NCBI RefSeq assembly: GCF_000238395.3
Contig: NZ_CP011025.1
Location: forward strand, 2,232,001 to 2,296,000
Length of the DNA: 64,000 nucleotides
Direction: 5' to 3'
Source of the DNA: Pseudoalteromonas arctica A 37-1-2
GTDB lineage: Bacteria; Pseudomonadota; Gammaproteobacteria; Enterobacterales; Alteromonadaceae
Below the pieces are notes generated by a model. It saw nothing but the letters and a program-made list of their open reading frames with translations, had not been told where the DNA came from and did no database searches. The translations under genes and the position numbers were made by a program. Position 1 is the first letter of the stretch; each line of letters starts with the position of its first letter. Shown one piece after another: positions 1-64,000 of the stretch.

Positions 1-94
1 ATAACATAATTGGTAAACATTAAACACACAAAACGAACACCGCCAAAGAGGCGCTAAGCGCTTATTTTAAATAATTTTATTGCATTATTTTTAG

Positions 95-142
95 TGCATA
101 CGTATGCAGACTTTTTACAGAATTACAGGCTTCACGTATGCT
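95..142 (+). promoter_or_regulatory. Probable promoter and LacI-type operator of the alpha-glucosidase gene
   Basis: TGCATACGTATGCA at 95-108 is a perfect 14-bp palindrome with a central CG, the layout typical of LacI-family operators. It lies just upstream of a plausible sigma-70 promoter: TTTACA at 114-119, a 17-nt spacer and TATGCT at 137-142. A second right half-site (ACGTATGC) overlaps the -10. A MalR/AglR-like repressor responding to maltodextrin or glucose is an inference; no such regulator gene is in the window. Confidence 0.55.
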
Positions 143-217
143 TTTTGAAAATAACGTGATTAATCGTAATCACAATGAAGAATAGTCTAAATACTGTGTG
201 GAATGACGGAGAAAAGC

Positions 218-1840
218 ATGACCCAAAAGCAGTGGTATAAAGGTGCGGTTATTTATCAAGTTTATCCGCGTAGCTTTCAAGATAGCAACAACGATGGTAT
301 TGGTGACTTAAAAGGGATTATTAATCGTATTGATTACATTAAAAGCTTAGGCGTTGATGCAATTTGGATTTCACCTTTTTTCAAATCGCCGATGAAAGAC
401 TTTGGCTACGATATTAGTGACTACCGTGACATTGACCCGCTTTTTGGTGATTTAAACGATTTTGATGAACTTATTAGCCAAGCCCACGATCGCAACATTA
501 AAATTATAATTGACCAAGTACTAAGCCATACATCAGATCAGCATCAATGGTTTACAGATAGCCGCGAAAATCAAAATAACGATAAAGCGGATTGGTATGT
601 TTGGGCTGAAGCTAAAGATGACGGCACAGCACCTAATAATTGGCTGTCTATTTTTGGTGGTGGCGCGTGGCAGTGGGAACCTCGCCGTGGGCAATATTAT
701 TTGCATAACTTTTTAACCGAACAACCCGATTTAAACTTTCATAATCCTGACGTAAGACAAGCTGTACTTGATAACGTAGAGTTTTGGCTTAAAAAAGGCG
801 TTGATGGCTTTAGATTAGATGCTATTAACTTTTGTTATCACGATGCACAACTTCGCGATAACCCAGCTAAACCAAAAGATAAGCGCCAGGGTCGTGGTTT
901 TAGTGAAGATAACCCATACGCATTTCAGTATCATTACTACAACAACACTCAGCCAGAAAATATTGAGTTTATGCAAGACATTCGCACATTACTTAATAAA
1001 TACCCAGGTACTGTATCGCTTGGCGAAATCTCATCAGAGGATTCATTGGCGACAATGGCACAGTACACCCAAGGTGGCGATAAGCTGCACATGGGATATA
1101 GCTTTGAGCTCTTAACAAATGATTATTCAAGTGAATATATTAGAACTACGGTTCAAACTCTTGAACAACGTATGACTGAGGGTTGGCCGTGTTGGGCATT
1201 TAGCAACCATGATGTAGAGCGCGTAGCAAGTCGCTGGAGCGAAAATGGCGAAATAAACCCTCAGCAATGTAAAATGCTAACCGCCCTACTTGCCTCCCTT
1301 CGTGGCAGTGTATGTATGTACCAAGGTGAAGAATTAGGTTTAGGTGAAGCAAGTGTTGCCTTTGAAGACTTACAAGACCCATATGGCATAACATTTTGGC
1401 CTAATTTTAAAGGGCGTGATGGCTGTAGAACGCCAATGCCTTGGGAGCAAGCTGATTCACCTCATGCGGGTTTTAGTGACGTAAAACCTTGGCTACCTGT
1501 TGATGATGCACACAAACAGCAATCAGTCGCTGTGCAAACTAATGATAGCAACTCAATTTTAAACGCCTATCGTGAGTTTATGGCGTGGCGCAAGAGCCAA
1601 ACTGTTTTACTTGAGGGTGATATTGAGTTTATTGAAACGCCTGAGCCTGTGCTTGCTTTTTATAGAACGCTTGGACCGCAAAAAATGCTGTGCATATTTA
1701 ATCTAAGCTCTCAACAAACAAGTATTGATATGCCAACATCAATCGTTAAAGAATACAATGAGCTTAGCCACCACAGCGCAAAATTAAGCCAAGACACACT
1801 TACGCTTGAGCCTTTCGCTTGCTTTTATGCAAAGTGTTAA
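218..1840 (+). CDS. GH13 alpha-glucosidase (alpha-amylase family)
   Basis: Retaining glycoside hydrolase that releases glucose from the ends of maltose, maltodextrin or isomalto-type sugars, probably in the cytoplasm since no signal peptide is seen. The four GH13 regions are present: DQVLSHTSD (about residue 99), GFRLDAIN with nucleophile D201, LGEISSED with acid/base E270, and SNHDVERV with D332. Length (540 aa) fits the alpha-glucosidase/oligo-1,6-glucosidase subgroup. An ATG 15 nt upstream (203) is in frame, but GGAG at 208-211 sits correctly for the ATG at 218. Preceded by a palindromic operator candidate, so probably sugar-regulated. Exact linkage specificity (alpha-1,4 or alpha-1,6) cannot be read from sequence. 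Confidence 0.9.
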   Translation: MTQKQWYKGAVIYQVYPRSFQDSNNDGIGDLKGIINRIDYIKSLGVDAIWISPFFKSPMKDFGYDISDYRDIDPLFGDLNDFDELISQAHDRNIKIIIDQVLSHTSDQHQWFTDSRENQNNDKADWYVWAEAKDDGTAPNNWLSIFGGGAWQWEPRRGQYYLHNFLTEQPDLNFHNPDVRQAVLDNVEFWLKKGVDGFRLDAINFCYHDAQLRDNPAKPKDKRQGRGFSEDNPYAFQYHYYNNTQPENIEFMQDIRTLLNKYPGTVSLGEISSEDSLATMAQYTQGGDKLHMGYSFELLTNDYSSEYIRTTVQTLEQRMTEGWPCWAFSNHDVERVASRWSENGEINPQQCKMLTALLASLRGSVCMYQGEELGLGEASVAFEDLQDPYGITFWPNFKGRDGCRTPMPWEQADSPHAGFSDVKPWLPVDDAHKQQSVAVQTNDSNSILNAYREFMAWRKSQTVLLEGDIEFIETPEPVLAFYRTLGPQKMLCIFNLSSQQTSIDMPTSIVKEYNELSHHSAKLSQDTLTLEPFACFYAKC

Positions 1841-1885
1841 TGACATCAATAATTACACTTAATATTACAGCTAAGCTCTAAACAT

Positions 1886-1917
1886 AAAAAGCCCAAGTAA
1901 ATTACTTGGGCTTTTTT
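1886..1917. terminator. Bidirectional rho-independent terminator
   Basis: Stem AAGCCCAAGTAA / TTACTTGGGCTT with A-tract before and T-tract after it, between the convergent alpha-glucosidase gene and yqhA. Confidence 0.9.
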
Positions 1918-1932
1918 GTGCATTTAATTTTT

Positions 1933-2477
1933 CTAATGACTTTGGGTTTTACTGTTTAAGTAGTCAGTTAAAGCAAATAAAACGCCTGACATTACAAACG
2001 TGACATGAATAGTTACTTTCCAAAGTAGCTCATCACTTGGATATGCGCCTGAGTTTATAAATACTTTTAATAACTCAACAGCAGAAATAGCGACTATCGC
2101 ACTTATTAATTTCATCTTTAGACCTGAAAAACCAACCTTTCCCATCCAAGATGGTCTGTCTTCATGATTATCAATATTAAGCTTAGAAACAAAGTTCTCG
2201 TAACCGCTAAATGTAATGATCAGCAATAACCCCGCTAATAATGCCGTATCAACTAAAGTTAGAATACCGACAAGTAACTCTTGATTTGTTGCTGTAAATG
2301 TCGCAATACCCATTAAATAAAGCTGCTTAAAAAACTTTATTAACAACAGTACAACTGTAAATAGTAAACCCACAAAAAATGGGGCTAGTAGCCAACGCCC
2401 GTTAAAATAAAAGATTCTAATGTATGCTCTACTTTATTAGCTTGGCGTGGTTTTTTATTAGGGGTGTGTGATGACAT
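1933..2477 (-). pseudogene. yqhA: YqhA/UPF0114 membrane protein, frameshifted near its N-terminus
   Basis: Inner-membrane protein of the UPF0114 (YqhA) family, function unknown. The long open part runs from 2373 (GTG) to 1933 and carries the family motif FSGYENFVSKL and hydrophobic helices. It lacks the conserved start. Upstream in the same frame the translation reads FNGRWLLAPFFVG, matching the RWLLAP motif of the family, but is blocked by a stop at 2434-2436. The missing N-terminus (MSSHTPNKKPRQANKVEHTLESF) lies in the neighbouring frame from the ATG at 2477. Adding one base to the AAAA run at 2404-2407 joins both parts as ESFIFNGRWLLAP. So a one-base deletion in a homopolymer has split the gene, unless it is a sequencing error. 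Confidence 0.75.
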
Positions 2478-2717
2478 TGGTTTGTCTTTTAATTAAAAAA
2501 AGCGACCTTAGCTTATAAACCACAGCAACATAATGCTGCGAAATCCTGACAAGTAAATTACTCATCCTCACGATAAAAAAATTTCGTTATCTTTTATTTC
2601 GTTTTCGTTTAAAAATCAGTATACCAACAGAGTTGTTCTGGATTGGGCACTACTGGTTTAAACCTAATCTTAAACTGGGTAAATCAGTCATCACACCATT
2701 TTTTTAGGAATAAACGA

Positions 2718-2960
2718 ATGAAAAAAGCATTGCTAGCATTAATCGTAGCTCCACTATTTGCAGTATCTGCGACTTACGCGGTAGCAGACGATGCGCCAAC
2801 AGCTTCAGCCGAAATGGTAAAAGAATACACAGAAATGTGTGTTAACTGGGCTAAAGATGATGACGTAAGCAATGAAGAGCTAAATGCCTACGTATTAAAA
2901 TGCGTAAATGATGAGCTTGAATCTGAAGGCTATAAAAAAGTATCTTCTGTTAAGATTTAA
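2718..2960 (+). CDS. Small exported protein of unknown function
   Basis: Encodes 80 residues. The ATG at 2718 has AGGAA at 2706-2710 (7-nt spacing), so the in-frame extension upstream to 2643 is rejected. The N-terminus MKKALLALIVAPLFAVSATYAVA is a clear Sec signal peptide ending near residue 23, giving an acidic mature protein of about 57 residues with two cysteines (EMCVNWA, LKCVNDE) that could form a disulfide in the periplasm. Family not recognised. A repeat element and a terminator follow. Confidence 0.7.
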   Translation: MKKALLALIVAPLFAVSATYAVADDAPTASAEMVKEYTEMCVNWAKDDDVSNEELNAYVLKCVNDELESEGYKKVSSVKI

Positions 2961-2962
2961 TC

Positions 2963-3124
2963 ATACCAATTGCATTAAATTAGTGATCTATTTTAGCGCT
3001 AAGAAAATAGCTCAATAGCAAGTGAAATAGCATGACATATAGTTGTTTTATATGAATGTTTTTTAATGCAGTGAGTGGGTTATTTAGTGCAATATAATGA
3101 CCATTTTTTTAATAAAACTGGTAT
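2963..3124. repeat. 162-bp intergenic repeat, copy A (ATACCA...TGGTAT ends)
   Basis: Begins ATACCAATTG and ends CTGGTAT, so the outer bases are inverted repeats. Inside, TTGCATTAAAT near the left end is nearly complementary to ATTTAGTGCAA near the right end. A core CTATTTTAGCGCTAAG 24 bp from the left end and TAGTTGTT near position 78 are found at the same places in the 161-bp copy at 33783-33943. The two look like members of one non-coding, MITE- or REP-like family. Confidence 0.6.
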
Positions 3125-3187
3125 CTCCAATACGCTTAGTTGAATGTACTGCTAATAAAGCCGTTGCGAAAACATTTAACTAGGCAC

Positions 3188-3230
3188 AAAAAAACCGGAA
3201 TAGACACAAGCTGTGCGTTCCGGTTTTTTT
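3188..3230. terminator. Bidirectional rho-independent terminator
   Basis: AACCGGAA and TTCCGGTT arms with A-tract left and T-tract right. It serves topA on the minus strand and the small exported gene on the plus strand. Confidence 0.85.
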
Positions 3231-3278
3231 TATGGTTTTTTAAAACCTATAAAAAGTTATGAATAAGCGATAACGTGC

Positions 3279-5993
3279 TTATTCATCTTCTTTTTTAGCT
3301 TTAGCTTTCGCTTTAGGCTTTGCTTTAGCTGGTGCCTTTTTTGCAGCAGCTTTCTTTTTAGGTGCTGCCTTTTTCTTTGCTTCTTCTGTCCATTTACCTG
3401 CTTCATAATGAGCAGTCCACCCAGTAGCTTTACCGTCAACTTCAGTCATAACATACTGAGCTTTATTTTTACGGCTGTAGCGTACAACAGCAAGATTACC
3501 ATCAGGATCTTTAGCAGGTGCATCTGCTAAGTAATAAAACTTAGGTGAGATACGGTCTCTAAAGCGTTTTAACTCTTCTACCTTAGGTGCACGTGTTTCA
3601 CGAGACTTAGGAAAAGTATTTGCAGCTAAAAATATACCAGCGGCGCCATCACGTAATACGAAATACGCATCTGACTTCTCACACTCTAATTCAGTAATGT
3701 GAACAGGATCTTCTTTTGGTGGAGCAGCTTCGCCGCTTTTAAGTAGTTTACGTGTGTTTTTACACTCGTCATTATTACAGCCAAAGTACTTACCAAAACG
3801 ACCCGATTTAAGTTCCATGTCAGAGCCACATTTATCACATTCGATAATTGGTCCGTCATAGCCTTTAATTTTAAAGGTACCTTCTTCAACTATATGCCCT
3901 TTACATGCTGGGTTATTACCACACACATGTAATTTACGGGTTTCGTCGATTAGGTATGAATCCATTGCAGTTTCACAAATAGGACAACGCTTCATCTGCA
4001 TTAACTTTTCAGTTTCTACATCTTCTACATCAGCTGCAACTGCTTCATCACCCGACACTAAGTTCATTGTTGTAGTACAACGCTCTTTTGGCGGAAGACT
4101 GTAACCAGTACACCCTAAGAAAACACCAGTTGATGCCGTTCGTATACCCATTTTTCGGCTACACGTAGGACATTCAATATCCGTTTCAACCATCTCGTTA
4201 AGACGCATGCCACCATTCTCTGGCTCGTCTTTAGCAACAGTTAATTGCGTTGAAAAATCAGCATAAAACTTATCTAGAACTTGAGTCCATACACGCTCGC
4301 CTTCAGCGATATCATCTAAACGGCCTTCCATTTTAGCTGTAAAATCAAAGTTCATTAAATCAGTAAAATTTTCAACCAAGCGATCGGTAACTATTTCACC
4401 CATTTTTTCAGCGAAGAAACGGCGGTTTTCTACACGTACATAACCACGATCTTGAATCGTTGATATAATTGACGCATAAGTAGATGGACGACCAATACCG
4501 CGTTTTTCAAGCTCTTTTACTAAACTTGCTTCACTAAAGCGCGCTGGCGGTTTAGTAAAATGTTGCTTAGGATCAAGTTCGATTAAAGTAAGGACTTCAC
4601 CTTCATTAACAGCCGGTAGTGATTGATCTTCTTCGTTTTTCTTACGTATCGCAGGTTGTACTTTTGTCCAACCATCAAAGCGGAGCACACGGCCTTTCGC
4701 TTTAAGCTGGAAGTCGTTAGCTGCAACAGTTAGTGTTGTTAAATCGTATTCAGCAGGTACCATTTGGCACGCTACAAACTGACGCCAAATTAGCTCGTAC
4801 AGCTTTTTAGCATCGGCGTCTACACCTTCAACATGACCTGATAACACGGTAACGCTTGAAGGACGTATTGCCTCATGCGCTTCTTGTGCATTGCCTTTAG
4901 AGCTGTAGCTAATTGGATCTTTTGGTAAGTATTTAGCACCAAACTCGTTTGTTACATACTCACGACACATTTCAACGGCATCTTTTGAAAGATTAGTTGA
5001 ATCGGTACGCATATACGTAATATAACCGCCTTCATACAAACGCTGAGCAAGCATCATGGTCTTTTTAACGCCATAACCTAAACGTGTACTTGCCGCTTGC
5101 TGCATGGTTGAAGTAATTAATGGCGCACTTGGGCGACTTTTACTTGGTTTTTCTTCAACGCTAATTACTTTGTATTCTGCATTCTCAAGGCTTTTAACCG
5201 CTGCGCTAGCCTGAGCTTCATTTACAGGCTTAAAAGGCTTTCCTGCTTGTTTGGCTACTTCTAAACGTAATTCAGACTCAGTATTTTTAACGTCAGCATG
5301 GATATCCCAAAATTCTTCAGGGATAAACGCCTTAATTTCACGCTCACGCTCTACTAATAAACGTACCGCAACAGACTGAACTCGTCCTGCAGAAAGTCCA
5401 CGGGCCACTTTAGCCCACAATAAAGGTGATACCATAAAGCCAACAACACGGTCTAAAAAGCGACGTGTTTGCTGAGCATAAACCATATCAGTATTAAGCT
5501 CGCCAGGTGTTTCAAATGCTTGCTGTATTGCGTTTTTAGTAATTTCGTTAAAAACTACGCGCTTATACTTAGCAGGATCACCACCAATGATTTCTTGAAG
5601 GTGCCAAGCAATTGCTTCCCCTTCTCTATCCAAATCCGTTGCGAGATATATTTGGTCTGCATTTTCAGCCAGCTTTTGTAGCTCTTGAACAACTTTTTCT
5701 TTACCAGGCAGTATTTCGTAATGCGGATCCCAGCCTTGGTTTGGGTCTATACCCATACGCGCGACTAAGTTTGTATAATCTCGTTGCTTTTTATACGCTG
5801 CTTTCTCTTCAGGTTCCATTTTACGAACTTCTGCTGGCGTTTTAGTTGCCGGCACTTTAGCTTTGCTCGAACCTGAAGTAGGTAAATCTCGTACATGCCC
5901 AATACTGGACTTTACGATGAAGTCATTACCTAAATATTTATTAATTGTTTTAGCCTTAGCAGGAGACTCTACAATTACTAGCGATTTGCCCAT
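3279..5993 (-). CDS. topA: DNA topoisomerase I
   Basis: Type IA topoisomerase that relaxes negative supercoils. The N-terminal Toprim domain ([17 protein letters not shown], then [13 protein letters not shown]) is followed by the core with the catalytic tyrosine in [15 protein letters not shown] and the [11 protein letters not shown] motif. Several C-terminal zinc-ribbon modules follow (CPTC, CPIC, CDKCGSD, with paired CxxC). The protein ends in a tail of about 30 residues made almost only of lysine and alanine, which could add non-specific DNA binding. Length (904 aa) is slightly above the 865 of E. coli. The neighbourhood with sohB, yciK and rluB matches the conserved gammaproteobacterial topA region. 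Confidence 0.98.
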
Positions 5994-6200
5994 AGTTGCC
6001 TATTTCTAACCAAATATTGAAAATGTGTTTTGCCGACATAAGCGGCGCGAATATTTATAGGTATATCTACAAACACTAGTTGTTACAAGCTTTTAATACA
6101 AACTTTTCAGTATTTACTGAATAAACGAACAATTTTTGTCGTTAAATTAAACAAACTAGTGTTTTTAGATTAATTGATGTGGAATATATAGAACAGAAAC

Positions 6201-6232
6201 AAAAATGCCAACCTAAAGGTTGGCATTTTTTT
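6201..6232. terminator. Rho-independent terminator
   Basis: AAAATGCCAACC / GGTTGGCATTTT hairpin with flanking A and T runs, 22 bp beyond the stop of the minus-strand lipoprotein gene that ends at 6255. Confidence 0.85.
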
Positions 6233-6254
6233 AAAATATAATAATTAAAAAACC

Positions 6255-9200
6255 TTAACCATCATCTCTAATTGTGATCGTTGCAGGAGTTTGTACCCCT
6301 TTAGGTGTTTCAAATGTAACACTTAGCAAACCGGTATTTGCATCATTTGGATCTGTTTCACGACTAATCGTAAATTCTTCATAAAATGCAACTGTGCTAT
6401 TACTTTCAAGCATAGTAAAACTATTACGACCATCATATTTACCATTTTTAGTAGATACTGATACATCTGTACCTGATGGAATTGGATTGTTATATCTATC
6501 AGAGTAATAAATGCCAAATGTTAAGCTATCTAAGCTATTTGACCCAACACTTGAGCTTATATCAATTAAGCTAACATCACAAAAATCATCAGTATCAGAA
6601 GGCTCTAACCTTAAAATCAATGTTTCAGTACTAATACCAGCATCATTCGTTGCTACGCTTCTAATATCACTACAGCTTTCTACATTTGCAGTAGAAGCAT
6701 TAGGAAACTTATTAGTAAGTTCTTGTTTAGTAACTACAAAACGACTATAAACAGCACTACCTGATAGTATAATTTGAAATGAATCTCTTACATCAATTAA
6801 ATCTTTTGTACACAGGCTGGCAAACGTAGCTCCCACTGGAGGATTAGTTGCCGCTTCCGTACATAATAAGCCATTGTATTTACCGTCAGCCAACGTGTGC
6901 ATGCCATTTAAGTCAATATCAAAATTCTCTTCAAAATGACCGCCATTTGTATTTTCTGGACTACACGGATCTGTTGGGCTGCCCTCTTGACAGAATTCAG
7001 GCGGTTTTACTTCTGCAGTAACAGGGTTATAAGTACCTGCTAAGCCGTCGTATACACCATTTTCATTATGATCAACAAACGCTTCTGGTAAATCGTAGCC
7101 ACTGTAAAACTCGTTAGTATCAAAACGTCCATTACCATTAATATCAATAAACGACTCTTGCCCTTTTGCAGTAACAAGTACCGTTACACGACCGCCTAAA
7201 GGTACGCCATTGTCGACATTATCAGCTGCGCTAAGAATACCATTAATACAAGGAGCCGCATTTCCAAAATATAAATCACAATTTTTTTCAATACCATTTC
7301 CCCATTTAGCCTCTGTAAATGGTTTTGGATTTTGGTTACGCCATTGTGCATTACAAGCACCATCAACGGTATTACATTCCAGTTGTGCATTAAATGCCGT
7401 ACCATCTAAAGTACCAACCGCACCGCCTTCAGTAGTCAAGTAAACAGCTGTTCCATCGGGTACAGGGTTATTAAAGTGATCCGCTAAGTAAACTGAAATT
7501 TCGTTTGTATCACCAATGTAATCAAGTGCTTCAATATTAATCGTCTGTGCACTTGCAGTAAAACTATTACCATCTGGGAGGCCAGAGCTAATTGAAACTA
7601 AATCAGATACAGTTATAACTTGCCCATCAAGCGATACTAATGAAAGCTCACCTGCTGGGCACGACACATTATTGTTTCTAGCCGCTGCATCTTTTTGACA
7701 TTCTAAGTAAACATCCTGCCAACACGTTACATCATCGTTTTGATTTTCAGGAATTTGATCATCAGGGATATAACATGCTTGTACACGCACAGCCATCGGT
7801 ACAAAGCCTGCATTTATTTGTACGCGCGCTAAACCTTCAGCATCTGTAAAAACACTACCATGCGATAAACTAATTCCGCCATTAGTAGCGCTTAAACGAA
7901 AGTCCATTCTGCTACTAACTACAGATTTACCAATTTTGTCTTTTAATTTGAACGTAATTTCAGACGTTTCAGAGCGTGTTTGACCGCCAGTACCTTTAAG
8001 TGCAATTACATTTTGTGTTGCATCTATAAATTCTATAGATTCTACTTTCGCAATAGAAACTGGAATGTTAATAGATTTAATAACCGGTGTACCACCAGTT
8101 AACACTGTCGCAGTAACAGTATCATCCAGTGATGCACTACAACCATCGGTACGATAAGTTGCAGTAGCAATACCACTAATACTTTTTGCCGTTGCATCCA
8201 TAATAGATAAACCAGCTTGAGTACAGTTAGAGGTAAATTCAACGTCAAATGCTGTTACAACTGGTAAAGAGTTACTATCTAGTATTTCAACAGTAATGAC
8301 AGTTGTTGCACCTGCTGCTAATGGTTGGTATTCGCCAGCAATTATATTTCCATTATCATCTAGTTTATTAAACAAACCATTTTTGATTTTCACTTGTAAT
8401 TCAGCAGTCGATATTTCAAACGCTTTTTGGTTAGATGTTGATTTCGATGTCGCAGTGATTTCACCGGCTCCGCTATTAGCACCGGGTTGGAGCTTAAGTA
8501 TTGCGAAACCAAAGTTATCCGTTAAAGCCTTTCCGGATACAGGTAACAAACTACCAAGATCAGTTGAAATATCAGCAATCACACCAACAAATCCATCTCC
8601 TGAACTTGTGTCTGTAACTTTGACTAGAATATCAATCAGGTCATCTGAAGAAAATTGATTAACAACTTCACAGCCAAAGGCTAAATAACTTTGCTCAAGT
8701 GACGTCGTATTTCTGTTTGCGTCCCAGTTATTTTGGCAATTTTTTAATAGCTTAATATCAACATTAGCAACAGCATCATCTATCGATGCATCATCCCCAC
8801 TAGAAAAAAATCCAATTGTTTTAGTAATAGTTTCGGTATCAGAAATATACGTTGCAATAAGCTCACCTGCACCTTTAAAATCTCCGCTACTCAAACTAAC
8901 TACAGCTTGCCCAGATTCATTAGTGAGAGCCGTACCTAATTCTGGAGTAATTCGACCTGTGAAATTTGTTGTAAAAGTAATTAGTTGTGAAGTAAAAGGG
9001 ATTCCGCCATCTAAAAGAGTAGCAGTTACAATACCTTTATTATCTTTACTAACAGGGTTAATGTCGGAAAATGTGTTTCCCGAACTATCTAAAACCATTA
9101 GTTGTAAGTTAACAGCCCCACTAACGCCAGTATCACCACCCTGCCCACCACTTGATTGAAAATCAAAGGTACTTGAGTAAGATTCGCCATCAACTGTGTA

Positions 9201-9581
9201 AGTAGCAGTTACTTCACCAGCACCTGCATCAGCACCTGCAGTAAGCTCAACAGTTGCAATTCCGTCGTTTTGAGTTAATGCACTTGATGGAGACAATTCA
9301 CCAACTTCATCTGCAAGAGTAAAAGTAATACGCTTACCCGCAACAATTTCACCATCTTGAGTAAGAGTTGCTCGTAAATCTAAAGAAGTAGCAGCCGTAA
9401 CAGAGTTAGACTCTGTTGCATCTACTTGTGAATATCCCTTCAGTGACACCGAGTATGTACTAGCCTCTGTAGTCGAATCACCATCACCAATAGAACCATC
9501 TTTTTCAAGTGACCCACCGCCACCACAAGCTGTAAGAAAAAAACTGAGCAATGAGATGCTGAGTAGTCGCATTAAAGGCAT
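6255..9581 (-). CDS. Large surface lipoprotein with bacterial Ig-like repeats
   Basis: Encodes 1108 residues. The signal peptide ends in a lipobox (FFLTAC, then GGGGS), so the protein is lipidated; the glycine-rich stretch is common in surface lipoproteins. From about residue 45 to 720 there are repeated invasin-like Big_1 units. They are recognised by recurring signatures such as 'ITFTLADEVGEL', 'GIATVELTAGADAGAGE' and 'GQAVVSLSSGDFKGAGE'. The last third has more cysteines and acidic loops (DINGNGRFDTNEF, DHNENGVYDG) that resemble calcium-binding repeats. GGGAG six bases before the ATG at 9581 supports this start. Probably an outer-surface adhesin or scaffold; no enzymatic domain is seen. 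Monocistronic, ended by its own terminator. Confidence 0.8.
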   Translation of the reverse strand: MPLMRLLSISLLSFFLTACGGGGSLEKDGSIGDGDSTTEASTYSVSLKGYSQVDATESNSVTAATSLDLRATLTQDGEIVAGKRITFTLADEVGELSPSSALTQNDGIATVELTAGADAGAGEVTATYTVDGESYSSTFDFQSSGGQGGDTGVSGAVNLQLMVLDSSGNTFSDINPVSKDNKGIVTATLLDGGIPFTSQLITFTTNFTGRITPELGTALTNESGQAVVSLSSGDFKGAGELIATYISDTETITKTIGFFSSGDDASIDDAVANVDIKLLKNCQNNWDANRNTTSLEQSYLAFGCEVVNQFSSDDLIDILVKVTDTSSGDGFVGVIADISTDLGSLLPVSGKALTDNFGFAILKLQPGANSGAGEITATSKSTSNQKAFEISTAELQVKIKNGLFNKLDDNGNIIAGEYQPLAAGATTVITVEILDSNSLPVVTAFDVEFTSNCTQAGLSIMDATAKSISGIATATYRTDGCSASLDDTVTATVLTGGTPVIKSINIPVSIAKVESIEFIDATQNVIALKGTGGQTRSETSEITFKLKDKIGKSVVSSRMDFRLSATNGGISLSHGSVFTDAEGLARVQINAGFVPMAVRVQACYIPDDQIPENQNDDVTCWQDVYLECQKDAAARNNNVSCPAGELSLVSLDGQVITVSDLVSISSGLPDGNSFTASAQTINIEALDYIGDTNEISVYLADHFNNPVPDGTAVYLTTEGGAVGTLDGTAFNAQLECNTVDGACNAQWRNQNPKPFTEAKWGNGIEKNCDLYFGNAAPCINGILSAADNVDNGVPLGGRVTVLVTAKGQESFIDINGNGRFDTNEFYSGYDLPEAFVDHNENGVYDGLAGTYNPVTAEVKPPEFCQEGSPTDPCSPENTNGGHFEENFDIDLNGMHTLADGKYNGLLCTEAATNPPVGATFASLCTKDLIDVRDSFQIILSGSAVYSRFVVTKQELTNKFPNASTANVESCSDIRSVATNDAGISTETLILRLEPSDTDDFCDVSLIDISSSVGSNSLDSLTFGIYYSDRYNNPIPSGTDVSVSTKNGKYDGRNSFTMLESNSTVAFYEEFTISRETDPNDANTGLLSVTFETPKGVQTPATITIRDDG

Positions 9582-9774
9582 AAACCTCTCCCTAGCGTTG
9601 TTATTATAATCAAAATTAATTCCTGCTTAATATTAACCTATAACTTAGTCTAAAATCACAGTTTTTTATTACTTTTTTGAGTGAAATATTTTTAAATAAA
9701 TACTAACTTTTTCTGTAGTAAATATTTCCTTGCTGGTAGTCTATGGCAAATTTATAAAATGTAGATCAGGAAAT

Positions 9775-11109
9775 ATGTCAAAAATCCGTTCAATGAGTTT
9801 AACCACTCGCATCATGATTGGTATGGCGCTTGGGGTTACAGTAGGTTTTATATTTCAGGCTATATTAGCTGGTGAAGACGATTATCTAATACCACTTGGG
9901 TTATTCTCTTTGCCAATTAAAGCCTTTTTTGTTGATGGTATTTTCCATGTTGGTGGTCAAATATTCATTGCCAGCTTGAAAATGTTAGTGGTGCCTCTTG
10001 TTTTTGTATCGCTTGTTTGTGGTACCTGTAGCTTAAGTGACCCTAAAAAATTAGGTCGCCTAGGTGGTAAATCTATTGGTTTATACTTATTAACGACGGC
10101 TATTGCTATAACAGTCGCAATTACACTTGCCTTATTATTTAGCCCAGGTGAAGGTATAAGCTTGCCATCTAATGCAACTTACGACGCGAAAGAAGCGCCT
10201 ACCCTAGCGCGTGTAATTATAGATATGTTTCCTACAAACCCTTTTGAAGCGATGGCCAAAGGTAATATGCTTCAAGTTATTGTGTTTGCACTTTTATTTG
10301 GTGTAGCAATGGCATTAAGTGGTAAAGCAGGAAAGCGTGTTGCTACCGTATTTGAAGATTTAAACACTGTGATTTTAAAACTAGTTACGCTTTTAATGAA
10401 TATTGCCCCTTATGGCGTGTTCTTTTTAATGGCAAAACTGTTTACAACAATTGAGCTTAACTTAATTGTGAGCTTAGCTAAGTACTTTGGCGTTGTAGTG
10501 CTTGCACTGTTATTACATGCTTTTGTAAACTACACATTGCTTTTAAAAATATTAACGGGCTTAAACCCGCTTATTTTCTTAGCAAAAATGAAGCACACAT
10601 GCTTATTTGCATTTAGTACCTCGAGCTCAAGCGCAACTATGCCTATTACACTTGAAACTGCTACTAAAAAATTAGGTGCTAATAACTCGGTTGCCTCATT
10701 TACTATCCCACTGGGTGCTACCATTAACATGGATGGCACTGCCATCATGCAAGGTGTGGCTACCGTGTTCATTGCACAAGTGTTTAGTGTCGATTTGACA
10801 ATATCTGATTATCTAATGGTTATATTAACAGCAACACTTGCCTCTGTAGGTACAGCAGGCGTACCTGGTGTTGGTTTAATAATGCTGGCAATGGTACTTA
10901 ACCAAGTTGGCTTACCTGTAGAAGGGATTGCAATTATTATCGGTGTAGATAGATTACTTGATATGACACGTACAGCAGTTAATGTAACCGGCGATTGTAT
11001 GGTTACCTGTGTTGTTGCCAAGTCTGAAGGTGAGCTAGATGAGAGCATATTTAACGATCCTAATGCAGCTAAAGACTTAGAAGATTATCATAAATCTATT
11101 GACTCATAA
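9775..11109 (+). CDS. Dicarboxylate/amino acid:cation symporter (DAACS/GltP type)
   Basis: Sodium- or proton-coupled inner-membrane symporter for glutamate, aspartate or C4-dicarboxylates. It has many hydrophobic helices and the family landmarks: a serine-rich re-entrant loop (AFSTSSSSATMPI), the GATINMDGTA motif, and GVPGVGLIML followed by DRLLDMTRTAVNVTGD. Length is 444 aa from the ATG at 9775, which has AGGA close in front. An in-frame TTG at 9730 would add a non-homologous extension and is less likely. Substrate cannot be fixed from sequence. Divergent from the Ig-like lipoprotein gene. Confidence 0.93.
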   Translation: MSKIRSMSLTTRIMIGMALGVTVGFIFQAILAGEDDYLIPLGLFSLPIKAFFVDGIFHVGGQIFIASLKMLVVPLVFVSLVCGTCSLSDPKKLGRLGGKSIGLYLLTTAIAITVAITLALLFSPGEGISLPSNATYDAKEAPTLARVIIDMFPTNPFEAMAKGNMLQVIVFALLFGVAMALSGKAGKRVATVFEDLNTVILKLVTLLMNIAPYGVFFLMAKLFTTIELNLIVSLAKYFGVVVLALLLHAFVNYTLLLKILTGLNPLIFLAKMKHTCLFAFSTSSSSATMPITLETATKKLGANNSVASFTIPLGATINMDGTAIMQGVATVFIAQVFSVDLTISDYLMVILTATLASVGTAGVPGVGLIMLAMVLNQVGLPVEGIAIIIGVDRLLDMTRTAVNVTGDCMVTCVVAKSEGELDESIFNDPNAAKDLEDYHKSIDS

Positions 11110-11128
11110 GCTACATTTATACAGCTAT

Positions 11129-11164
11129 AAAAAAACCTTGATGCAATCCATCAAGGTTTTTTTT
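11129..11164. terminator. Bidirectional rho-independent terminator
   Basis: AAACCTTGATG / CATCAAGGTTT stem with long flanking A and T runs between the convergent symporter gene and sohB. Confidence 0.88.
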
Positions 11165-11206
11165 CGAGTAAAAATAATTAAACTGAATCCTGAAAAAGAT
11201 TCTAAT

Positions 11207-12223
11207 CTAAGGATTTAACGACTTAAACTTAGAAAGTAAGTTTATTCCCACTTTATTTACACCACTACTCAAGCCAAGAGCTAGCTTATCGCTCAGCCCT
11301 TTTTTAACTTTGTATTTGATCTTATAAATTTGACGCTCATGTTGCTGCTCTAGCAATGCATCATCACTCGTTTTTATTACGTCTACCAAGCCTTTATCTA
11401 TCGCTTGAGTTGCAAACCAATGCTCACCTGTCGCAACTAAGTTTATATCTAAGCTTGGACGTTGAGTGCTTACAAACGTTTTAAATAAATCATGTGTTTG
11501 TTCAATTTCTTCACGAAATTTTTCACGGGCCTTATCTGTGTTTTCACCAAATAAAGTAAGTGTGCGTTTAAATTCACCTGCTGTTATTTGCTCAAATTCA
11601 ACATCATTTTTCTTTAATATTTTATTAAAGTTAGGTATTTGAGCTATCACACCAATAGATCCAACTATTGCAAAAGGCGCTGCAAGTATCTCATCCGCGA
11701 CACACGCCATCATGTAACCACCACTTGCTGCCACTTTATCAATTGCAACACTCAGAGGAATACCCGCACTTTTAATACGCTGTAACTGAGATGCAGCAAG
11801 TCCGTAGCCATGTACAACACCGCCACCACTTTCTAAACGAATAAGTACTTTGTCTTTACTTGGATCGGCAATAGAGATAATGGCTGTAATTTCTTCTCGC
11901 AGGCTTTCTACTTCGTGAGCGTCCATACTACCCACAAAGTCAATTACATATAAACGAGGTTTAGGCTCATCTTTATCTGCTTTTTTACTTTTTGATTTAA
12001 GCTGTTTTTGATGCGCTTTAAGCTCTTTTTTACCCAACGTATTTTGTAAAAAACTTTCTTTAAGTTCAACTAGCTGCTCTGATATATCGTCAATTTGTAT
12101 TTCACCTTTTTTGGCCTTTGGCTTAACTGCAGCGCCAACTATTAGCATTAAAATAACTGCTATAGCGATAACAAAAGTGACTGTCTTAGCAAAAAACAAA
12201 CCGTACTCGTATAAAAATTCCAA
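11207..12223 (-). CDS. sohB: Inner-membrane S49 peptidase SohB
   Basis: Signal-peptide-peptidase-like serine protease anchored by one N-terminal helix, active site in the periplasm. The start chosen is a TTG at 12223: it gives MEFLYEYGLFFAKTVTF, which matches the family N-terminus, and GGAG lies seven bases upstream. An in-frame ATG at 12298 would begin inside the insertion sequence and is rejected. The peptidase domain shows LESGGGVVHGYG, the nucleophile S167 in KVAASGGYMMACVAD, and SIGVIAQ. A charged lysine-rich linker (about residues 60-90) separates membrane anchor and catalytic domain. Together with yciK and topA it belongs to a conserved neighbourhood. The IS4-type element starts about 70 bp upstream of its start and may affect its promoter. 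Confidence 0.92.
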   Translation of the reverse strand: MEFLYEYGLFFAKTVTFVIAIAVILMLIVGAAVKPKAKKGEIQIDDISEQLVELKESFLQNTLGKKELKAHQKQLKSKSKKADKDEPKPRLYVIDFVGSMDAHEVESLREEITAIISIADPSKDKVLIRLESGGGVVHGYGLAASQLQRIKSAGIPLSVAIDKVAASGGYMMACVADEILAAPFAIVGSIGVIAQIPNFNKILKKNDVEFEQITAGEFKRTLTLFGENTDKAREKFREEIEQTHDLFKTFVSTQRPSLDINLVATGEHWFATQAIDKGLVDVIKTSDDALLEQQHERQIYKIKYKVKKGLSDKLALGLSSGVNKVGINLLSKFKSLNP

Positions 12224-12282
12224 CAGGTTTCTCCATTTATAAATTTCAGCTAATTTAGCATGCTTTAAAGCAAAAAAAAGCC

Positions 12283-12292
12283 ACTTTTCAGT
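12283..12292 (+). repeat. Left 10-bp target-site duplication of the IS4 element
   Basis: ACTTTTCAGT directly precedes the left inverted repeat and recurs at 13726-13735. Left of it stands AAAAAAAAGCC; right of the second copy stands GGCTTTT. Joined without the element these give GCCACTTTTCAGTGGC between an A-tract and T's, a terminator hairpin whose loop was the insertion point. Confidence 0.9.
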
Positions 12293-13725
12293 TAACACCG
12301 ATCAGTTAAGGTATTTTTGATCGGTTGACCGATCTTTTGGTTGCTTCACAATACCCTTATCATCTTTTGATTATGAGGGTATTTTTATGCTTAGTCATTG
12401 GTTACTTGATACGGATATATTCGCCACTCCTGACTCTTTATCTACATTTCAGAAACATATCCCTCTTGAGTGGATTTCTAATGTGCTCGAGCAGACCGAT
12501 AAAGCAAGTATTCGCAAACGTAAGTTACCTGCTGAGCTTGTCGTCTGGCTTATCATTGCAATGGGTCTTTTTCGCGACCGCTCTATTAGTGACGTTGTTG
12601 AGAAGTTAGATTTAACACTCACTGATACCCTGGGCGATACGGTTGCTCCAAGTGCTATTCCTCAAGCGAGACAGCGCCTGAGTAGCGACCCCCTCCAAGC
12701 CTTATTTCACCTATGTGCGGCCCATTGGACACAAGAAGAAGATGCTGATGATACGTGGTATGGACTCCGGTTATTTTCTGTCGATGGAACGCAATTTCGT
12801 GCACCTGATACACCTGCTCTTGCTGAGCACTTTCACTATATTAAGCACAGTAAAAACCGTCATACAGAATATCCTATTGTACGCCTATGCGCCTTAAGCT
12901 CCTTGCGTAGCCGGTTGATACACCACGTTGCCTTCGGGCCCAGTTATCAAGGTGAGGTGAACTACGCAAAGCAGTTATTTAGTCATGTAAGTGATAACAG
13001 TCTAACTATTTTTGACCGATGTTATCTCAGCGCTGAGCTACTGATTAATTGGCGTAAGCAACACCCACAGTCGCACTGGATGGTCCCGATTAAAAGCAAC
13101 ACGCAATACACCGTCATTGAATCTTACTCTGAGCATGACTTCAAAGTAGAAATGAGTGTATCTGCGCATGCCAGAAAACAAGACCCTTCGCTTCCTGAGT
13201 GCTGGCAGGCCAGACTGGTTCTTTATCCTGAGCCAATGGGGCCTGGAAAAATAAAAGGTCTGCTGTGCTCTTTGGATGATAAACAGGCTTTTGGTGCGCA
13301 GGCCATTCTTGATGTCTATTTCGAGCGCTGGGAAATTGAAAATAGCTATGGAGAAATAAAACACCAGATGCTTGAGGATAGTATTCTTTTGCGTAGTCAG
13401 ACTGTAGATGGAGTCAATCAAGAGCTATGGGGTATATTGCTAGCCTACAATTTAATTCGAGTAGAGATAAGTCGAATAGCCAAAGAGGCTAAAGTCTCCC
13501 CGCTGAGAATTAGTTTTGTCATGGCTTTGCGGGATATACAGGATGAGATACTCTGGTGTGCCATCGCTTCGCCAGGTTCAATTCCAAAGAAATTAAGGGC
13601 AATGCGAGAACGAGTGAAACGTTATATTCTTCCAGAAAAAAGAAAACGGCCCAAAAGTAGGACCGTTCGAATTTCAAAAACTCGGTACACCATTAAGTCA
13701 AAGCATGCTTAACTGAATGGCGTTA
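12293..13725 (+). mobile_element. IS4-family insertion sequence, 1433 bp, complete
   Basis: Bounded by 18-bp inverted repeats TAACACCGATCAGTTAAG (12293-12310) and CTTAACTGAATGGCGTTA (13708-13725), with 14 of 18 positions matching, and by a 10-bp direct repeat outside. The ends resemble those of E. coli IS4 (CCGATCAGTTAAG, then a GACCGATC subterminal segment). It carries one intact transposase gene whose stop codon overlaps the right inverted repeat. Length and open frame suggest a potentially active copy. Confidence 0.95.
12387..13712 (+). CDS. IS4-family transposase
   Basis: DDE transposase of 441 aa, close to the usual 442 of IS4. Candidate catalytic residues are D133 (FSVDGTQF), D210 (TIFDRCYLS) and E318 in the YREK signature Y311-R314-E318-K325 (YFERWEIENSYGEIK). 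GAGGG at 12374-12378 precedes the ATG by eight bases. The gene fills the element and ends in the right inverted repeat. No frameshift or internal stop, so it is probably functional. Confidence 0.95.
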   Translation: MLSHWLLDTDIFATPDSLSTFQKHIPLEWISNVLEQTDKASIRKRKLPAELVVWLIIAMGLFRDRSISDVVEKLDLTLTDTLGDTVAPSAIPQARQRLSSDPLQALFHLCAAHWTQEEDADDTWYGLRLFSVDGTQFRAPDTPALAEHFHYIKHSKNRHTEYPIVRLCALSSLRSRLIHHVAFGPSYQGEVNYAKQLFSHVSDNSLTIFDRCYLSAELLINWRKQHPQSHWMVPIKSNTQYTVIESYSEHDFKVEMSVSAHARKQDPSLPECWQARLVLYPEPMGPGKIKGLLCSLDDKQAFGAQAILDVYFERWEIENSYGEIKHQMLEDSILLRSQTVDGVNQELWGILLAYNLIRVEISRIAKEAKVSPLRISFVMALRDIQDEILWCAIASPGSIPKKLRAMRERVKRYILPEKRKRPKSRTVRISKTRYTIKSKHA

Positions 13726-13735
13726 ACTTTTCAGT
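13726..13735 (+). repeat. Right target-site duplication, inside a split terminator
   Basis: Second copy of ACTTTTCAGT. It is followed by GGCTTTTAAAGG. The lipase gene ends at 13767 on the minus strand, so its terminator arm AAAAGCC now meets the insertion sequence instead of its partner arm, which lies 1.4 kb away at 12280-12285. Confidence 0.85.
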
Positions 13736-13766
13736 GGCTTTTAAAGGTTAATTATTTTACTGGTTA

Positions 13767-16226
13767 TTAATCAGTCACAATCTCAGGATTTGACACTAAT
13801 AACATCCGTCCGCGAGCAGCTAAGTAAGTTGCTACTTGTAACTGCATTTCTGCATTAGCAGCTGCACTGCCTTCAACAGTCGAAGCCTCTGCAGCATCTT
13901 GAGCTGGCGTTAAAATAGAACCATGATGGCCAGTCGTAAATTTAACTAAATAGCTCGAAGGTGTTTCACTCAATGCTTGCGAAGAGCTTACTGTTTCAAG
14001 ACCCATCAAGTTAGCTAATGGAATTGTGCCAGAAATAGGATTATTAGCTGCCATTGGTGGTATCACTTGGTCAGGCTTGTTATCAACACCATCACCTACA
14101 ACAACATTAGTATAAACAGGAGTACCTAATGCTTTCACAGTGGCTGCGTAGTTCGTTGGGTCGCCACTATCTAATGCTGTTTGCGCCGCAAAAGCAAACT
14201 GTGTAAATACACCTTGAATGTTAGTAAGTTTAGTCGTTTCACCCGCAGTGGTAAGTGATGCAATATATTCGCTGTAACCACACGTTAAATAAGCTTCCAT
14301 ATCCTCCGATGCCAATGAACCACAGTTAGAAAGCGCAGCGCCCTGTAAGTAAACGTTAAGTTCATCAGCTTCTGTTGTACCCGCTTGTGAAAGTACTGAA
14401 CCTTGAATAAATGGACCAAACGCAGCAGATTCAAGTAAGAAACTTGCTATACCGCCACCACCACTTGCAAGCGCTACCGTGTTTACATTAAATAGCGGAT
14501 CAAGCGTTTCTGCCATTGGCGTATTAGCTTGAGCAATAAATGCTGGAGCAACAATAGAACCTAGCGAATGCCCAATGTAGGTAACGTCTTTACTATTAAT
14601 AGTTGTATCGTTGATAAAGTTTAGGCCTAAACGAAGGCCTAATAAATCAGCAGCCGATTGACGTAAGCTATCACGTGCAACAAGCAATGAACTTAAGTTC
14701 ATGTAACTAAGTACAGAGCCCGTTGTTGCATTAAAGTCGTCTGTTCCATCATCATCAACATCTATTCCACGCTCACCATGTCTTGGATGGTCAATAGCAA
14801 CCGTTGCAAAGCCTTGAATAGAAAGCTGCGCAGTTAAAGCAAGCATACTTTCTTTTTTTGTTGTAATGCCGTGCTGCATAATCACAACAGGCCAACCACC
14901 TTCTGGGATACTTTCAAGCTCAGGTAAACCATAAGCTGAACGATAAACATTTATATCAGCTAAAATTGGCTTTGTAATTTGTACAGGTATAGTCTCATTG
15001 CTTTGAGCTAATGGAACTGGGTTATATTTAGTTAAATGCCGAGTAATATCTATTTTTGGATAGTCATGTAGACGGGTATTTATTTGCTGACAAACGTCTT
15101 CATAAGGCCCTTCGTCAAACATAGTTGCATCAATATCTTCTTCTTTACCCTCATCTCGTAACTTTTGATCCGCGGCTAACTGATTTAATACTGCAACAGG
15201 GCTTGAACACATTGCTTTCCAGTATGTGTCATTCAAAGCGCTTATATCGGTACCTGTAGGTGTGCCTAGATACATTGGTAAAGTAATTTCACCTTTAATG
15301 TATTCAACAGCATCAAATGGTGCAAAAGTAGCTATGTCTGGAAAACCTAAAAAATCTTTAACCGTTTCTTCAGACTCTGTGATAGTTATTTTTGGTATGG
15401 TTGCAGGGTTTCTCAAACTACCAGCTAATAATTGCTTAATAGTACCAAGTACTGGCCCTGCTGATTGAATAGTCATTGCGCTAGAAAAAATAATATCGTC
15501 TTTTGAAATATCGCCTGAACTAACTACTACATTTTCGTAGCTATTTACAGCACCTTGCAAACCAAGTTGGGCTTCTGTAATTAACGGCGCTTCTTCACTC
15601 ACAGAGGCATAAGTAGATGAAGGCTCAATAGAACGACCTAAAGAATCCTTAAGCGCTGTAGTTAATACATTGATGTATGAGCTACCGGCCGTAAAAGGTT
15701 TTAAAGGTATAATAGCAACGCCATCACCTGAAGCTTGAGTAACAAAGTCAACACCAAAAGTAAGCTCACCGACCAATTTACAAGCAGTACCGGCAGCTAC
15801 AACTGAACATTCTGCATCAGTTAAACTTGCACCCATTACAACTTCAAAAATTCTTACTGTACCAGGGGTCCCAGCAGACGCTTCATCTAAACTCACATTT
15901 GGTGGGAATGTTAAATCGATTTTATAAGGAACCTGCGAAGACCAACCATCAAGTGCACCTAGTGCAAGTTGAGGGTTTGCATAAGCTGCGCGCGAAATAG
16001 AGACATTGTTGTCATCTAATTCACCAGGAATATTAAGTGTACCGTCTTGAGTTCCACTCATTAATAAATCATTGGGTACCGATAAGATACCTGCTGCTGG
16101 ATCAAATGTAACTGTTGCTGTTGGGATAACTGGTGCTGTGTCGTTTTTGACATCTGTTAACGTTTCTCCACCGCCACAACCTGCTAAAGCAGCTGTAACT
16201 GAGAGTGAAAGTAGCATTTTTTTCAT
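13767..16226 (-). CDS. VolA/Pla-1-type surface lipoprotein lipase
   Basis: Encodes 819 residues. The N-terminus MKKMLLSLSVTAALAGC ends in a lipobox, so this is a lipoprotein, followed by glycines as in surface-exposed lipoproteins. The C-terminal half is an alpha/beta-hydrolase with the nucleophile elbow GHSLGS near residue 555 and an oxyanion-type segment VVIMQHGITTKKES near 450. The arrangement matches the 'bacterial virulence factor lipase' family, whose Vibrio member VolA is a lysophospholipase. Here the likely role is hydrolysis of external phospholipids or lipids to feed on fatty acids. GGAG nine bases before the ATG supports the start. Its terminator has been split by the IS4 element. 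Confidence 0.85.
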   Translation of the reverse strand: MKKMLLSLSVTAALAGCGGGETLTDVKNDTAPVIPTATVTFDPAAGILSVPNDLLMSGTQDGTLNIPGELDDNNVSISRAAYANPQLALGALDGWSSQVPYKIDLTFPPNVSLDEASAGTPGTVRIFEVVMGASLTDAECSVVAAGTACKLVGELTFGVDFVTQASGDGVAIIPLKPFTAGSSYINVLTTALKDSLGRSIEPSSTYASVSEEAPLITEAQLGLQGAVNSYENVVVSSGDISKDDIIFSSAMTIQSAGPVLGTIKQLLAGSLRNPATIPKITITESEETVKDFLGFPDIATFAPFDAVEYIKGEITLPMYLGTPTGTDISALNDTYWKAMCSSPVAVLNQLAADQKLRDEGKEEDIDATMFDEGPYEDVCQQINTRLHDYPKIDITRHLTKYNPVPLAQSNETIPVQITKPILADINVYRSAYGLPELESIPEGGWPVVIMQHGITTKKESMLALTAQLSIQGFATVAIDHPRHGERGIDVDDDGTDDFNATTGSVLSYMNLSSLLVARDSLRQSAADLLGLRLGLNFINDTTINSKDVTYIGHSLGSIVAPAFIAQANTPMAETLDPLFNVNTVALASGGGGIASFLLESAAFGPFIQGSVLSQAGTTEADELNVYLQGAALSNCGSLASEDMEAYLTCGYSEYIASLTTAGETTKLTNIQGVFTQFAFAAQTALDSGDPTNYAATVKALGTPVYTNVVVGDGVDNKPDQVIPPMAANNPISGTIPLANLMGLETVSSSQALSETPSSYLVKFTTGHHGSILTPAQDAAEASTVEGSAAANAEMQLQVATYLAARGRMLLVSNPEIVTD

Positions 16227-16432
16227 ATTGTTGGCTCCGCACGTATTTTATTTTTATAGTGTGTTTAATCAGTGTATTAAGTTAAAACAATGTAATCAGG
16301 TTATTAATGAGACATTAGACCAGTTAAACTTAACGTAAAGTTTCTATTTTCGCCACCTAATTTTACAATAAATTCGATTACTTCACGTTTCGCTATGTTA
16401 AAATCAAAAAAATTATATGAATTGGTACTTTT

Positions 16433-17179
16433 ATGCACACATATCAAGCAGCTGAAAACGCACTTAAAGATAAAGTTATTTTAATAACAGGCGCCGGTGA
16501 TGGTATTGGCCGAGTTGCAGCAATTACGTATGCAAAATACGGCGCTACAGTTATCTTATTAGGAAAAACAACTAATAAACTTGAATGTGTTTACGATGAA
16601 ATTGTTAATGCTGGCTACCCTAAACCTGCAATAGTCCCTATGGATTTAAAAGGCGCAACGAAGCAAAACTACCGTGACCTTGCTGCAACAATCGAATATC
16701 AGTTTGGACGCCTTGATGGGTTGCTTAATAATGCAGGTATTTTAGGGTCACTCGGTCCGCTTGAACATTTTTGCTCATCTACGTTCGAAAACATAATGAA
16801 AGTAAACGTGACTGCACAAGCAATGATCACTAAAGCACTTTTTCCTGTTCTTCGTAAGTCTGATAATGCATCGATAGTATTTACGTCATCAGGTGTGGGC
16901 CGCAAAGGTCGTGAATTTTGGGGGCCTTATGCCATCTCAAAATTTGCAGTAGAAGGTATGATGCAAACATGGGCATGCGAAGTAGGTAAAACGAATATTC
17001 GTGTAAACTGTATTAACCCAGGCGCTACTCGCACTTCAATGCGAGCTGCTGCATATCCAGGTGAAGATAGAGACGCGCTTGCTACACCAGAGGATTTAAT
17101 GCCTACATATTTATATCTAATGAGTGACGATTCTAGTGAAGTGAATGGCGAATCGTTAGATGCTCAAGTAAAAAAGTAA
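16433..17179 (+). CDS. yciK: YciK-type short-chain dehydrogenase/reductase
   Basis: NAD(P)-dependent oxidoreductase of the classical SDR fold (248 aa). Visible are the nucleotide-binding TGAGDGIGR, the structural LNNAGILG, the catalytic Ser in VFTSSGVGRKGR and the YAISK catalytic pair, then INPGATRT. It is close to E. coli YciK, which lies beside sohB and btuR; here sohB is nearby but no btuR is present. Physiological substrate unknown. Confidence 0.9.
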   Translation: MHTYQAAENALKDKVILITGAGDGIGRVAAITYAKYGATVILLGKTTNKLECVYDEIVNAGYPKPAIVPMDLKGATKQNYRDLAATIEYQFGRLDGLLNNAGILGSLGPLEHFCSSTFENIMKVNVTAQAMITKALFPVLRKSDNASIVFTSSGVGRKGREFWGPYAISKFAVEGMMQTWACEVGKTNIRVNCINPGATRTSMRAAAYPGEDRDALATPEDLMPTYLYLMSDDSSEVNGESLDAQVKK

Positions 17180-17210
17180 TTTAGAGTTTAAATAATTTAA
17201 ACAGCACATT

Positions 17211-17237
17211 AAAAAAGCCGCAATTAGCGGCTTTTTT
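17211..17237. terminator. Bidirectional rho-independent terminator
   Basis: AAAAAAGCCGC / GCGGCTTTTTT hairpin between convergent yciK and rluB. Confidence 0.88.
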
Positions 17238-17260
17238 GTGTTCAATAAATAACTAATTGA

Positions 17261-18133
17261 TTATTTACGTTTAGTCGGCTTAACACGCTGATTGTGTTTT
17301 TTAACTGCTTTACGAATTTGGTTGATTTTAGCGCGTTTATCTTTGCGTTTTTCAGGCATAACAGAAAGCTTAGTTTGTGTTTCGCGGCCTAATTTAACGG
17401 TTTTACGCAAGTAGTTTACTGTTTCTAAATCATACTCCATCCAACCACCTTGTGGCACGCGCTTATCAAGCTCTAGTTTACCGTAACGAATACGAATAAG
17501 GCGAGATACTTCCGCATCTTGAGACTGCCATAAACGACGAACTTCACGGTTACGCCCTTCATTTAACGTTACGTTAAACCAACGGTTAACACCTTCGCCA
17601 CCCATAGGGGTTACAGTCGTGAATTTGGCTGGACCATCTTCAAGTTCAACACCACGTAGTAAGTTTTTAACCGTCTCGTTGGTTACTTCACCAAATACAC
17701 GTGCAGAGTATTCACGCTCTACTTCATAGCTTGGGTGCATTAAACGGTTTGCCAGTTCACCATCGTTTGTAAAAAGCATTAAACCCGATGTATTAACGTC
17801 TAGTCGACCAACCGCAATCCAGCGATCGCCATCAATACGCGGAAGTCGGTCAAATACAGTACGACGCCCTTCAGGATCTTTACGTGTGCTTAACTCACCT
17901 TCTGGCTTGTTATACATAATCACACGACAGATTCGGTCTGCTTTTTCTTCGATTTTTACACTGTGTCCGTCAACACGAATCAAATCGGTTTCTTCAACAC
18001 GGTCACCTAACTTTGCCACTTTACCGTTTACACTAACGCGGTTTGCGTCAATGTATTTTTCCATTTCACGGCGTGAGCCTACGCCTGCACGGGCTAAGAC
18101 TTTTTGTAACTTTTCACCTTGTATAATACTCAT
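17261..18133 (-). CDS. rluB: 23S rRNA pseudouridine(2605) synthase RluB
   Basis: Isomerises U2605 of 23S rRNA. An N-terminal S4 RNA-binding domain ([20 protein letters not shown]) is followed by the RsuA/RluB-type catalytic domain with the active aspartate in [20 protein letters not shown] and a basic lysine/arginine-rich C-terminal tail. Length 290 aa is normal. Its ATG overlaps the scpB stop by 4 bp (ATGA), so the two are translationally coupled. Confidence 0.95.
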
Positions 18134-18720
18134 TCGGATGGTTCTCTCACAGAAGGATCGCTCAATAACTGGTTAATTTTACTTTGCTGCTCTGTTGGCA
18201 ACGCAGGTAAATTTTCAAGTCCAGTTAACGAAAAATAATCTAAAAATTGCTTAGTAGTTGCATATAAAGCCGGCTTTCCCGGAACCTCTTTATGCCCTAC
18301 CACTTTAACCCACTCTCTTTCGAGTAAGGTTTTAATAATATTCGAACCCGTAGTAACACCTCTTACTTGCTCAATTTCGCCGCGTGTAATGGGCTGCCTG
18401 TATGCAATAAGTGATAATGTTTCCAGTAAAGCACGCGAGTATTTTGGTGCGCGTTCTTGCCACAAGTTATTTAACCAAGGGCTTAAACTACTGCATGCCT
18501 GAAACCGATACCCACTACCAACTTCAACTAAGCGAATACCACGAGTTTGAAAATGTTCTTGTATTGTATCTATTGCGTCATTTATTCGCGTCATAGAAAT
18601 AGCTAAATCTATTAATACGATGTCTTTAAGGTGGCGTTTACTAACAGGCTTATCTGCAACAAAAATAGCTGCTTCAATGATCTCAACTAGTTGTTCATCA
18701 CTAATTCGCCGACCCACCAT
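18130..18720 (-). CDS. scpB: Segregation and condensation protein B
   Basis: Winged-helix kleisin-binding subunit of the ScpAB complex (with SMC or MksB-like partners) in chromosome condensation. Typical segments are [37 protein letters not shown] and [24 protein letters not shown]. The ATG at 18720 has AAGAG upstream and matches the family N-terminus; the ATG at 18753 has no ribosome site. In many relatives scpB directly follows scpA, but here scpA is 40 kb away at 58630, on the same strand. Confidence 0.93.
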
Positions 18721-18817
18721 ACACACTCTTAACAAATAAAAATACACAGCCATCTATTATGACAGAACAACACCAAACTAGGAAAATATATCTATCAAAT
18801 AACTAAATTTAAAACAC

Positions 18818-18845
18818 AAAAAAGCCAGTGACTAGCACTGGCTTT
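18818..18845 (-). terminator. Rho-independent terminator of the EF-hand gene
   Basis: AAAGCCAGTG / CACTGGCTTT stem; the A-run on the plus strand becomes the T-tail for the minus-strand gene ending at 18872. Confidence 0.8.
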
Positions 18846-18871
18846 AATCTTACTTACTAAAATGGTAACTA

Positions 18872-19393
18872 TTAGTTACTTTTAAAAGCTTCTAATGCAT
18901 CATCTTCAGCTACTGCGTTACCGTATTTTTTAATGTAACCCATAAACTCGCTTTTACTGATGCGCTTATCTTGGTTTTTATCCATGTAACCAAAATGATT
19001 TGAAATATCATCATCGTTACCTTCAACTACCGAGATATAGCCATTGCTGTCGTTATCTAAGCTTGAAAAACTGCTTTCAATTTTATCGAATTTAGCAATT
19101 TCAGCTTTAAATGCCGACTCACTTACTTCAGAATCAGTGGCTACTTTGCCATTATTAAGCTTCATATAAGTGTTAAATTCTTTGCGGCTAATTTCGTTAT
19201 CCATATTGGTATCAATATTTGAAAAATGGCCCCAAATGCTATCGTCATCAGCTTCAACTTTTGAGATGTAGCCATCGCTATCATTATCTAAACTTGCAAA
19301 GTCACTGTCTATTCTTTCAAGACCTTGATTAGATGAACAAGCCGCTAGGCTTAATGATGCTAAAATAGTGGCTGCTAATGTTAACTTTTTCAT
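18872..19393 (-). CDS. EF-hand lipoprotein
   Basis: Lipoprotein of 173 residues with a signal peptide ending LSLAAC, then four calcium-binding EF-hand loops: DNDSDGYISKVE, DTNMDNEISRKE, DNDSNGYISVVE and DKNQDKRISKSE. The first and third loops are nearly identical, as are the spacings between pairs, pointing to an internal duplication of a two-hand unit. Probably a periplasmic or outer-membrane calcium sensor or buffer; partner unknown. Monocistronic. Confidence 0.85.
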   Translation of the reverse strand: MKKLTLAATILASLSLAACSSNQGLERIDSDFASLDNDSDGYISKVEADDDSIWGHFSNIDTNMDNEISRKEFNTYMKLNNGKVATDSEVSESAFKAEIAKFDKIESSFSSLDNDSNGYISVVEGNDDDISNHFGYMDKNQDKRISKSEFMGYIKKYGNAVAEDDALEAFKSN

Positions 19394-19560
19394 AAGACGT
19401 ATCCTTCGTAATTAATTAAATGTCACTTTAACTAATACAAATCCAATGCCAATAATAGTTAACTTATAATAATCAATAACTTAATCTCGATCGGTATATT
19501 TATTAAACAGTTTCAATAAGTTAAGCTTGCAAGCTTTGCAAACAACCTTGTAATTTTTGC

Positions 19561-19590
19561 AAAAAAATACCCGGTAAAAACCAGGCATTT
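19561..19590 (-). terminator. Rho-independent terminator
   Basis: On the minus strand ATGCCTGGT / ACCGGGTAT forms a 9-bp stem with two G-T pairs, then seven T's. It lies about 30 bp beyond the gene ending at 19620. Confidence 0.7.
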
Positions 19591-19619
19591 CAAATTTACT
19601 TATATAGTTAAGCTAATAA

Positions 19620-20051
19620 TTAGATTGCTGCGTTTTGGTAGCGTTTAACAAACTCAGTAACGTTTTGACCATTACATTTTAATGAGTTTAGGTTACCAAT
19701 TTTTTGACGAACAGGTGCTAAACCTTGTTTTAAAGCCGTCATACATAATTGAGTTTCTTGTTGAGCGTCTTTTGCAAATACTTCTACTTTCTCAACTGAT
19801 GCGTTGCTTAATGTCGTTTTTTTAGCAATATCACGAATATCTTCACCATTACATAAAATGCTTTTAGAAAAACGAGATAGGTAAACACCGTGTTGGGCAG
19901 CTTCTTTACGAGCAACGCTAAAGCCTTCGTTTGCACTTAGTACACATAACTTAGACTCAATTTTGTTATCTTGGCTAAAGTAAGTATTGCTTTGAGCTGA
20001 CGCAGTTGCAGATGCTAGTAAAGCAGTGGCTAAAAGTAGTTGAGTTTTCAT
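19620..20051 (-). CDS. Exported protein with two cysteine-pair repeats (DUF3718-like)
   Basis: Encodes 143 residues with a Sec signal peptide cut near ASAQS (residue 20). The mature part is two similar units: ESKLCVLSANEGF...SILCNGEDIRD and ETQLCMTALKQGL...SLKCNGQNVTEF. Each has one early cysteine and a later CNG motif, so each unit may close one disulfide in the periplasm. The pattern resembles the DUF3718 family known from Alteromonadales; that assignment is from memory of the motif and not verified. Function unknown. Confidence 0.6.
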   Translation of the reverse strand: MKTQLLLATALLASATASAQSNTYFSQDNKIESKLCVLSANEGFSVARKEAAQHGVYLSRFSKSILCNGEDIRDIAKKTTLSNASVEKVEVFAKDAQQETQLCMTALKQGLAPVRQKIGNLNSLKCNGQNVTEFVKRYQNAAI

Positions 20052-20291
20052 GAGAGATCCTATTTGAACGAGCTAAACAAGTGAATTTCGCGCATTATAT
20101 ATTCAATAAAGTTAAGTTCAATTGAATTTTTTATTTATTTAAATAATTAATATTGTATTCACAATGTTTAAACTTTACCCATCATTTGATCAACATTTGC
20201 GCAGCTATTATCTCAATTCAGTCATGTTATGTACGCGTATTTACTGATACAATTTAATCTATTAAATAGAACCAATTTTAAGGTAAATTTT

Positions 20292-21098
20292 ATGAAAGTG
20301 ATTTCTTTCAATATCAATGGTCTGCGTGCTCGTCTTCACCAATTACAAGCAATTATCGACAAACATCAACCAGACGTTATTGGCTTGCAAGAGATTAAAG
20401 TTCACGACGAAGCATTCCCATTAGAAGATGTACAAAAAATGGGATATCACGTCTACTTTCATGGTCAAAAAGCGCATTATGGCGTAGCTATGTTATGCAA
20501 AAAAGAGCCTAAATCGGTCTTAAAAGGTTTTGCCACCGATACAGATGAATCGCAAAAACGCATGATAAGCGTCACTGTTGAACAAGAAAACGGTCGCGAC
20601 CTTACTGTCATGAATGGCTACTTCCCACAAGGTGATAATATTAATCACGAAACTAAATTCCCTTATAAACGTCAATTTTATAAAGATTTAATGACACACC
20701 TTGAAACCAATCACACACCCGATCAAGACGTCATCGTTATGGGTGATATCAACATATCACCTACCGATTTAGATATTGGTATTGGCGACGTAAATGCTAA
20801 ACGTTGGTTAAAAACGGGTAAATGTTCTTTCCAACCGGTAGAGCGTGAGTGGCTTGCAACATTACTTAATTGGGGTTTTAAAGACACCTTTAGAGAGCAA
20901 AACCCTGAAACAGACGATCAATACTCGTGGTTTGACTATCGCTCTAAAGGGTTTGTAGATAATCGAGGACTTCGTATAGATGTAGTGCTTGCAACCAATG
21001 AGCTTGCAGCACGCTGCATAGATACAGGTATTGATTACGAACTTCGCGGTATTGAAAAACCGTCAGATCATGCCCCTATATGGTCAACATTTAAGTAA
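20292..21098 (+). CDS. xthA: Exodeoxyribonuclease III
   Basis: Mg-dependent AP endonuclease and 3'-5' exonuclease of base excision repair (268 aa). Signature segments: [15 protein letters not shown] at the N-terminus, GLQEIKVHD with the metal-binding glutamate, [18 protein letters not shown], and the C-terminal SDHAPIW catalytic histidine. The ATG at 20292 has AAGG upstream and matches the family start, so the 21-codon in-frame extension upstream is rejected. It heads a likely operon with the next two genes (5-bp gap, then 4-bp overlap). Confidence 0.96.
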
Positions 21099-21103
21099 TT
21101 AGT

Positions 21104-21751
21104 ATGCTCAGCCTAACAATGCAGGGGCTACTTTGGGCTCTTGTAATTATTATTGCTCTATTGAGCTTTGATAAAAAAACATATAAAACATTGCTTAATA
21201 CGCCAGTCCGTCAAACTGGCGTACTTGCGTGTGCGTTAGTGTTTGCAGTGCTTTGGCGAATAAAGGCTGGCATTTTAACTGGCCTTGATTTACACATACT
21301 CGGTGTTACGGCTGCTACATTAATTTTAGGCTGGCGATTGACTATTTTAAGTAGCCTACTTGCTACAGCCCTACTCGCTGCCTTTGGTCAAATTGAACTT
21401 GAGCTGTTACCAGTACAACTGCTTATTGGTGCGTTTATTCCTATTTTATTGAGCTATCTTGGCTTTATAATTAGTTACCAATATTTACCTCGTCATTTTT
21501 TTGTTTATATATTTGTTTGTGCGTTTATAACCGCAGGATTTATAGCCTGTATAAAAATAGGCCTAGGTGCTTTATTTTACTTAGCTATAGGGCAATACAA
21601 TTGGCAAGAACTTGCAGATAACTACGTTTATTTAAGTGCCATAATTTGGTTTCCTGAAGCAATGCTCAACGGCATGGCTATAACAATTATGATCACCTAT
21701 CGCCCGCATTGGGTAAAAACTTTTTACGATAAGGACTACCTAGGCTCATGA
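21104..21751 (+). CDS. CbiM-like energy-coupling permease family membrane protein
   Basis: Encodes 215 residues with about six or seven hydrophobic helices. The C-terminal segment IIWFPEAMLNGMAITIMITYRP is characteristic of the CbiM/energy-coupling-factor permease family. The N-terminal Met-His that CbiM uses to bind metal is absent (MLSLTMQG), and no ATPase or CbiQ gene is adjacent, so it may act alone or have a different role. Starts 5 bp after xthA and overlaps rlmA by 4 bp, implying one mRNA. Confidence 0.75.
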   Translation: MLSLTMQGLLWALVIIIALLSFDKKTYKTLLNTPVRQTGVLACALVFAVLWRIKAGILTGLDLHILGVTAATLILGWRLTILSSLLATALLAAFGQIELELLPVQLLIGAFIPILLSYLGFIISYQYLPRHFFVYIFVCAFITAGFIACIKIGLGALFYLAIGQYNWQELADNYVYLSAIIWFPEAMLNGMAITIMITYRPHWVKTFYDKDYLGS

Positions 21752-22563
21752 GTCTTGAATATCAATGCCCGCTGTGTAACCTAGCACTTTTGAAAACTGA
21801 TTCAACACTTCGTTGTGCTAACAACCACAGCTTTGATTTTGCTAAAGAAGGCTATGTGAATTTACTGCCTGTGCAACAGAAAAATTCAAAACAACCGGGT
21901 GATTCACTTGAAATGGTACAAGCCAGACGTGCATTTTTAGAGCGTGGGTATTATCGTTTTTTACAGCAAAGCCTTAGTGATATAATCAGTAATATAAGTG
22001 CAAATACAGTAATTGACTTAGGATGCGGTGAAGGGTTTTATACCCAAGCAATAGCGAATAAAACAAATGCTGTTGTATTCGGCGTCGATATTTCAAAATC
22101 AGCGGTTAGATATGCAGCTAAGCGCTACCCTAATTGCCAATTTAGTGTGGCATCAATCAGCCAAGCGCCCTTTAAAAGCCAATTTGCTGATGTACTTGTA
22201 AGTGTATTTGCACCTTTGTTTGAGCAAGAGCTTGAACGCCTAGCAAATCAAAACGCAACATTAGTAGTTGCAAGCCCAGGACCTTGTCATTTAAAAGAGC
22301 TAAAATCGTATATATATTCAGAAGTAAACGAACATACTGAAATAGCCACTCCAAAAGGGTTTCAAAAATCAGAGCAGATCCTTTTAACAGAGCATGTAGC
22401 GCTTAGCTTTACTGATATTAAAAACTTAATAATGATGACGCCATTTGCATGGAAATTTAGACCCGAGCACTGGACAGCACTCGAAGAAAAAGGTGAACAC
22501 ACTGTCACCTTATCATTTTATATTACTCAGTTTACCAAAATAGATAATGATGTAACTCTCTAA
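21748..22563 (+). CDS. rlmA: 23S rRNA (guanine-745-N1)-methyltransferase
   Basis: SAM-dependent RNA methyltransferase (271 aa). An N-terminal zinc finger (CPLC then RCANNHSFD) precedes FAKEGYVNLLPVQQKNSKQPGDS, a strong RlmA family signature, and the SAM motif VIDLGCGEGFYT. ATG overlaps the upstream stop. Its 3' end overlaps the stop of the convergent yfbV by 4 bp. Confidence 0.93.
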   Translation: MSLEYQCPLCNLALLKTDSTLRCANNHSFDFAKEGYVNLLPVQQKNSKQPGDSLEMVQARRAFLERGYYRFLQQSLSDIISNISANTVIDLGCGEGFYTQAIANKTNAVVFGVDISKSAVRYAAKRYPNCQFSVASISQAPFKSQFADVLVSVFAPLFEQELERLANQNATLVVASPGPCHLKELKSYIYSEVNEHTEIATPKGFQKSEQILLTEHVALSFTDIKNLIMMTPFAWKFRPEHWTALEEKGEHTVTLSFYITQFTKIDNDVTL

Positions 22564-23009
22564 AACTGCTCTTTAGTAAACGCCCTGTCCATTTTATCAA
22601 ACATATCTTTAAGTAAATTGGCAAGCTCCATATAACGGGGCTTGTTTTCACTTAACTGCGTTTGATATCCATTAGCTGCCATTTTAGTGTACAGCTCGTT
22701 ATACCATTTTTGCATCGCAGGCTCTAAAGGCGTTTGCGCCCGCTTACCCAACCAAAATAGGCCTTGTAATGGTAAAGATATAAAAAATAATGCACTTGCA
22801 ATGGCTTGCGGTAAAAAATCAGAACCCAAGTAATTTAGCTGAAAAAACAATGTTAGCATGGCTAAGATTGGCATTACTGTAATGGCAAGCTCAGTCGCTC
22901 TAATTACTCTAAACTCTAAAAACAAAGGCGCAAGCTCTTTGCGCATTGGCCATTTTTTACCATACAAACGGCCAGTTTGTAATTGTGACATCACACTTTT
23001 TTGCATCAT
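22560..23009 (-). CDS. yfbV: Terminus macrodomain insulation protein YfbV (UPF0208)
   Basis: Small inner-membrane protein (149 aa) with two hydrophobic helices (AITVMPILAMLTLFFQL and QAIASALFFISLPLQGLFWLG). The segments RLYGKKWP, ELAPLFLEFRVI and PLQGLFWLGKRAQTPL match the YfbV family. In E. coli it insulates the Ter macrodomain and likewise sits divergently beside ackA. Its start could be any of the first two methionines or the MSQLQTGR methionine. Confidence 0.88.
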   Translation of the reverse strand: MMQKSVMSQLQTGRLYGKKWPMRKELAPLFLEFRVIRATELAITVMPILAMLTLFFQLNYLGSDFLPQAIASALFFISLPLQGLFWLGKRAQTPLEPAMQKWYNELYTKMAANGYQTQLSENKPRYMELANLLKDMFDKMDRAFTKEQF

Positions 23010-23060
23010 GACTCCTCACAGATACTGCTTTTAAATACAATGGAAAAACGAGCTATACTC

Positions 23061-23093
23061 AAAGTGTAACACAAAATGAAAGAGTTACACTTT
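23061..23093. promoter_or_regulatory. Perfect 10-bp inverted repeat between yfbV and ackA
   Basis: AAAGTGTAAC at 23061-23070 and GTTACACTTT at 23084-23093 with a 13-bp spacer. The half-site AGTGTAAC occurs a third time near 23232. It may be an operator pair or an RNA hairpin in the yfbV or ackA leader. The binding protein is unknown. Confidence 0.4.
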
Positions 23094-23168
23094 CTCAGTA
23101 AAACAGCTTAAATTTACCTTTTAATGGCGAACAATCCTAACTTAAACATCTTAATTAAGGTAAAGTAA

Positions 23169-23209
23169 TTAACATTGCGTTAACCACTTTGCAATTGAAC
23201 ATTCAATTG
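23169..23209. promoter_or_regulatory. ArcA-like direct repeat and 18-bp palindrome upstream of ackA
   Basis: TTAAC occurs at 23169 and 23180, exactly 11 bp apart, so the minus strand carries GTTAA repeats spaced as in ArcA boxes. Next to it CAATTGAACATTCAATTG (23192-23209) is a palindrome with 8-bp arms and a 2-bp centre. Both lie about 80-120 bp before ackA, where redox control of acetate metabolism would be expected. Factor identities are inferred. Confidence 0.4.
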
Positions 23210-23290
23210 TTTTAGCTTTATTTAATACCGTAAGTGTAACGATTACGTATTAACGTTTACTTACTAAATTTGTTTATGGAAATTGAATCT

Positions 23291-24505
23291 ATGCCAACAA
23301 CCCCTCCTGAATCACAACACGTTTTAGTTTTAAATTGTGGTAGCTCTAGCTTAAAGTTTGCCATTATTGATGCGAACGATGGTCACGAAATCATTTCAGG
23401 TCTTGCTGAACGCTTAGGCGACAAATCGCCCTCTATTAAATACAAATTTAATGGTACTAAAACAGTTATCGACTTAGCGGCTAATCAAGCACATGCTGAG
23501 GCTATAAATACGCTTGTAAGCTTAATAAAAGATCACAACTTAGACGAGCAACTTATCGCAGTGGGTCATCGTGTTGTACATGGCGGCGAGCACTTTACGC
23601 AATCGGTATTGATTGACGAAAAAGTAATTGCAGGCATTACACAGTCTGCAACGCTTGCGCCGCTTCATGGGCACGCTAATTTACTAGGTATTTCATCGGC
23701 GCAGGCATCGTTTGAAGGTTTGCCACAAGTCGCGGTGTTTGATACTGCATTCCACCAAACTATGAATGAAGTTGCCTTTCTTTACGCTCTTCCATATAAG
23801 TTGTACACCGAGTTTGGTGTTAGGCGTTATGGTTTTCACGGCACAAGTCATTTTTATGTTGCAGGGCAAACAGCAAAGCTGCTAAAGCAACCTATCGAGC
23901 AAAGCAATTTTATTAGTGCCCACTTAGGTAACGGTTGTTCTGTATGCGCTATTAAAAATGGTAAGAGTGTTGATACCAGCATGGGACTAACGCCTTTAGA
24001 GGGGCTGATAATGGGCACACGTAGCGGCGATATTGACCCTGGCTTATTTAATTTTTTAACCACTCAACTTGATTACACAGCCCAGCAAATTGATAACCTA
24101 CTAAATCAAAAAAGTGGCTTGTTAGGTATTAGCGAGCTTTCTAACGATTGCCGTACCATTGAAGAAGCCGCTTTGGCCGGGAATAAAAAAGCGATACTCG
24201 CAATTGAAATGTTTTGCTACCGCCTTTCAAAACAAATTGCGGCGTATATGGTGCCATTACAGCGCCTTGATGCTGTTATATTTACTGGTGGTATTGGTGA
24301 AAACTCAGATATTATTCGTGAAAAAGTAATTACACAACTTGGCTTTTTAGGCATTAATTGTAATCCGCAAGCCAACCTCAATGCGCGCTTTGGTCAAGAA
24401 GGCGTTATTAGCTGTAAAAATTCACACGTCAAAGCAGTAGTAATACCAACTAATGAAGAATGGGTTATTGCCCTTGATGCTGCAAATATTGTAAAGGAGC
24501 TTTAA
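23291..24505 (+). CDS. ackA: Acetate kinase
   Basis: Interconverts acetyl phosphate + ADP and acetate + ATP. Motifs: [15 protein letters not shown], the GHRVVHGG stretch, [31 protein letters not shown] and FTGGIGENS. Three in-frame starts exist (TTG 23270, ATG 23276, ATG 23291). The last has GGAA nine bases upstream and gives a family-like short leader, so it is preferred (404 aa). Followed after 1 bp by pta; together they form the acetate overflow pathway. Confidence 0.96.
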
Positions 24506-24506
24506 T

Positions 24507-26666
24507 ATGGCACGTCGTATTATGTTAATTCCTGTTTCTACCGGTGTGGGTTTAACGTCGGTATCAGTTGGTTTAGTGCGTGCACTTGAACAAAAAACAG
24601 TTAAAGTTAACTTTTTCAAACCAATAGCTCAGCCTCGTTCTGGTGAAACAGGCCCTGAAAAATCAACGCAAATAGTTACTCAAGGCTCACCTATTAACCC
24701 ACCAATGCCTTTTGCACTTGATTATGCTGAGCAAATGATTGGCGACGGTAAAGGTGATGACCTACTAGAGGAAATTGTTGAACGCTTTGAAAGTAAAATA
24801 AACGACGACGAAGTCGCTATTATTGAAGGTATGGTACCTACTCGTCGCCAACCTTATGCTGGGCGTGTAAACCGCGAAATTGCGCAAACACTCGGCGCCG
24901 AAATTGTATTTGTACTTACCCCAGGTAATTACACCATTACTCAAATAGAAGACCGCCTTGAAATTGCAGCAGGTAACTACGGTGGTATCGATCATCCTCG
25001 CGTACTGGGCTGTATTTTTAATAAAGTAAATGCGCCACTTGATGAAGAAGGTCGTGCACGCGCCGATTTAGTCGATGCCTATAAACCTGAAGAGCTTGAA
25101 AACGAGTTAAATCGTTTAGCCTCCCTGCCTATTTTTAAAAAAAATCCGTTTATGTTACTTGGTGCAATCCCGTGGGATTTTGACTTAGTAGCCCCGCGCG
25201 TAAAAGACTTAAGCGCATACTTAAAAGCCACGATTATTAACGAAGGCGACATGCTTCATCGTCGTCTGCGCCGTATTACTTTTTGTGCTCGTACGGTTTC
25301 AAATATTTTAAATTATTTTACGCCAGGCGCTTTATTAGTAACACCGGGCGATCGCTCTGACATACTTGTTGCTGCGTGCTTATCTGCTATGAACGGCACT
25401 AAACTTGGCGCTATATTACTCACCGGTGGTTTTGAGCCAGAGCCACGTATTATGGCCTTGTGTGAGCAAGCCATGCAAACCGGCTTACCAATACTCGCAA
25501 CCGATGCAGACACGTGGCGTACATCATTACTACTGCATAACTTTAATATGGAAGTACCAAATGATGATGACCAACGTATTGAAAAAGTAAAAGATCACAA
25601 CGCAGAGCATATCAATTCAAGCTGGCTAGATACTCTAGCTAAAAGTGTAGGTAAAACTCGTAAGTTATCACCACCCGCATTTCGTTACTTACTTACCACT
25701 AAAGCGCGTAAAGCAGGTAAAACCGTGGTTCTACCAGAAGGTAATGAACCTCGTACAATTAAAGCGGCTGCTATTTGTGGTCAACGCGGAATTGCTAAAA
25801 CTATATTACTAGGCGATCGCGAAGAAATAATGCGTATTGCACAGCAGCAAGGTATTGAGCTAAACGAACATGTAAGTATTATCGAGCCAAAAAGTATCAT
25901 TAATGATTATATTGCGCCTATGGTCGAAATTCGTAAAAGCAAAGGCCTAACTGCCGTAGTAGCACAAGAGCAACTACAAGATAACGTCGTACTCGGTACA
26001 ATGATGCTTGAGCAAGGTAAAGTAGACGGTTTAGTATCGGGCGCGGTAAACACTACGGCAAATACAATTCGCCCACCACTGCAATTGATTAAAACAGCAC
26101 CAGGGTCATCACTAGTATCATCTGTATTTTTTATGCTACTGCCTGACCAAGTGTTAGTTTACGGTGACTGTGCGATTAACCCAGACCCTAATGCTGAACA
26201 ACTTGCAGACATAGCGATTCAATCTGCCGACTCTGCAGCTGCATTTGGCATAGAGCCGCGTGTTGCCATGATCAGCTACAGCACGGGCACTTCTGGTACA
26301 GGTGCCGATGTTGAAAAAGTACGTGAAGCCACAAAAATTGCAAAACAAAAACGTCCTGATCTAATTATCGACGGCCCACTACAATACGATGCAGCTATAA
26401 TGGAAAACGTAGCACTTAAAAAAGCACCTAACAGCCCTGTAGCCGGTAAAGCGACCGTATTTATATTCCCAGATTTAAATACGGGTAATACCACGTATAA
26501 AGCAGTACAACGTAGTGCCGACTTGATAAGTATTGGCCCTATGCTGCAAGGTATGCGTAAACCTGTAAACGATTTAAGCCGTGGTGCATTAGTTGATGAT
26601 ATTGTGTATACAATCGCCTTAACTGCCATTCAGGCAGCTCAAACAGAAGCGCTAATTACTCATTAA
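24507..26666 (+). CDS. pta: Phosphate acetyltransferase
   Basis: Converts acetyl-CoA + phosphate to acetyl phosphate + CoA. This is the long 719-residue class. It has an N-terminal P-loop-like domain ([22 protein letters not shown]), a central DRTGG-type domain (about 230-340) and a C-terminal catalytic PTA domain with [29 protein letters not shown] and [16 protein letters not shown] eight bases upstream of the ATG. Cotranscribed with ackA. Confidence 0.97.
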
Positions 26667-26748
26667 ACGTAACGTGTGCTTTTTATAGCCTAGCTATTAT
26701 TTATTTAATAATTAACTAGTTAGGTTATTTATACCCTACAACCCCCAT

Positions 26749-26779
26749 ACTTATCCACAGAAATTGTGGGTAAGTTTTT
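26749..26779 (+). terminator. Rho-independent terminator of ackA-pta
   Basis: ACTTATCCACA / TGTGGGTAAGT, an 11-bp stem with one G-T pair and a GAAAT loop, followed by TTTTT. Confidence 0.75.
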
Positions 26780-26892
26780 ACCCCCTTCTTTTATCTACTT
26801 ATTTACTGCTGAGTTAGTCGTTGTTACACCTTTAATTTAAAGCCAATAATCTATACTATAAAGCTATCAATATTGCTGTTCGCAGGCTTTTA

Positions 26893-27279
26893 ATGTCAAA
26901 ACAAACATTACAATTACACAGCACCATTTTATCTATACACAGTTTAGATGTAGATGCCGACATACCTGCGGCACTTTTAAAGCAATCTTTGTTTTTTATT
27001 TCTAAAACCCATGATGAACTTTCAATTGTATGCCCAAGCGATTTTGAAGTAAAAAGCCTGGATACCGAACCCGACTGGCAAGCTTTAGAGGTTGTAGGTC
27101 CACTTGGCTTTTCGTTAACCGGAATTATGGCTAATATTTCAGGGGTATTAGCGCGCGCTAAAATTTCTATCTTTTCAATCTCAACCTACGATACTGATTA
27201 TATTCTCATAAAAAAACACACTGCAGAAAATGCTATTTCCGCTTTAAAAAAAGAGGGTTATAACGTGGTGGTAAACTAA
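26893..27279 (+). CDS. ACT domain protein
   Basis: Encodes 128 residues in two ACT-like halves, of the CASTOR/ACT_7 type by appearance. The second half carries VVGPLGFSLTGIMANISGVLARAKISIFSIS, the classic ligand-binding loop and helix of ACT domains. It probably senses an amino acid or nucleotide. First gene of a tight five-gene run (gaps 3 and 4 bp, then single-base overlaps) with an EIIA-like protein, a YffB-type protein, dapE and an M15 peptidase, so the ligand may relate to lysine/diaminopimelate or cell-wall metabolism. That last point is inference from context. Confidence 0.75.
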   Translation: MSKQTLQLHSTILSIHSLDVDADIPAALLKQSLFFISKTHDELSIVCPSDFEVKSLDTEPDWQALEVVGPLGFSLTGIMANISGVLARAKISIFSISTYDTDYILIKKHTAENAISALKKEGYNVVVN

Positions 27280-27282
27280 CTT

Positions 27283-27780
27283 ATGAAAGCTCAAAAAATT
27301 GACTATTTAGCTCAAAATAAAACGCCTCTTAATGCAATAAATATTACCAGCCCATTTACAGGTAAAGTAATTGCACTGAAAGAGCACCCAGAACCTTTTT
27401 TTCGTTTTGGCACTCTGGGCCCCGGTATTATGGTGCAACTAACAAGTCATAAAATTTTAGCACCGTTTGATGGAACTTTATTACAAGTAAAAAATGCAGG
27501 TACTGAGTTTATTCTACAAGCTAATAATGGTCTAAAAGTCTTGATTAACTTAACTATTTTTGATTCACAATCAATTACGCATACCCATATTGCGCAACTC
27601 AATGGTAGCAAAATATGCAAAGGTCAACGCCTTGCTTATTTTGATTTACGAGAACTTGATACTCCAATGCTTGCTAGTTTAATTTTACTAAACGGCCATA
27701 ACCTTGGCACATTTCATTACTCGCATTCGCATGTAAATGCGGGTGAAGACACCCTATTAACTATTATTAAGAAGAACTAG
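27283..27780 (+). CDS. EIIA-Glc-like protein lacking both active-site histidines
   Basis: Encodes 165 residues, co-linear with the glucose PTS EIIA (Crr, 169 aa): INITSPFTGKVIALKEHPEP, then HKILAPFDGTLLQV, GLKVLINLTIFDS and the late FDLRELD. In Crr, His75 (NHAF) and His90 (FVHFGID) relay phosphate. Here the aligned residues are T74 (GTEF) and N89 (LINLTIF), so it cannot act as a phosphocarrier by the known route. It may have become a regulatory or binding protein, perhaps tied to the ACT protein just upstream. Alternatively it is a decaying paralogue, but the reading frame is intact. Confidence 0.8.
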   Translation: MKAQKIDYLAQNKTPLNAINITSPFTGKVIALKEHPEPFFRFGTLGPGIMVQLTSHKILAPFDGTLLQVKNAGTEFILQANNGLKVLINLTIFDSQSITHTHIAQLNGSKICKGQRLAYFDLRELDTPMLASLILLNGHNLGTFHYSHSHVNAGEDTLLTIIKKN

Positions 27781-27784
27781 ATTT

Positions 27785-28129
27785 ATGATCACTCTATACG
27801 GCATTAGCAACTGCGATACGATAAAAAAAGCTAAAAAATATTTAACCGATAACAACATCGAATTTACGTTTCATGACTACCGCAAAGATGGTGTAAATGA
27901 GCAAATGGTGAGTGAATTTGCAGACAAGCTCGATTGGGAACAACTCGTTAATAAACGTGGAACAACTTATCGCGCATTAACTGATGAGCAAAAACAGAGT
28001 CTAACTAAAGAAAGTGCTATCCCATTGTTGGTTGAACAACCTGCCATGATCAAACGTCCAGTACTGGTAAACAATGGCAGTTACCATTTAGGTTTTAAAG
28101 CAGCCCAATACGACGAGATTTTTAAATAA
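27785..28129 (+). CDS. ArsC/Spx-like thioredoxin-fold protein (YffB family)
   Basis: Encodes 114 residues with the single redox cysteine in [16 protein letters not shown], then [18 protein letters not shown] and KRPVLV, the pattern of the ArsC-like YffB family. In E. coli yffB lies directly before dapE, and here too: the dapE ATG overlaps its stop by one base. Possibly a glutathione-dependent reductase; substrate unknown. Confidence 0.88.
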
Positions 28130-29259
28130 TGACTAATGACGTAATTCAACTCGCCCAAGCGCTAATCCAACGTGAATCGGTAACGCCCGAAGATGCTGGC
28201 TGCCAACAAATGATGAACGATCGCCTTGCTGCGGTTGGTTTTAATATAGAATCATTATTTTTTACCGACACACTTAATACTTGGGCTAGAAAAGGCACAC
28301 AATCGCCGCACTTTTGTTTTGCAGGTCACACCGACGTTGTACCAACAGGCCCTGAAAAAAATTGGCAACACCCGCCGTTTTCAGGATTAATAAAAGATGG
28401 CCTACTGCACGGGCGTGGTGCTGCCGATATGAAAGGCTCATTAGCCGCAATGCTAGTAGCAACAGAGCGTTTTGTTACTAAACATCCAGATCATAAAGGC
28501 TCTATTTCTTTTTTAATCACTTCTGACGAAGAAGGACCGTTTATAAACGGCACAACACGTGTAATAGATACACTAGAAGCCCGTGGTGAAAAAATTGATA
28601 TGTGCCTAGTAGGCGAACCCTCATCACGAGATGTATTAGGCGATGTTGTTAAAAATGGCCGAAGAGGCTCACTTACCGCTTACCTAACGGTTAAAGGCGT
28701 ACAAGGTCATGTTGCCTACCCACATTTAGCACAAAACCCAATTCATCTAGCAACGCCTGCACTTACTGAGCTTAGCCAAACGGTGTGGGATAACGGCAAC
28801 GAATACTTCCCTGCTACCAGCTTTCAAATTTCAAATATTAATAGCGGCACAGGTGCAGGTAATGTGATCCCGGGTGAACTAGAAGTACAGTTTAACTTTA
28901 GATTTAGCACGCAAGTAACGCATGAGCAATTACAACAGCGTGTGAATGACATCCTACAAAAGCATAACTTAAATTATGAATTAAGTTGGATAGTAAATGG
29001 CTTACCTTTTATTACCGAGCACGGGCCGCTTGTTGATGCCACGGTTACAGCTATTAAATCAGTAACTGGTTTAACCACGAATCTAGAAACTACCGGCGGC
29101 ACATCAGATGGTCGTTTTATTGCACAAACAGGGGCTAAAGTAATTGAACTAGGTCCACGTAACGCCACTATTCATAAAATAGATGAATGCGTAAGTACCG
29201 ATGACTTAATAGCCCTTGCCGACATTTACGAGCAAATACTAGAGCAACTTTTAGCCTAA
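28129..29259 (+). CDS. dapE: Succinyl-diaminopimelate desuccinylase
   Basis: Zinc peptidase-fold enzyme of the succinylase branch of lysine and meso-diaminopimelate synthesis. It releases succinate from N-succinyl-LL-DAP. Metal and catalytic motifs: [46 protein letters not shown] and the late [14 protein letters not shown]. Length 376 aa is normal. Overlaps both neighbours by one base. Confidence 0.97.
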
Positions 29260-29945
29260 TGGATGTAACTAAACCAACACCAATAATGTGTATCACAGGG
29301 CAAAGTGATACACATTTAACTGATATACAAAATCATCGCTTGCACAGCGCTATTATCAGCGACTTTTTAGCGCTGCAAAGTGCAGCACAAAAAGCAGGAT
29401 TTGAGCTTACTATTGCCTCAAGTTTTCGCGACTTTAATCGTCAATCAATTATTTGGAATAATAAGTTTTTAGGTATTCGACCTGTTTATAATAAACAGCA
29501 AAAGGTTGTAGATTTAACTAAACTAAATGATGTAGATAAATGCATAGCAATAATGCTCTACTCTGCATTACCTGGGGCAAGCAGGCACCATTTAGGCACC
29601 GATTTAGATGTGTTTGATAAAGCTGCGGTAAGTGATGATTATAAACTACAGCTAACACCTGATGAATACCTGCAAGGTGGGCCGTTTGCGCCTTTAAGTA
29701 ATTGGCTTGATACTAACTTAGATAAATTTGGCTTTTATCGCCCTTACCAGCATGATTTAGGTGGTGTCGCACCTGAGCTTTGGCATATAAGCCATATTAA
29801 GCAATCGCAATTATTAGTGAATAAGCTTAGCGAACAAGTACTTTTTGAATGCATAAAAAACAGTGAACTACAGGGTAAGCAGGCAATACTTGATAACTTA
29901 CCCGCTATTTATACACGCTTTGTAACGAACGTTAGTCCCCCTTAA
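29259..29945 (+). CDS. M15-family D,D-carboxypeptidase/endopeptidase (VanY-like)
   Basis: Encodes 228 residues. Zinc-site motifs of peptidase family M15B: SSFRDFNRQ, GASRHHLGTDLDVFD and the C-terminal ELWHISH. No signal peptide is visible, so export or a cytoplasmic role in peptidoglycan-peptide turnover is open. Its coupling to dapE (diaminopimelate supply) fits a cell-wall-linked function. Confidence 0.85.
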   Translation: MDVTKPTPIMCITGQSDTHLTDIQNHRLHSAIISDFLALQSAAQKAGFELTIASSFRDFNRQSIIWNNKFLGIRPVYNKQQKVVDLTKLNDVDKCIAIMLYSALPGASRHHLGTDLDVFDKAAVSDDYKLQLTPDEYLQGGPFAPLSNWLDTNLDKFGFYRPYQHDLGGVAPELWHISHIKQSQLLVNKLSEQVLFECIKNSELQGKQAILDNLPAIYTRFVTNVSPP

Positions 29946-29984
29946 AAAAAGGTTAACTTAAATAATATTAAACCTTCTTTTTAT
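29944..29984. terminator. Weak AT-rich bidirectional terminator
   Basis: AAAAAAAGGTTAA faces TTAAACCTTCTTTTT between the convergent M15 peptidase gene and the exporter gene; the right arm overlaps the exporter's last codons. Low GC makes it weaker than others in the window. Confidence 0.4.
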
Positions 29985-30837
29985 TTAAAATAAATACCAG
30001 TACAGCGCCTAATATTAATGAGCTTGCTATTACAAACTCCATTGTTACCTGCTCTGATAAAAACAAGACCCCGGCCACGGCTGCAAGTACAGGTACACAA
30101 AGCTGCACAACAGCAGCTTGGGTACTTTTAAGCAGTGGCATAGCCACATACCAAACACTGTAACCAATTCCAGACGCTATCGCACCCGAGGCACATGCAA
30201 GCAAAACCCCTTCAATACTCATATTTTTTAAATAACTCATACCAACAAGTAATAAAACAGGGATAGCCACTAAGCTTCTTATAAAGTTAAACCCTGTAGT
30301 ACGCAGTGGCGATACGCACACTTTACCGCGAATACTGTAAATACCCCATGCCACACCACTGAGTGCCATAAGTGATGCACCTAATAATGACGGTACAGCA
30401 GCAGATGGCAGCATTAAATATACAAACCCACCTAGCGCCACTATAAACGCGCACCACTGAAGCACACTCAACTGCTCTTTTTGATATATACCCCAGCCAA
30501 TCATAGTGAGTTGCACGGCTGAAAACAAAATCAGTGCACCGGTGCCTGTATCTAGCTCTACGTATGCAATTGAAAAACAAAGTGCATAAACCAAAAGGCT
30601 TATACTGCTTCGCCAGCTTCCTTTATCACTTAAAATAGCGGGGTTAAATGTGCCTTTTCGTTTTAAATTATGAGTATAAATAGCCATTATAATGCCCAAA
30701 CACGCAGCACCACTGAGTAAGCGAATAACTGTAAAGTTCCAAGCATCTATATAGCCTTCGGCTAAAGCCATTCTGCAAAAAAGAGAGTTTGCAGCAAACG
30801 CAATTAAAGCAATGATTGTGTACAACGTAGCTTTCAA
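29968..30837 (-). CDS. EamA/DMT-family transporter
   Basis: Drug/metabolite transporter superfamily inner-membrane protein (289 aa) with about ten hydrophobic helices in two EamA halves. It opens ALIAFAANSLFCRMAL, typical of the family, and ends in a lysine tail. The start is TTG at 30837 with AAGGAA six bases upstream. Substrate unknown. Confidence 0.85.
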   Translation of the reverse strand: MKATLYTIIALIAFAANSLFCRMALAEGYIDAWNFTVIRLLSGAACLGIIMAIYTHNLKRKGTFNPAILSDKGSWRSSISLLVYALCFSIAYVELDTGTGALILFSAVQLTMIGWGIYQKEQLSVLQWCAFIVALGGFVYLMLPSAAVPSLLGASLMALSGVAWGIYSIRGKVCVSPLRTTGFNFIRSLVAIPVLLLVGMSYLKNMSIEGVLLACASGAIASGIGYSVWYVAMPLLKSTQAAVVQLCVPVLAAVAGVLFLSEQVTMEFVIASSLILGAVLVFILNKKKV

Positions 30838-31348
30838 AAAAATTCCTTAGCAATAAAAACAAATTACAACGTTATTTCAATTAATTAATTAACCTACTAA
30901 GCTAAAAACATTGTCATAAGCGGCTATAAAACCGCTTACTGAGCAGCACATTTAAACAGGATTGTTATAACTGTGCAAAGTGAGTATTTAGTTTTAATAA
31001 ATTAGATCATTTATACTAAAATCTTAGCCGCATTTGCAAAATACGGTGTCTACAACACAAGATACCCTTTTAGTATTTTTCGTATACGACTTAGTGAATA
31101 GCAATTACTTCATTTAAAAAATTCATTTATCATTACGCTTTAGAGATCATTGTATTCAATAAGACCAATAAAGTACCTTAAGCATTTCAATATTGTTACC
31201 CAACAAGAAAATTCACACTTTGTTCACCAATGTCATTTTATATTTCTTTATTAGCAGGCAGTTTTACTCTACGATTTTTTACAATATTTCACACATTTAG
31301 CTAAAAATAATATGTTAATGTATACAGGTGAATTTAGAGGAGTGCGCA
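30838..31348. other. 510-bp divergent intergenic region
   Basis: No protein-coding frame or known RNA is supported here. It holds one GC hairpin (AAGCGG at 30918, CCGCTT at 30932) and must carry the promoters of the divergent exporter gene and the lpoB operon. The region just before the operon is AT-rich. Nothing else is recognised. Confidence 0.5.
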
Positions 31349-32713
31349 GTGCGCCTAAGTATAATTTTAAGCTTTTGTTGTATTTTAAGTGGGTGTAGCA
31401 CAATGGGCTTTAATGACCTATTTAATGACTATGCCACGCAAATGACACCAATAAGAAATGCGATCGAGAAAAACAATATCGAAGAAGCGCAATCCCTTAT
31501 TGCCAATAATAGCACCATGCACAGCAGCTACTTACTCAACCAACTTGAGCAAGCTCGCTTAAACGACTTAGCCAATACGCCACAAGAGGCACAAAGTAAA
31601 TTTGAGAACGTGTATACGCAAATGCAAAAAAAACGCGAAGCCGCCAAAATACAAGTAAGTGCGGGGCTTGAGCAAAGCAATGCGTTATTTACTAACGACT
31701 CAGCAATTACTTATGTACCACCGGCTTACGAAATGAGTATGCTTCATAGTTATAAAGCACTTAACTACGTGTATAAAAATGATGTAGAAGGCGCTTTGGT
31801 CGAAATTCGCCGTGCTAATAAAGTACAAGTTGATGCACTAAGCGAAAATAAAACAGATGGCGACTCAACAGTTAAGGAAGCGCAGCAGCACTACCCTAGC
31901 ATGGGCAATGTGACCAGAGACGTGAAAAATGGCTTTCAAAATGCCTACACATTTTATTTATCTGCTTTGCTTTACCAAAGTGCTAAACAGTATGACGATG
32001 CTTATATTGATTATAAAAAAGCACTGGCTATACAACCTAACAATATTTATTTACAGCAGGACGTAATGCGCCTTGCTAAAAAACAAGGGTTTGACCAAGA
32101 CCTAAGCGAATTTAAAAAACGTTTTAGTGATGCACCCACTATTTCTGCAACACAAGGCGAAGTAATTGTTTTATTTGAACAAGGCTTAGTACCAAAACAA
32201 GATGAATTTAAACTGCGCTTACCAATTTATTCATCACGCGGCGATGCACGCTTTTACAGCCTTGCAATGCCAGTATATAAAGATAATGCCTATGTGCGCC
32301 GCCTTAATAATATAAACATAGATGCACAAAGCTTAGAGCTGAGCCCATTAGTACACATTGAAGCACTTGCAGCAAAAACATTAGAAGATCAAATACCTGC
32401 AAAAGTAGCTCGCCAAGTACTTAGATTAGTAGCTAAAGAGAAAGTGCGTGCAGAACTTGCTCGCAGTGCCGGTGATGTAGGTAACATACTTGCTAATATT
32501 TATAATTTGGCGTCTGAGCAAGCTGATACACGCAGCTGGCTTACACTTCCAAATCAAATAAGTGTTGCAAGGCAAAGCCTAAATACAGGTGAGCATTCTG
32601 TGCATATAGGCACACAAGCACCTATAAATTTTACCGTTAGTAAGCAAGGGTTAACGTTAATTTACTTAACCTCCGTTAATAACTACTTTAATTACCACGT
32701 AGTTCAACTTTAG
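31349..32713 (+). CDS. COG3014-family lipoprotein
   Basis: Encodes 454 residues from a GTG at 31349. AGAGGAG at 31336-31342 lies six bases before it, and this start yields MRLSIILSFCCILSGC, a lipoprotein signal with lipobox. The in-frame GTG at 31328 would lengthen it to a non-signal leader. The body is helical, with TPR-like segments (EMSMLHSYKALNYVYKNDV, KQYDDAYIDYKKALAIQPNN). It heads the conserved COG3014-YcfL-LpoB operon, so it is likely an outer-membrane protein linked to peptidoglycan synthesis by PBP1B. Confidence 0.85.
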   Translation: MRLSIILSFCCILSGCSTMGFNDLFNDYATQMTPIRNAIEKNNIEEAQSLIANNSTMHSSYLLNQLEQARLNDLANTPQEAQSKFENVYTQMQKKREAAKIQVSAGLEQSNALFTNDSAITYVPPAYEMSMLHSYKALNYVYKNDVEGALVEIRRANKVQVDALSENKTDGDSTVKEAQQHYPSMGNVTRDVKNGFQNAYTFYLSALLYQSAKQYDDAYIDYKKALAIQPNNIYLQQDVMRLAKKQGFDQDLSEFKKRFSDAPTISATQGEVIVLFEQGLVPKQDEFKLRLPIYSSRGDARFYSLAMPVYKDNAYVRRLNNINIDAQSLELSPLVHIEALAAKTLEDQIPAKVARQVLRLVAKEKVRAELARSAGDVGNILANIYNLASEQADTRSWLTLPNQISVARQSLNTGEHSVHIGTQAPINFTVSKQGLTLIYLTSVNNYFNYHVVQL

Positions 32714-32721
32714 GAGCCATC

Positions 32722-33147
32722 ATGAAATACATAGCGCCATTATTAGCAGTCTTAATGCTCAGTGCATGTTCCAGCAAACCGGTTACATCGGGTATTTCTG
32801 TTGAACAAAATAAAAATCAGTTTAATGAGCAATTACGTGTAGATAACCCAGAGCTCGGTAAAAAGCTGGCCATTACTGATGTTAAAACACGTCAAACCAA
32901 CCAGTTAACCGATGTAGTAGTGACACTTTCGAGCCAGTATAAAAAATCACAGTATTTGCAGTATCAATTTAATTGGTTTGATAAAGACGGCTTTGTTATT
33001 AAAGGCAATCATTCACCTTGGCAAGCACTCACCTTATTTGGTTTTGCAAAAACACAATTACCGGGCTTAGCACCTAGCTCTGATGCGGTTACCTTTTCTT
33101 TAGCAGTAAGAGAAGTGTCTACCGAATCACAAGAATTTAAAGATTAA
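32722..33147 (+). CDS. ycfL: YcfL-type lipoprotein
   Basis: Lipoprotein of 141 residues, lipobox MLSAC. The segment QYQFNWFDKDGFVIKGNHSPW is typical of the YcfL (DUF1425) family. AGGAG precedes the ATG by six bases. Sits between the COG3014 gene and lpoB, as in other gammaproteobacteria. Molecular function unknown. Confidence 0.85.
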   Translation: MKYIAPLLAVLMLSACSSKPVTSGISVEQNKNQFNEQLRVDNPELGKKLAITDVKTRQTNQLTDVVVTLSSQYKKSQYLQYQFNWFDKDGFVIKGNHSPWQALTLFGFAKTQLPGLAPSSDAVTFSLAVREVSTESQEFKD

Positions 33148-33158
33148 AGGAAACAACC

Positions 33159-33779
33159 ATGATCATCAGTAACAAATTTAAAACAGCATCAACTTACGCT
33201 TTAGTTGGCTTGAGCGCTTTAGTACTAAGTGGCTGTGCTAATAAAGCCGTAGTAAGTTATGGCGATGCACAAGCAGTAGAAACAACAGATATTAATTTTG
33301 GTTCTACCGACTTACAAAAAGTAGCGAGCCAAATGACTGACTCATTACTCAGCTCACCTGTTGTTGGCACAATGACCGCTAATAAACGCCCTGTAGTATT
33401 TGTTGAGCGTATTAAAAATAAAACCAGCGAGCACATTGACACAGAATCAATCACCGATTCAATCTCAACACAAATGCTACGCAGCGGTAAGTTCCGTTTT
33501 GTAGATATGACCCGTGTTGAGTCAGTACGTGAGCAATTAACGTTTCAAAATGAAGATGCTCTTGTTAACCCTGCAACAGCCGTTGCATTTGGTAAACAAA
33601 TTGGTGCGCAATATATGTTATACGGAAACTTATCAAGCATCGTTAAATCAAATGCCGATAAATCAGACGTATACTATAAATTTACAATGCGTTTAATGGA
33701 TATGGAAAGCGGCCTAGTTGAATGGGCAGACGAAACTGAAATTCGTAAAACTAAAGAAAAATCAACCTTTGGCTGGTAG
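33159..33779 (+). CDS. lpoB: Penicillin-binding protein activator LpoB
   Basis: Outer-membrane lipoprotein (206 aa, lipobox VLSGC) that spans to PBP1B and stimulates its glycosyltransferase and transpeptidase. The globular part shows VVFVERIKNKTSEHIDTESI, SISTQMLRSGKFRFVD and GAQYMLYGNLSSI, matching the LpoB fold. The linker before it is short. Last gene of the operon; a repeat element begins 3 bp after its stop. Confidence 0.92.
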   Translation: MIISNKFKTASTYALVGLSALVLSGCANKAVVSYGDAQAVETTDINFGSTDLQKVASQMTDSLLSSPVVGTMTANKRPVVFVERIKNKTSEHIDTESITDSISTQMLRSGKFRFVDMTRVESVREQLTFQNEDALVNPATAVAFGKQIGAQYMLYGNLSSIVKSNADKSDVYYKFTMRLMDMESGLVEWADETEIRKTKEKSTFGW

Positions 33780-33782
33780 CTA

Positions 33783-33943
33783 ATACCAATCGGCTTATAT
33801 ATGGGCTCTATTTAACGTTAAGAAAATTACGCTAGTACTAGGCAAAAGTTTTTGTATCTAGTTGTTCTAAATAAAAAAATTTTAACGACGTTATAGCGCA
33901 ATTTAATTCGTTAAATTGATCAGAGATTTATGCAGGTTGGTAT
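33783..33943. repeat. 161-bp intergenic repeat, copy B
   Basis: Starts ATACCAATCGG and ends GGTTGGTAT (7-bp perfect inverted ends). It shares with copy A at 2963-3124 the length, the core CTATTT-A-CG-TAAGAAAAT 24 bp from the left end, and TAGTTGTT near position 77. It fills the space between lpoB and the glycine-zipper gene, leaving only 14 bp with an AAGGAG ribosome site before the next ATG. Confidence 0.6.
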
Positions 33944-33957
33944 AAAAGGAGCAAGTT

Positions 33958-34425
33958 ATGAAAGCAGTTACTGTAATTATGTGCGCTTTACTTACAATAA
34001 GTGCGCCTACGTTTGCTAAATACGAGCGCAATAAAGCAGTCCCTGTGCAGCAAGTTTTATTTGGTGACGTAAAATCGGTACGCAATATTACCGAACAAGA
34101 AATCATTCAAGACAAAAACAACGGCTGGAAAACCTTCGGCGGTGCATTACTCGGTGGCGTAGTAGGCAACCAGTTTGGTGGTGGTAGCGGCCGCACAGTA
34201 GCAACAATATTAGGTTCGGTAATTGGCGGCAGTGTTGCACATAATAGGCAGCAGCAAAGTCATTATCAGCAAAATCACTTTGTAGAGTTATTAATACAAG
34301 TTGAAAATGGCGACCAGTTTATGGTTGTTCAAGATCAGGACCAATCAATGCGTTTTAGCAAAGGCGATAACGTAAGATTAGTGTACTTGAACGACAACAC
34401 AGTGCGTGTAGATAAAGCGTACTAG
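33958..34425 (+). CDS. Glycine-zipper 2TM-domain exported protein
   Basis: Encodes 155 residues. Sec signal peptide (MKAVTVIMCALLTISAPTFA) without a lipobox, then a glycine-zipper region FGGALLGGVVGNQFGGGSGR...ILGSVIGGSVAH of the SlyB/17-kDa-antigen type that packs into or against the outer membrane, followed by a C-terminal beta-rich segment. AAGGAG precedes the ATG. The last codons TAC TAG arise from a MITE-like element inserted at a TA; without it the gene would read GCG TAA and end one residue earlier. Confidence 0.82.
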   Translation: MKAVTVIMCALLTISAPTFAKYERNKAVPVQQVLFGDVKSVRNITEQEIIQDKNNGWKTFGGALLGGVVGNQFGGGSGRTVATILGSVIGGSVAHNRQQQSHYQQNHFVELLIQVENGDQFMVVQDQDQSMRFSKGDNVRLVYLNDNTVRVDKAY

Positions 34426-34738
34426 GACGTGCTGAACTTTGGTGGTTGAATTTGCAGCAGAATGTTTGGTATTTAGACAAGGCAGAGCCTATGAACTGTG
34501 GTTGTTCCCTATAAATAGGCGATAACGCAGCATAAATGCCAAACATGCGCTGCCCGAAGGGTTCTGCCTAGCGGCAATTAACTCTTTGTTGCCTACATGG
34601 ATGTAGGTAAGGGGCGTGAGCAGGACGCGGAAGCTTTGCTCGGTTTTTACTTAGCCCACTAGGTTACAAACCTCGCGTCGCGATTTAATCGCCCCTAGAT
34701 TGAACAAATTTCAATCCACAAAGATCAACACGCCCTGT
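34422..34738. mobile_element. 317-bp MITE-like element with about 30-bp inverted ends, TA-flanked
   Basis: The left end (from 34424: AGGACGTGCTGAACTTTG...) is the imperfect complement of the right end (...CAAAGATCAACACGCCCT, to 34736) over about 30 bp. TA stands directly outside at 34420-34421 and 34739-34740, the duplication expected of IS630/mariner-type insertion. The interior has no credible gene and is strongly structured. GCAGC...ATTTA (34454-34475) pairs with TAAATGCCAAACAT...GC (34533-34553), and CCTACAT/ATGTAGG forms a hairpin at 34592-34607. Non-autonomous; no matching transposase in the window. Confidence 0.7.
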
Positions 34739-34759
34739 TAATATATTCATGACTAAAGT

Positions 34760-34790
34760 AAAAAACGAGCCAAATTTGGCTCGTTTTTTA
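34760..34790 (-). terminator. Rho-independent terminator of alaA
   Basis: AAAACGAGCCAAA / TTTGGCTCGTTTT perfect stem with A- and T-runs, 15 bp beyond the alaA stop. It can also stop plus-strand transcription. Confidence 0.88.
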
Positions 34791-34804
34791 TTATTTTTTA
34801 ATAA

Positions 34805-36022
34805 CTATACTTGGCGATAGTCTTTAAAAAAGCGCTTCATTTTTAACATCGCATCGGATAAGTCATCTTTGCTTGGTAAAAAGACCAACCTAAAATGATC
34901 AGGATCTGGCCAATTAAACGCCCTGCCATGTACAAGTAATATTTTTTCGGCTTTTAGCAAATCGTACATCATCTTTTCATCATCTTTGACGTTAAAAAGT
35001 GCTGTATCTACTTTGGCAAACGCATAGAGTGCGCCTTTAGGTTTTTTACAACTAATGCCTTCAATATCATTTAATCCGCGCCATGCAATATCACGCTGCT
35101 CATACAAGCGACCACCCGGGTTTATTAGACTATCAATTGATTGCACGCCGCCCAAAGCCTGTTGAATCGCATACTGTGCAGGTACATTTGCGCACAAACG
35201 CATAGATGAAAGTATTTCTAGGCCTTTGCGTAAATCATCCATTACCGAGGTACGACCGCTTAGAACCATCCACCCCATTCTCAGCCCCGCTGCACGGTAG
35301 GTTTTAGCTAAACCATTAAAAGTAATAATAGGCACATCGTCGCAAAGTGAGCCGATTGAAGTATGCGTTATACCATCGTATAAAATCTTTTCGTAAATTT
35401 CATCGCTCAATAACAGCAGTTTATGTTCACGCGCTATATCAATTAATTGCATTAACAAATCATCACTGTAAACCGCACCAGTAGGATTATTAGGATTAAT
35501 TAATACCAGAGCTTTAGTTTTAGACGTGATTTTACTTTTTATATCGGCAATGTCCGGAAACCAATCTTGTTCTTCATCACATAAATAATGTACCGGATTA
35601 CCACCCGATAACGTGACCGAAGCAGTCCAAAGTGGATAATCTGGAGCAGGAATAAGCACTTCGTCACCATTATTTAATAGCGCTTGGGTGATCATCTGAA
35701 TAAGTTCGCTTACGCCATTACCAATATAAATGTTATCTACATCTAAATTATGTAATCCACGTTGTTGGTAGTGTTGATAAATAGCCACGCGGGCTGAATA
35801 GAGGCCTTTAGAGTCACAGTAACCTTGGGCTGAATATAAGTTGCGAATAATATCGCGGTGCATATCTTCTGGCATATCAAAACCAAAAGCAGCCGGATTA
35901 CCTATATTCAATTTTAATACTTTTTGACCTTCGTCTTCCATTTTTTTAGCTTGCGCTAAAACCGGCCCACGAATGTCATAACATACACCTTCTAATTTGT
36001 GACTCTTTTTAATATCAGACAT
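34805..36022 (-). CDS. alaA: Glutamate-pyruvate (alanine) aminotransferase AlaA
   Basis: PLP fold-type I aminotransferase making alanine from pyruvate and glutamate. 405 aa, as in E. coli YfbQ/AlaA. Motifs: KLNIGNPAAFGF, GNGVSELIQM, LINPNNPTGAVYSD, LLLSDEIYEKI and the PLP lysine in FNGLAKTYRAAGLRMGW. Single gene with its own terminator. Confidence 0.95.
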   Translation of the reverse strand: MSDIKKSHKLEGVCYDIRGPVLAQAKKMEDEGQKVLKLNIGNPAAFGFDMPEDMHRDIIRNLYSAQGYCDSKGLYSARVAIYQHYQQRGLHNLDVDNIYIGNGVSELIQMITQALLNNGDEVLIPAPDYPLWTASVTLSGGNPVHYLCDEEQDWFPDIADIKSKITSKTKALVLINPNNPTGAVYSDDLLMQLIDIAREHKLLLLSDEIYEKILYDGITHTSIGSLCDDVPIITFNGLAKTYRAAGLRMGWMVLSGRTSVMDDLRKGLEILSSMRLCANVPAQYAIQQALGGVQSIDSLINPGGRLYEQRDIAWRGLNDIEGISCKKPKGALYAFAKVDTALFNVKDDEKMMYDLLKAEKILLVHGRAFNWPDPDHFRLVFLPSKDDLSDAMLKMKRFFKDYRQV

Positions 36023-36127
36023 TTTTACCTCGACTAGTGAGTCTTTAGACTAACCTAGTAAAGGCGCAAAATGCCAGTGTATTTGATGACTTAGTACTGA
36101 AATAAATTCACGTTTCAGTTTCAATAA

Positions 36128-36472
36128 TTAACGAGATGCTAACCATTCATTTAGCTTAGCTTGAGAGCCTGTTACTTGAGCCATTAAGCTATTAGATGCG
36201 TCGATGGCTTCAGCTAAGTTATCTAGGTTTAAATTTTGTTCAATAACGCGAGATACTTCAGCAAGGCTTGAAGCACCAAACTGCGCAGCGTTAGATTTTA
36301 AGCTATGAGAATGACGAATCGCCGCTTCTCTGTCTTTTCCAATGGTTGCTAAAACTTCAGAGCCTAAACGCTCAAACTCCGAGCAGCAAAAATCAAGTGT
36401 ATCAGCAAACTGCTCACCCAATAACGATTCCATACTCTCTAATGCTGATGTATCAATATTTATTTCTGTCAT
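36128..36472 (-). CDS. Histidine phosphotransfer (HPt) domain protein
   Basis: Free-standing 114-residue HPt module. The phospho-accepting histidine is H56 in IRHSHSLKSNAAQFGA, within a helical bundle. It should pass phosphate between a hybrid sensor kinase and a response regulator, neither of which is adjacent, so its partners are unknown. Confidence 0.88.
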   Translation of the reverse strand: MTEINIDTSALESMESLLGEQFADTLDFCCSEFERLGSEVLATIGKDREAAIRHSHSLKSNAAQFGASSLAEVSRVIEQNLNLDNLAEAIDASNSLMAQVTGSQAKLNEWLASR

Positions 36473-36609
36473 ATTTTAAGCCCTTAAAACAATCCATGTA
36501 AATTACAGTTTAATAGTACTACTTTATATTGATGCGTAAAAAAAACCAACTTAATTACCTTATAAATGTATAATTGTGAGGATCATACTGGCAACAAAAA
36601 GTTTATTAA

Positions 36610-37206
36610 ATGGCACGCACACTTTGTAATCATTGTAACTTTGCACTTAACACCTGTATTTGCAGCGCAATTACAAATATAAACAACAAAGTTAAGGTTA
36701 TTATTCTACAGCACCCAAGCGAAGAAAAAATAGCAAAAAATACCGCTAAACTACTCAATTTGTGTCTAACTGATTGCCAAATAGTCAAAGGCGAAAATAA
36801 TGACGACTTTTCTATTCTTAAATCACTGCCAGTAAGCTCAACTGTTTTGCTCTACCCTAACGAACACGCTGTAAATTTAGACGATAGCGCTGAGCAATCT
36901 AATATAAAAAACATCACCCATTTAATCGTGGTTGATGGTACATGGAAAAAAGCCTACAAAATTTTGCAGCTCACCACATTGCTAAATCAATTCAAAACGG
37001 TCAGTTTTAAACAGTTACCTAAAAATCGTTATGCTATTCGTAAAGCCCCTAGGGCCGACAGCCTATCCACACTTGAAGCCGTAGCACATAGTTTGTTTTT
37101 AATAGAGCAGTTAAATCCTGCACCACTTTATAATGTGCTTGATGAATTAATACAAAAACAAACCCAACACATGCCCGAGCACGTAAAAGCACGTTACTTA
37201 GATTAA
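36610..37206 (+). CDS. tapT: tRNA-uridine aminocarboxypropyltransferase (DTW domain)
   Basis: Transfers the 3-amino-3-carboxypropyl group of SAM to uridine-47 of tRNA (acp3U). 198 aa, with N-terminal zinc-type cysteines (CNHCNFALNTCIC), ILQHPSEEKIAKNTA, the DTW-type motif VVDGTWKKAYK and the late SLSTLEAV. Matches the TapT/YfiP family. Twelve bases before the next gene. Confidence 0.88.
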   Translation: MARTLCNHCNFALNTCICSAITNINNKVKVIILQHPSEEKIAKNTAKLLNLCLTDCQIVKGENNDDFSILKSLPVSSTVLLYPNEHAVNLDDSAEQSNIKNITHLIVVDGTWKKAYKILQLTTLLNQFKTVSFKQLPKNRYAIRKAPRADSLSTLEAVAHSLFLIEQLNPAPLYNVLDELIQKQTQHMPEHVKARYLD

Positions 37207-37218
37207 ATTCGTTACTAT

Positions 37219-38013
37219 ATGAAACTTGCAATGCGTAACTACCCTAACAGACTAAAACGTGGCTTTACTCGCCAAGGCCCCGACTATCGCTTTGACGACC
37301 AAGTCGACTTTAGCGATATAAGAGATACCTTTGGCTTTAGGTCAATGGTCGTCGGTAAATGGGTAACTAAAGAAGAGCGCTACATTAGCGCTAATTTAAT
37401 TTACGATGCACTGGCCGACCTTGCACAAATACTGCATTTACCGCCCAAAGCAATTGGTCTTCGTAGCAAACTTAATTTTGCATTTGGTCATGGCGGTCAA
37501 AAAGGTGTACAAGCGCATTATAATGCGGCTTCTCAAACGCTTGCTCTTGCAAAAAATGCAGGCGGTGGTGCACTTGCTCACGAATGGTTTCATGCGTTTG
37601 ACCATCATATAAGCGAGCATTTATTTGCAGCAAAACCACGATTTGGTTTTGCCTCAAAATTATGGCTTTCAAACACGCCTAATTTATCGCACCCACTTAA
37701 TAATGCTTTGAACAGTTTTTATAAAAATGTATTTTTAGATGAGCAAGGCGTTGATGCAAATAACTTTGTACAAACATGCATAGAACACGATAAAGCTCAC
37801 AATATGAATTATATGAGTATGCCAGAGGAGCTTGCCGCACGTTGTTTTGAAGCCTGTATTGAGCAGCATTCAAATATAAAAAATAGCTTTTTAGTGGGGG
37901 GCTTACAATGTAGTAATTTAATATACCCAAATATTGGGCATATTAATAAAGCAAATGAAGCGCTTAACCAGTATTTTGCACTACTGGGTTACGCGCTTCA
38001 TAAAATGGATTAA
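37219..38013 (+). CDS. CLCA_X/LPD1-type putative zinc metallopeptidase
   Basis: Encodes 264 residues, no signal peptide. The centre reads LNFAFGHGGQKGVQAHYN...ALAHEWFHAFDHH with a zincin motif HEWFH at 121-125 and further histidines, resembling LPD1-like and 'CLCA_X family' proteins. Activity unproven. The last 67 bp of the gene are repeated, with three mismatches, at 39788-39854 after two inserted genes. Start could be 37219 or the methionine at 37231; neither has a clear ribosome site. Confidence 0.7.
   Translation: MKLAMRNYPNRLKRGFTRQGPDYRFDDQVDFSDIRDTFGFRSMVVGKWVTKEERYISANLIYDALADLAQILHLPPKAIGLRSKLNFAFGHGGQKGVQAHYNAASQTLALAKNAGGGALAHEWFHAFDHHISEHLFAAKPRFGFASKLWLSNTPNLSHPLNNALNSFYKNVFLDEQGVDANNFVQTCIEHDKAHNMNYMSMPEELAARCFEACIEQHSNIKNSFLVGGLQCSNLIYPNIGHINKANEALNQYFALLGYALHKMD
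37943..38009 (+). repeat. 67-bp direct repeat, copy 1 (3' end of the metallopeptidase gene)
   Basis: Identical to 39788-39854 except at three positions. Both copies encode NKANEALNQYF(A/E)LLGYALHKMD in the same frame. The two copies flank the cysteine hydrolase/GlxA pair. Confidence 0.92.
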
Positions 38014-38061
38014 ACCAGCTCATAAAGTGATGCTTAGCTAAACCATTACCTGTACTAATGG

Positions 38062-38625
38062 TTAGCGAACTAAATCTAGTAATTTGTTTGTGCTCTGAAC
38101 ATTACAATAACCAAAGCTCAATGCAGCCATAAATGCATGATGAACATTATGTGCAGATACTACCACCCCATTAAATTCAAGATCTAATGTAGCACAAGCA
38201 TCATGTGCTACATGACATTCATAGCCAAAATCTACTGCAGCACGAGTGACAGCATCAATACACATATGGCTCATAGCACCAACAATAATCAACCTTTCAA
38301 CGTTGAGCTCTTCTAGTACTCTTTGTAAATCAGTATCGCGAAAACTATTTATTTGATGCTTTAAAACGACCGGCTCACCTTCAATTGGAGTAACCGTAGG
38401 ATGGATTTTCGCACCATCAGAGTTAGGCACAAAGAACGGAGCCTCGTCAGAAGGAAACTCATGACGAACATGGACTACAGGCATACCATTATCACGAAAT
38501 TGAGCTAGTAATATTGCTGCATTTTCTGAGGCTTTTTCAGTTCCAGACAGAGGCCATTTAGCTCCTTCGAATGTAGAGTAATAATCGTTTTGTAAATCAA
38601 TAAGTAGTAATGCTATGTTAGACAT
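38062..38625 (-). CDS. Isochorismatase-family cysteine hydrolase
   Basis: Encodes 187 residues from the ATG at 38625, which gives MSNIALLLIDLQNDY, the family N-terminus (an upstream in-frame ATG at 38682 is less likely). Catalytic triad D10, K89 (VVLKHQINSF) and C122 (GAMSHMCIDAVTR). Hydrolyses an amide or vinyl ether of unknown identity. Divergently transcribed from a GlxA-type regulator, a common pairing, and flanked by a 67-bp direct repeat that suggests arrival as a unit. Confidence 0.88.
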   Translation of the reverse strand: MSNIALLLIDLQNDYYSTFEGAKWPLSGTEKASENAAILLAQFRDNGMPVVHVRHEFPSDEAPFFVPNSDGAKIHPTVTPIEGEPVVLKHQINSFRDTDLQRVLEELNVERLIIVGAMSHMCIDAVTRAAVDFGYECHVAHDACATLDLEFNGVVVSAHNVHHAFMAALSFGYCNVQSTNKLLDLVR

Positions 38626-38724
38626 AATAATCTCTCTTATGTTGTTTAGGTTATCTGTTGAGACTATTATGCAAAACATCAACTCATTACACCGATGGCG
38701 AAATAGCCATAAATCAGTTTAAAA

Positions 38725-39648
38725 ATGACAAAGCATGTTCAGATCACAATTATCGACTACCCCAACGCCCTACAAAGTGCAGTACAAGGCTTTAAAGAGT
38801 TATTTTTTTTGGCAAACAGAATAGTTATAGAAAGCCAGCTTGAAGTTCAGTTCTGCGTCAAGGTTATTCAGCCCGATATAGACTTAGATGAGATGAGTCA
38901 AAGTGATATTGTTATTCTCCCACCAAACTTAGATGGTGATTATTACTACACACCGCAACCCAAATTGTTGCAATATCTTAATGAGGCTCATCAAAAAGGG
39001 ACTATATTATGCTCAGCTTGCGCTGGTGCATTTATACTTGCCAAAACAGGCCTATTAAATAATCGTGTTGCTACAACACATTGGCAATTAGCTGATGAAT
39101 TTCATGAGGCATTCCCCAAAGTATCTCTTGAGATTGAAAGTTTACTAATTAATGACGGTGATATTATTAGCGCAGGTGGGCTGATGTCATGGATTGATCT
39201 AGGGCTAGAAATCGTGGCTCAATTCACAAAACCACACGTTATGCGTACACTTGGAAAGTTTCTTATCGTTGATACGGGTAAAAGAGAACAACGCTATTAC
39301 GGTAGTTTTTCGCCAAAACTTAATCACGGGAATAAACAAATATTACTAGTTCAGCATTTCATTCAAGCAAATTATAGTAAAACACTGAATGTTTCTGTAC
39401 TAGCTGCTTTGGCCTGTATGAGCGAGCGAACATTTCTTCGAAAATTTACCCATGCCACAACATTAAAGCCAATACAGTATATTCAAAAAATAAGAGTGCA
39501 AAAGGCATGTGAGCTATTAGAATCGACCACTCACAGTTTTGAGCGAGTAGCTCTGAATATTGGCTATGATGATGTAAACAGTTTTCGAAAAGTATTTATT
39601 AAGATAATCGGATTAAGCCCTACGGCGTTTAAAGAAAGATTTGTTTGA
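38725..39648 (+). CDS. GlxA-family transcriptional regulator (DJ-1/PfpI + AraC)
   Basis: Encodes 307 residues. The N-terminal DJ-1/PfpI-like sensor (SACAGAFILAKTGLLNNRVATTHW) is followed by an AraC/XylS double HTH (VSVLAALACMSERTFLRKFTHAT and FERVALNIGYDDVNSFRKVF). Likely controls the divergent cysteine hydrolase gene and itself from the 99-bp intergenic region. Confidence 0.9.
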   Translation: MTKHVQITIIDYPNALQSAVQGFKELFFLANRIVIESQLEVQFCVKVIQPDIDLDEMSQSDIVILPPNLDGDYYYTPQPKLLQYLNEAHQKGTILCSACAGAFILAKTGLLNNRVATTHWQLADEFHEAFPKVSLEIESLLINDGDIISAGGLMSWIDLGLEIVAQFTKPHVMRTLGKFLIVDTGKREQRYYGSFSPKLNHGNKQILLVQHFIQANYSKTLNVSVLAALACMSERTFLRKFTHATTLKPIQYIQKIRVQKACELLESTTHSFERVALNIGYDDVNSFRKVFIKIIGLSPTAFKERFV

Positions 39649-39781
39649 ATAGATAGTACCAAAGGGAAGAGCCATTAATTACCGTTATATTCTCACTTCA
39701 CTATTAAAATAAATGGCTATTATTGTAAATATTGAATTAAAGGTATAAAACTTTCATCTTTATACTTAGCAAACTTGTTGC

Positions 39782-39861
39782 ACACGCTTAATAAAGCAAA
39801 TGAAGCGCTTAACCAGTACTTTGAACTACTGGGTTATGCGCTTCATAAAATGGACGAATAA
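39782..39861 (+). pseudogene. Remnant 3' end of a CLCA_X/LPD1-type gene
   Basis: Copy 2 of the direct repeat. It encodes HTLNKANEALNQYFELLGYALHKMDE then TAA, with no start and no upstream domain. It looks like the tail of the former resident allele, left behind when a copy of the gene plus two new genes was placed in front of it. Position 39788-39854 matches 37943-38009 at 64 of 67 bases. Confidence 0.85.
39788..39854 (+). repeat. 67-bp direct repeat, copy 2
   Basis: Matches 37943-38009 with three mismatches, two of them silent and one changing Ala to Glu. It lies 1845 bp downstream of copy 1 in the same orientation, just before dcd. Confidence 0.92.
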
Positions 39862-39877
39862 AAGCTTTATTTAGTGG

Positions 39878-40462
39878 TTACTTATCGTCACTAATACGAC
39901 TTGCTACTGCACTGTTTTGATCTTTATATTTTGCATCTTTACGGATGTTGTATGGGTTTGCACACGGGCCCGATAGCATTTCAAAGCTCATAGCCCCAAT
40001 TTTCATCAGTGGGCGAAGCGCCAGTGGTAATTTACCTGAGTTGTAAAACTCTAAAACAATATTACCGCTCCAGCCTGGGTCGATTCGGTGCGCAGTTACA
40101 TGCACCATTAAACCTAAACGTGCTAGCGATGAGCGTCCATCTAACCAGCCTACTATGTCTGCTGGCAGAGTTACTTTTTCGTGCGTTATAGCAAGTGCAA
40201 GTTCACCTGGGTGTAAAAAGAATGCTTCACCTTCATCAAGCACTATTTCTTCACTCATGATTGATTCCATGGCTTTATTTAGCTGATCTTTTGGACCACT
40301 TAAATCGACGTATGCTGCGTTGTGTGCATTAAAAGTTCTGAATTTATTACCTAATCGCAAATCGGCAGTTACGCCTGAAATCATGTCACTTGTTGGCGCA
40401 GGCTCAATAACAATGCGACCATCGCTTAGGTATTCATTAATATGTGTGTCTGAAAGTCTCAT
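39878..40462 (-). CDS. dcd: dCTP deaminase
   Basis: Deaminates dCTP to dUTP, the main source of dTMP precursor. 194 aa, with [32 protein letters not shown] containing the catalytic glutamate and arginine/serine motif, and the C-terminal ISDDK. Six bases after mrp, so cotranscribed. Confidence 0.96.
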
Positions 40463-40468
40463 TATTTA

Positions 40469-41545
40469 TTAATCTTCTGTAATCACAATTTCAATCGCAT
40501 TGTGATGCTGTTGATAATAGAGCGTGCTGGCTATAAGCCTCGCTGCTGCGCTGTATGTTTTGCTTATCGCCGCGTCGTTATCGTTGGCAATAAGTTTTCC
40601 TTGCTCAGAATACTCACGTATATCTATTGCAAGTGGAATATGGCTAAGTACGGGTACGCCGTGCTTGTGCGCAAGTTTTTGTGCACCATCTTTACCAAAT
40701 ACGTGGTTAGCTTCACCGCAGTGGCTGCAAATGTAATAACTCATGTTTTCAATTAAGCCCAGTACTGGCACGTTTACTTTATTAAACATGGCAATGCCTT
40801 TTTGCGCATCGGCTAGGGCTAAGTCTTGCGGCGTAGTGACAATAACAGTGCCGCTCGCGGGTACTTTTTGGCTCATTGTTAGTTGAATATCACCAGTGCC
40901 CGGTGGCATATCCACAATTAAATAATCAAGCTCGCCCCAATCAGTCTCGTTAAGCAATTGGCTTAGCGCGCCTGAAGCCATTGGCCCGCGCCATACGGTG
41001 GCGTCATCGCTTGGGACTAAAAAGCCAATTGACTGCGCTTTAATGCCGTTTGCATCAAAAGGCTGTAGCTGTTTGTTATCTTTAGTGACGGGCTCTGCGC
41101 CCACCAAGCCTAAAAGCATTGGAATAGATGGGCCATAAATATCAGCATCTAAAATACCCACCTTTGCGCCTTCGTTTTTAAGGGCACCCGCCAAGTTAAC
41201 AGCAGTAGTCGACTTACCTACTCCGCCTTTGCCTGAGGCAATAAGCACAATATGTTTAATCGCCTTAAACTTAGCTGCCTCTTTAATGATAACCTTGGCG
41301 CTAATTGTTACAGGCACATTTAAGCTTTCACTTACGTGTTGCTCAACTAAAGGCATTTCTGATTGCCCAGCAAATGGCAGGGTTAATTTAATGTGTAGTG
41401 ATTTATCGTCATTCTGAGTAATAGTATTAATGAAGCTTTCGTCAATACCGACGGCAAAAGCCGCACTACGATATGCCGCTAAGGCAGTAATAATCGGTTG
41501 TTTTTGCACCGATTTAGAAGAGAATAGTTTCGACAGTCCAAACAT
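40469..41545 (-). CDS. mrp: Iron-sulfur carrier ATPase Mrp/ApbC
   Basis: Cytoplasmic P-loop ATPase that transfers Fe-S clusters to apoproteins. 358 aa: an N-terminal MIP18-like domain, Walker A variant ASGKGGVGKSTTAVNLA, LDADIYGPSIPM, DMPPGTGDIQLT and the cluster-binding CxxC in YICSHCGEA. Divergent from metG, as in many Gammaproteobacteria; dcd follows. Confidence 0.95.
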   Translation of the reverse strand: MFGLSKLFSSKSVQKQPIITALAAYRSAAFAVGIDESFINTITQNDDKSLHIKLTLPFAGQSEMPLVEQHVSESLNVPVTISAKVIIKEAAKFKAIKHIVLIASGKGGVGKSTTAVNLAGALKNEGAKVGILDADIYGPSIPMLLGLVGAEPVTKDNKQLQPFDANGIKAQSIGFLVPSDDATVWRGPMASGALSQLLNETDWGELDYLIVDMPPGTGDIQLTMSQKVPASGTVIVTTPQDLALADAQKGIAMFNKVNVPVLGLIENMSYYICSHCGEANHVFGKDGAQKLAHKHGVPVLSHIPLAIDIREYSEQGKLIANDNDAAISKTYSAAARLIASTLYYQQHHNAIEIVITED

Positions 41546-41732
41546 AGCAATTAAATAGCGTTTCTTTGATGAAAAGTGCCACGGAATTATGTAACATTCA
41601 GGGCATTAACACCAGTCAATTAATAAAAATCCATAAGCTGTGCGCACTCTAAGCAGATAGCTTGTAGATAAATTAATGATAATTGCCGTTTGTATAATAA
41701 AAACGGCGTTTTATCCTCAATTCGGAATGATT

Positions 41733-43754
41733 ATGACGCAGCGAAAGATCCTGATTACCAGCGCATTACCTTATGCAAATGGCCCTACTCACTTAGGTCA
41801 TTTATTGGAATATATTCAAACTGATATTTGGTCACGTTTTCAAAAACTACAGGGCCACGAAGCTTATTATGTTTGCGCAGACGATGCCCACGGCACGCCA
41901 ATTATGCTTAATGCGCAAAAGCAAGGGATCACGCCTGAAGAAATGGTAAAACAAGTGAGCATAGAGCGCCAACGCGACTTCGCTGACTTTAATATCAAAT
42001 TTGATAACTACCACAGCACGCATAGCCAAGAAAACAAAGAATTAAGCGAACTTATTTATAACCGCCTAAACGATGCCGGTCATATTAAAAAGCACACTAT
42101 TTCGCAATTATTCGATCCGGAAAAAGGTATTTTCTTACCCGATCGTTTTGTAACAGGTACTTGCCCAACGTGTAAGTCTGAAAACCAAAATGGCGACAGT
42201 TGTGATTCGTGTGGTGCTACATACAGCCCAACCGAACTCATTAATCCGCGTTCTGTAATGTCAGGTGCAGAGCCTGTACTTAAAGATTCTGAACATTACT
42301 TTTTTGACCTGCCAGCATTTGAAGGCATGCTAAAAGAATGGCTACACTCGGGCACTATTCAACAAGAAATGGCTAACAAGCTAGACGAATGGTTTACCGA
42401 TGGCCTGCAGCAGTGGGATATTAGCCGTGATGCGCCTTACTTTGGTTTTGAAATTCCAAATGCACCGGGCAAATATTTTTACGTTTGGTTAGATGCACCT
42501 ATTGGTTACATGGCGAGCTTTAAAAACCTATGTGATAAAAAAGGCATCAACTTTGATGAGTTTTGGGCTGAAGGTTCAGACGCTGAGCTTTATCACTTTA
42601 TTGGTAAAGACATCATTTATTTCCACAGCTTATTTTGGCCAGCAATGTTAGAAGGCGCTAATTTTAGAAAGCCAACTAACGTATTCGCTCATGGTTTTGT
42701 TACTGTAAATGGCGAAAAAATGTCTAAATCAAAGGGTACGTTTATTAAAGCGCGTACTTATTTAGATAACTTAAACCCAGAGTACTTACGTTACTACTAC
42801 GCAGCAAAATTAAGCAGCGGTATTGTTGATCTTGATTTAAACCTAGAAGACTTTGCACAACGCGTAAATTCAGACCTAGTAGGTAAAGTAGTAAACATAG
42901 CGAGCCGTTGTGCTGGCTTTATTACTAAAAAGTTTGATGGCAAGCTAAGCAGCACAATTATGCAACCAGAGCTGTTAGCAGAGTTTCAAGCGGCTGCACC
43001 TAGCATTACAACACACTATGAGAACCGCGATTACAGCCGCGCAATTCGCGAAATAATGGCGCTTGCCGACAAAGCAAACCAATTTATTGATGGCGCAGCA
43101 CCTTGGGTATTAATTAAAGACGAAACTAAGCAACAAGAAGCACACGAAGTGTGTTCTCTTGGTCTTAACTTGTTCCGCGTTTTAATTACTTACTTAAAAC
43201 CAGTGCTACCAGAAATGGCCGACAACGTACAAGCATTTTTAAATGACGACCTTGCATGGGACGGCGTTCAAAATGCTCTCGTAAGCCACCCTATCAATAA
43301 ATTTAAACCGTTAATGCAGCGTGTTGAAATGGATAAAGTAAATAAAATGGTTGAAGAATCTAAAGAAAGCTTAGCGCCAAAAGTAACTATTGACCCTAAC
43401 AGCCCACTTGCAAAAGAGCCGATTAGCGACGAAATAGAATTTGATGACTTTGCAAAAGTAGACTTACGCGTAGCTAAAATTGCTAAAGCAGAGCACGTAG
43501 AAGGCGCTGATAAACTACTTAAGCTAACACTTGATTTAGGCGGCGAAACTCGCCAAGTGTTTGCAGGTATTAAATCAGCTTACGCACCAGAGGATCTCGA
43601 AGGTAAGTTAACCGTTATGGTCGCTAACCTTAAGCCTCGTAAAATGCGCTTTGGTATGTCTGAGGGCATGGTATTAGCAGCAGGTCCTGGCGGAAAAGAA
43701 ATTTATATTCTTAACCCAGATGACGGCTCAGAGCCTGGTATGCGCGTAATGTAA
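41733..43754 (+). CDS. metG: Methionyl-tRNA synthetase
   Basis: Class I synthetase charging initiator and elongator tRNA-Met. 673 aa from the ATG at 41733 ([21 protein letters not shown] upstream); earlier in-frame starts are rejected. Motifs: HIGH-type [10 protein letters not shown], a zinc knuckle [22 protein letters not shown] ([10 protein letters not shown]) and a C-terminal OB-fold tRNA-binding domain ([18 protein letters not shown]). Confidence 0.97.
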
Positions 43755-43768
43755 TATTACTCATACAA

Positions 43769-43800
43769 TAAAAACCGCTGATACATCAGCGGTTTTTTTA
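43769..43800 (+). terminator. Rho-independent terminator of metG
   Basis: AAAACCGCTGAT / ATCAGCGGTTTT hairpin with T-run, 15 bp beyond the metG stop. Confidence 0.9.
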
Positions 43801-43870
43801 TGGGCAAAAGCAATGTTTAGTCGTATATTCAATACGAATGCCTCTGTATTAAATAAAGTGAATTGTAATT

Positions 43871-44518
43871 ATGACCCAAATTTTAGATGCCAACAGAATA
43901 AAAGTAAGTAGCCAAATAAAACAACACAAATTAGTCGCCATACTGCGCTTAAAGCAACAAGGTGATGTAGCACCATTAATTGATTGTTTAGTTAATGCGG
44001 GCATAAACGCACTCGAGATCACGTCAAATACACCGGGCTTTGAGCAAGAAATAGCAAAAGCTCGTGCAGCTCATAAAAACGCACTTATTGGCGCAGGTAC
44101 AATAATAAATACTACTCTTGCTCAGCAAGCAATTGATGCAGGCGCGCAGTTTATTGTAACGCCAAATACCAACAAATCGGTTGTCGAACTTGCCCACCAG
44201 CACGGGTTACCAGTATTAATGGGCGCGCTAACACCTACCGATGTAGCAAATGCAATTGAATATAAGGCAGATATTATTAAGGTATTTCCTGCGGGCAGTA
44301 TGGGCGTTGGTTACTTTAAAGCATTAACAGGTCCATTTTCAGAAGCACAATTAATGCCTGTTGGTGGTGTGAATTTAGATAATTTATCACAATGGTTTGA
44401 AGCAGGTGCTTGTGGCGCGGCAGTAAGTGGCGATTTTTGTAAGGTATTAGATACCGAACAAGAGCGTAGCTACCTTACCAAGCTTGTAAAAAAATATATA
44501 AGTAAACTGCCTAAATAG
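43871..44518 (+). CDS. KHG/KDPG-family aldolase (Eda/DgoA type)
   Basis: Class I aldolase splitting 2-keto-3-deoxy-6-phosphosugars to pyruvate and glyceraldehyde-3-phosphate, or 4-hydroxy-2-oxoglutarate. 215 aa with the Schiff-base lysine K137 in DIIKVFPAGSMG, base E49 and the phosphate loop GGVNLDN. Where E. coli Eda has TLRT with Arg49, this protein has TSNTP, and it has VTPN; both resemble DgoA (phosphogalactonate branch). So Eda is the default annotation, but specificity may differ. No edd is adjacent. Confidence 0.85.
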   Translation: MTQILDANRIKVSSQIKQHKLVAILRLKQQGDVAPLIDCLVNAGINALEITSNTPGFEQEIAKARAAHKNALIGAGTIINTTLAQQAIDAGAQFIVTPNTNKSVVELAHQHGLPVLMGALTPTDVANAIEYKADIIKVFPAGSMGVGYFKALTGPFSEAQLMPVGGVNLDNLSQWFEAGACGAAVSGDFCKVLDTEQERSYLTKLVKKYISKLPK

Positions 44519-44530
44519 GCAGTTTATTTT
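44504..44530 (+). terminator. Terminator overlapping the aldolase stop codon
   Basis: AAACTGCC / GGCAGTTT, an 8-bp stem whose loop contains the TAG stop codon (44516-44518), followed by an interrupted T-run. Confidence 0.65.
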
Positions 44531-44599
44531 ATTTATAAAATAGCCAAATGTGCGCTCATAAAATTTGATTGGGTGCTATACAAAATTAATTACTACTAA

Positions 44600-45250
44600 T
44601 TAATTCAGCTTTTTCAATACGCGATCTTTTCTTGGTAGGTAATAATTATCGTAATCAAGTGACACTATAACGCGCTCTGCTTTTCCTAATAACTCGTTAC
44701 GCGGAATTAAACCTATTACACGCGAGTCAGCGCTATTGTCGCGGTTATCGCCCATTGCTAAGTAATAATCATCAGGAATTGTAATTGCATCAAACCCCGA
44801 TAAACGTGAAGGAATATTTGCCACTCTTATCGAATGCTCTAATCCGTTTAAATCTTCAATTTTATCAAGCGAGTCTATGTTGCTTCGCTGATCTGCATAA
44901 TTAAGTTTTTTACCATTAATAATGAGCTCATTATTTTCAAGCGCAACGGTGTCTCCTGGCACACCAATTACACGTTTAATTAAACGGTTATCGGCAGCTT
45001 GTGAGTCAAAAACAATAATATCACCAGCTTGTGGATCCGCTAATTTAAGTAATTTTATGTGCGTAAATGGGACGCGAATATCGTAGGCCATTTTATCGGT
45101 AAGTATTCTGTCACCTTCTTGAATGGTCGGTTTCATCGAGCCTGTTGGCACTTCGTACCAATCGGCAACAGCGCTTCTAAATACGCTCATCAGTGCAATA
45201 AATACGATAAGAGAGCGGTTATTTTTCCAAAACTTATAAACTAATTTCAT
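44600..45250 (-). CDS. lepB: Signal peptidase I (LepB family), short form
   Basis: Membrane serine protease removing Sec signal peptides. 216 aa from the ATG at 45250; an upstream TTG at 45265 is in frame but less likely. One N-terminal helix, nucleophile S38 in PTGSMKPTI, general base K92 in RLIKRVIGVPGD and the conserved MGDNRDNSADSR. Shorter than the two-helix LepB of E. coli and not next to lepA/rnc, so it may be an extra copy; symbol given by family. Confidence 0.85.
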   Translation of the reverse strand: MKLVYKFWKNNRSLIVFIALMSVFRSAVADWYEVPTGSMKPTIQEGDRILTDKMAYDIRVPFTHIKLLKLADPQAGDIIVFDSQAADNRLIKRVIGVPGDTVALENNELIINGKKLNYADQRSNIDSLDKIEDLNGLEHSIRVANIPSRLSGFDAITIPDDYYLAMGDNRDNSADSRVIGLIPRNELLGKAERVIVSLDYDNYYLPRKDRVLKKLN

Positions 45251-45433
45251 GCCTATTCCCTTCAATTGAACAAGTCTTTAATTGAGTAACTATTTATATG
45301 ACTTTGCTAATTAGCTGCAGTTCAATCAATGATGTAACAAAACATGTTGACTACTAATTTTAATTGATCGATTAAATTTAGAGCGTCGTAACATTTAACG
45401 AAACCAACGGGTATTAACTTAAAGGAAAATAAA

Positions 45434-45934
45434 ATGTTTAAGAAAATTACTACTGCATTATTGCTTACAACTGCAAGCCTTGGATTTACTACAATGGCTT
45501 ATGCTGATCATCATGGTATGAAAAAAGACGTTGTTGAAGTAGCCGTTGAAAATGGTTCGTTCACTACTCTTGTTGCTGCTGTTAAAGCCGCAGGTTTAGT
45601 TGAAACACTGCAAGGTAAAGGACCGTTTACTATTTTTGCACCAACAGATGCTGCATTTTCTAAATTACCTGAAGGCACTGTTGAAATGCTACTCAAGCCT
45701 GAAAACAAAGACAAGCTAACGGCGGTATTAACTTATCACGTAGTGTCTGGAAAAGTGATGGCAGCCGACGTAATGAAGGTAGATAGTGCGAAAACACTAC
45801 AAGGCCAATCAGTTATGGTTAAAGCCGACAGCATGGGCGTAATGATAAATGACGCTAAAGTTGTAAAAGCTGATGTAAAAGCAAGCAACGGCGTAATTCA
45901 TGTTATCGACACCGTACTACTTCCAAAAGAGTAG
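45434..45934 (+). CDS. Secreted fasciclin (FAS1) domain protein
   Basis: Encodes 166 residues: signal peptide to about residue 24 (MAYADHHG), then one FAS1 domain with [17 protein letters not shown] and the closing [20 protein letters not shown]1 proteins mediate adhesion or cell-surface interaction. AAAGGAAAA precedes the ATG. Monocistronic. Confidence 0.92.
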
Positions 45935-45953
45935 TCATAAAAGAATGAGCCAA

Positions 45954-45986
45954 ATAAAAAAGCATAAGTAAATACTTATGCTCTTT
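45954..45986. terminator. Bidirectional terminator
   Basis: AAAAGCATAAGTA / TACTTATGCTCTTTT hairpin with flanking A and T runs between the fasciclin gene and the convergent DUF2999 gene. Confidence 0.75.
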
Positions 45987-46015
45987 TATTTATTTTTGTT
46001 TCATCACATAAAAAA

Positions 46016-46267
46016 TTATTGATTTAGTTTTTCTTTCGCTTCTTTTACTTTTTCAAAATCTAAACCAAGTTCATCAGTCGCTTCTTTAATAAGGTGCGGT
46101 TGAGTCATTACGACTGCCATTAGTTGCTGTAGTTTTTCTGGCGGAATACCAAGCTCTTGAACAAGCGCCATTGCCATCATTGGGTTTTGAGTAAACGCTT
46201 CAAACAATGCTTTTACTTTTTCGTCGCTTACATTGTGCTCTTTAAGTATTGCTAATATTGGATTCAT
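46016..46267 (-). CDS. DUF2999-family small protein
   Basis: Encodes 83 residues, helical and soluble, MNPILAILKEHNVSDEKVKALFEAFTQNPMMAMA, ending in a charged helix. It resembles the DUF2999 family found in Alteromonadales and Vibrionales; function unknown. Lies 62 bp after the quinone reductase gene on the same strand. Confidence 0.7.
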   Translation of the reverse strand: MNPILAILKEHNVSDEKVKALFEAFTQNPMMAMALVQELGIPPEKLQQLMAVVMTQPHLIKEATDELGLDFEKVKEAKEKLNQ

Positions 46268-46329
46268 TATTAAACCTTAAGTGTTTTTTATAGGGCTTAG
46301 TATATGGGCTAAACCCTAAAATTAAAGAG

Positions 46330-47292
46330 TTACTCTACAAGTAAAACAACTTTACCAGCATTTTCATTACGCTCTAAAATAGCATGAGCTTCGTTTGCGT
46401 CGCTCCAAGGCAATGTTTTATACAGGTTAAAGTCGTACTTTTTAGTGGCAATATCATTGTAAAAACGCGCTACAAAGTCGTCGCGCACCTGGCGTTTAAA
46501 CTCAATACTACGATTTCTAAGCGTTGAGGCATGAAACGAAATACGTTTGCGTAAAAGCGCGGCAAAATCAACTTCTGCAAAGCGTCCATCTAAAAATGCA
46601 AGCATCACAATTTGGCAATCCATCGCTGCAATAGCGGCATTTTTATTTAAGTAACTCCCCGAAACAGGATCTACAATTGCATTTGCTGTTAACTCATTTG
46701 CTTTCATATATTCTACAAAGTCGGTGGTTTTGTAGTTAATTGCATGATCGGCACCGAGTTCTTTTGCGTGTCGGCATTTGTCATCCGTACCTGCGGTAAT
46801 AACCACGGTAGCACCTGCGCTTTTAGCCATTTGAATTGCTGCACCGCCCACACCACTAGCACCTGCATGAATAAGCGCTGTTTGCCCTTTTTGCAATTTA
46901 CCAAGCTCAAATAACGCGCCAAATGCTGTTAGGTACACTTCGCTTATTGCTGCGCCTTCAGCCATTGTTACATCATCGGGTAATTCCATAAGCTGCTTTG
47001 CATCAACGGCTACATATTCACTGTAAGCGCCACCAGAACACAAAGCAAAAACACGTTTATTAAGCCAAACTCTATCAACCTTACCACCAATATCGCTAAC
47101 AACACCGGCACATTCTAAACCTAAAATAGGACTATCTCCCGCAGGGGCCGGGTATTTACCTTGGCGCTGCATACTGTCTGCACGGTTTACACCTATTGCT
47201 GCAACTTTAACAAGTACTTCATGGCTCTTTAAAACCGGTTTTTCGGTTTCACTAAATGCAAGATTACCATCTTCATGAGAAATATATTTCAT
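46330..47292 (-). CDS. NAD(P)H quinone oxidoreductase (zinc-less MDR, PIG3 type)
   Basis: Encodes 320 residues of the medium-chain dehydrogenase fold without structural or catalytic zinc ligands. Segments: IGVNRADSMQRQGKYPAP, GLECAGVV and the nucleotide-binding HAGASGVGGAAIQMAK. Matches the PIG3-like quinone oxidoreductase family; reduces quinones with NADPH. May be cotranscribed with aceK 64 bp upstream. Confidence 0.9.
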   Translation of the reverse strand: MKYISHEDGNLAFSETEKPVLKSHEVLVKVAAIGVNRADSMQRQGKYPAPAGDSPILGLECAGVVSDIGGKVDRVWLNKRVFALCSGGAYSEYVAVDAKQLMELPDDVTMAEGAAISEVYLTAFGALFELGKLQKGQTALIHAGASGVGGAAIQMAKSAGATVVITAGTDDKCRHAKELGADHAINYKTTDFVEYMKANELTANAIVDPVSGSYLNKNAAIAAMDCQIVMLAFLDGRFAEVDFAALLRKRISFHASTLRNRSIEFKRQVRDDFVARFYNDIATKKYDFNLYKTLPWSDANEAHAILERNENAGKVVLLVE

Positions 47293-47356
47293 TGTTGCTC
47301 CAAGTTTAAAAACTGTAATAACATATAGATGGGGATGAACACAGATTCAAACAACC

Positions 47357-49129
47357 TCAAAAGCGCCAACTTTGTTTGTAAGGATAAACATCGGGTAGAT
47401 AACCATTGTGTACTTGTTGCTGACAACTCTGCCAAAACGTCGCTAAAAACAAGTTACTGTGCTCATTATTAAAATAATTAAACGCAATCTCGTTGGCGCT
47501 AAAAAACACCTTAAATTGGCTCGGAAATATATCGTTTTCAGCTATATCAAAATACGAGTTACTACTTAGCTCTTCAAGTGCATTTTGGGTTTGTGGCACC
47601 TCTCTAAAGTTGCAATCGGTTAGTGGGCAAATTTCGTCAAAGTCGTAAAACACCACTCGCCCCCATCGCGTTACGCCAAAGTTTTTCATTAGCATGTCGC
47701 CCGGAAATATATTAGCACCGGCTAATTCTTTAATTGCTTTACCGTAATCATGCATAACTCTCTCTAAGGTTTTGTTATCGCATTGGGTAATATATAAATT
47801 AAGCGGGGTCATTTTACGCTCAACATAAACGTGCTTTAAAATAAGTGCCTTGCCAGATATAACCATGCTGCTACCAATTTGGCTTTTCATCTGCTCAAGC
47901 AGCTCGTCGCTAAAACGGCTTAAATCAAACGCTAAATATCTAAATTCGTGTGTGTCTACCAAACGACCAACCCTATCGGCTTGTTTTACAAAGTTATACT
48001 TTTCTTTCACTTGTGCTTTGGTGGCTGTTTTTGGCGCACTAAATTTGTCTTTAATTACTTTATAAACGTAATCTAGCCCTTCAATAGTAAATACCAGCAT
48101 TACCATACCTGGCGTCCCTGGTGCTGTAACATACTTAAAGTTGGCTGGACTATTTTTAGTCGTATCAACCTTGTGTCGATAAAACTCAGTTTTGGCGTGC
48201 TTTATAAAACCAATGGCGTTAAATAACTCAAAGCGTTGTTTGTGTGGCATTAACACACTTAAGTAATCTACATAACGTGCGGGCTTATCGGTATCAACCA
48301 TAAAATAGGTGCGTGCAAAACCAAATAATAAACTTAATTGATCGGCGCCCATCATTACAGCATCAAGCTTTAGTCCCTCATCGGTATTTAAAATAGCGAT
48401 AGCAAAAGGCATATTGTCGCCATTTTTAGCAATGCAGCGCCCAATTAAATAACAGGCTTTGTTTCTAAAAAATAATGAGTTGGCGTATTCAATATACCCA
48501 TCGTTTAAATTTATAAGTTCGTACACCTGTTTGCATTGCTGCTTAGCGCCTTGCATTAACGTACTTTGTAATGTGGCTACATCGCGTTCTAAATGACTAA
48601 ACGGCACTCTAAATACTTGATTAGTGATAAGCGTTTTAACGGCGTTATTAAACCCATTATGTAGCGATACCCTGCTCACTAAGCTTTCATAAGAGCGTGG
48701 CTCACTACGATACTTTGCTTTTAATACAAACAAATGCACAGTACGAATTTTTTTATCGTCCCAAATTGCGCCAAACGTTGAGTTAAAAAAGGTATGCGCA
48801 ATAGGTTTATTTTCGTGATTTTGTACCATATCGCCATAAATATTTTTAGCTAACTGCCACGTTTGCGGGCAAGTAAGTTCAGCATAAGCAATAACTCTCA
48901 CGGCTTCACTCACATTTTTTACTTCGCGCTCATACACTTGTAAACGTTCACGCATAGCACTTTGTACACTGTGATACTGTCGTTGCTCAAACCGGCTTTG
49001 TGCACCCAGTGTAATATTTAAAAATTGCGAAAACATCGCCTCAAATCCAGCAAAAACAGATCGTGCAAGCTTACTGGATACAACGTGTTGTAGCGCATTA
49101 TTAGATTGATTTGTTAGCTTATTTTGCAT
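47357..49129 (-). CDS. aceK: Isocitrate dehydrogenase kinase/phosphatase
   Basis: Bifunctional enzyme that phosphorylates isocitrate dehydrogenase at its active-site serine to direct carbon into the glyoxylate shunt, and reverses this. 590 aa with APGTPGMVMLVF (ATP loop), ELAGANIFPGDMLMKNFGV and VVFYDFDEICPLTDCNFR. aceA and aceB are not adjacent. The probable target gene icd lies 3.8 kb away. Confidence 0.96.
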   Translation of the reverse strand: MQNKLTNQSNNALQHVVSSKLARSVFAGFEAMFSQFLNITLGAQSRFEQRQYHSVQSAMRERLQVYEREVKNVSEAVRVIAYAELTCPQTWQLAKNIYGDMVQNHENKPIAHTFFNSTFGAIWDDKKIRTVHLFVLKAKYRSEPRSYESLVSRVSLHNGFNNAVKTLITNQVFRVPFSHLERDVATLQSTLMQGAKQQCKQVYELINLNDGYIEYANSLFFRNKACYLIGRCIAKNGDNMPFAIAILNTDEGLKLDAVMMGADQLSLLFGFARTYFMVDTDKPARYVDYLSVLMPHKQRFELFNAIGFIKHAKTEFYRHKVDTTKNSPANFKYVTAPGTPGMVMLVFTIEGLDYVYKVIKDKFSAPKTATKAQVKEKYNFVKQADRVGRLVDTHEFRYLAFDLSRFSDELLEQMKSQIGSSMVISGKALILKHVYVERKMTPLNLYITQCDNKTLERVMHDYGKAIKELAGANIFPGDMLMKNFGVTRWGRVVFYDFDEICPLTDCNFREVPQTQNALEELSSNSYFDIAENDIFPSQFKVFFSANEIAFNYFNNEHSNLFLATFWQSCQQQVHNGYLPDVYPYKQSWRF

Positions 49130-49246
49130 AAATACAGCACTTATATTGATGCCAGTTATGGCGGTTATTTTTTATTAATGGTTTACACCTTAGCAAGCAG
49201 GCTTTAATTTAGATAATTAATAAAGCATATAAATAGCATTGATCTA

Positions 49247-50194
49247 ATGAATATAAGAAATGTCGATCTTAACCTTCTCGTTTACTTAAATGTGTTAATA
49301 GATGAAAAAAGTGTGTCAAAAGCTGCAAATAAACTTGCTCTTACGCAACCGGCTATGAGTAACGCATTAAAACGTTTGCGCGATTTATTTGACGACCCGC
49401 TACTTGTGCGTGCCGCAGGCTCTATGACACCAACGGCAAAGGCACTTGCATTAAAGCCTGAAGTTGAGGCCCTATTAAAAATGGCTGAAGCTATTACGCA
49501 GCCTAGTGAGCAGTTTAACCCTGCAACTGCTGAAGTTACGTTTAGAATAATGGCAAACGACTATATAGAGTCGACCTTAATAGCCCCTTTTATAACGGCG
49601 CAGCTTAGTAAAAACCCCGGTATTAATTTTGATGTATTGAGCCCAAGCGACGTAAACCTACAAGATATGGAAAAAGGCACTATAGATTTAGCTATAAACC
49701 GCTTTAACGGTCTCCCTCGCTCGTTTCATCAGGCCAGTGTTTGGCGCGATAACTACTGTTGTTTAACGCATCCTAAAAATACATTTTTACAACATTCAGG
49801 GTTAGACGACTACTTACAAAAAGAACATATTTGGGTAAACCGTGCAGGCTGGGGACCTGAGGCCGCTGTTACTAATAAATCAGGTAAGCAAAAATTAGGC
49901 TGGGTAGACGAAGCCCTTTGGCAACTAGAACAAACCCGTAAAATACGTGTTTTTACTCGCCACTACATGGTCGCAAGCCTGCTTTGCCAATCAGAGCAAC
50001 TTATTGCCACCCTACCGCGCAGGCAGGCTAAATTGTTAACCTCTCATACTGATTTAGTAATCAGCCCTGTACCATTTCAAATAGTGCCTATTGAGGTAAA
50101 AATGATATGGAGCCCGCTACTACACCACGCGCCTGCACACCAATGGTTAAGGCGTGAATTATTAGCGTTTGCTAAAACGATTGCAGATAGGTAA
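49247..50194 (+). CDS. LysR-family transcriptional regulator
   Basis: Encodes 315 residues: N-terminal winged HTH (MNIRNVDLNLLVYLNVLIDEKSVSKAANKLALTQPAMSNALKRLR) of the NodD/LeuO-like branch and a C-terminal effector domain. Divergent from aceK with a 117-bp shared promoter region, so control of aceK is possible. Effector unknown. Confidence 0.9.
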   Translation: MNIRNVDLNLLVYLNVLIDEKSVSKAANKLALTQPAMSNALKRLRDLFDDPLLVRAAGSMTPTAKALALKPEVEALLKMAEAITQPSEQFNPATAEVTFRIMANDYIESTLIAPFITAQLSKNPGINFDVLSPSDVNLQDMEKGTIDLAINRFNGLPRSFHQASVWRDNYCCLTHPKNTFLQHSGLDDYLQKEHIWVNRAGWGPEAAVTNKSGKQKLGWVDEALWQLEQTRKIRVFTRHYMVASLLCQSEQLIATLPRRQAKLLTSHTDLVISPVPFQIVPIEVKMIWSPLLHHAPAHQWLRRELLAFAKTIADR

Positions 50195-50464
50195 TTAAGA
50201 GCAAACCTTTGATTAGTACTCAAGAGCCTAATGCGAGTGCCTGTGCTATGTACTGAATCATCTTATTTTGAGCTAATAGCTTGGTTAGCATTTTAAATAC
50301 ATTGAGTTAAAAACTACCTAATGAAAAAGCTAGAACTCAAATACAGTGTTCGCTGAAGAATTGAATCAAAATAGGTACTGCGTTATTCTTAATTAGTAAT
50401 ATAAAGTCAATAACTTTAGATACTCGTTATCAATAACCTAAGACATATTAAAAAATGGAATTTT

Positions 50465-50833
50465 ATGTACCAATACCTATATTTGAAGTGTTCACTTATA
50501 ATGAGCAAGGTCACCAAAATTAGCTTTCTTCCTTTCTCTAAAGTTGAAACTGATAATTTAAAAACCCTCTTATTTACTGCACGATTTTTTGTTTATATAG
50601 CTCTTGCATACTTTTTGAATGGGTTAGGTACTTTTTTATATGATGTTCATGAAGTTGTTAATTTATACAACTTTGAACAAACTTGGAGCATAATATTTAC
50701 AAATATTCATCAGACTCTACTGTTGAAAAAATTATTATGGGAGATGTTATTTAGCGCTGCTATATTAGCGACTGGAGGTATATTGGCTGCAATAGTTTCA
50801 TTCGAGTTTAAATATGAAAGTAAAAGTGACTAA
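50465..50833 (+). CDS. Small membrane protein of unknown function
   Basis: Encodes 122 residues with two or three hydrophobic segments (TARFFVYIALAYFLNGLGTFLY and FSAAILATGGILAAIVSF). Not recognised. GGAA four bases before the ATG at 50465; MSKVTK at 50501 is an alternative start. Begins a patch of small unrelated genes between the LysR gene and icd that looks accessory. Confidence 0.5.
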   Translation: MYQYLYLKCSLIMSKVTKISFLPFSKVETDNLKTLLFTARFFVYIALAYFLNGLGTFLYDVHEVVNLYNFEQTWSIIFTNIHQTLLLKKLLWEMLFSAAILATGGILAAIVSFEFKYESKSD

Positions 50834-50920
50834 CCTCAAGTCTTTGCTACATTAAAATAAACTTAATCGGATTATAAAAATACCATTAAATAACAACAAT
50901 TTAAAAACCTTGCTATGTAA

Positions 50921-51370
50921 GTGTTATTTAAGAGCCTTTTAAGGAAGATTATTATAAATATTGATTACTCTGCTTATTCACTTAGTGAATTAAACGAAGC
51001 AATTGAAAGTATTGACTCACATAAATATCCAGAGAACTACAAACGCCTTAAAGATGAATTAGCTAAACCAAGTCGTACTGAGCCAAAAGCTGCGCAACGA
51101 ATAGTTATAGCTAAAAAGAACACTAAGAAAACAAGTAAAGCGCTCCTGTGTATTGTTCTAGGTTTGTTTATTCTTTTGCGCAGCTATTTTAATTACGAAA
51201 GTGGTGTCATTTATAAGAGATACAATGAGCCGGCAGTGGCATCTTTAGAAAATAACCCAAAAAAGTTTTATTTATTTCTTTTTTTCACAATTAGTGCCGG
51301 AGGTTTTATTACGGCATATGGTATTCATGCTTTATTTTCTAAAAAAGAAGACAATGATAAACAAACTTAA
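50921..51370 (+). CDS. Membrane protein with YPENYK motif, function unknown
   Basis: Up to 149 residues from a GTG at 50921. AAGGAAG at about 50940 suggests that translation may begin later, near the ATT/ATA codons before NIDYSAYS. The N-terminal soluble part SLSELNEAIESIDSHKYPENYKRLKDEL resembles motifs in several uncharacterised membrane proteins. Two helices follow (ALLCIVLGLFILLRSYF and FYLFLFFTISAGGFITAYGI). Overlaps the next gene by 17 bp. Confidence 0.5.
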   Translation: MLFKSLLRKIIINIDYSAYSLSELNEAIESIDSHKYPENYKRLKDELAKPSRTEPKAAQRIVIAKKNTKKTSKALLCIVLGLFILLRSYFNYESGVIYKRYNEPAVASLENNPKKFYLFLFFTISAGGFITAYGIHALFSKKEDNDKQT

Positions 51371-51803
51371 TAATAAGAATAACGATACTGCAAATAAAAT
51401 TTTTGCTGTCTTTCAAAAATCCTATGCTATTGAGGCTAAACTGATCGGCGCGCATAACTTCCCTCCTTTAACACGTAATACTGAAGATATTAAAAAATCA
51501 GAAACAACCTTTTATGGCTACAGCGAAAATGAATGTTTAGTAGCTGTTATTGAAGTAGATACAAACAACGAGTGTTTAGATATTTGTAGTTTAACCGTTG
51601 ATCCTAGCTATTTTAAAAAAGGTATCGCAAGTAAGCTAATAAATTATGTTCTAGCAATCGGTGATTTATCTCATGCAAGAGTTGAGACTGCAGTTGCTAA
51701 TACTCCTGCAATAAATTTATATAAAAAGCATGGTTTCGTGGAATTCAAAAGATGGACTCCTTCACATGGTATTGAAAAACTGGCTATGTTGGTCGTAATT
51801 TAA
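51354..51803 (+). CDS. GNAT-family N-acetyltransferase
   Basis: Encodes 149 residues from the ATG at 51354, within the end of the previous gene; earlier in-frame methionines are less likely. The acetyl-CoA-binding region is LDICSLTVDPSYFKKGIASKLINYVL, followed by ETAVANTPAINLYKKHGFVEF, a textbook GNAT C-terminus. Substrate unknown. Confidence 0.85.
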   Translation: MINKLNNKNNDTANKIFAVFQKSYAIEAKLIGAHNFPPLTRNTEDIKKSETTFYGYSENECLVAVIEVDTNNECLDICSLTVDPSYFKKGIASKLINYVLAIGDLSHARVETAVANTPAINLYKKHGFVEFKRWTPSHGIEKLAMLVVI

Positions 51804-51832
51804 ATCAGTATTTCAAAATAGGTAATTTATAA

Positions 51833-52039
51833 ATGGATAGTGCATCAATAATTGCGTGGAGTGTTTTGTTTGGCGGCATAGGTATTGGCTACCTTACTTA
51901 CGGGCGAAGAAAAAAAGCCGTAGTGCCACTTTGTATTGGTTTGTCATTATTGGTTTTTCCGTACTTTATGACCAGTGTTAGCATGCTGTTGATTGTAGGC
52001 GGTATTTTAGTGGCTATTCCCTACTTCATTAAAATTTAA
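51833..52039 (+). CDS. Small two-helix membrane protein
   Basis: Encodes 68 residues: IIAWSVLFGGIGIGYLTYG, a basic RRKKAVVP loop, then a long second helical region. Not recognised beyond its membrane character. No strong ribosome site. A hexanucleotide tandem repeat starts 7 bp after its stop. Confidence 0.55.
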   Translation: MDSASIIAWSVLFGGIGIGYLTYGRRKKAVVPLCIGLSLLVFPYFMTSVSMLLIVGGILVAIPYFIKI

Positions 52040-52045
52040 CATTAC

Positions 52046-52093
52046 TATTGTTATTGCTATTGCTATTGCTATTGCTATTGCTATTGCTATTGT
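52046..52093 (+). repeat. Tandem hexanucleotide repeat (TATTGC)n
   Basis: Six perfect TATTGC units at 52052-52087 with a TATTGT unit on each side, 48 bp in all, just after the stop of the small membrane gene. Such tracts vary in length by slipped-strand replication. Confidence 0.95.
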
Positions 52094-52122
52094 GACGGCT
52101 AAATAAAATACACGCGAAAAAT

Positions 52123-52170
52123 AAAAAAGCGCCACGGTATTCAACTTTGGGAAAATACCGTGGCGCTTTT
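52123..52170. terminator. Strong bidirectional terminator
   Basis: AAAAGCGCCACGGTATT / AATACCGTGGCGCTTTT, a 17-bp perfect stem with a 12-nt loop, flanked by A and T runs. Ends the accessory gene patch. Confidence 0.9.
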
Positions 52171-52493
52171 GGAAATCGTCGATATAGGAATCTACCTACA
52201 GTGTATTATTAGCAAGCTTAGTACCAACTTCATAAAATAATTAAAATTCAATGAAAACAATTAACTAAGATTCCTTCTTTATTCCTCAACTCCTCCCCTT
52301 GTTCCAGTTTTGTGCACACTTTCCCCGCATTGCACCAAATTAATTAGTATTATTTAGATATGTTTTCTATTTTTTATTTAGTTTTTAAACTTACTATTGA
52401 TAAAATCAATATCAGTTATTGAAAACAACAATTTTATTAATAATACACTTAGCGCTAGAGTGAAGTTAAGCCAACAAACTAAGAGTAATTATT
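52171..52493 (+). other. 323-bp intergenic region before the cysteine-rich gene
   Basis: No coding frame or recognisable RNA. AT-rich toward the end, presumably holding the promoter of the gene at 52494. Nothing else seen. Confidence 0.5.
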
Positions 52494-52925
52494 ATGACAA
52501 CAGCTTCTTTCACACGCCAAGACGGATTATTCATCGATGCTAACTTACATCAGTTCATTGAAGAGCAGTTATGCACTAAAGCTAACACCACTGAAACTTA
52601 CCAAGCGTTAGCTACTTTAGTTGATGAGTTTGGTTGCAAATGCCGTAAAACAAAGCACCAACCAGATGATGTATTAGAAGTTGATACATTATTAAACGCA
52701 TACCAACTTAAAAATCATCCACTTTGCCATGTTGATGCACAAACTACGGAAGCCGTTTTAGACGAATATTGCTGCCAGGTTCCTGCAATTATTGTTGTTG
52801 CGTTAATGGATACGCTTAGTGGTACGCAGTGCGATGAACCCCAAGCACATGAGATTTACCATCGTGCAGCGCAGTTAACCAACCGCCCTTGTATGCACAG
52901 AGTAAAAACTGCCTCAGCAGCTTAA
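52494..52925 (+). CDS. Cysteine-rich soluble protein of unknown function
   Basis: Encodes 143 residues with eight cysteines (27, 48, 50, 78, 93, 94, 113, 133) including GCKC and YCCQ, several histidines, and no signal peptide. In the reducing cytoplasm such a set suggests metal or Fe-S binding, but no known motif is complete. AAGAG precedes the ATG. Family not recognised. Confidence 0.6.
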   Translation: MTTASFTRQDGLFIDANLHQFIEEQLCTKANTTETYQALATLVDEFGCKCRKTKHQPDDVLEVDTLLNAYQLKNHPLCHVDAQTTEAVLDEYCCQVPAIIVVALMDTLSGTQCDEPQAHEIYHRAAQLTNRPCMHRVKTASAA

Positions 52926-52937
52926 TAATGAATGTAT

Positions 52938-54206
52938 TTAAAAGTGCTCGATAACCTTCTTTGCAAAGCTAGTACAAGTTAAGGTTATCGAGTTATGAAT
53001 ACTTGAGTTATCGCTCTGCTCTTGCGCTAAATCAAAGGTTACTTCACCGCTTTTAAATGTTTGCTCTAACGCATTTTCTATGAGTAATGCGGCCTCGTCC
53101 CATCCCATAAATTTAAGCATTAATACCGCACTTAAAATACTGCTACTTGGGTTTGCTTTATTTTGCCCTGCTATACGTTCAAACGTGCCGTGTGTAGGCT
53201 CAAAAAATGCGACCTCGTTATTTAAATTTGCAGCGGGCATTATGCCAACACCACCAACTTGTGCACTGAGCATATCCGCTAAAAAGTCACCATTTTGGTT
53301 AGTAGTCACCACTACATCAAATTGCTCTGGATGCATTAAACATTGCTGCAGCATGTTGTCGGCTATGACTTCTTTAATAATTAAGGGCGCTTGGTGTGCT
53401 CGCTCTATTTGCAACCAACGCCCATTTTCATGTGCGGTGGCATTAAACTCGTTTTGTGCAAGTGCAAACCCCCAACGCTTAAATGCACCATCGGTAAATT
53501 TAAGTACATTACCTTTGTGTACTAGCGTTAATGATTCACTATCGTTTTTAAGTGCATAGTTAATTGCAAAGCGCATTAGTCGCTCAGAGCCTTCTTTAGA
53601 TATATTTTTAATACCAATTCCGCACTCTTGTGAAAACCTTAGGCGGGTTACGCCCATTTCCTCACATAAAAAATCGAGCATTTTTTCGCTCTCTACACTG
53701 CCTGCTTGCCACTCAATACCTGAGTACACGTCTTCGCTACTATCACGAAGCACTGTTATGTTTGTTAAAAAAGGGTTTTTTAAAGGAGAAGGTAGTGCAC
53801 TAAATCCTTTTATAGTGCGCATATTTACAAACAAATCCATTTCTTGCCTGAGTGCAACATTAAGAGATCGAAAGCCACCACCTAGTGGTGTGGTTAGCGG
53901 CCCTTTTATGGCAATTTTACAGGCACGTACCGCGTTAATTGTTTCTTGTGGAAACCAATCACCGTCATACAGCTTTGCGGCCTGCTTTCCATTATAAACC
54001 TGCATCCAATGAATTTTCCGTGCGCTTTTATAACAATGCTCAATTGCACTATCAACAACATGGCGCATTACCGGCATAACATCTAGCCCCACGCCATCGC
54101 CATCAATAAAAGCAATGATAGGTTCTAACGGTATTTGCCAGTGTCCTTGTGCATCAATAGTGATATTTTGGCCGTGCTCAGGAACTTGAATATGCTGATA
54201 CGTCAT
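52938..54206 (-). CDS. icd: Isocitrate dehydrogenase (E. coli Icd type) with altered cofactor pocket
   Basis: Homodimeric isocitrate dehydrogenase, TCA cycle, 422 aa. Substrate residues are kept: S114 and R120 (RSLNVALRQ), R130, R154, Y161 and K231, and metal aspartates D283, D307 and D311. S114 is the AceK phosphorylation site. The NADP-binding residues of E. coli Icd are not kept: K344 is R, Y345 is I, V351 is A (HGTFERIAGQNKANP), Y391 is F and R395 is Q. I345 and A351 are found in NAD-using enzymes. So cofactor preference may be NAD or mixed. Confidence 0.9.
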   Translation of the reverse strand: MTYQHIQVPEHGQNITIDAQGHWQIPLEPIIAFIDGDGVGLDVMPVMRHVVDSAIEHCYKSARKIHWMQVYNGKQAAKLYDGDWFPQETINAVRACKIAIKGPLTTPLGGGFRSLNVALRQEMDLFVNMRTIKGFSALPSPLKNPFLTNITVLRDSSEDVYSGIEWQAGSVESEKMLDFLCEEMGVTRLRFSQECGIGIKNISKEGSERLMRFAINYALKNDSESLTLVHKGNVLKFTDGAFKRWGFALAQNEFNATAHENGRWLQIERAHQAPLIIKEVIADNMLQQCLMHPEQFDVVVTTNQNGDFLADMLSAQVGGVGIMPAANLNNEVAFFEPTHGTFERIAGQNKANPSSSILSAVLMLKFMGWDEAALLIENALEQTFKSGEVTFDLAQEQSDNSSIHNSITLTCTSFAKKVIEHF

Positions 54207-54393
54207 GGCTAAACCTAACTTAAAATAACGATTAATTGATTAAACCATGCTTAGCTAGGAGTGTCTGTATTTGTACTTTTATAGTTACTATCATTTTAAA
54301 AAATAAAGAATTAGGCGTGATTATTTATCCATTTAGTTGGTCTTGTATATTAGAATTTTCGTACCAATTATTAAATTACAGTGGAGCATTTTA

Positions 54394-55197
54394 ATGAAAT
54401 TCTTTTTTGTACTGCTACTATTAATCAGCTCTTTTAACGCATTAGCCGTTGAAGTAGTCATACATAACCTTAGCTCGCTCTCAAGTAATGCTCAAAATAC
54501 GGTGTCTATATGGGTTAATCAAAGTGTTGAAAAAACACAAAATACACTGGGACCTTTAAAACAAACCACATTGCCTATTTATTTAAAACCGCAATACTTT
54601 GCTTTTGAGCCTGTACCTTGGGCTACAGTTAAGCGCAATAACCCCGATGGGCTTGAACTACATATAGATCGCTATGCCAGTTTAAATGCATTCACTAAAG
54701 ATTGGACGCTATACCATGAACTTTCGCATTTATATTTGCCGCTACTTCCCTACTCAGGTTTTTGGCTTAGCGAGGGTTTTGCCAGTTATATGCAAAACGT
54801 AATAATGCGTGACAGCGGTATAATTACCCAGCCGCAATTTGTACAACGTTTAAATGCAGGATTTGATCGTGCCCGCCTGCAAACTAAAACTAAAACACAG
54901 CCACTTAATAAGCTCTCTGCCGATATGTGGAAACAACGAGCCCAGCAACGTGTTTATTGGACAGGTGCGGCTTTTTTTGCACAGGCCGATTTGAAGCTAC
55001 AAAAACAAGGTTTATCTGTCGCGGGTATAATAAAACAGTATCAAGTATGCTGTAGACCCGCTCGTTCTAGTGCTAAAACCTTTATAAAAGAGTTAGATAA
55101 GCTATCCGGTAGTAGCGTTTTTACAACGCTGTATGCAAAATATAATACCCGCACCGATTTTCCTGATATTAGTAAAGAGCAGCTAAACACGCTTTAA
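54394..55197 (+). CDS. Secreted zinc metallopeptidase (gluzincin)
   Basis: Encodes 267 residues from the ATG at 54394 (GGAG eight bases upstream). Signal peptide to about residue 18 (FNALA). Zinc site HELSH at 108-112 and third ligand E127 in LSEGFASYM, the HExxH-x14-E layout of gluzincins, as in M1/M61-like peptidases. Probably periplasmic or secreted. Its stop overlaps that of the convergent hydrolase by 4 bp. Confidence 0.82.
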   Translation: MKFFFVLLLLISSFNALAVEVVIHNLSSLSSNAQNTVSIWVNQSVEKTQNTLGPLKQTTLPIYLKPQYFAFEPVPWATVKRNNPDGLELHIDRYASLNAFTKDWTLYHELSHLYLPLLPYSGFWLSEGFASYMQNVIMRDSGIITQPQFVQRLNAGFDRARLQTKTKTQPLNKLSADMWKQRAQQRVYWTGAAFFAQADLKLQKQGLSVAGIIKQYQVCCRPARSSAKTFIKELDKLSGSSVFTTLYAKYNTRTDFPDISKEQLNTL

Positions 55198-55745
55198 CGG
55201 CTGCTCTGTTTTATATAGTTACTATATTCAACAAGCCCTTGCGCGTTAAAATTGGTTGAGTACTCGTTCATAAAACCATGCAAAAAATTGGTTTTATAGC
55301 ACTTAACATTCGCTTTGGTGCTTAAAGCTTTAATAACTTCATCAACATTAAAGTGACTCTCACTTGCTGGAAATATGAACTCACAGGGTACTTTTGCGCT
55401 TAAATTTAAATTATGTCTAATTTGCGACGGATAAAAGCCAATTAACTTTTTAAGGTGTGTATTGCCTGTTAATAACTGTGCCCGCCATGCTGCACTTGCC
55501 CCTGCACTAAAAGCAATACACGTCGTTGGCAATTTTAAACTCTCAAAGCATTTTTGAAGTTTGTCGGTGTATTTATCATGGCCACACTGCTGTATAAAAT
55601 TGTTGTAACTATCTTGTTCACTTTCAATAGCTTGAAACTTGTTATTGTAAGGGTCAACAATCACTAAATTTGAACTAATTGCCTGTGATAACTTCCTTAA
55701 AGCAGGGGTTAAACCATAAATATCACTCACTATTAGGTAATTCAT
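55194..55745 (-). CDS. Small alpha/beta hydrolase (dienelactone-hydrolase-like)
   Basis: Encodes 183 residues from the ATG at 55745 with AAGGA upstream (MNYLIVSDIYGLTPAL); the 29-codon in-frame extension is rejected. Likely nucleophile S80 (AFSAGASAAW), histidine H156 (LHGFMN) and an acid near residues 129-135. Cytoplasmic. Substrate unknown. Confidence 0.75.
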   Translation of the reverse strand: MNYLIVSDIYGLTPALRKLSQAISSNLVIVDPYNNKFQAIESEQDSYNNFIQQCGHDKYTDKLQKCFESLKLPTTCIAFSAGASAAWRAQLLTGNTHLKKLIGFYPSQIRHNLNLSAKVPCEFIFPASESHFNVDEVIKALSTKANVKCYKTNFLHGFMNEYSTNFNAQGLVEYSNYIKQSSR

Positions 55746-56115
55746 ACTTATCCTTTGGTAACTAAAAATGGGCTTTGTAAGCAGTTGATAAGATTTATTA
55801 TAAATATTTTTACAAAAATAGCTTGCACACAATTTATATATAAGTTACCTTCCCTCTCTGGTTTAAAGAAACCGCCGCGGTTAACCATTTACCCTGATCC
55901 AGTAAGCCCCGCAAAACGTATATTTGAAAGCTAAGTTATTGTACGGCGAGAACCCCTTGAATAATACCGAGATGATTTTTTACTATCATCGCAAAAGTGT
56001 CATAAAGATCGTCAACACTGTAATGAAGCTAAACACAACATCGTTAATTTATTAACTGCAATTTGCTATAAAAATATAGCGCAGAATAAATAACAAGAAT
56101 AAAGTGAGTTTTATT
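55746..56115 (+). other. 370-bp intergenic region upstream of a small gene
   Basis: No supported gene. GTGTCATAAAG (55997) and CTGTAATGAAG (56019) stand 22 bp apart, faintly like Pho-box half-sites. The last 100 bp are AT-rich and presumably hold the promoter of the 55-codon gene. Confidence 0.4.
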
Positions 56116-56283
56116 ATGTCTTATAAATATAATGGGTCTATGATCCAAATCGCACATCCAGTGCAATCAATTTCAGTAAACAAACATCGTGTAATCTTTA
56201 GTGATACACAAGGTTTAAAAAATGCATTGTTTCAAAAAGCGAGTGATGCACGCCAGTTTGTTAAGTGGCTAAAAGCTAACTAA
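56116..56283 (+). CDS. 55-residue small protein of unknown function
   Basis: Intact reading frame of 55 codons with N-terminus MSYKYNGSMIQIAHPVQSIS and ending RQFVKWLKAN. A ribosome-site-like GTGAG precedes the ATG, and a strong terminator follows 54 bp after the stop. The protein is small, basic and soluble, without signal peptide. Clean promoter-terminator framing supports a real gene. Family not recognised. Confidence 0.65.
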   Translation: MSYKYNGSMIQIAHPVQSISVNKHRVIFSDTQGLKNALFQKASDARQFVKWLKAN

Positions 56284-56336
56284 GCAACACATAACTTTAA
56301 TTGCCCTTTTATTATTGCAATTATTGATAAGATATT

Positions 56337-56361
56337 ATGCCAGCCTCGTTGCTGGCATTTT
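56337..56361 (+). terminator. Rho-independent terminator of the small gene
   Basis: ATGCCAGC / GCTGGCAT, an 8-bp stem with CTCGTT loop, followed by TTTTACTTTTT. Confidence 0.85.
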
Positions 56362-56422
56362 ACTTTTTAGCTCTTTATTGGTTACAATAGTTTTACAATA
56401 ATAATTACTGGCAGCTGTTGTA

Positions 56423-57265
56423 ATGCTCCGTATATTTTTAACTTTCTTACTTTTTTTCTGTCTGACCTCAATAGGCAATGCTAGAACCATAAACTGGCTA
56501 GCGCACGACTTTGCACCCTATTATATTTTAAATGGTCAATATCAACACCAAGGCCGTGACGAAAGCATAATTTCATTACTTGAAAAACAACTTCCTAATA
56601 TTACCTTTAACCGCATGCTTATTCCTTCAGGTAAAGTAATCCAAGAGCTATCTAATACTTCAAATAATGTTTGTGCGTTATCGCTTTATAAAAATGATTA
56701 CAGAAAAGAGCATATTTATTTTACAGAGGAGAGCTCAACAACGGGCCTCTCGCCTTCAATAGCAATGCACAAAAGGCTCGCCAAAGCGCTAAATATAGCG
56801 GAATCAAAAGAAGTATCACTATTAGATTTAATACAAGATAAAAAACTAACTCTTGGGATCTCTATGAGCCGCTCTTATGGCCAAGAGATAGATACATTGA
56901 TAAACAGTACGCCTAATATAGATTTAGTAATTAGACCCACTCGCGATAGCCTAGCGAGCCTCACATATATGCTTAACCTAAAACGAATTGATATTTTGCT
57001 GGGTTACCCAAGCGAGCATTACTATTTAGCTAAATCAATGCACTTTGAAGAAAACTTAACGCAGCGTCCATTAACCGAATCACCCGCGTTAAGTTATGGT
57101 TTTATTGGCTGTACTAAAAACGAGCAAGGCGCAGAAGACATTGCTATTCTTAATGAGCAGCTCAAAGTTATTAAAAAAACGCAGGCTTATAATGATTTAC
57201 TCATGCGCTGGTTGCCCGAGCATTTAAGGCCGCTATTACAGTCACGTATTAATAGCGCAAAATAA
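56423..57265 (+). CDS. Periplasmic solute-binding-like protein (SBP_bac_3 fold)
   Basis: Encodes 280 residues: signal peptide to about residue 20 (GNARTINW), then a two-lobe binding-protein pattern (LAHDFAPYYILNGQ...GRDESIISLLEKQLP, YRKEHIYFTEESSTT, LGISMSRSYG). Resembles the family 3 solute-binding proteins of the TIGR02285 type that stand without a transporter. Ligand unknown. Confidence 0.78.
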   Translation: MLRIFLTFLLFFCLTSIGNARTINWLAHDFAPYYILNGQYQHQGRDESIISLLEKQLPNITFNRMLIPSGKVIQELSNTSNNVCALSLYKNDYRKEHIYFTEESSTTGLSPSIAMHKRLAKALNIAESKEVSLLDLIQDKKLTLGISMSRSYGQEIDTLINSTPNIDLVIRPTRDSLASLTYMLNLKRIDILLGYPSEHYYLAKSMHFEENLTQRPLTESPALSYGFIGCTKNEQGAEDIAILNEQLKVIKKTQAYNDLLMRWLPEHLRPLLQSRINSAK

Positions 57266-57303
57266 GCAAATTCGAAGTCGCTTAATTTGAGTTTCTGTTA
57301 ACC

Positions 57304-57333
57304 AAAAAAAACGCCACAGTAAGTGGCGTTTTT
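57304..57333. terminator. Bidirectional terminator
   Basis: AAAACGCCAC / GTGGCGTTTT hairpin with A and T runs between the solute-binding gene and the convergent YceI gene. Confidence 0.88.
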
Positions 57334-57349
57334 ATATTTAATAATGGTA

Positions 57350-57931
57350 TTACTGACGAACGCCTTCTATTGATAAAATAATATCAACATGAGTAGATGC
57401 AGGTCCTAAGTTGTAATCAATACCGTAATCGGTAAGTTTAAGGCTGGTTTCGCCCTCAAAACCTACGCGGTAGCCGCCCCACGGATCTTTACCTTCGCCC
57501 ACTTTATCTATTTCAAAGGTAATAGTGTTTGTTACGCCGTGCAGCGTAAACTCACCGGTTACATCAGCCTCTTCGCCGTCTTCATCAAATTTAATACTCG
57601 TGCTTTTAAATGTCGCTTTTGGGTATTTATCTACATTTAAAAAATCTTTACCATGTAAATGCTTATCGCGCTCTGCATGGTTAGAGTCAAGGCTTGTGGT
57701 ATCAATGTTTACCATAATTTTTGACGCATCAGGGTTTTTAGCATCGTAACTAAATGTGCCGTCAAAAGTATTAAAACGACCATATAACCAGCTGTAACCT
57801 AAGTGTTTAATTTTAAAGTTAACAGATGCATGCCCGCCTTTTGTATCAATTACATAATCAGCTGCATTGGCGGCTGTTGCCGATAACATCATTGCAGCCG
57901 AAACGGCTGTGCTTACTAATAATTTTTTCAT
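57350..57931 (-). CDS. YceI-family periplasmic protein
   Basis: Encodes 193 residues from the ATG at 57931, one base after the cytochrome stop, with AAGGA about eight bases upstream. Signal peptide to about residue 23 (ATAANAADY). YceI beta-barrel signatures: [43 protein letters not shown] and TLHGVTNTI. Binds isoprenoid lipids such as quinones. Usually paired with cytochrome b561, as here. Confidence 0.93.
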
Positions 57932-57932
57932 T

Positions 57933-58484
57933 TTAATCATCCTTTAATGGTTTGATCATTCTAATTAAGGTTTTATCTTTATCGATAAAGTGATGTTTTA
58001 ACGCCCCTAGTGCATGCAATACTGCAAACCCGATTAATGTGCACGCGCCGTAATAATGTACTTTTCCTGCAATATCGGCTTGGTCATCAAAGGCAAAATC
58101 AAGCGCTGATACATTAAATAAAGTAAATACTTCTATTGGACGCCCGTCTGCGGTTGATATTAAATACCCTGCAACAACAATAACAGCCAAAATAATATAC
58201 ATAGCAATATGCGCCGTATGCGCTAATTGGTTCATGCCTTTACTCTCACCTAATGGTTTAGGTTGTGTAGATAAAGCACGCCATAAAATTCTAAATAAAA
58301 ATACGGCCACAAGCGTAATACCAATACTCTTATGTAAATCGAGTGAACCTTTATACCAGCTATCGTAATAAGTAAGCTCAACCATATATAAACCTAAACC
58401 AAACAGGCCAAAAATAGTCAGCGCCATGAGCCAATGTAAAATAATGGCGACAAGTCCGTAAGATGAAGGTGTATTTTTAAACAT
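57933..58484 (-). CDS. Cytochrome b561
   Basis: Inner-membrane di-haem b cytochrome of the bacterial b561 type (183 aa) with four hydrophobic helices and histidines positioned as ligands (ILHWLM near residue 17, [24 protein letters not shown]). Passes electrons between quinol and a periplasmic partner. First gene of an operon with YceI. Confidence 0.92.
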
Positions 58485-58562
58485 GTGTAACTTCCTATAA
58501 TGCTATGACGTTACAATATAGTGCACAGCCGTAAATGAAAATAACATTTACAAACACTTTAC

Positions 58563-58576
58563 GTGCGTATACGCAC
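58563..58576. promoter_or_regulatory. 14-bp perfect palindrome upstream of the cytochrome b561 operon
   Basis: GTGCGTATACGCAC lies 79 bp before the cytochrome start and after the scpA stop. Not followed by T's on either strand, so an operator is more likely than a terminator. Factor unknown. Confidence 0.4.
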
Positions 58577-58629
58577 AGAACTTTATTATTTAAAGTCAGT
58601 TTTGCAAATAGATGATTAAACAGATAAGT

Positions 58630-59466
58630 TTATAGGGTGGATTGTTCGCTTAAGCTGACATAAATTAAGCTCTCAGGGCTCACTTGCAAACAGGTAACAA
58701 GTCCTTCTTTAATAAGCTCAAGCATAGCTATAAAACTAACCACTACACCACTTCGCCCTTCATTTGGGGTAAAAAGCGCATTAAATACCACTGCCGAGTT
58801 TGCTTGCGATAGTTGCTGTAATATTTGGCTCATTCTCTCTCGGGTTGAGAGTACTTCAGCAGTAATTTGATGATGCTCAAACGTTTTTGCTCGCGCCATT
58901 ACATCACTCAGCGCCAGCATTAAGTCTTTAAGTTCAATATCGGGGAGATTTTGACTTGTATCTTCACTTATTGGCATAGCGGCATGCGCTATAAAAATAT
59001 CACGACCAACACGAGGTATATCGTCGAGGTTTTCGGCGGCTTGTTTAAACAGCTCATACTCTTGCAGGCGTTTAATAAGCTCTGCGCGAGGATCTTCTTC
59101 CTCTTCAAGCTCTTCATGTACAGGTAATAATAAGCGAGACTTAATTTGCGCAAGTAACGCAGCCATTACTAAATATTCGCCAGCAAGTTCGAGTTGAAAC
59201 TCGGTCATCATTTCTACATAACTTACGTACTGCTCTGTAATACTAAAAATAGAAAGTTCGAGTACATCAAGCTTATGCTTTTTAATTAAATAGAGCAGTA
59301 AATCGAGCGGGCCTTCAAAGGTTTCTAATATTATTTCGAGCGCGTCAGGTGGAATGTATAAATCTTCTGGTTTGTCTACAACCGCTTTACCATGCAAAAA
59401 AGCCAGTGGCAGCTTTTGCTGCACTGGCTTTTCACTATTTTTTGTATTCGCAGTGCTTTCGCTCAC
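58630..59466 (-). CDS. scpA: Segregation and condensation protein A (kleisin)
   Basis: Kleisin subunit that bridges SMC-type ATPase heads together with ScpB. 278 aa; ETFEGPLDLLLYLIKKHKLDVLELSI and EYLVMAALLAQIKSRLLLP are hallmark segments. Follows yciO after 6 bp in a trpH-yciO-scpA operon. scpB, commonly next, is 40 kb away. Confidence 0.95.
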   Translation of the reverse strand: MSESTANTKNSEKPVQQKLPLAFLHGKAVVDKPEDLYIPPDALEIILETFEGPLDLLLYLIKKHKLDVLELSIFSITEQYVSYVEMMTEFQLELAGEYLVMAALLAQIKSRLLLPVHEELEEEEDPRAELIKRLQEYELFKQAAENLDDIPRVGRDIFIAHAAMPISEDTSQNLPDIELKDLMLALSDVMARAKTFEHHQITAEVLSTRERMSQILQQLSQANSAVVFNALFTPNEGRSGVVVSFIAMLELIKEGLVTCLQVSPESLIYVSLSEQSTL

Positions 59467-59472
59467 TCGCTA

Positions 59473-60093
59473 TTACTCAAACGGGCTTGTATCACCACAG
59501 CCAACACGCAAAATCTTAATTTCATCTTCCGACAAATCGATTACCGTGGTTGCTTGCTCGGCTAAGTGGCCACCGTGAATAATTAAATCAACGTGTTTAT
59601 CTAATCGCTCTAATATTTCATCAGGATCTGATTCTGTAAACTGCTCACCTGGTAAAATTAAAGAACACGACATTAACGGCTCACCAAGTTCGGCAAGCAA
59701 CGCACAGGCTATTGGGTGTTCAATTACACGCATGCCAATGGTTTTTTTCTTGTCGTTTAATAAACGTTTAGGGACTTCTTTTGTGCCTTTAAAAATAAAG
59801 GTATATGGCCCTGGCGTATTATTTTTAATGAGTCTAAATAGCTGGTTATCTACGCGTGCATAAGTAGATAACTCCGATAAATCACGACAAACTAGCGTAA
59901 AATTATCGTTTTTTTCAATACCACGAATACGCTCTATGCGCTCTTTGGCTTGCTTATTACCAATGTTACAACCGATGGCGTAACCCGAATCTGTTGGGTA
60001 AACAACAACGCCGCCTTGTTTAATAATATCAACGGCTTGACTAATCAGTCTCGGTTGCGGGTTATCAGGATGAATATGAAATAATTGACTCAT
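59473..60093 (-). CDS. yciO: YciO/Sua5/YrdC-family protein
   Basis: 206 aa with the TsaC/Sua5 fold: VVYPTDSGYAIGCNIGNKQA, RIRGIEKNDNF and LNDKKKTIGMRVIEHP. It is of the YciO subgroup, related to but distinct from the essential threonylcarbamoyl-AMP synthase TsaC. The ATG at 60093 overlaps the trpH stop as ATGA, so this start is preferred over the in-frame start at 60129. Confidence 0.92.
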   Translation of the reverse strand: MSQLFHIHPDNPQPRLISQAVDIIKQGGVVVYPTDSGYAIGCNIGNKQAKERIERIRGIEKNDNFTLVCRDLSELSTYARVDNQLFRLIKNNTPGPYTFIFKGTKEVPKRLLNDKKKTIGMRVIEHPIACALLAELGEPLMSCSLILPGEQFTESDPDEILERLDKHVDLIIHGGHLAEQATTVIDLSEDEIKILRVGCGDTSPFE

Positions 60094-60944
60094 GTTAATG
60101 CCCCTTCTTCTCCTTCCCAAGCTTGCCAAACACCTTGGCAGTCTTTTGGTAGGTATAAATTTTTGCCAAGCTCTAAATAGCTTGTCGGAAAATGAAAATC
60201 AGACCCTTGCGAGCAAAGTAGCCCGTACTCACGGCTGAGTTCACCTAAAAATTGACGTTCGCTTGGCGCCTGTTGAGGTTGTGCAACTTCCATTGCGTCC
60301 CCTCCTACACTTTTAAATTCTACTAATAATTTGCGTAGCCACTTATTTGACATTTGATAGCTACTTGGATGCGCAAGTACAGCAACACCACCAGCGGCAT
60401 GTATGGCCTCAATAGCGGTTTGCATGGTGCACCAGCAACTTGGTACGTAGCCTGTTTTGCCACGCCCTAAGTACTTTTTAAAAACACCCGGGAAATTTTT
60501 AGCAACACCGCGCTCAATAAGGGCACGTGCAAAATGTGCACGCGTTATTTGCGCGTCTTTTGCCAGCTCTTTAGCTTGCTCGTAAATGCCATCAAAGCCA
60601 TTTTTTGCAAGGCGAACACCAATCTCTAGTGCACGCTCTTCTCGCTTTTGCTGCTGAGCTGATAATAAAGAGGTAAGGTCAATATTATTAATATCAATAT
60701 TTAAACCTACAATATGAATTTCGAAGCTTTCCCATTTAGTAGACACTTCGGTACCCGTTATTAATGAAAGCGGTAAGTTTTCTGCTTCAATAAATTGCTG
60801 CGCAGGCTTAATAGCCGCCACAGTGTCATGATCGGTAATAGCAAACACATCAATATTTTTATCAACAGCGCGATGCAATAATTCTTCAACCGTTAAACGC
60901 CCGTCTGAATGTGTGGTATGGCTATGTAAATCATATTTTATCAA
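60090..60944 (-). CDS. trpH: TrpH/YciV PHP-domain nuclease/phosphatase (RNase AM)
   Basis: Metal-dependent PHP-fold enzyme that removes nucleotides from 5' RNA ends and acts on 3',5'-bisphosphates. 284 aa with DLHSHTTHSDG, FAITDHDTV, GTEVSTKW and QGSDFH metal motifs. Start is TTG at 60944. Divergent from the trp leader and trpE, its usual place. Confidence 0.93.
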   Translation of the reverse strand: MIKYDLHSHTTHSDGRLTVEELLHRAVDKNIDVFAITDHDTVAAIKPAQQFIEAENLPLSLITGTEVSTKWESFEIHIVGLNIDINNIDLTSLLSAQQQKREERALEIGVRLAKNGFDGIYEQAKELAKDAQITRAHFARALIERGVAKNFPGVFKKYLGRGKTGYVPSCWCTMQTAIEAIHAAGGVAVLAHPSSYQMSNKWLRKLLVEFKSVGGDAMEVAQPQQAPSERQFLGELSREYGLLCSQGSDFHFPTSYLELGKNLYLPKDCQGVWQAWEGEEGALT

Positions 60945-61026
60945 AAGAAAACTGCTTAAAATTAAGGGTTACTGGTGTTTATGTAAGTATAACAACTTTT
61001 TTGACTAAATTGTTTTAAATAAACAC

Positions 61027-61056
61027 TTGACACAAAAGCATAAGATACGTTTTACT
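61027..61056 (+). promoter_or_regulatory. trp operon promoter
   Basis: TTGACA at 61027-61032 (perfect -35) and TTTACT at 61051-61056 with an 18-nt spacer. Transcription would start near 61063, giving about 29 nt before the first leader peptide. No TrpR-type ACTAGT operator is seen. Confidence 0.65.
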
Positions 61057-61091
61057 GTAGCCACTTTCAGACACATTAAGAATTAACAATA

Positions 61092-61136
61092 ATGATCAAT
61101 TCAAACTTAAACACTATTTGGTGGTGGCACTCGTAA
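61092..61136 (+). CDS. trpL: trp leader peptide 1
   Basis: Fourteen codons MINSNLNTIWWWHS and TAA, with three consecutive Trp codons at 61119-61127. The codons just after them form region 1 of the first attenuator. Ribosome stalling at the Trp codons when charged tRNA-Trp is scarce should free region 2 for the antiterminator. Confidence 0.9.
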   Translation: MINSNLNTIWWWHS

Positions 61137-61200
61137 TTATCGGGTGATGAATTGTCGTGTCTAACAAAAATTCAAAACCCGCAACTATGCGGGTTTTTTT
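61128..61200 (+). terminator. trp attenuator 1
   Basis: 1:2 pairing is CACTCG (61128-61133) with CGGGTG (61141-61146). 2:3 antiterminator is CGGGT (61141-61145) plus GAATT (61149-61153) with AATTC plus ACCCG (61177-61181). 3:4 terminator is AACCCGC (61176-61182) with GCGGGTT (61189-61195), then five more T's. The three structures are mutually exclusive in the classic way. Confidence 0.88.
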
Positions 61201-61262
61201 ATAACTAAATTTTACGAAATGTATACGTTAAAAATATTTAATAAATTTTGAGGCAGAAAAAC

Positions 61263-61313
61263 ATGAATAACGGTCTTACTCTTACACATCGTTGGTGGTG
61301 GCGCCTGATATAG
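61263..61313 (+). CDS. trp leader peptide 2
   Basis: Sixteen codons MNNGLTLTHRWWWRLI and TAG, with GAGG nine bases upstream. Trp codons at 61293-61301. Unrelated in sequence to leader 1 outside the WWW core, yet in the same position relative to its own attenuator. Confidence 0.9.
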   Translation: MNNGLTLTHRWWWRLI

Positions 61314-61396
61314 CGGGACGGTAATGATCTGTTTGTAATTTAGATATCGTTATTCAAACCCCGCATTGCTAAAGCATTGCGGGGTTTAATTTTTTG
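61302..61396 (+). terminator. trp attenuator 2
   Basis: 1:2 pairing is CGCCTG (61302-61307) with CGGGACG (61314-61320, one bulged A). 2:3 antiterminator is GCGGG (61313-61317) with CCCGC (61360-61364). 3:4 terminator is AAACCCCGCA (61356-61365) with TGCGGGGTTT (61378-61387) and an inner TGC/GCA, then AATTTTTT. Its tail ends at the trpE ribosome site. Confidence 0.88.
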
Positions 61397-61408
61397 AGGG
61401 AATGAGGT

Positions 61409-62977
61409 TTGATTTTTAGTCATATAACTACCACACCAGGCGAAGTAACAAGCATTACGCAAGTACGCGACTATATTAGTAGTCCTCTTGCATTATACGC
61501 GGCACTTGATAAGCCTAACTCACTACTGCTTGAATCGGCTGAGATTGATTCTAAAGACAGTGTAAAAAGTTTAATTTTAGTCGACTGTGCACTGCGCATT
61601 GTATGCCAAGGTAAAACAGTCACTATTACTGCTCAATCTAATAATGGGCAACAGCTACTTAGCTACTTGCAGGCAAATGTTAAAAGCTGTGATGCCACTT
61701 TAGACGGCGCAACGCTTACCCTGTGTTATTTAGACACTAGCGGCGATACTGACGAAGCGAGTAAACTAATTGCAGATAACGCATTTAGCGCTCTGAGAAC
61801 TTGTATTAACAGTATTAAAAGCACAACTAACAATCCATTTTCGTTATTTTTAGGCGGTGTATTTGCCTACGATATGGTAGCAAACTTTGAGCAGTTAAGT
61901 GATGTACCTGATGGCGAAAACACCTGCCCAGATTACGTATTTTATTTAGCCGAAACCTTAGTTGTTATTGATCATCAAAAACAAACAACCGAACTCATTG
62001 GTAATGTATTTAACGGCCCAGACGTACACGCTAACTGCTTTGAAGTAGGTAAAGAGCTAGAGCGCTTAAATACGCTGTGCGATAACGCTTCAGAATTTAG
62101 TGCGGATATGCAAAGTGGACAATGTGAGGTAAGCGTTGATATAGACGATGACACATACTGCGAGCAAGTGGTTAAGCTTAAAAAGAATATTGTAGACGGT
62201 GATATTTTTCAGGTAGTGCCGTCGCGTACATTTTCACTACCTTGTCCTGACGCTTTGCATGCTTATAGCCAGCTTAAAAAGCAAAATCCAAGTCCGTATA
62301 TGTTTTATATGCGCGATGAAGACTTTGCTTTATTTGGCGCATCGCCTGAATCAGCACTTAAATACACAGTGCAATCTCAGCAAGTTGAAGTATACCCAAT
62401 TGCTGGCACTCGCCCACGTGGCAAATTTGCTAATGGGCAAATAAACCCAGACCTAGACAGCCGTATCGAACTTGAACTTAGAAACGATCAAAAAGAGCGC
62501 GCCGAGCATTTAATGCTTGTCGATTTAGCCCGTAACGACGTAGCACGTATTAGTGTTGCAGGTACTCGTTTTGCCAAAGAGCTATTAAAAGTAGACCGTT
62601 ATTCACAAGTAATGCATTTAGTGTCACGCGTTGTTGGCACACTAAAACCCGAGCTTGATGCACTGCATGCTTACCAAGCTTGTATGAACATGGGCACGCT
62701 TGTTGGTGCACCAAAGGTTCGGGCTGCTGAGCTTGTACGTCAAACTGAAGGTAAACGCCGTGGCAGTTATGGCGGCGCTGTGGGTTACTTAACCGGTGAC
62801 GGTGCAATGGATAGCTGTATTGTTATTCGCTCAGCTTTTGTTAAAAATAACAAAGCGTATGTGCAAGCAGGTGCCGGTGTGGTGTTTGACTCAGATCCTA
62901 TTTCAGAAGCAAACGAAACTCGCGCTAAAGCACAAGCGGTTATCACCGCCATAAAATCTACGTATAAGGCGGTATAA
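61409..62977 (+). CDS. trpE: Anthranilate synthase component I
   Basis: Makes anthranilate from chorismate and the ammonia supplied by TrpG; first step of tryptophan synthesis. 522 aa. The Trp feedback site LLLESAEIDSKDS is kept near residue 40. Catalytic-domain motifs include DIFQVVPSRTF, YPIAGTRPRGK, DLARNDVARIS and GSYGGAVGYL. Start TTG at 61409 with GAGGG (61396-61400) eight bases before it, immediately after attenuator 2. Confidence 0.97.
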   Translation: MIFSHITTTPGEVTSITQVRDYISSPLALYAALDKPNSLLLESAEIDSKDSVKSLILVDCALRIVCQGKTVTITAQSNNGQQLLSYLQANVKSCDATLDGATLTLCYLDTSGDTDEASKLIADNAFSALRTCINSIKSTTNNPFSLFLGGVFAYDMVANFEQLSDVPDGENTCPDYVFYLAETLVVIDHQKQTTELIGNVFNGPDVHANCFEVGKELERLNTLCDNASEFSADMQSGQCEVSVDIDDDTYCEQVVKLKKNIVDGDIFQVVPSRTFSLPCPDALHAYSQLKKQNPSPYMFYMRDEDFALFGASPESALKYTVQSQQVEVYPIAGTRPRGKFANGQINPDLDSRIELELRNDQKERAEHLMLVDLARNDVARISVAGTRFAKELLKVDRYSQVMHLVSRVVGTLKPELDALHAYQACMNMGTLVGAPKVRAAELVRQTEGKRRGSYGGAVGYLTGDGAMDSCIVIRSAFVKNNKAYVQAGAGVVFDSDPISEANETRAKAQAVITAIKSTYKAV

Positions 62978-62978
62978 A

Positions 62979-63581
62979 ATGAGTAAAGCGAATCCTATTA
63001 AAATCTATTTTTTAGATAACTTTGACTCATTTACATATAACCTTGTTGATGAGCTTACGATGCTTGGCTGCGAACTGGTTGTTTACAGAAACAACATTAG
63101 CGCTGAGGTTATCTTTAACAAAATGCGCCAAGAGCAAGGCCAAGTACTATTAGTACTTTCGCCTGGCCCTGGAACACCAAGCGATGCAGGCTGTTTAATG
63201 GAGCTTATTGAGCTCTCTAAAGGTCACTTCCCAATGCTAGGCATTTGTTTAGGCCAACAAGCATTAACACAAAGTTACGGTGGAGTAATCGGTCATGCTG
63301 GTGAAACCGTACATGGTAAGTCTTCAATTATTAATTTAGGCGAGCATCCTGTATTTGATGGTATGGGCAATACAATGCCTGTAGCACGTTACCATTCATT
63401 AATGGCAACAAAGGTGCCTGATAATATTGAGGTTATTGCCCAGTATGAAGATATCCCTATGGCTATTTATCATCATGGTGACAACGCATTGGGTTACCAG
63501 TTTCATCCAGAATCAATACTAACGCCAAACGGCGCAATGCTACTCCAGCAAAGTGTCGCTTACTTAACACGCGCTAAATAA
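62979..63581 (+). CDS. trpG: Anthranilate synthase component II (glutamine amidotransferase)
   Basis: Class I glutaminase of 200 aa: oxyanion and nucleophile loops [12 protein letters not shown] and GICLGQQAL (cysteine), and the His-Glu pair in QFHPES. It is separate from trpD, unlike the TrpGD fusion of E. coli. Starts 1 bp after trpE. Confidence 0.97.
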
Positions 63582-63592
63582 AAGAGGACATT

Positions 63593-64000
63593 ATGAGTAC
63601 ACAACCAGAACAACCCATAAATGTTCAACACGCGATTGAGCAACTAATTACTGGGCAATCATTAAGCTACGCAGACGCCAAAGCGCTTTTTGATGAAATA
63701 ATGCAAGGTAATATGAGTGAAATTGAACTAACCGCCCTACTTATAAGCCTTAAAATTAAAGGCGAAGTAAGCGACGAGATTGCAGGCGCTGCAGCTTCAA
63801 TGCGCGAAAACGCCGTTGCTTTTACTACCAGCAGTACGCAACTTGCCGATAGCTGTGGCACTGGTGGCGATGGTTCAAACACAATTAATATAAGTACAAC
63901 GGCTGCAATTGTTGCCGCTGCTGCCGGTATTAACATGGTAAAACATGGTAATCGCAGTGTATCGAGTAATTCAGGCTCAGCCGATTTACTCAAAACCCTG
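63593..64000 (+). CDS. trpD: Anthranilate phosphoribosyltransferase, 5' part
   Basis: The first 136 codons, open to the end of the window. Transfers ribose-5-phosphate from PRPP to anthranilate. The N-terminal helical domain is followed by the PRPP-binding [17 protein letters not shown] and [21 protein letters not shown] precedes the ATG. Third gene of the trp operon. Confidence 0.96.

What the first reader, a model, noticed from the sequence alone, without database searches (positions are those of the whole stretch)
61027..61408. Two complete trp attenuators in tandem upstream of trpE
One strong promoter is followed by two separate leader peptides (MINSNLNTIWWWHS and MNNGLTLTHRWWWRLI). Each is followed by its own set of 1:2, 2:3 and 3:4 pairings. 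In both, region 1 begins at the codon directly after Trp-Trp-Trp, so the geometry is identical while the sequences differ. Enterobacterial and Vibrio trp operons are known for a single attenuator. Two in series would multiply termination, giving very low basal expression and a steep response to tRNA-Trp charging, and could stand in for a missing TrpR operator. The first attenuator could also release a 140-nt RNA.
Basis: partly seen in the sequence, partly recalled or inferred. Interest (0 to 1): 0.85.

Follow-up and report, generated by a model that had tools for sequence, protein, structure and literature searches.

The report
Two tryptophan attenuators in series
Pseudoalteromonas bacteria carry two predicted tryptophan-sensing off-switches one after the other in front of their tryptophan-synthesis genes, where familiar bacteria have one; this is inferred from sequence and comparison and has not been tested in the laboratory.

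Summary
Upstream of trpE (TTG start 61409) lie two Trp leader ORFs (61092-61136, 61263-61313), each followed by mutually exclusive 1:2, 2:3 and 3:4 helices. Two leaders are present in 45 of 46 named Pseudoalteromonas loci besides the window and in 3 of 3 further unnamed congeners. A promoter-like TTGAC(A/T)-N17/18-TTTACT precedes leader 1 in 46 of 47 sequences; between the units typical scores are no better than shuffles, and in 30 of 45 rows only 18-29 nt separate terminator 1 from leader 2. The reading: two complete ribosome-mediated attenuators in series on one transcript, sensing the same charged tRNA. TrpR is absent, but also from single-attenuator relatives, so its loss may permit the doubling but does not explain it. 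The same arrangement occurs in Algicola and two other lineages. Other TrpR-less families have a second Trp uORF without an evident terminator; in 18 of 52 genera of the family it ends WFxWWLxPxYAG. No published description was found in the held library. Function is inferred only.

The parts
61027..61056 (+). predicted sigma70 promoter TTGACA-N18-TTTACT
   Evidence: motif present in 46 of 47 Pseudoalteromonas sequences, 29-39 nt upstream of leader 1 in 44 of the 46
61092..61136 (+). leader peptide 1 ORF MINSNLNTIWWWHS
   Evidence: WWW(H/R)S conserved in the genus
61128..61146 (+). unit 1 1:2 hairpin, CACUCG with CGGGUG
   Evidence: every cell with letters pairs in 34 sequences (two of the six pairs have gaps in 12); three sequences have changes on both sides of the innermost pair
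61141..61181 (+). unit 1 2:3 antiterminator
   Evidence: in the isolated segment the MFE pairs GGG of region 2 with CCC of region 3 in 34 of 34 sequences, median z -3.1
61174..61200 (+). unit 1 intrinsic terminator (3:4) with T tract
   Evidence: not listed on the + strand by the simple scanner
61201..61262 (+). spacer with Shine-Dalgarno-like GAGG before leader 2; no promoter-like site better than chance in this lineage
61263..61313 (+). leader peptide 2 ORF MNNGLTLTHRWWWRLI
   Evidence: second Trp leader in 45 of 46 named relatives
61302..61320 (+). unit 2 1:2 hairpin, CGCCUG with CGGG-A-CG
   Evidence: 93.7% of cells paired in 37 sequences
61313..61364 (+). unit 2 2:3 antiterminator
   Evidence: in the isolated segment the MFE pairs GGG:CCC in 37 of 37 sequences; median z -1.4, weaker than unit 1
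61356..61395 (+). unit 2 intrinsic terminator (3:4), T tract after AA
   Evidence: not listed by the simple scanner
61409..62977 (+). trpE (TTG start), first gene of the regulated operon; followed by a glutamine amidotransferase gene (trpG, 62979-63581) and an anthranilate phosphoribosyltransferase-type gene (trpD, from 63593)
   Evidence: Pfam domains, gene names inferred from these and the order

Best explanation
One promoter (predicted start near 61063) makes a leader RNA that carries two complete ribosome-mediated trp attenuators in series. In each, a ribosome stalled at UGG-UGG-UGG for lack of Trp-tRNA frees region 2 to pair with region 3 and blocks the terminator; a ribosome that passes, or no ribosome, lets 3:4 form and RNA polymerase stops, at about 61200 in unit 1 or 61395 in unit 2. 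Polymerase must get through both, so read-through should be the product of two fractions, giving lower basal expression and a wider, steeper response to one signal without a repressor. Shown by sequence and comparison: both leaders, both terminator hairpins, the alternative helices, their conservation, the single conserved promoter motif. Inferred: translation, stalling, termination at each site, multiplication.
For: Two leaders in 45 of 46 named Pseudoalteromonas loci plus the window, with a terminator hairpin after each leader in the 44 of these scanned with both leaders recognised, and in 3 of 3 further congeners (two more loci fetched there repeat L021 and L025). 2:3 core pairing in 34 of 34 unit-1 and 37 of 37 unit-2 segments. 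Own 5' and 3' halves of the 2:3 arm give a lower summed energy than halves dealt out among species in 300 of 300 permutations, both units; by sequence, native beats the mean swap in 18 of 25 and 22 of 27 (sequences are related). Changes on both sides of a 1:2 pair in unit 1. One promoter motif in 46 of 47; median inter-unit promoter score 5.2 against 5.5 for shuffles; terminator 1 stem to leader 2 is 18-29 nt in 30 of 45 rows, taking the last in-frame ATG. Same arrangement in Algicola, g22 and one Rheinheimera-like genome. The his operon of the same genome has one leader and one terminator before hisG. Published modelling gives the E. coli trp attenuator a basal read-through of 10-15% and about 10-fold range, with TrpR supplying about 70-fold (PMC1183508, section 13 read); two such attenuators in series would reach about 1-2%.
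Against: No expression data. Unit 2 antiterminators are weak in several species (z near or above 0, where region 3 was cut short for some; -0.1 to -0.8 in several). Column counts of the 2:3 helices: unit 1 not above shuffles; unit 2 above most shuffles but exceeded by a slid version. Terminator 2 of the window lineage has AA between stem and T tract. In the window lineage the 65-nt gap leaves room for a weak promoter (TTTACG-16-AATATT), and inter-unit scores of 6.05-6.5 in L002, L019, L023 and L027 reach the range of the upstream promoters (6.05-7.0). L037 has one leader and two terminators in a row; L005 has WGW, L014 and L177 only WW in leader 2. Single-attenuator relatives also lack TrpR.
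Confidence: 0.85

Rival explanations
1. Only one unit regulates; the other is a decaying relic of a duplication.
For: Unit 2 antiterminator is weak in several species; L037 has no leader 2 but keeps a second terminator; in T1lg88 the first 29 nt of units 1 and 2 are identical, as a recent duplication or conversion would leave.
Against: Two Trp leaders persist in 45 of 46 named loci and both 2:3 cores in every segment tested, at TrpE identities down to about 69%.
Confidence: 0.08
2. The units are independent: a second promoter between them drives unit 2 and trpE.
For: 65 nt of AT-rich spacer in the window lineage with an 8-of-12 hexamer pair; a few species have inter-unit scores of 6.05-6.5.
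Against: In 30 of 45 rows 18-29 nt separate the terminator 1 stem and leader 2; the median inter-unit score is not above shuffles (5.2 vs 5.5), while the upstream motif is in 46 of 47.
Confidence: 0.05
3. Unit 1 mainly makes a short RNA of about 140 nt that acts in trans, as the leader peptide of Sinorhizobium trpL is reported to do (PMC7298713, search listing and start of abstract only), and unit 2 is the working attenuator.
For: Predicted start near 61063 and end near 61200 give about 140 nt.
Against: No target was sought; the unit has every part of a cis attenuator, and leader 1 keeps its WWW codons.
Confidence: 0.05

Closest known systems
trp operon leader attenuator of E. coli and relatives (Rfam RF00513 Trp_leader)
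   Same: leader ORF with adjacent Trp codons, 1:2, 2:3 and 3:4 alternatives, upstream of trpE; stop codon a few nt before region 2 (E. coli geometry recalled)
   Different: two full units in series; no TrpR gene in the genome; unit 1 below the Rfam cut-off and unit 2 not found by the model
tandem attenuators of Salmonella mgtCBR (PMC3641672; abstract and one discussion section read)
   Same: two short ORFs in one leader, each with its own alternative stem-loops
   Different: there the two sense different signals (ATP and proline) and the stem-loops do not resemble intrinsic terminators; here both sense Trp and both have intrinsic terminators
tandem riboswitches such as Bacillus clausii metE (as described in PMC3641672) and tandem trp T-boxes of Gram-positives (recalled)
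   Same: serial premature terminators in one leader
   Different: direct RNA sensing instead of ribosome stalling; no T-box among the Rfam matches of 58000-64000

Membership tests
ribosome-mediated leader-peptide attenuator of a trp operon (each unit) | short ORF with adjacent codons for the regulating amino acid | tested here: met
   WWW in both leaders
ribosome-mediated leader-peptide attenuator of a trp operon (each unit) | intrinsic terminator between leader ORF and first gene | tested here: met
   the simple scanner did not list them
ribosome-mediated leader-peptide attenuator of a trp operon (each unit) | mutually exclusive antiterminator and protector helices | tested here: met
   predicted and conserved; weaker for unit 2; no probing data
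ribosome-mediated leader-peptide attenuator of a trp operon (each unit) | read-through depends on tRNA-Trp charging | not testable with these tools
   needs reporters or 3'-end sequencing
Rfam RF00513 Trp_leader | score at or above the gathering cut-off of 41 bits | tested here: not met
   unit 1 33.2 bits, unit 2 no match at E up to 1; so not filed as a member of the Rfam family model
mgtCBR-type tandem attenuator | two units answer different signals | tested here: not met
   in both leaders Trp is the only residue three times in a row; response itself not tested
TrpR-repressed trp promoter | TrpR encoded in the genome | tested here: not met
   PF01371 absent from own genome; control E. coli found
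T-box leader | T-box covariance match | tested here: not met
   no T-box among Rfam matches with E up to 1 in 58000-64000

The most novel reading that the evidence does not exclude
TrpR-less marine gammaproteobacteria share an undescribed two-stage Trp leader: a classical attenuator followed by a second Trp uORF placed just before the first gene of the operon. The second stage exists in two forms, a full second attenuator (Pseudoalteromonas, Algicola, others) and, in Colwellia-like genera, a 20-residue peptide whose amino-acid sequence (WFxWWLxPxYAG-stop) is itself conserved and may arrest ribosomes or couple translation, so that one amino acid is sensed twice by different means.
Probability: 0.4. 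Interest if true: 0.8.

Novelty: new variant of a known kind. Interest (0 to 1): 0.64.

Why it matters
Attenuation of trp is a textbook mechanism taught as one leader plus the TrpR repressor. A genus-wide serial attenuator for a single amino acid would show another way to gain dynamic range without a repressor, make the multiplication of two termination decisions testable in a natural system, and point to a wider, apparently unrecorded second Trp-sensing stage in TrpR-less marine bacteria.

Tried and rejected
TrpR loss as the cause of doubling: rejected as sufficient, since single-attenuator relatives lack TrpR too. Conserved internal promoter: rejected for the genus as a whole, not for every species. 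Column-wise covariation of the 2:3 arm: unit 1 not above shuffles, unit 2 above most shuffles but exceeded by a slid version, probably because the helix shifts between species; the partner-permutation test is subject to relatedness. Leader stop-codon placement as a marker of leaky versus tight attenuators: the stop lies 1-7 nt before region 2 in both units of Pseudoalteromonas, and inside or past region 2 in 20 of 56 single-attenuator loci of the family and 16 of the 27 measurable ones in other families; only a trend. The weak minus-strand sRNA matches in Rfam are most likely the terminator hairpin read backwards. L224 (family f20) has a 37-residue ORF with WW and a hairpin further upstream; I read it as the tail of an upstream gene and did not count it. 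A literature search for 'two attenuators' returned mostly optics and electronics (listing only).

Rows left out before counts: one search used 34 of 41 distinct unit-1 sequences (near-copies and L037 dropped, ends of four set by hand) and 37 unit-2 sequences (36 of 38 distinct ones plus L005 added by hand); one search used 25 and 27 of these; one search used a leader-1 start set by hand for L041, and 45 inter-unit regions (L005 and L037 without).

Full report
What is there. The window lies in a Pseudoalteromonas genome (TrpE 97-98% identical to P. sp. FUC4 and P. fuliginea). Upstream of trpE (TTG start at 61409; Pfam anthranilate synthase domains) are two leader ORFs with three successive Trp codons, MINSNLNTIWWWHS (61092-61136) and MNNGLTLTHRWWWRLI (61263-61313), each followed by a terminator hairpin (61174-61197, -13.6 kcal/mol; 61356-61387, -21 kcal/mol) that folds far better than shuffles (z -5.7 and -5.4). 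The simple scanner listed neither on the + strand and did not list the promoter. Between leader and terminator each unit has a 1:2 hairpin that begins at the codon after Trp-Trp-Trp and a 2:3 antiterminator with a CGGG:CCCG core. Two WWW leaders occurred in 0 of 2000 shuffles of the intergenic region, one in 4.

Conservation. Of 46 named Pseudoalteromonas loci fetched besides the window (L001-L045, L079), 45 have two Trp leaders (the second leader of L005 reads WGW, of L014 WW). The terminator scan recognised both leaders in 44 and found a hairpin with a T-rich tail after each; unit 2 of L005 was seen. The exception, L037, has one leader followed by two terminators. Three of three further, unnamed congeners agree (L176-L178; L177 leader 2 reads WW); two more loci of that call are copies of L021 and L025. 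In segments without region 4, the 2:3 core is in the minimum-energy fold of 34 of 34 unit-1 and 37 of 37 unit-2 sequences given (see Tried and rejected for rows left out). Median z is -3.1 for unit 1 (33 of 34 below -1.5) but only -1.4 for unit 2 (17 of 37 below -1.5), -1.6 when region 3 is taken whole (27 sequences). Dealing the 3' halves out among species gave a higher summed energy in 300 of 300 permutations for both units; sequence by sequence the native arm beat the mean swap in 18 of 25 and 22 of 27. Relatedness is not controlled. In unit 1 the innermost pair of 1:2 is G-C in 31, A-U in 2 and U-A in 1. Column counts for 2:3 are mixed: unit 1 not above shuffles, unit 2 above most shuffles but exceeded when slid by 3.

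One transcript. TTGAC(A/T)-N17/18-TTTACT stands upstream of leader 1 in 46 of 47 sequences, 29-39 nt from it in 44 of the 46; L037 reads TTGACA-N18-TCTACT. The best promoter-like score between the units has median 5.2 against 5.5 for shuffles, though L002, L019, L023 and L027 reach 6.05-6.5, within the range of the upstream scores. In 30 of 45 rows only 18-29 nt lie between the end of the terminator 1 stem and the last in-frame ATG of leader 2, too little for a separate promoter and its start. The window lineage has 65 nt, so an internal start cannot be excluded there from sequence alone.

Distribution. In 100 trpE upstream regions from 52 genera of the family (of 157 genomes searched, 156 with TrpE; regions), two leaders each with a terminator were also seen in g22 (L081), in both g29 genomes (L082 and L083, the latter identical to Algicola L046) and in one g45 genome (L138, Rheinheimera-like). 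In 60 regions from other families of the order (of 138 genomes searched, 119 with a TrpE match; regions) I accept none as two full attenuators; L224 is discussed in Tried and rejected. The Vibrio-like f21 regions had one leader in 6 of 6 and the Enterobacteriaceae-like f18 regions in 4 of 5. A TrpE tree of 68 rows puts all 15 Pseudoalteromonas rows in one clade (100/100); the two-attenuator label needs 4 changes, 3 forced by well-supported branches, so parallel gain and repeated loss are both open. In the deepest Pseudoalteromonas branch the first 29 nt of the units are identical in T1lg88 and differ at two sites in T1lg75, as expected from duplication or conversion.

TrpR. PF01371 finds no TrpR in this genome and none over the cut-off in the 46 relatives searched out of 47 handles given (L038 not held; 3 of 46 have partial matches below the cut-off; completeness not stated), single-attenuator species included. 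In the order sample 47 of 138 genomes have TrpR over the cut-off. Of the 60 fetched non-family regions, the 11 with a second W.W uORF after the attenuator come from genomes without TrpR, while 25 of the other 49, some of them with no Trp leader found, have it. One f11 genome, G236, has TrpR; its leader was not fetched. So absence of TrpR goes with a second Trp uORF but does not suffice for it.

How it most likely works. Each unit should act like the E. coli trp attenuator. Published modelling (PMC1183508, section 13 and passages read) puts that attenuator at 10-15% basal read-through with about a 10-fold range, and TrpR at about 70-fold. Two in series would give roughly 1-2% basal read-through and up to about 100-fold range from one signal; this product is my inference. 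The same genome has a single leader and terminator before hisG, so doubling is not general there; other amino-acid operons were not looked at.

Second uORFs without terminator. In f11, f12, f25, some Rheinheimera-like genomes and Colwellia-like genera a second Trp uORF follows the first attenuator without an evident terminator of its own; weak hairpins overlap it in some Rheinheimera (L058, L065, L093, L102) and follow it in L166. In 23 such regions, picked because they hold the ORF, an ORF with nearby Trp residues appeared in 0-10 of 500 shuffles each. In the Colwellia-like form the peptide ends K-V-K-S-W-F-I-W-W-L-L-P-I-Y-A-G or near it: 330 synonymous against 172 non-synonymous codon differences among 12 genomes of 10 genera, against 12 and 460 in the +1 frame. 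The 12 were collected with a protein pattern that fixes most of the last twelve residues and the stop, so the ratio is biased upward; the synonymous variety at the fixed residues is the firmer sign. A DNA pattern for it occurs exactly once in each of 52 of 157 genomes (18 of 52 genera) and never in the reversed control; compared by eye, 49 of the 52 lie 0.05-1.2 kb upstream of the TrpE match on the same strand, and 3 have no listed TrpE match to compare. In the seven genomes looked at where trpE is further away (0.3 to 1.1 kb from where the TrpE match begins), the uORF lies 30-81 nt before a gene of about 337 codons (DAHP synthase by Pfam in the one tested), then a TrpE-like ORF, and a WWW leader with a hairpin precedes it.

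Novelty. In the held library 'tandem attenuators' appears in 14 papers (listing); [quoted passage not shown] Searches for Pseudoalteromonas with attenuator and leader peptide found 0 papers, Pseudoalteromonas with trp operon 1 (on curli, listing only), and Colwellia with trpE, leader and attenuat- 0. Key comparative papers in subscription journals are not held, so prior mention cannot be excluded.

Noticed in passing
L120, L126, L131, L135, L136, L143, L146, L148, L157, L160, L166, L170; L281-L287: A peptide of about 20 residues ending WFxWWLxPxYAG-stop lies between the trp attenuator and the first gene of the operon; its DNA pattern is found once each in 52 of 157 genomes (18 of 52 genera). 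It has no evident terminator and looks like a sequence-dependent regulatory peptide.
   Followed up: partly
L201-L206, L231, L232, L234, L239, L240: In families f11, f12 and f25 a short uORF with a W-R-W motif near its end (further from it in L231) follows attenuator 1 directly before trpE, without a terminator.
   Followed up: partly
L091, L093, L102 (also L050, L052, L065): Some Rheinheimera have a second uORF SWRWWQF...GP..D.C without an evident terminator; a related genome (L138) has RWHWWRLPV with one, possible intermediate states.
   Followed up: partly
L041 2703-2798 and 2851-2944; L043: First 29 nt of units 1 and 2 identical in Pseudoalteromonas sp. T1lg88 and different at two sites in T1lg75: duplication or gene conversion.
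   Followed up: partly
L037 2841-2959: Pseudoalteromonas sp. NBT06-2 has one WWW leader followed by two terminators in a row, and a variant -10 (TTGACA-N18-TCTACT).
   Followed up: partly
61396-61420: trpE has a TTG start here (GTG or ATG in others) with a GGAATGAGG just upstream, seen in the Pseudoalteromonas loci printed, that could act as Shine-Dalgarno or as a tiny overlapping ORF.
   Followed up: no
L289: The his operon of the same genome has a single leader MRLNLTTVHHHHHSPE and one terminator hairpin before hisG.
   Followed up: yes
leaders of single-attenuator relatives (L081-L240): The leader stop codon lies inside or past region 2 in 20 of 56 single-attenuator loci of the family but in no unit of Pseudoalteromonas measured, a possible mark of tight versus leaky designs.
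   Followed up: partly
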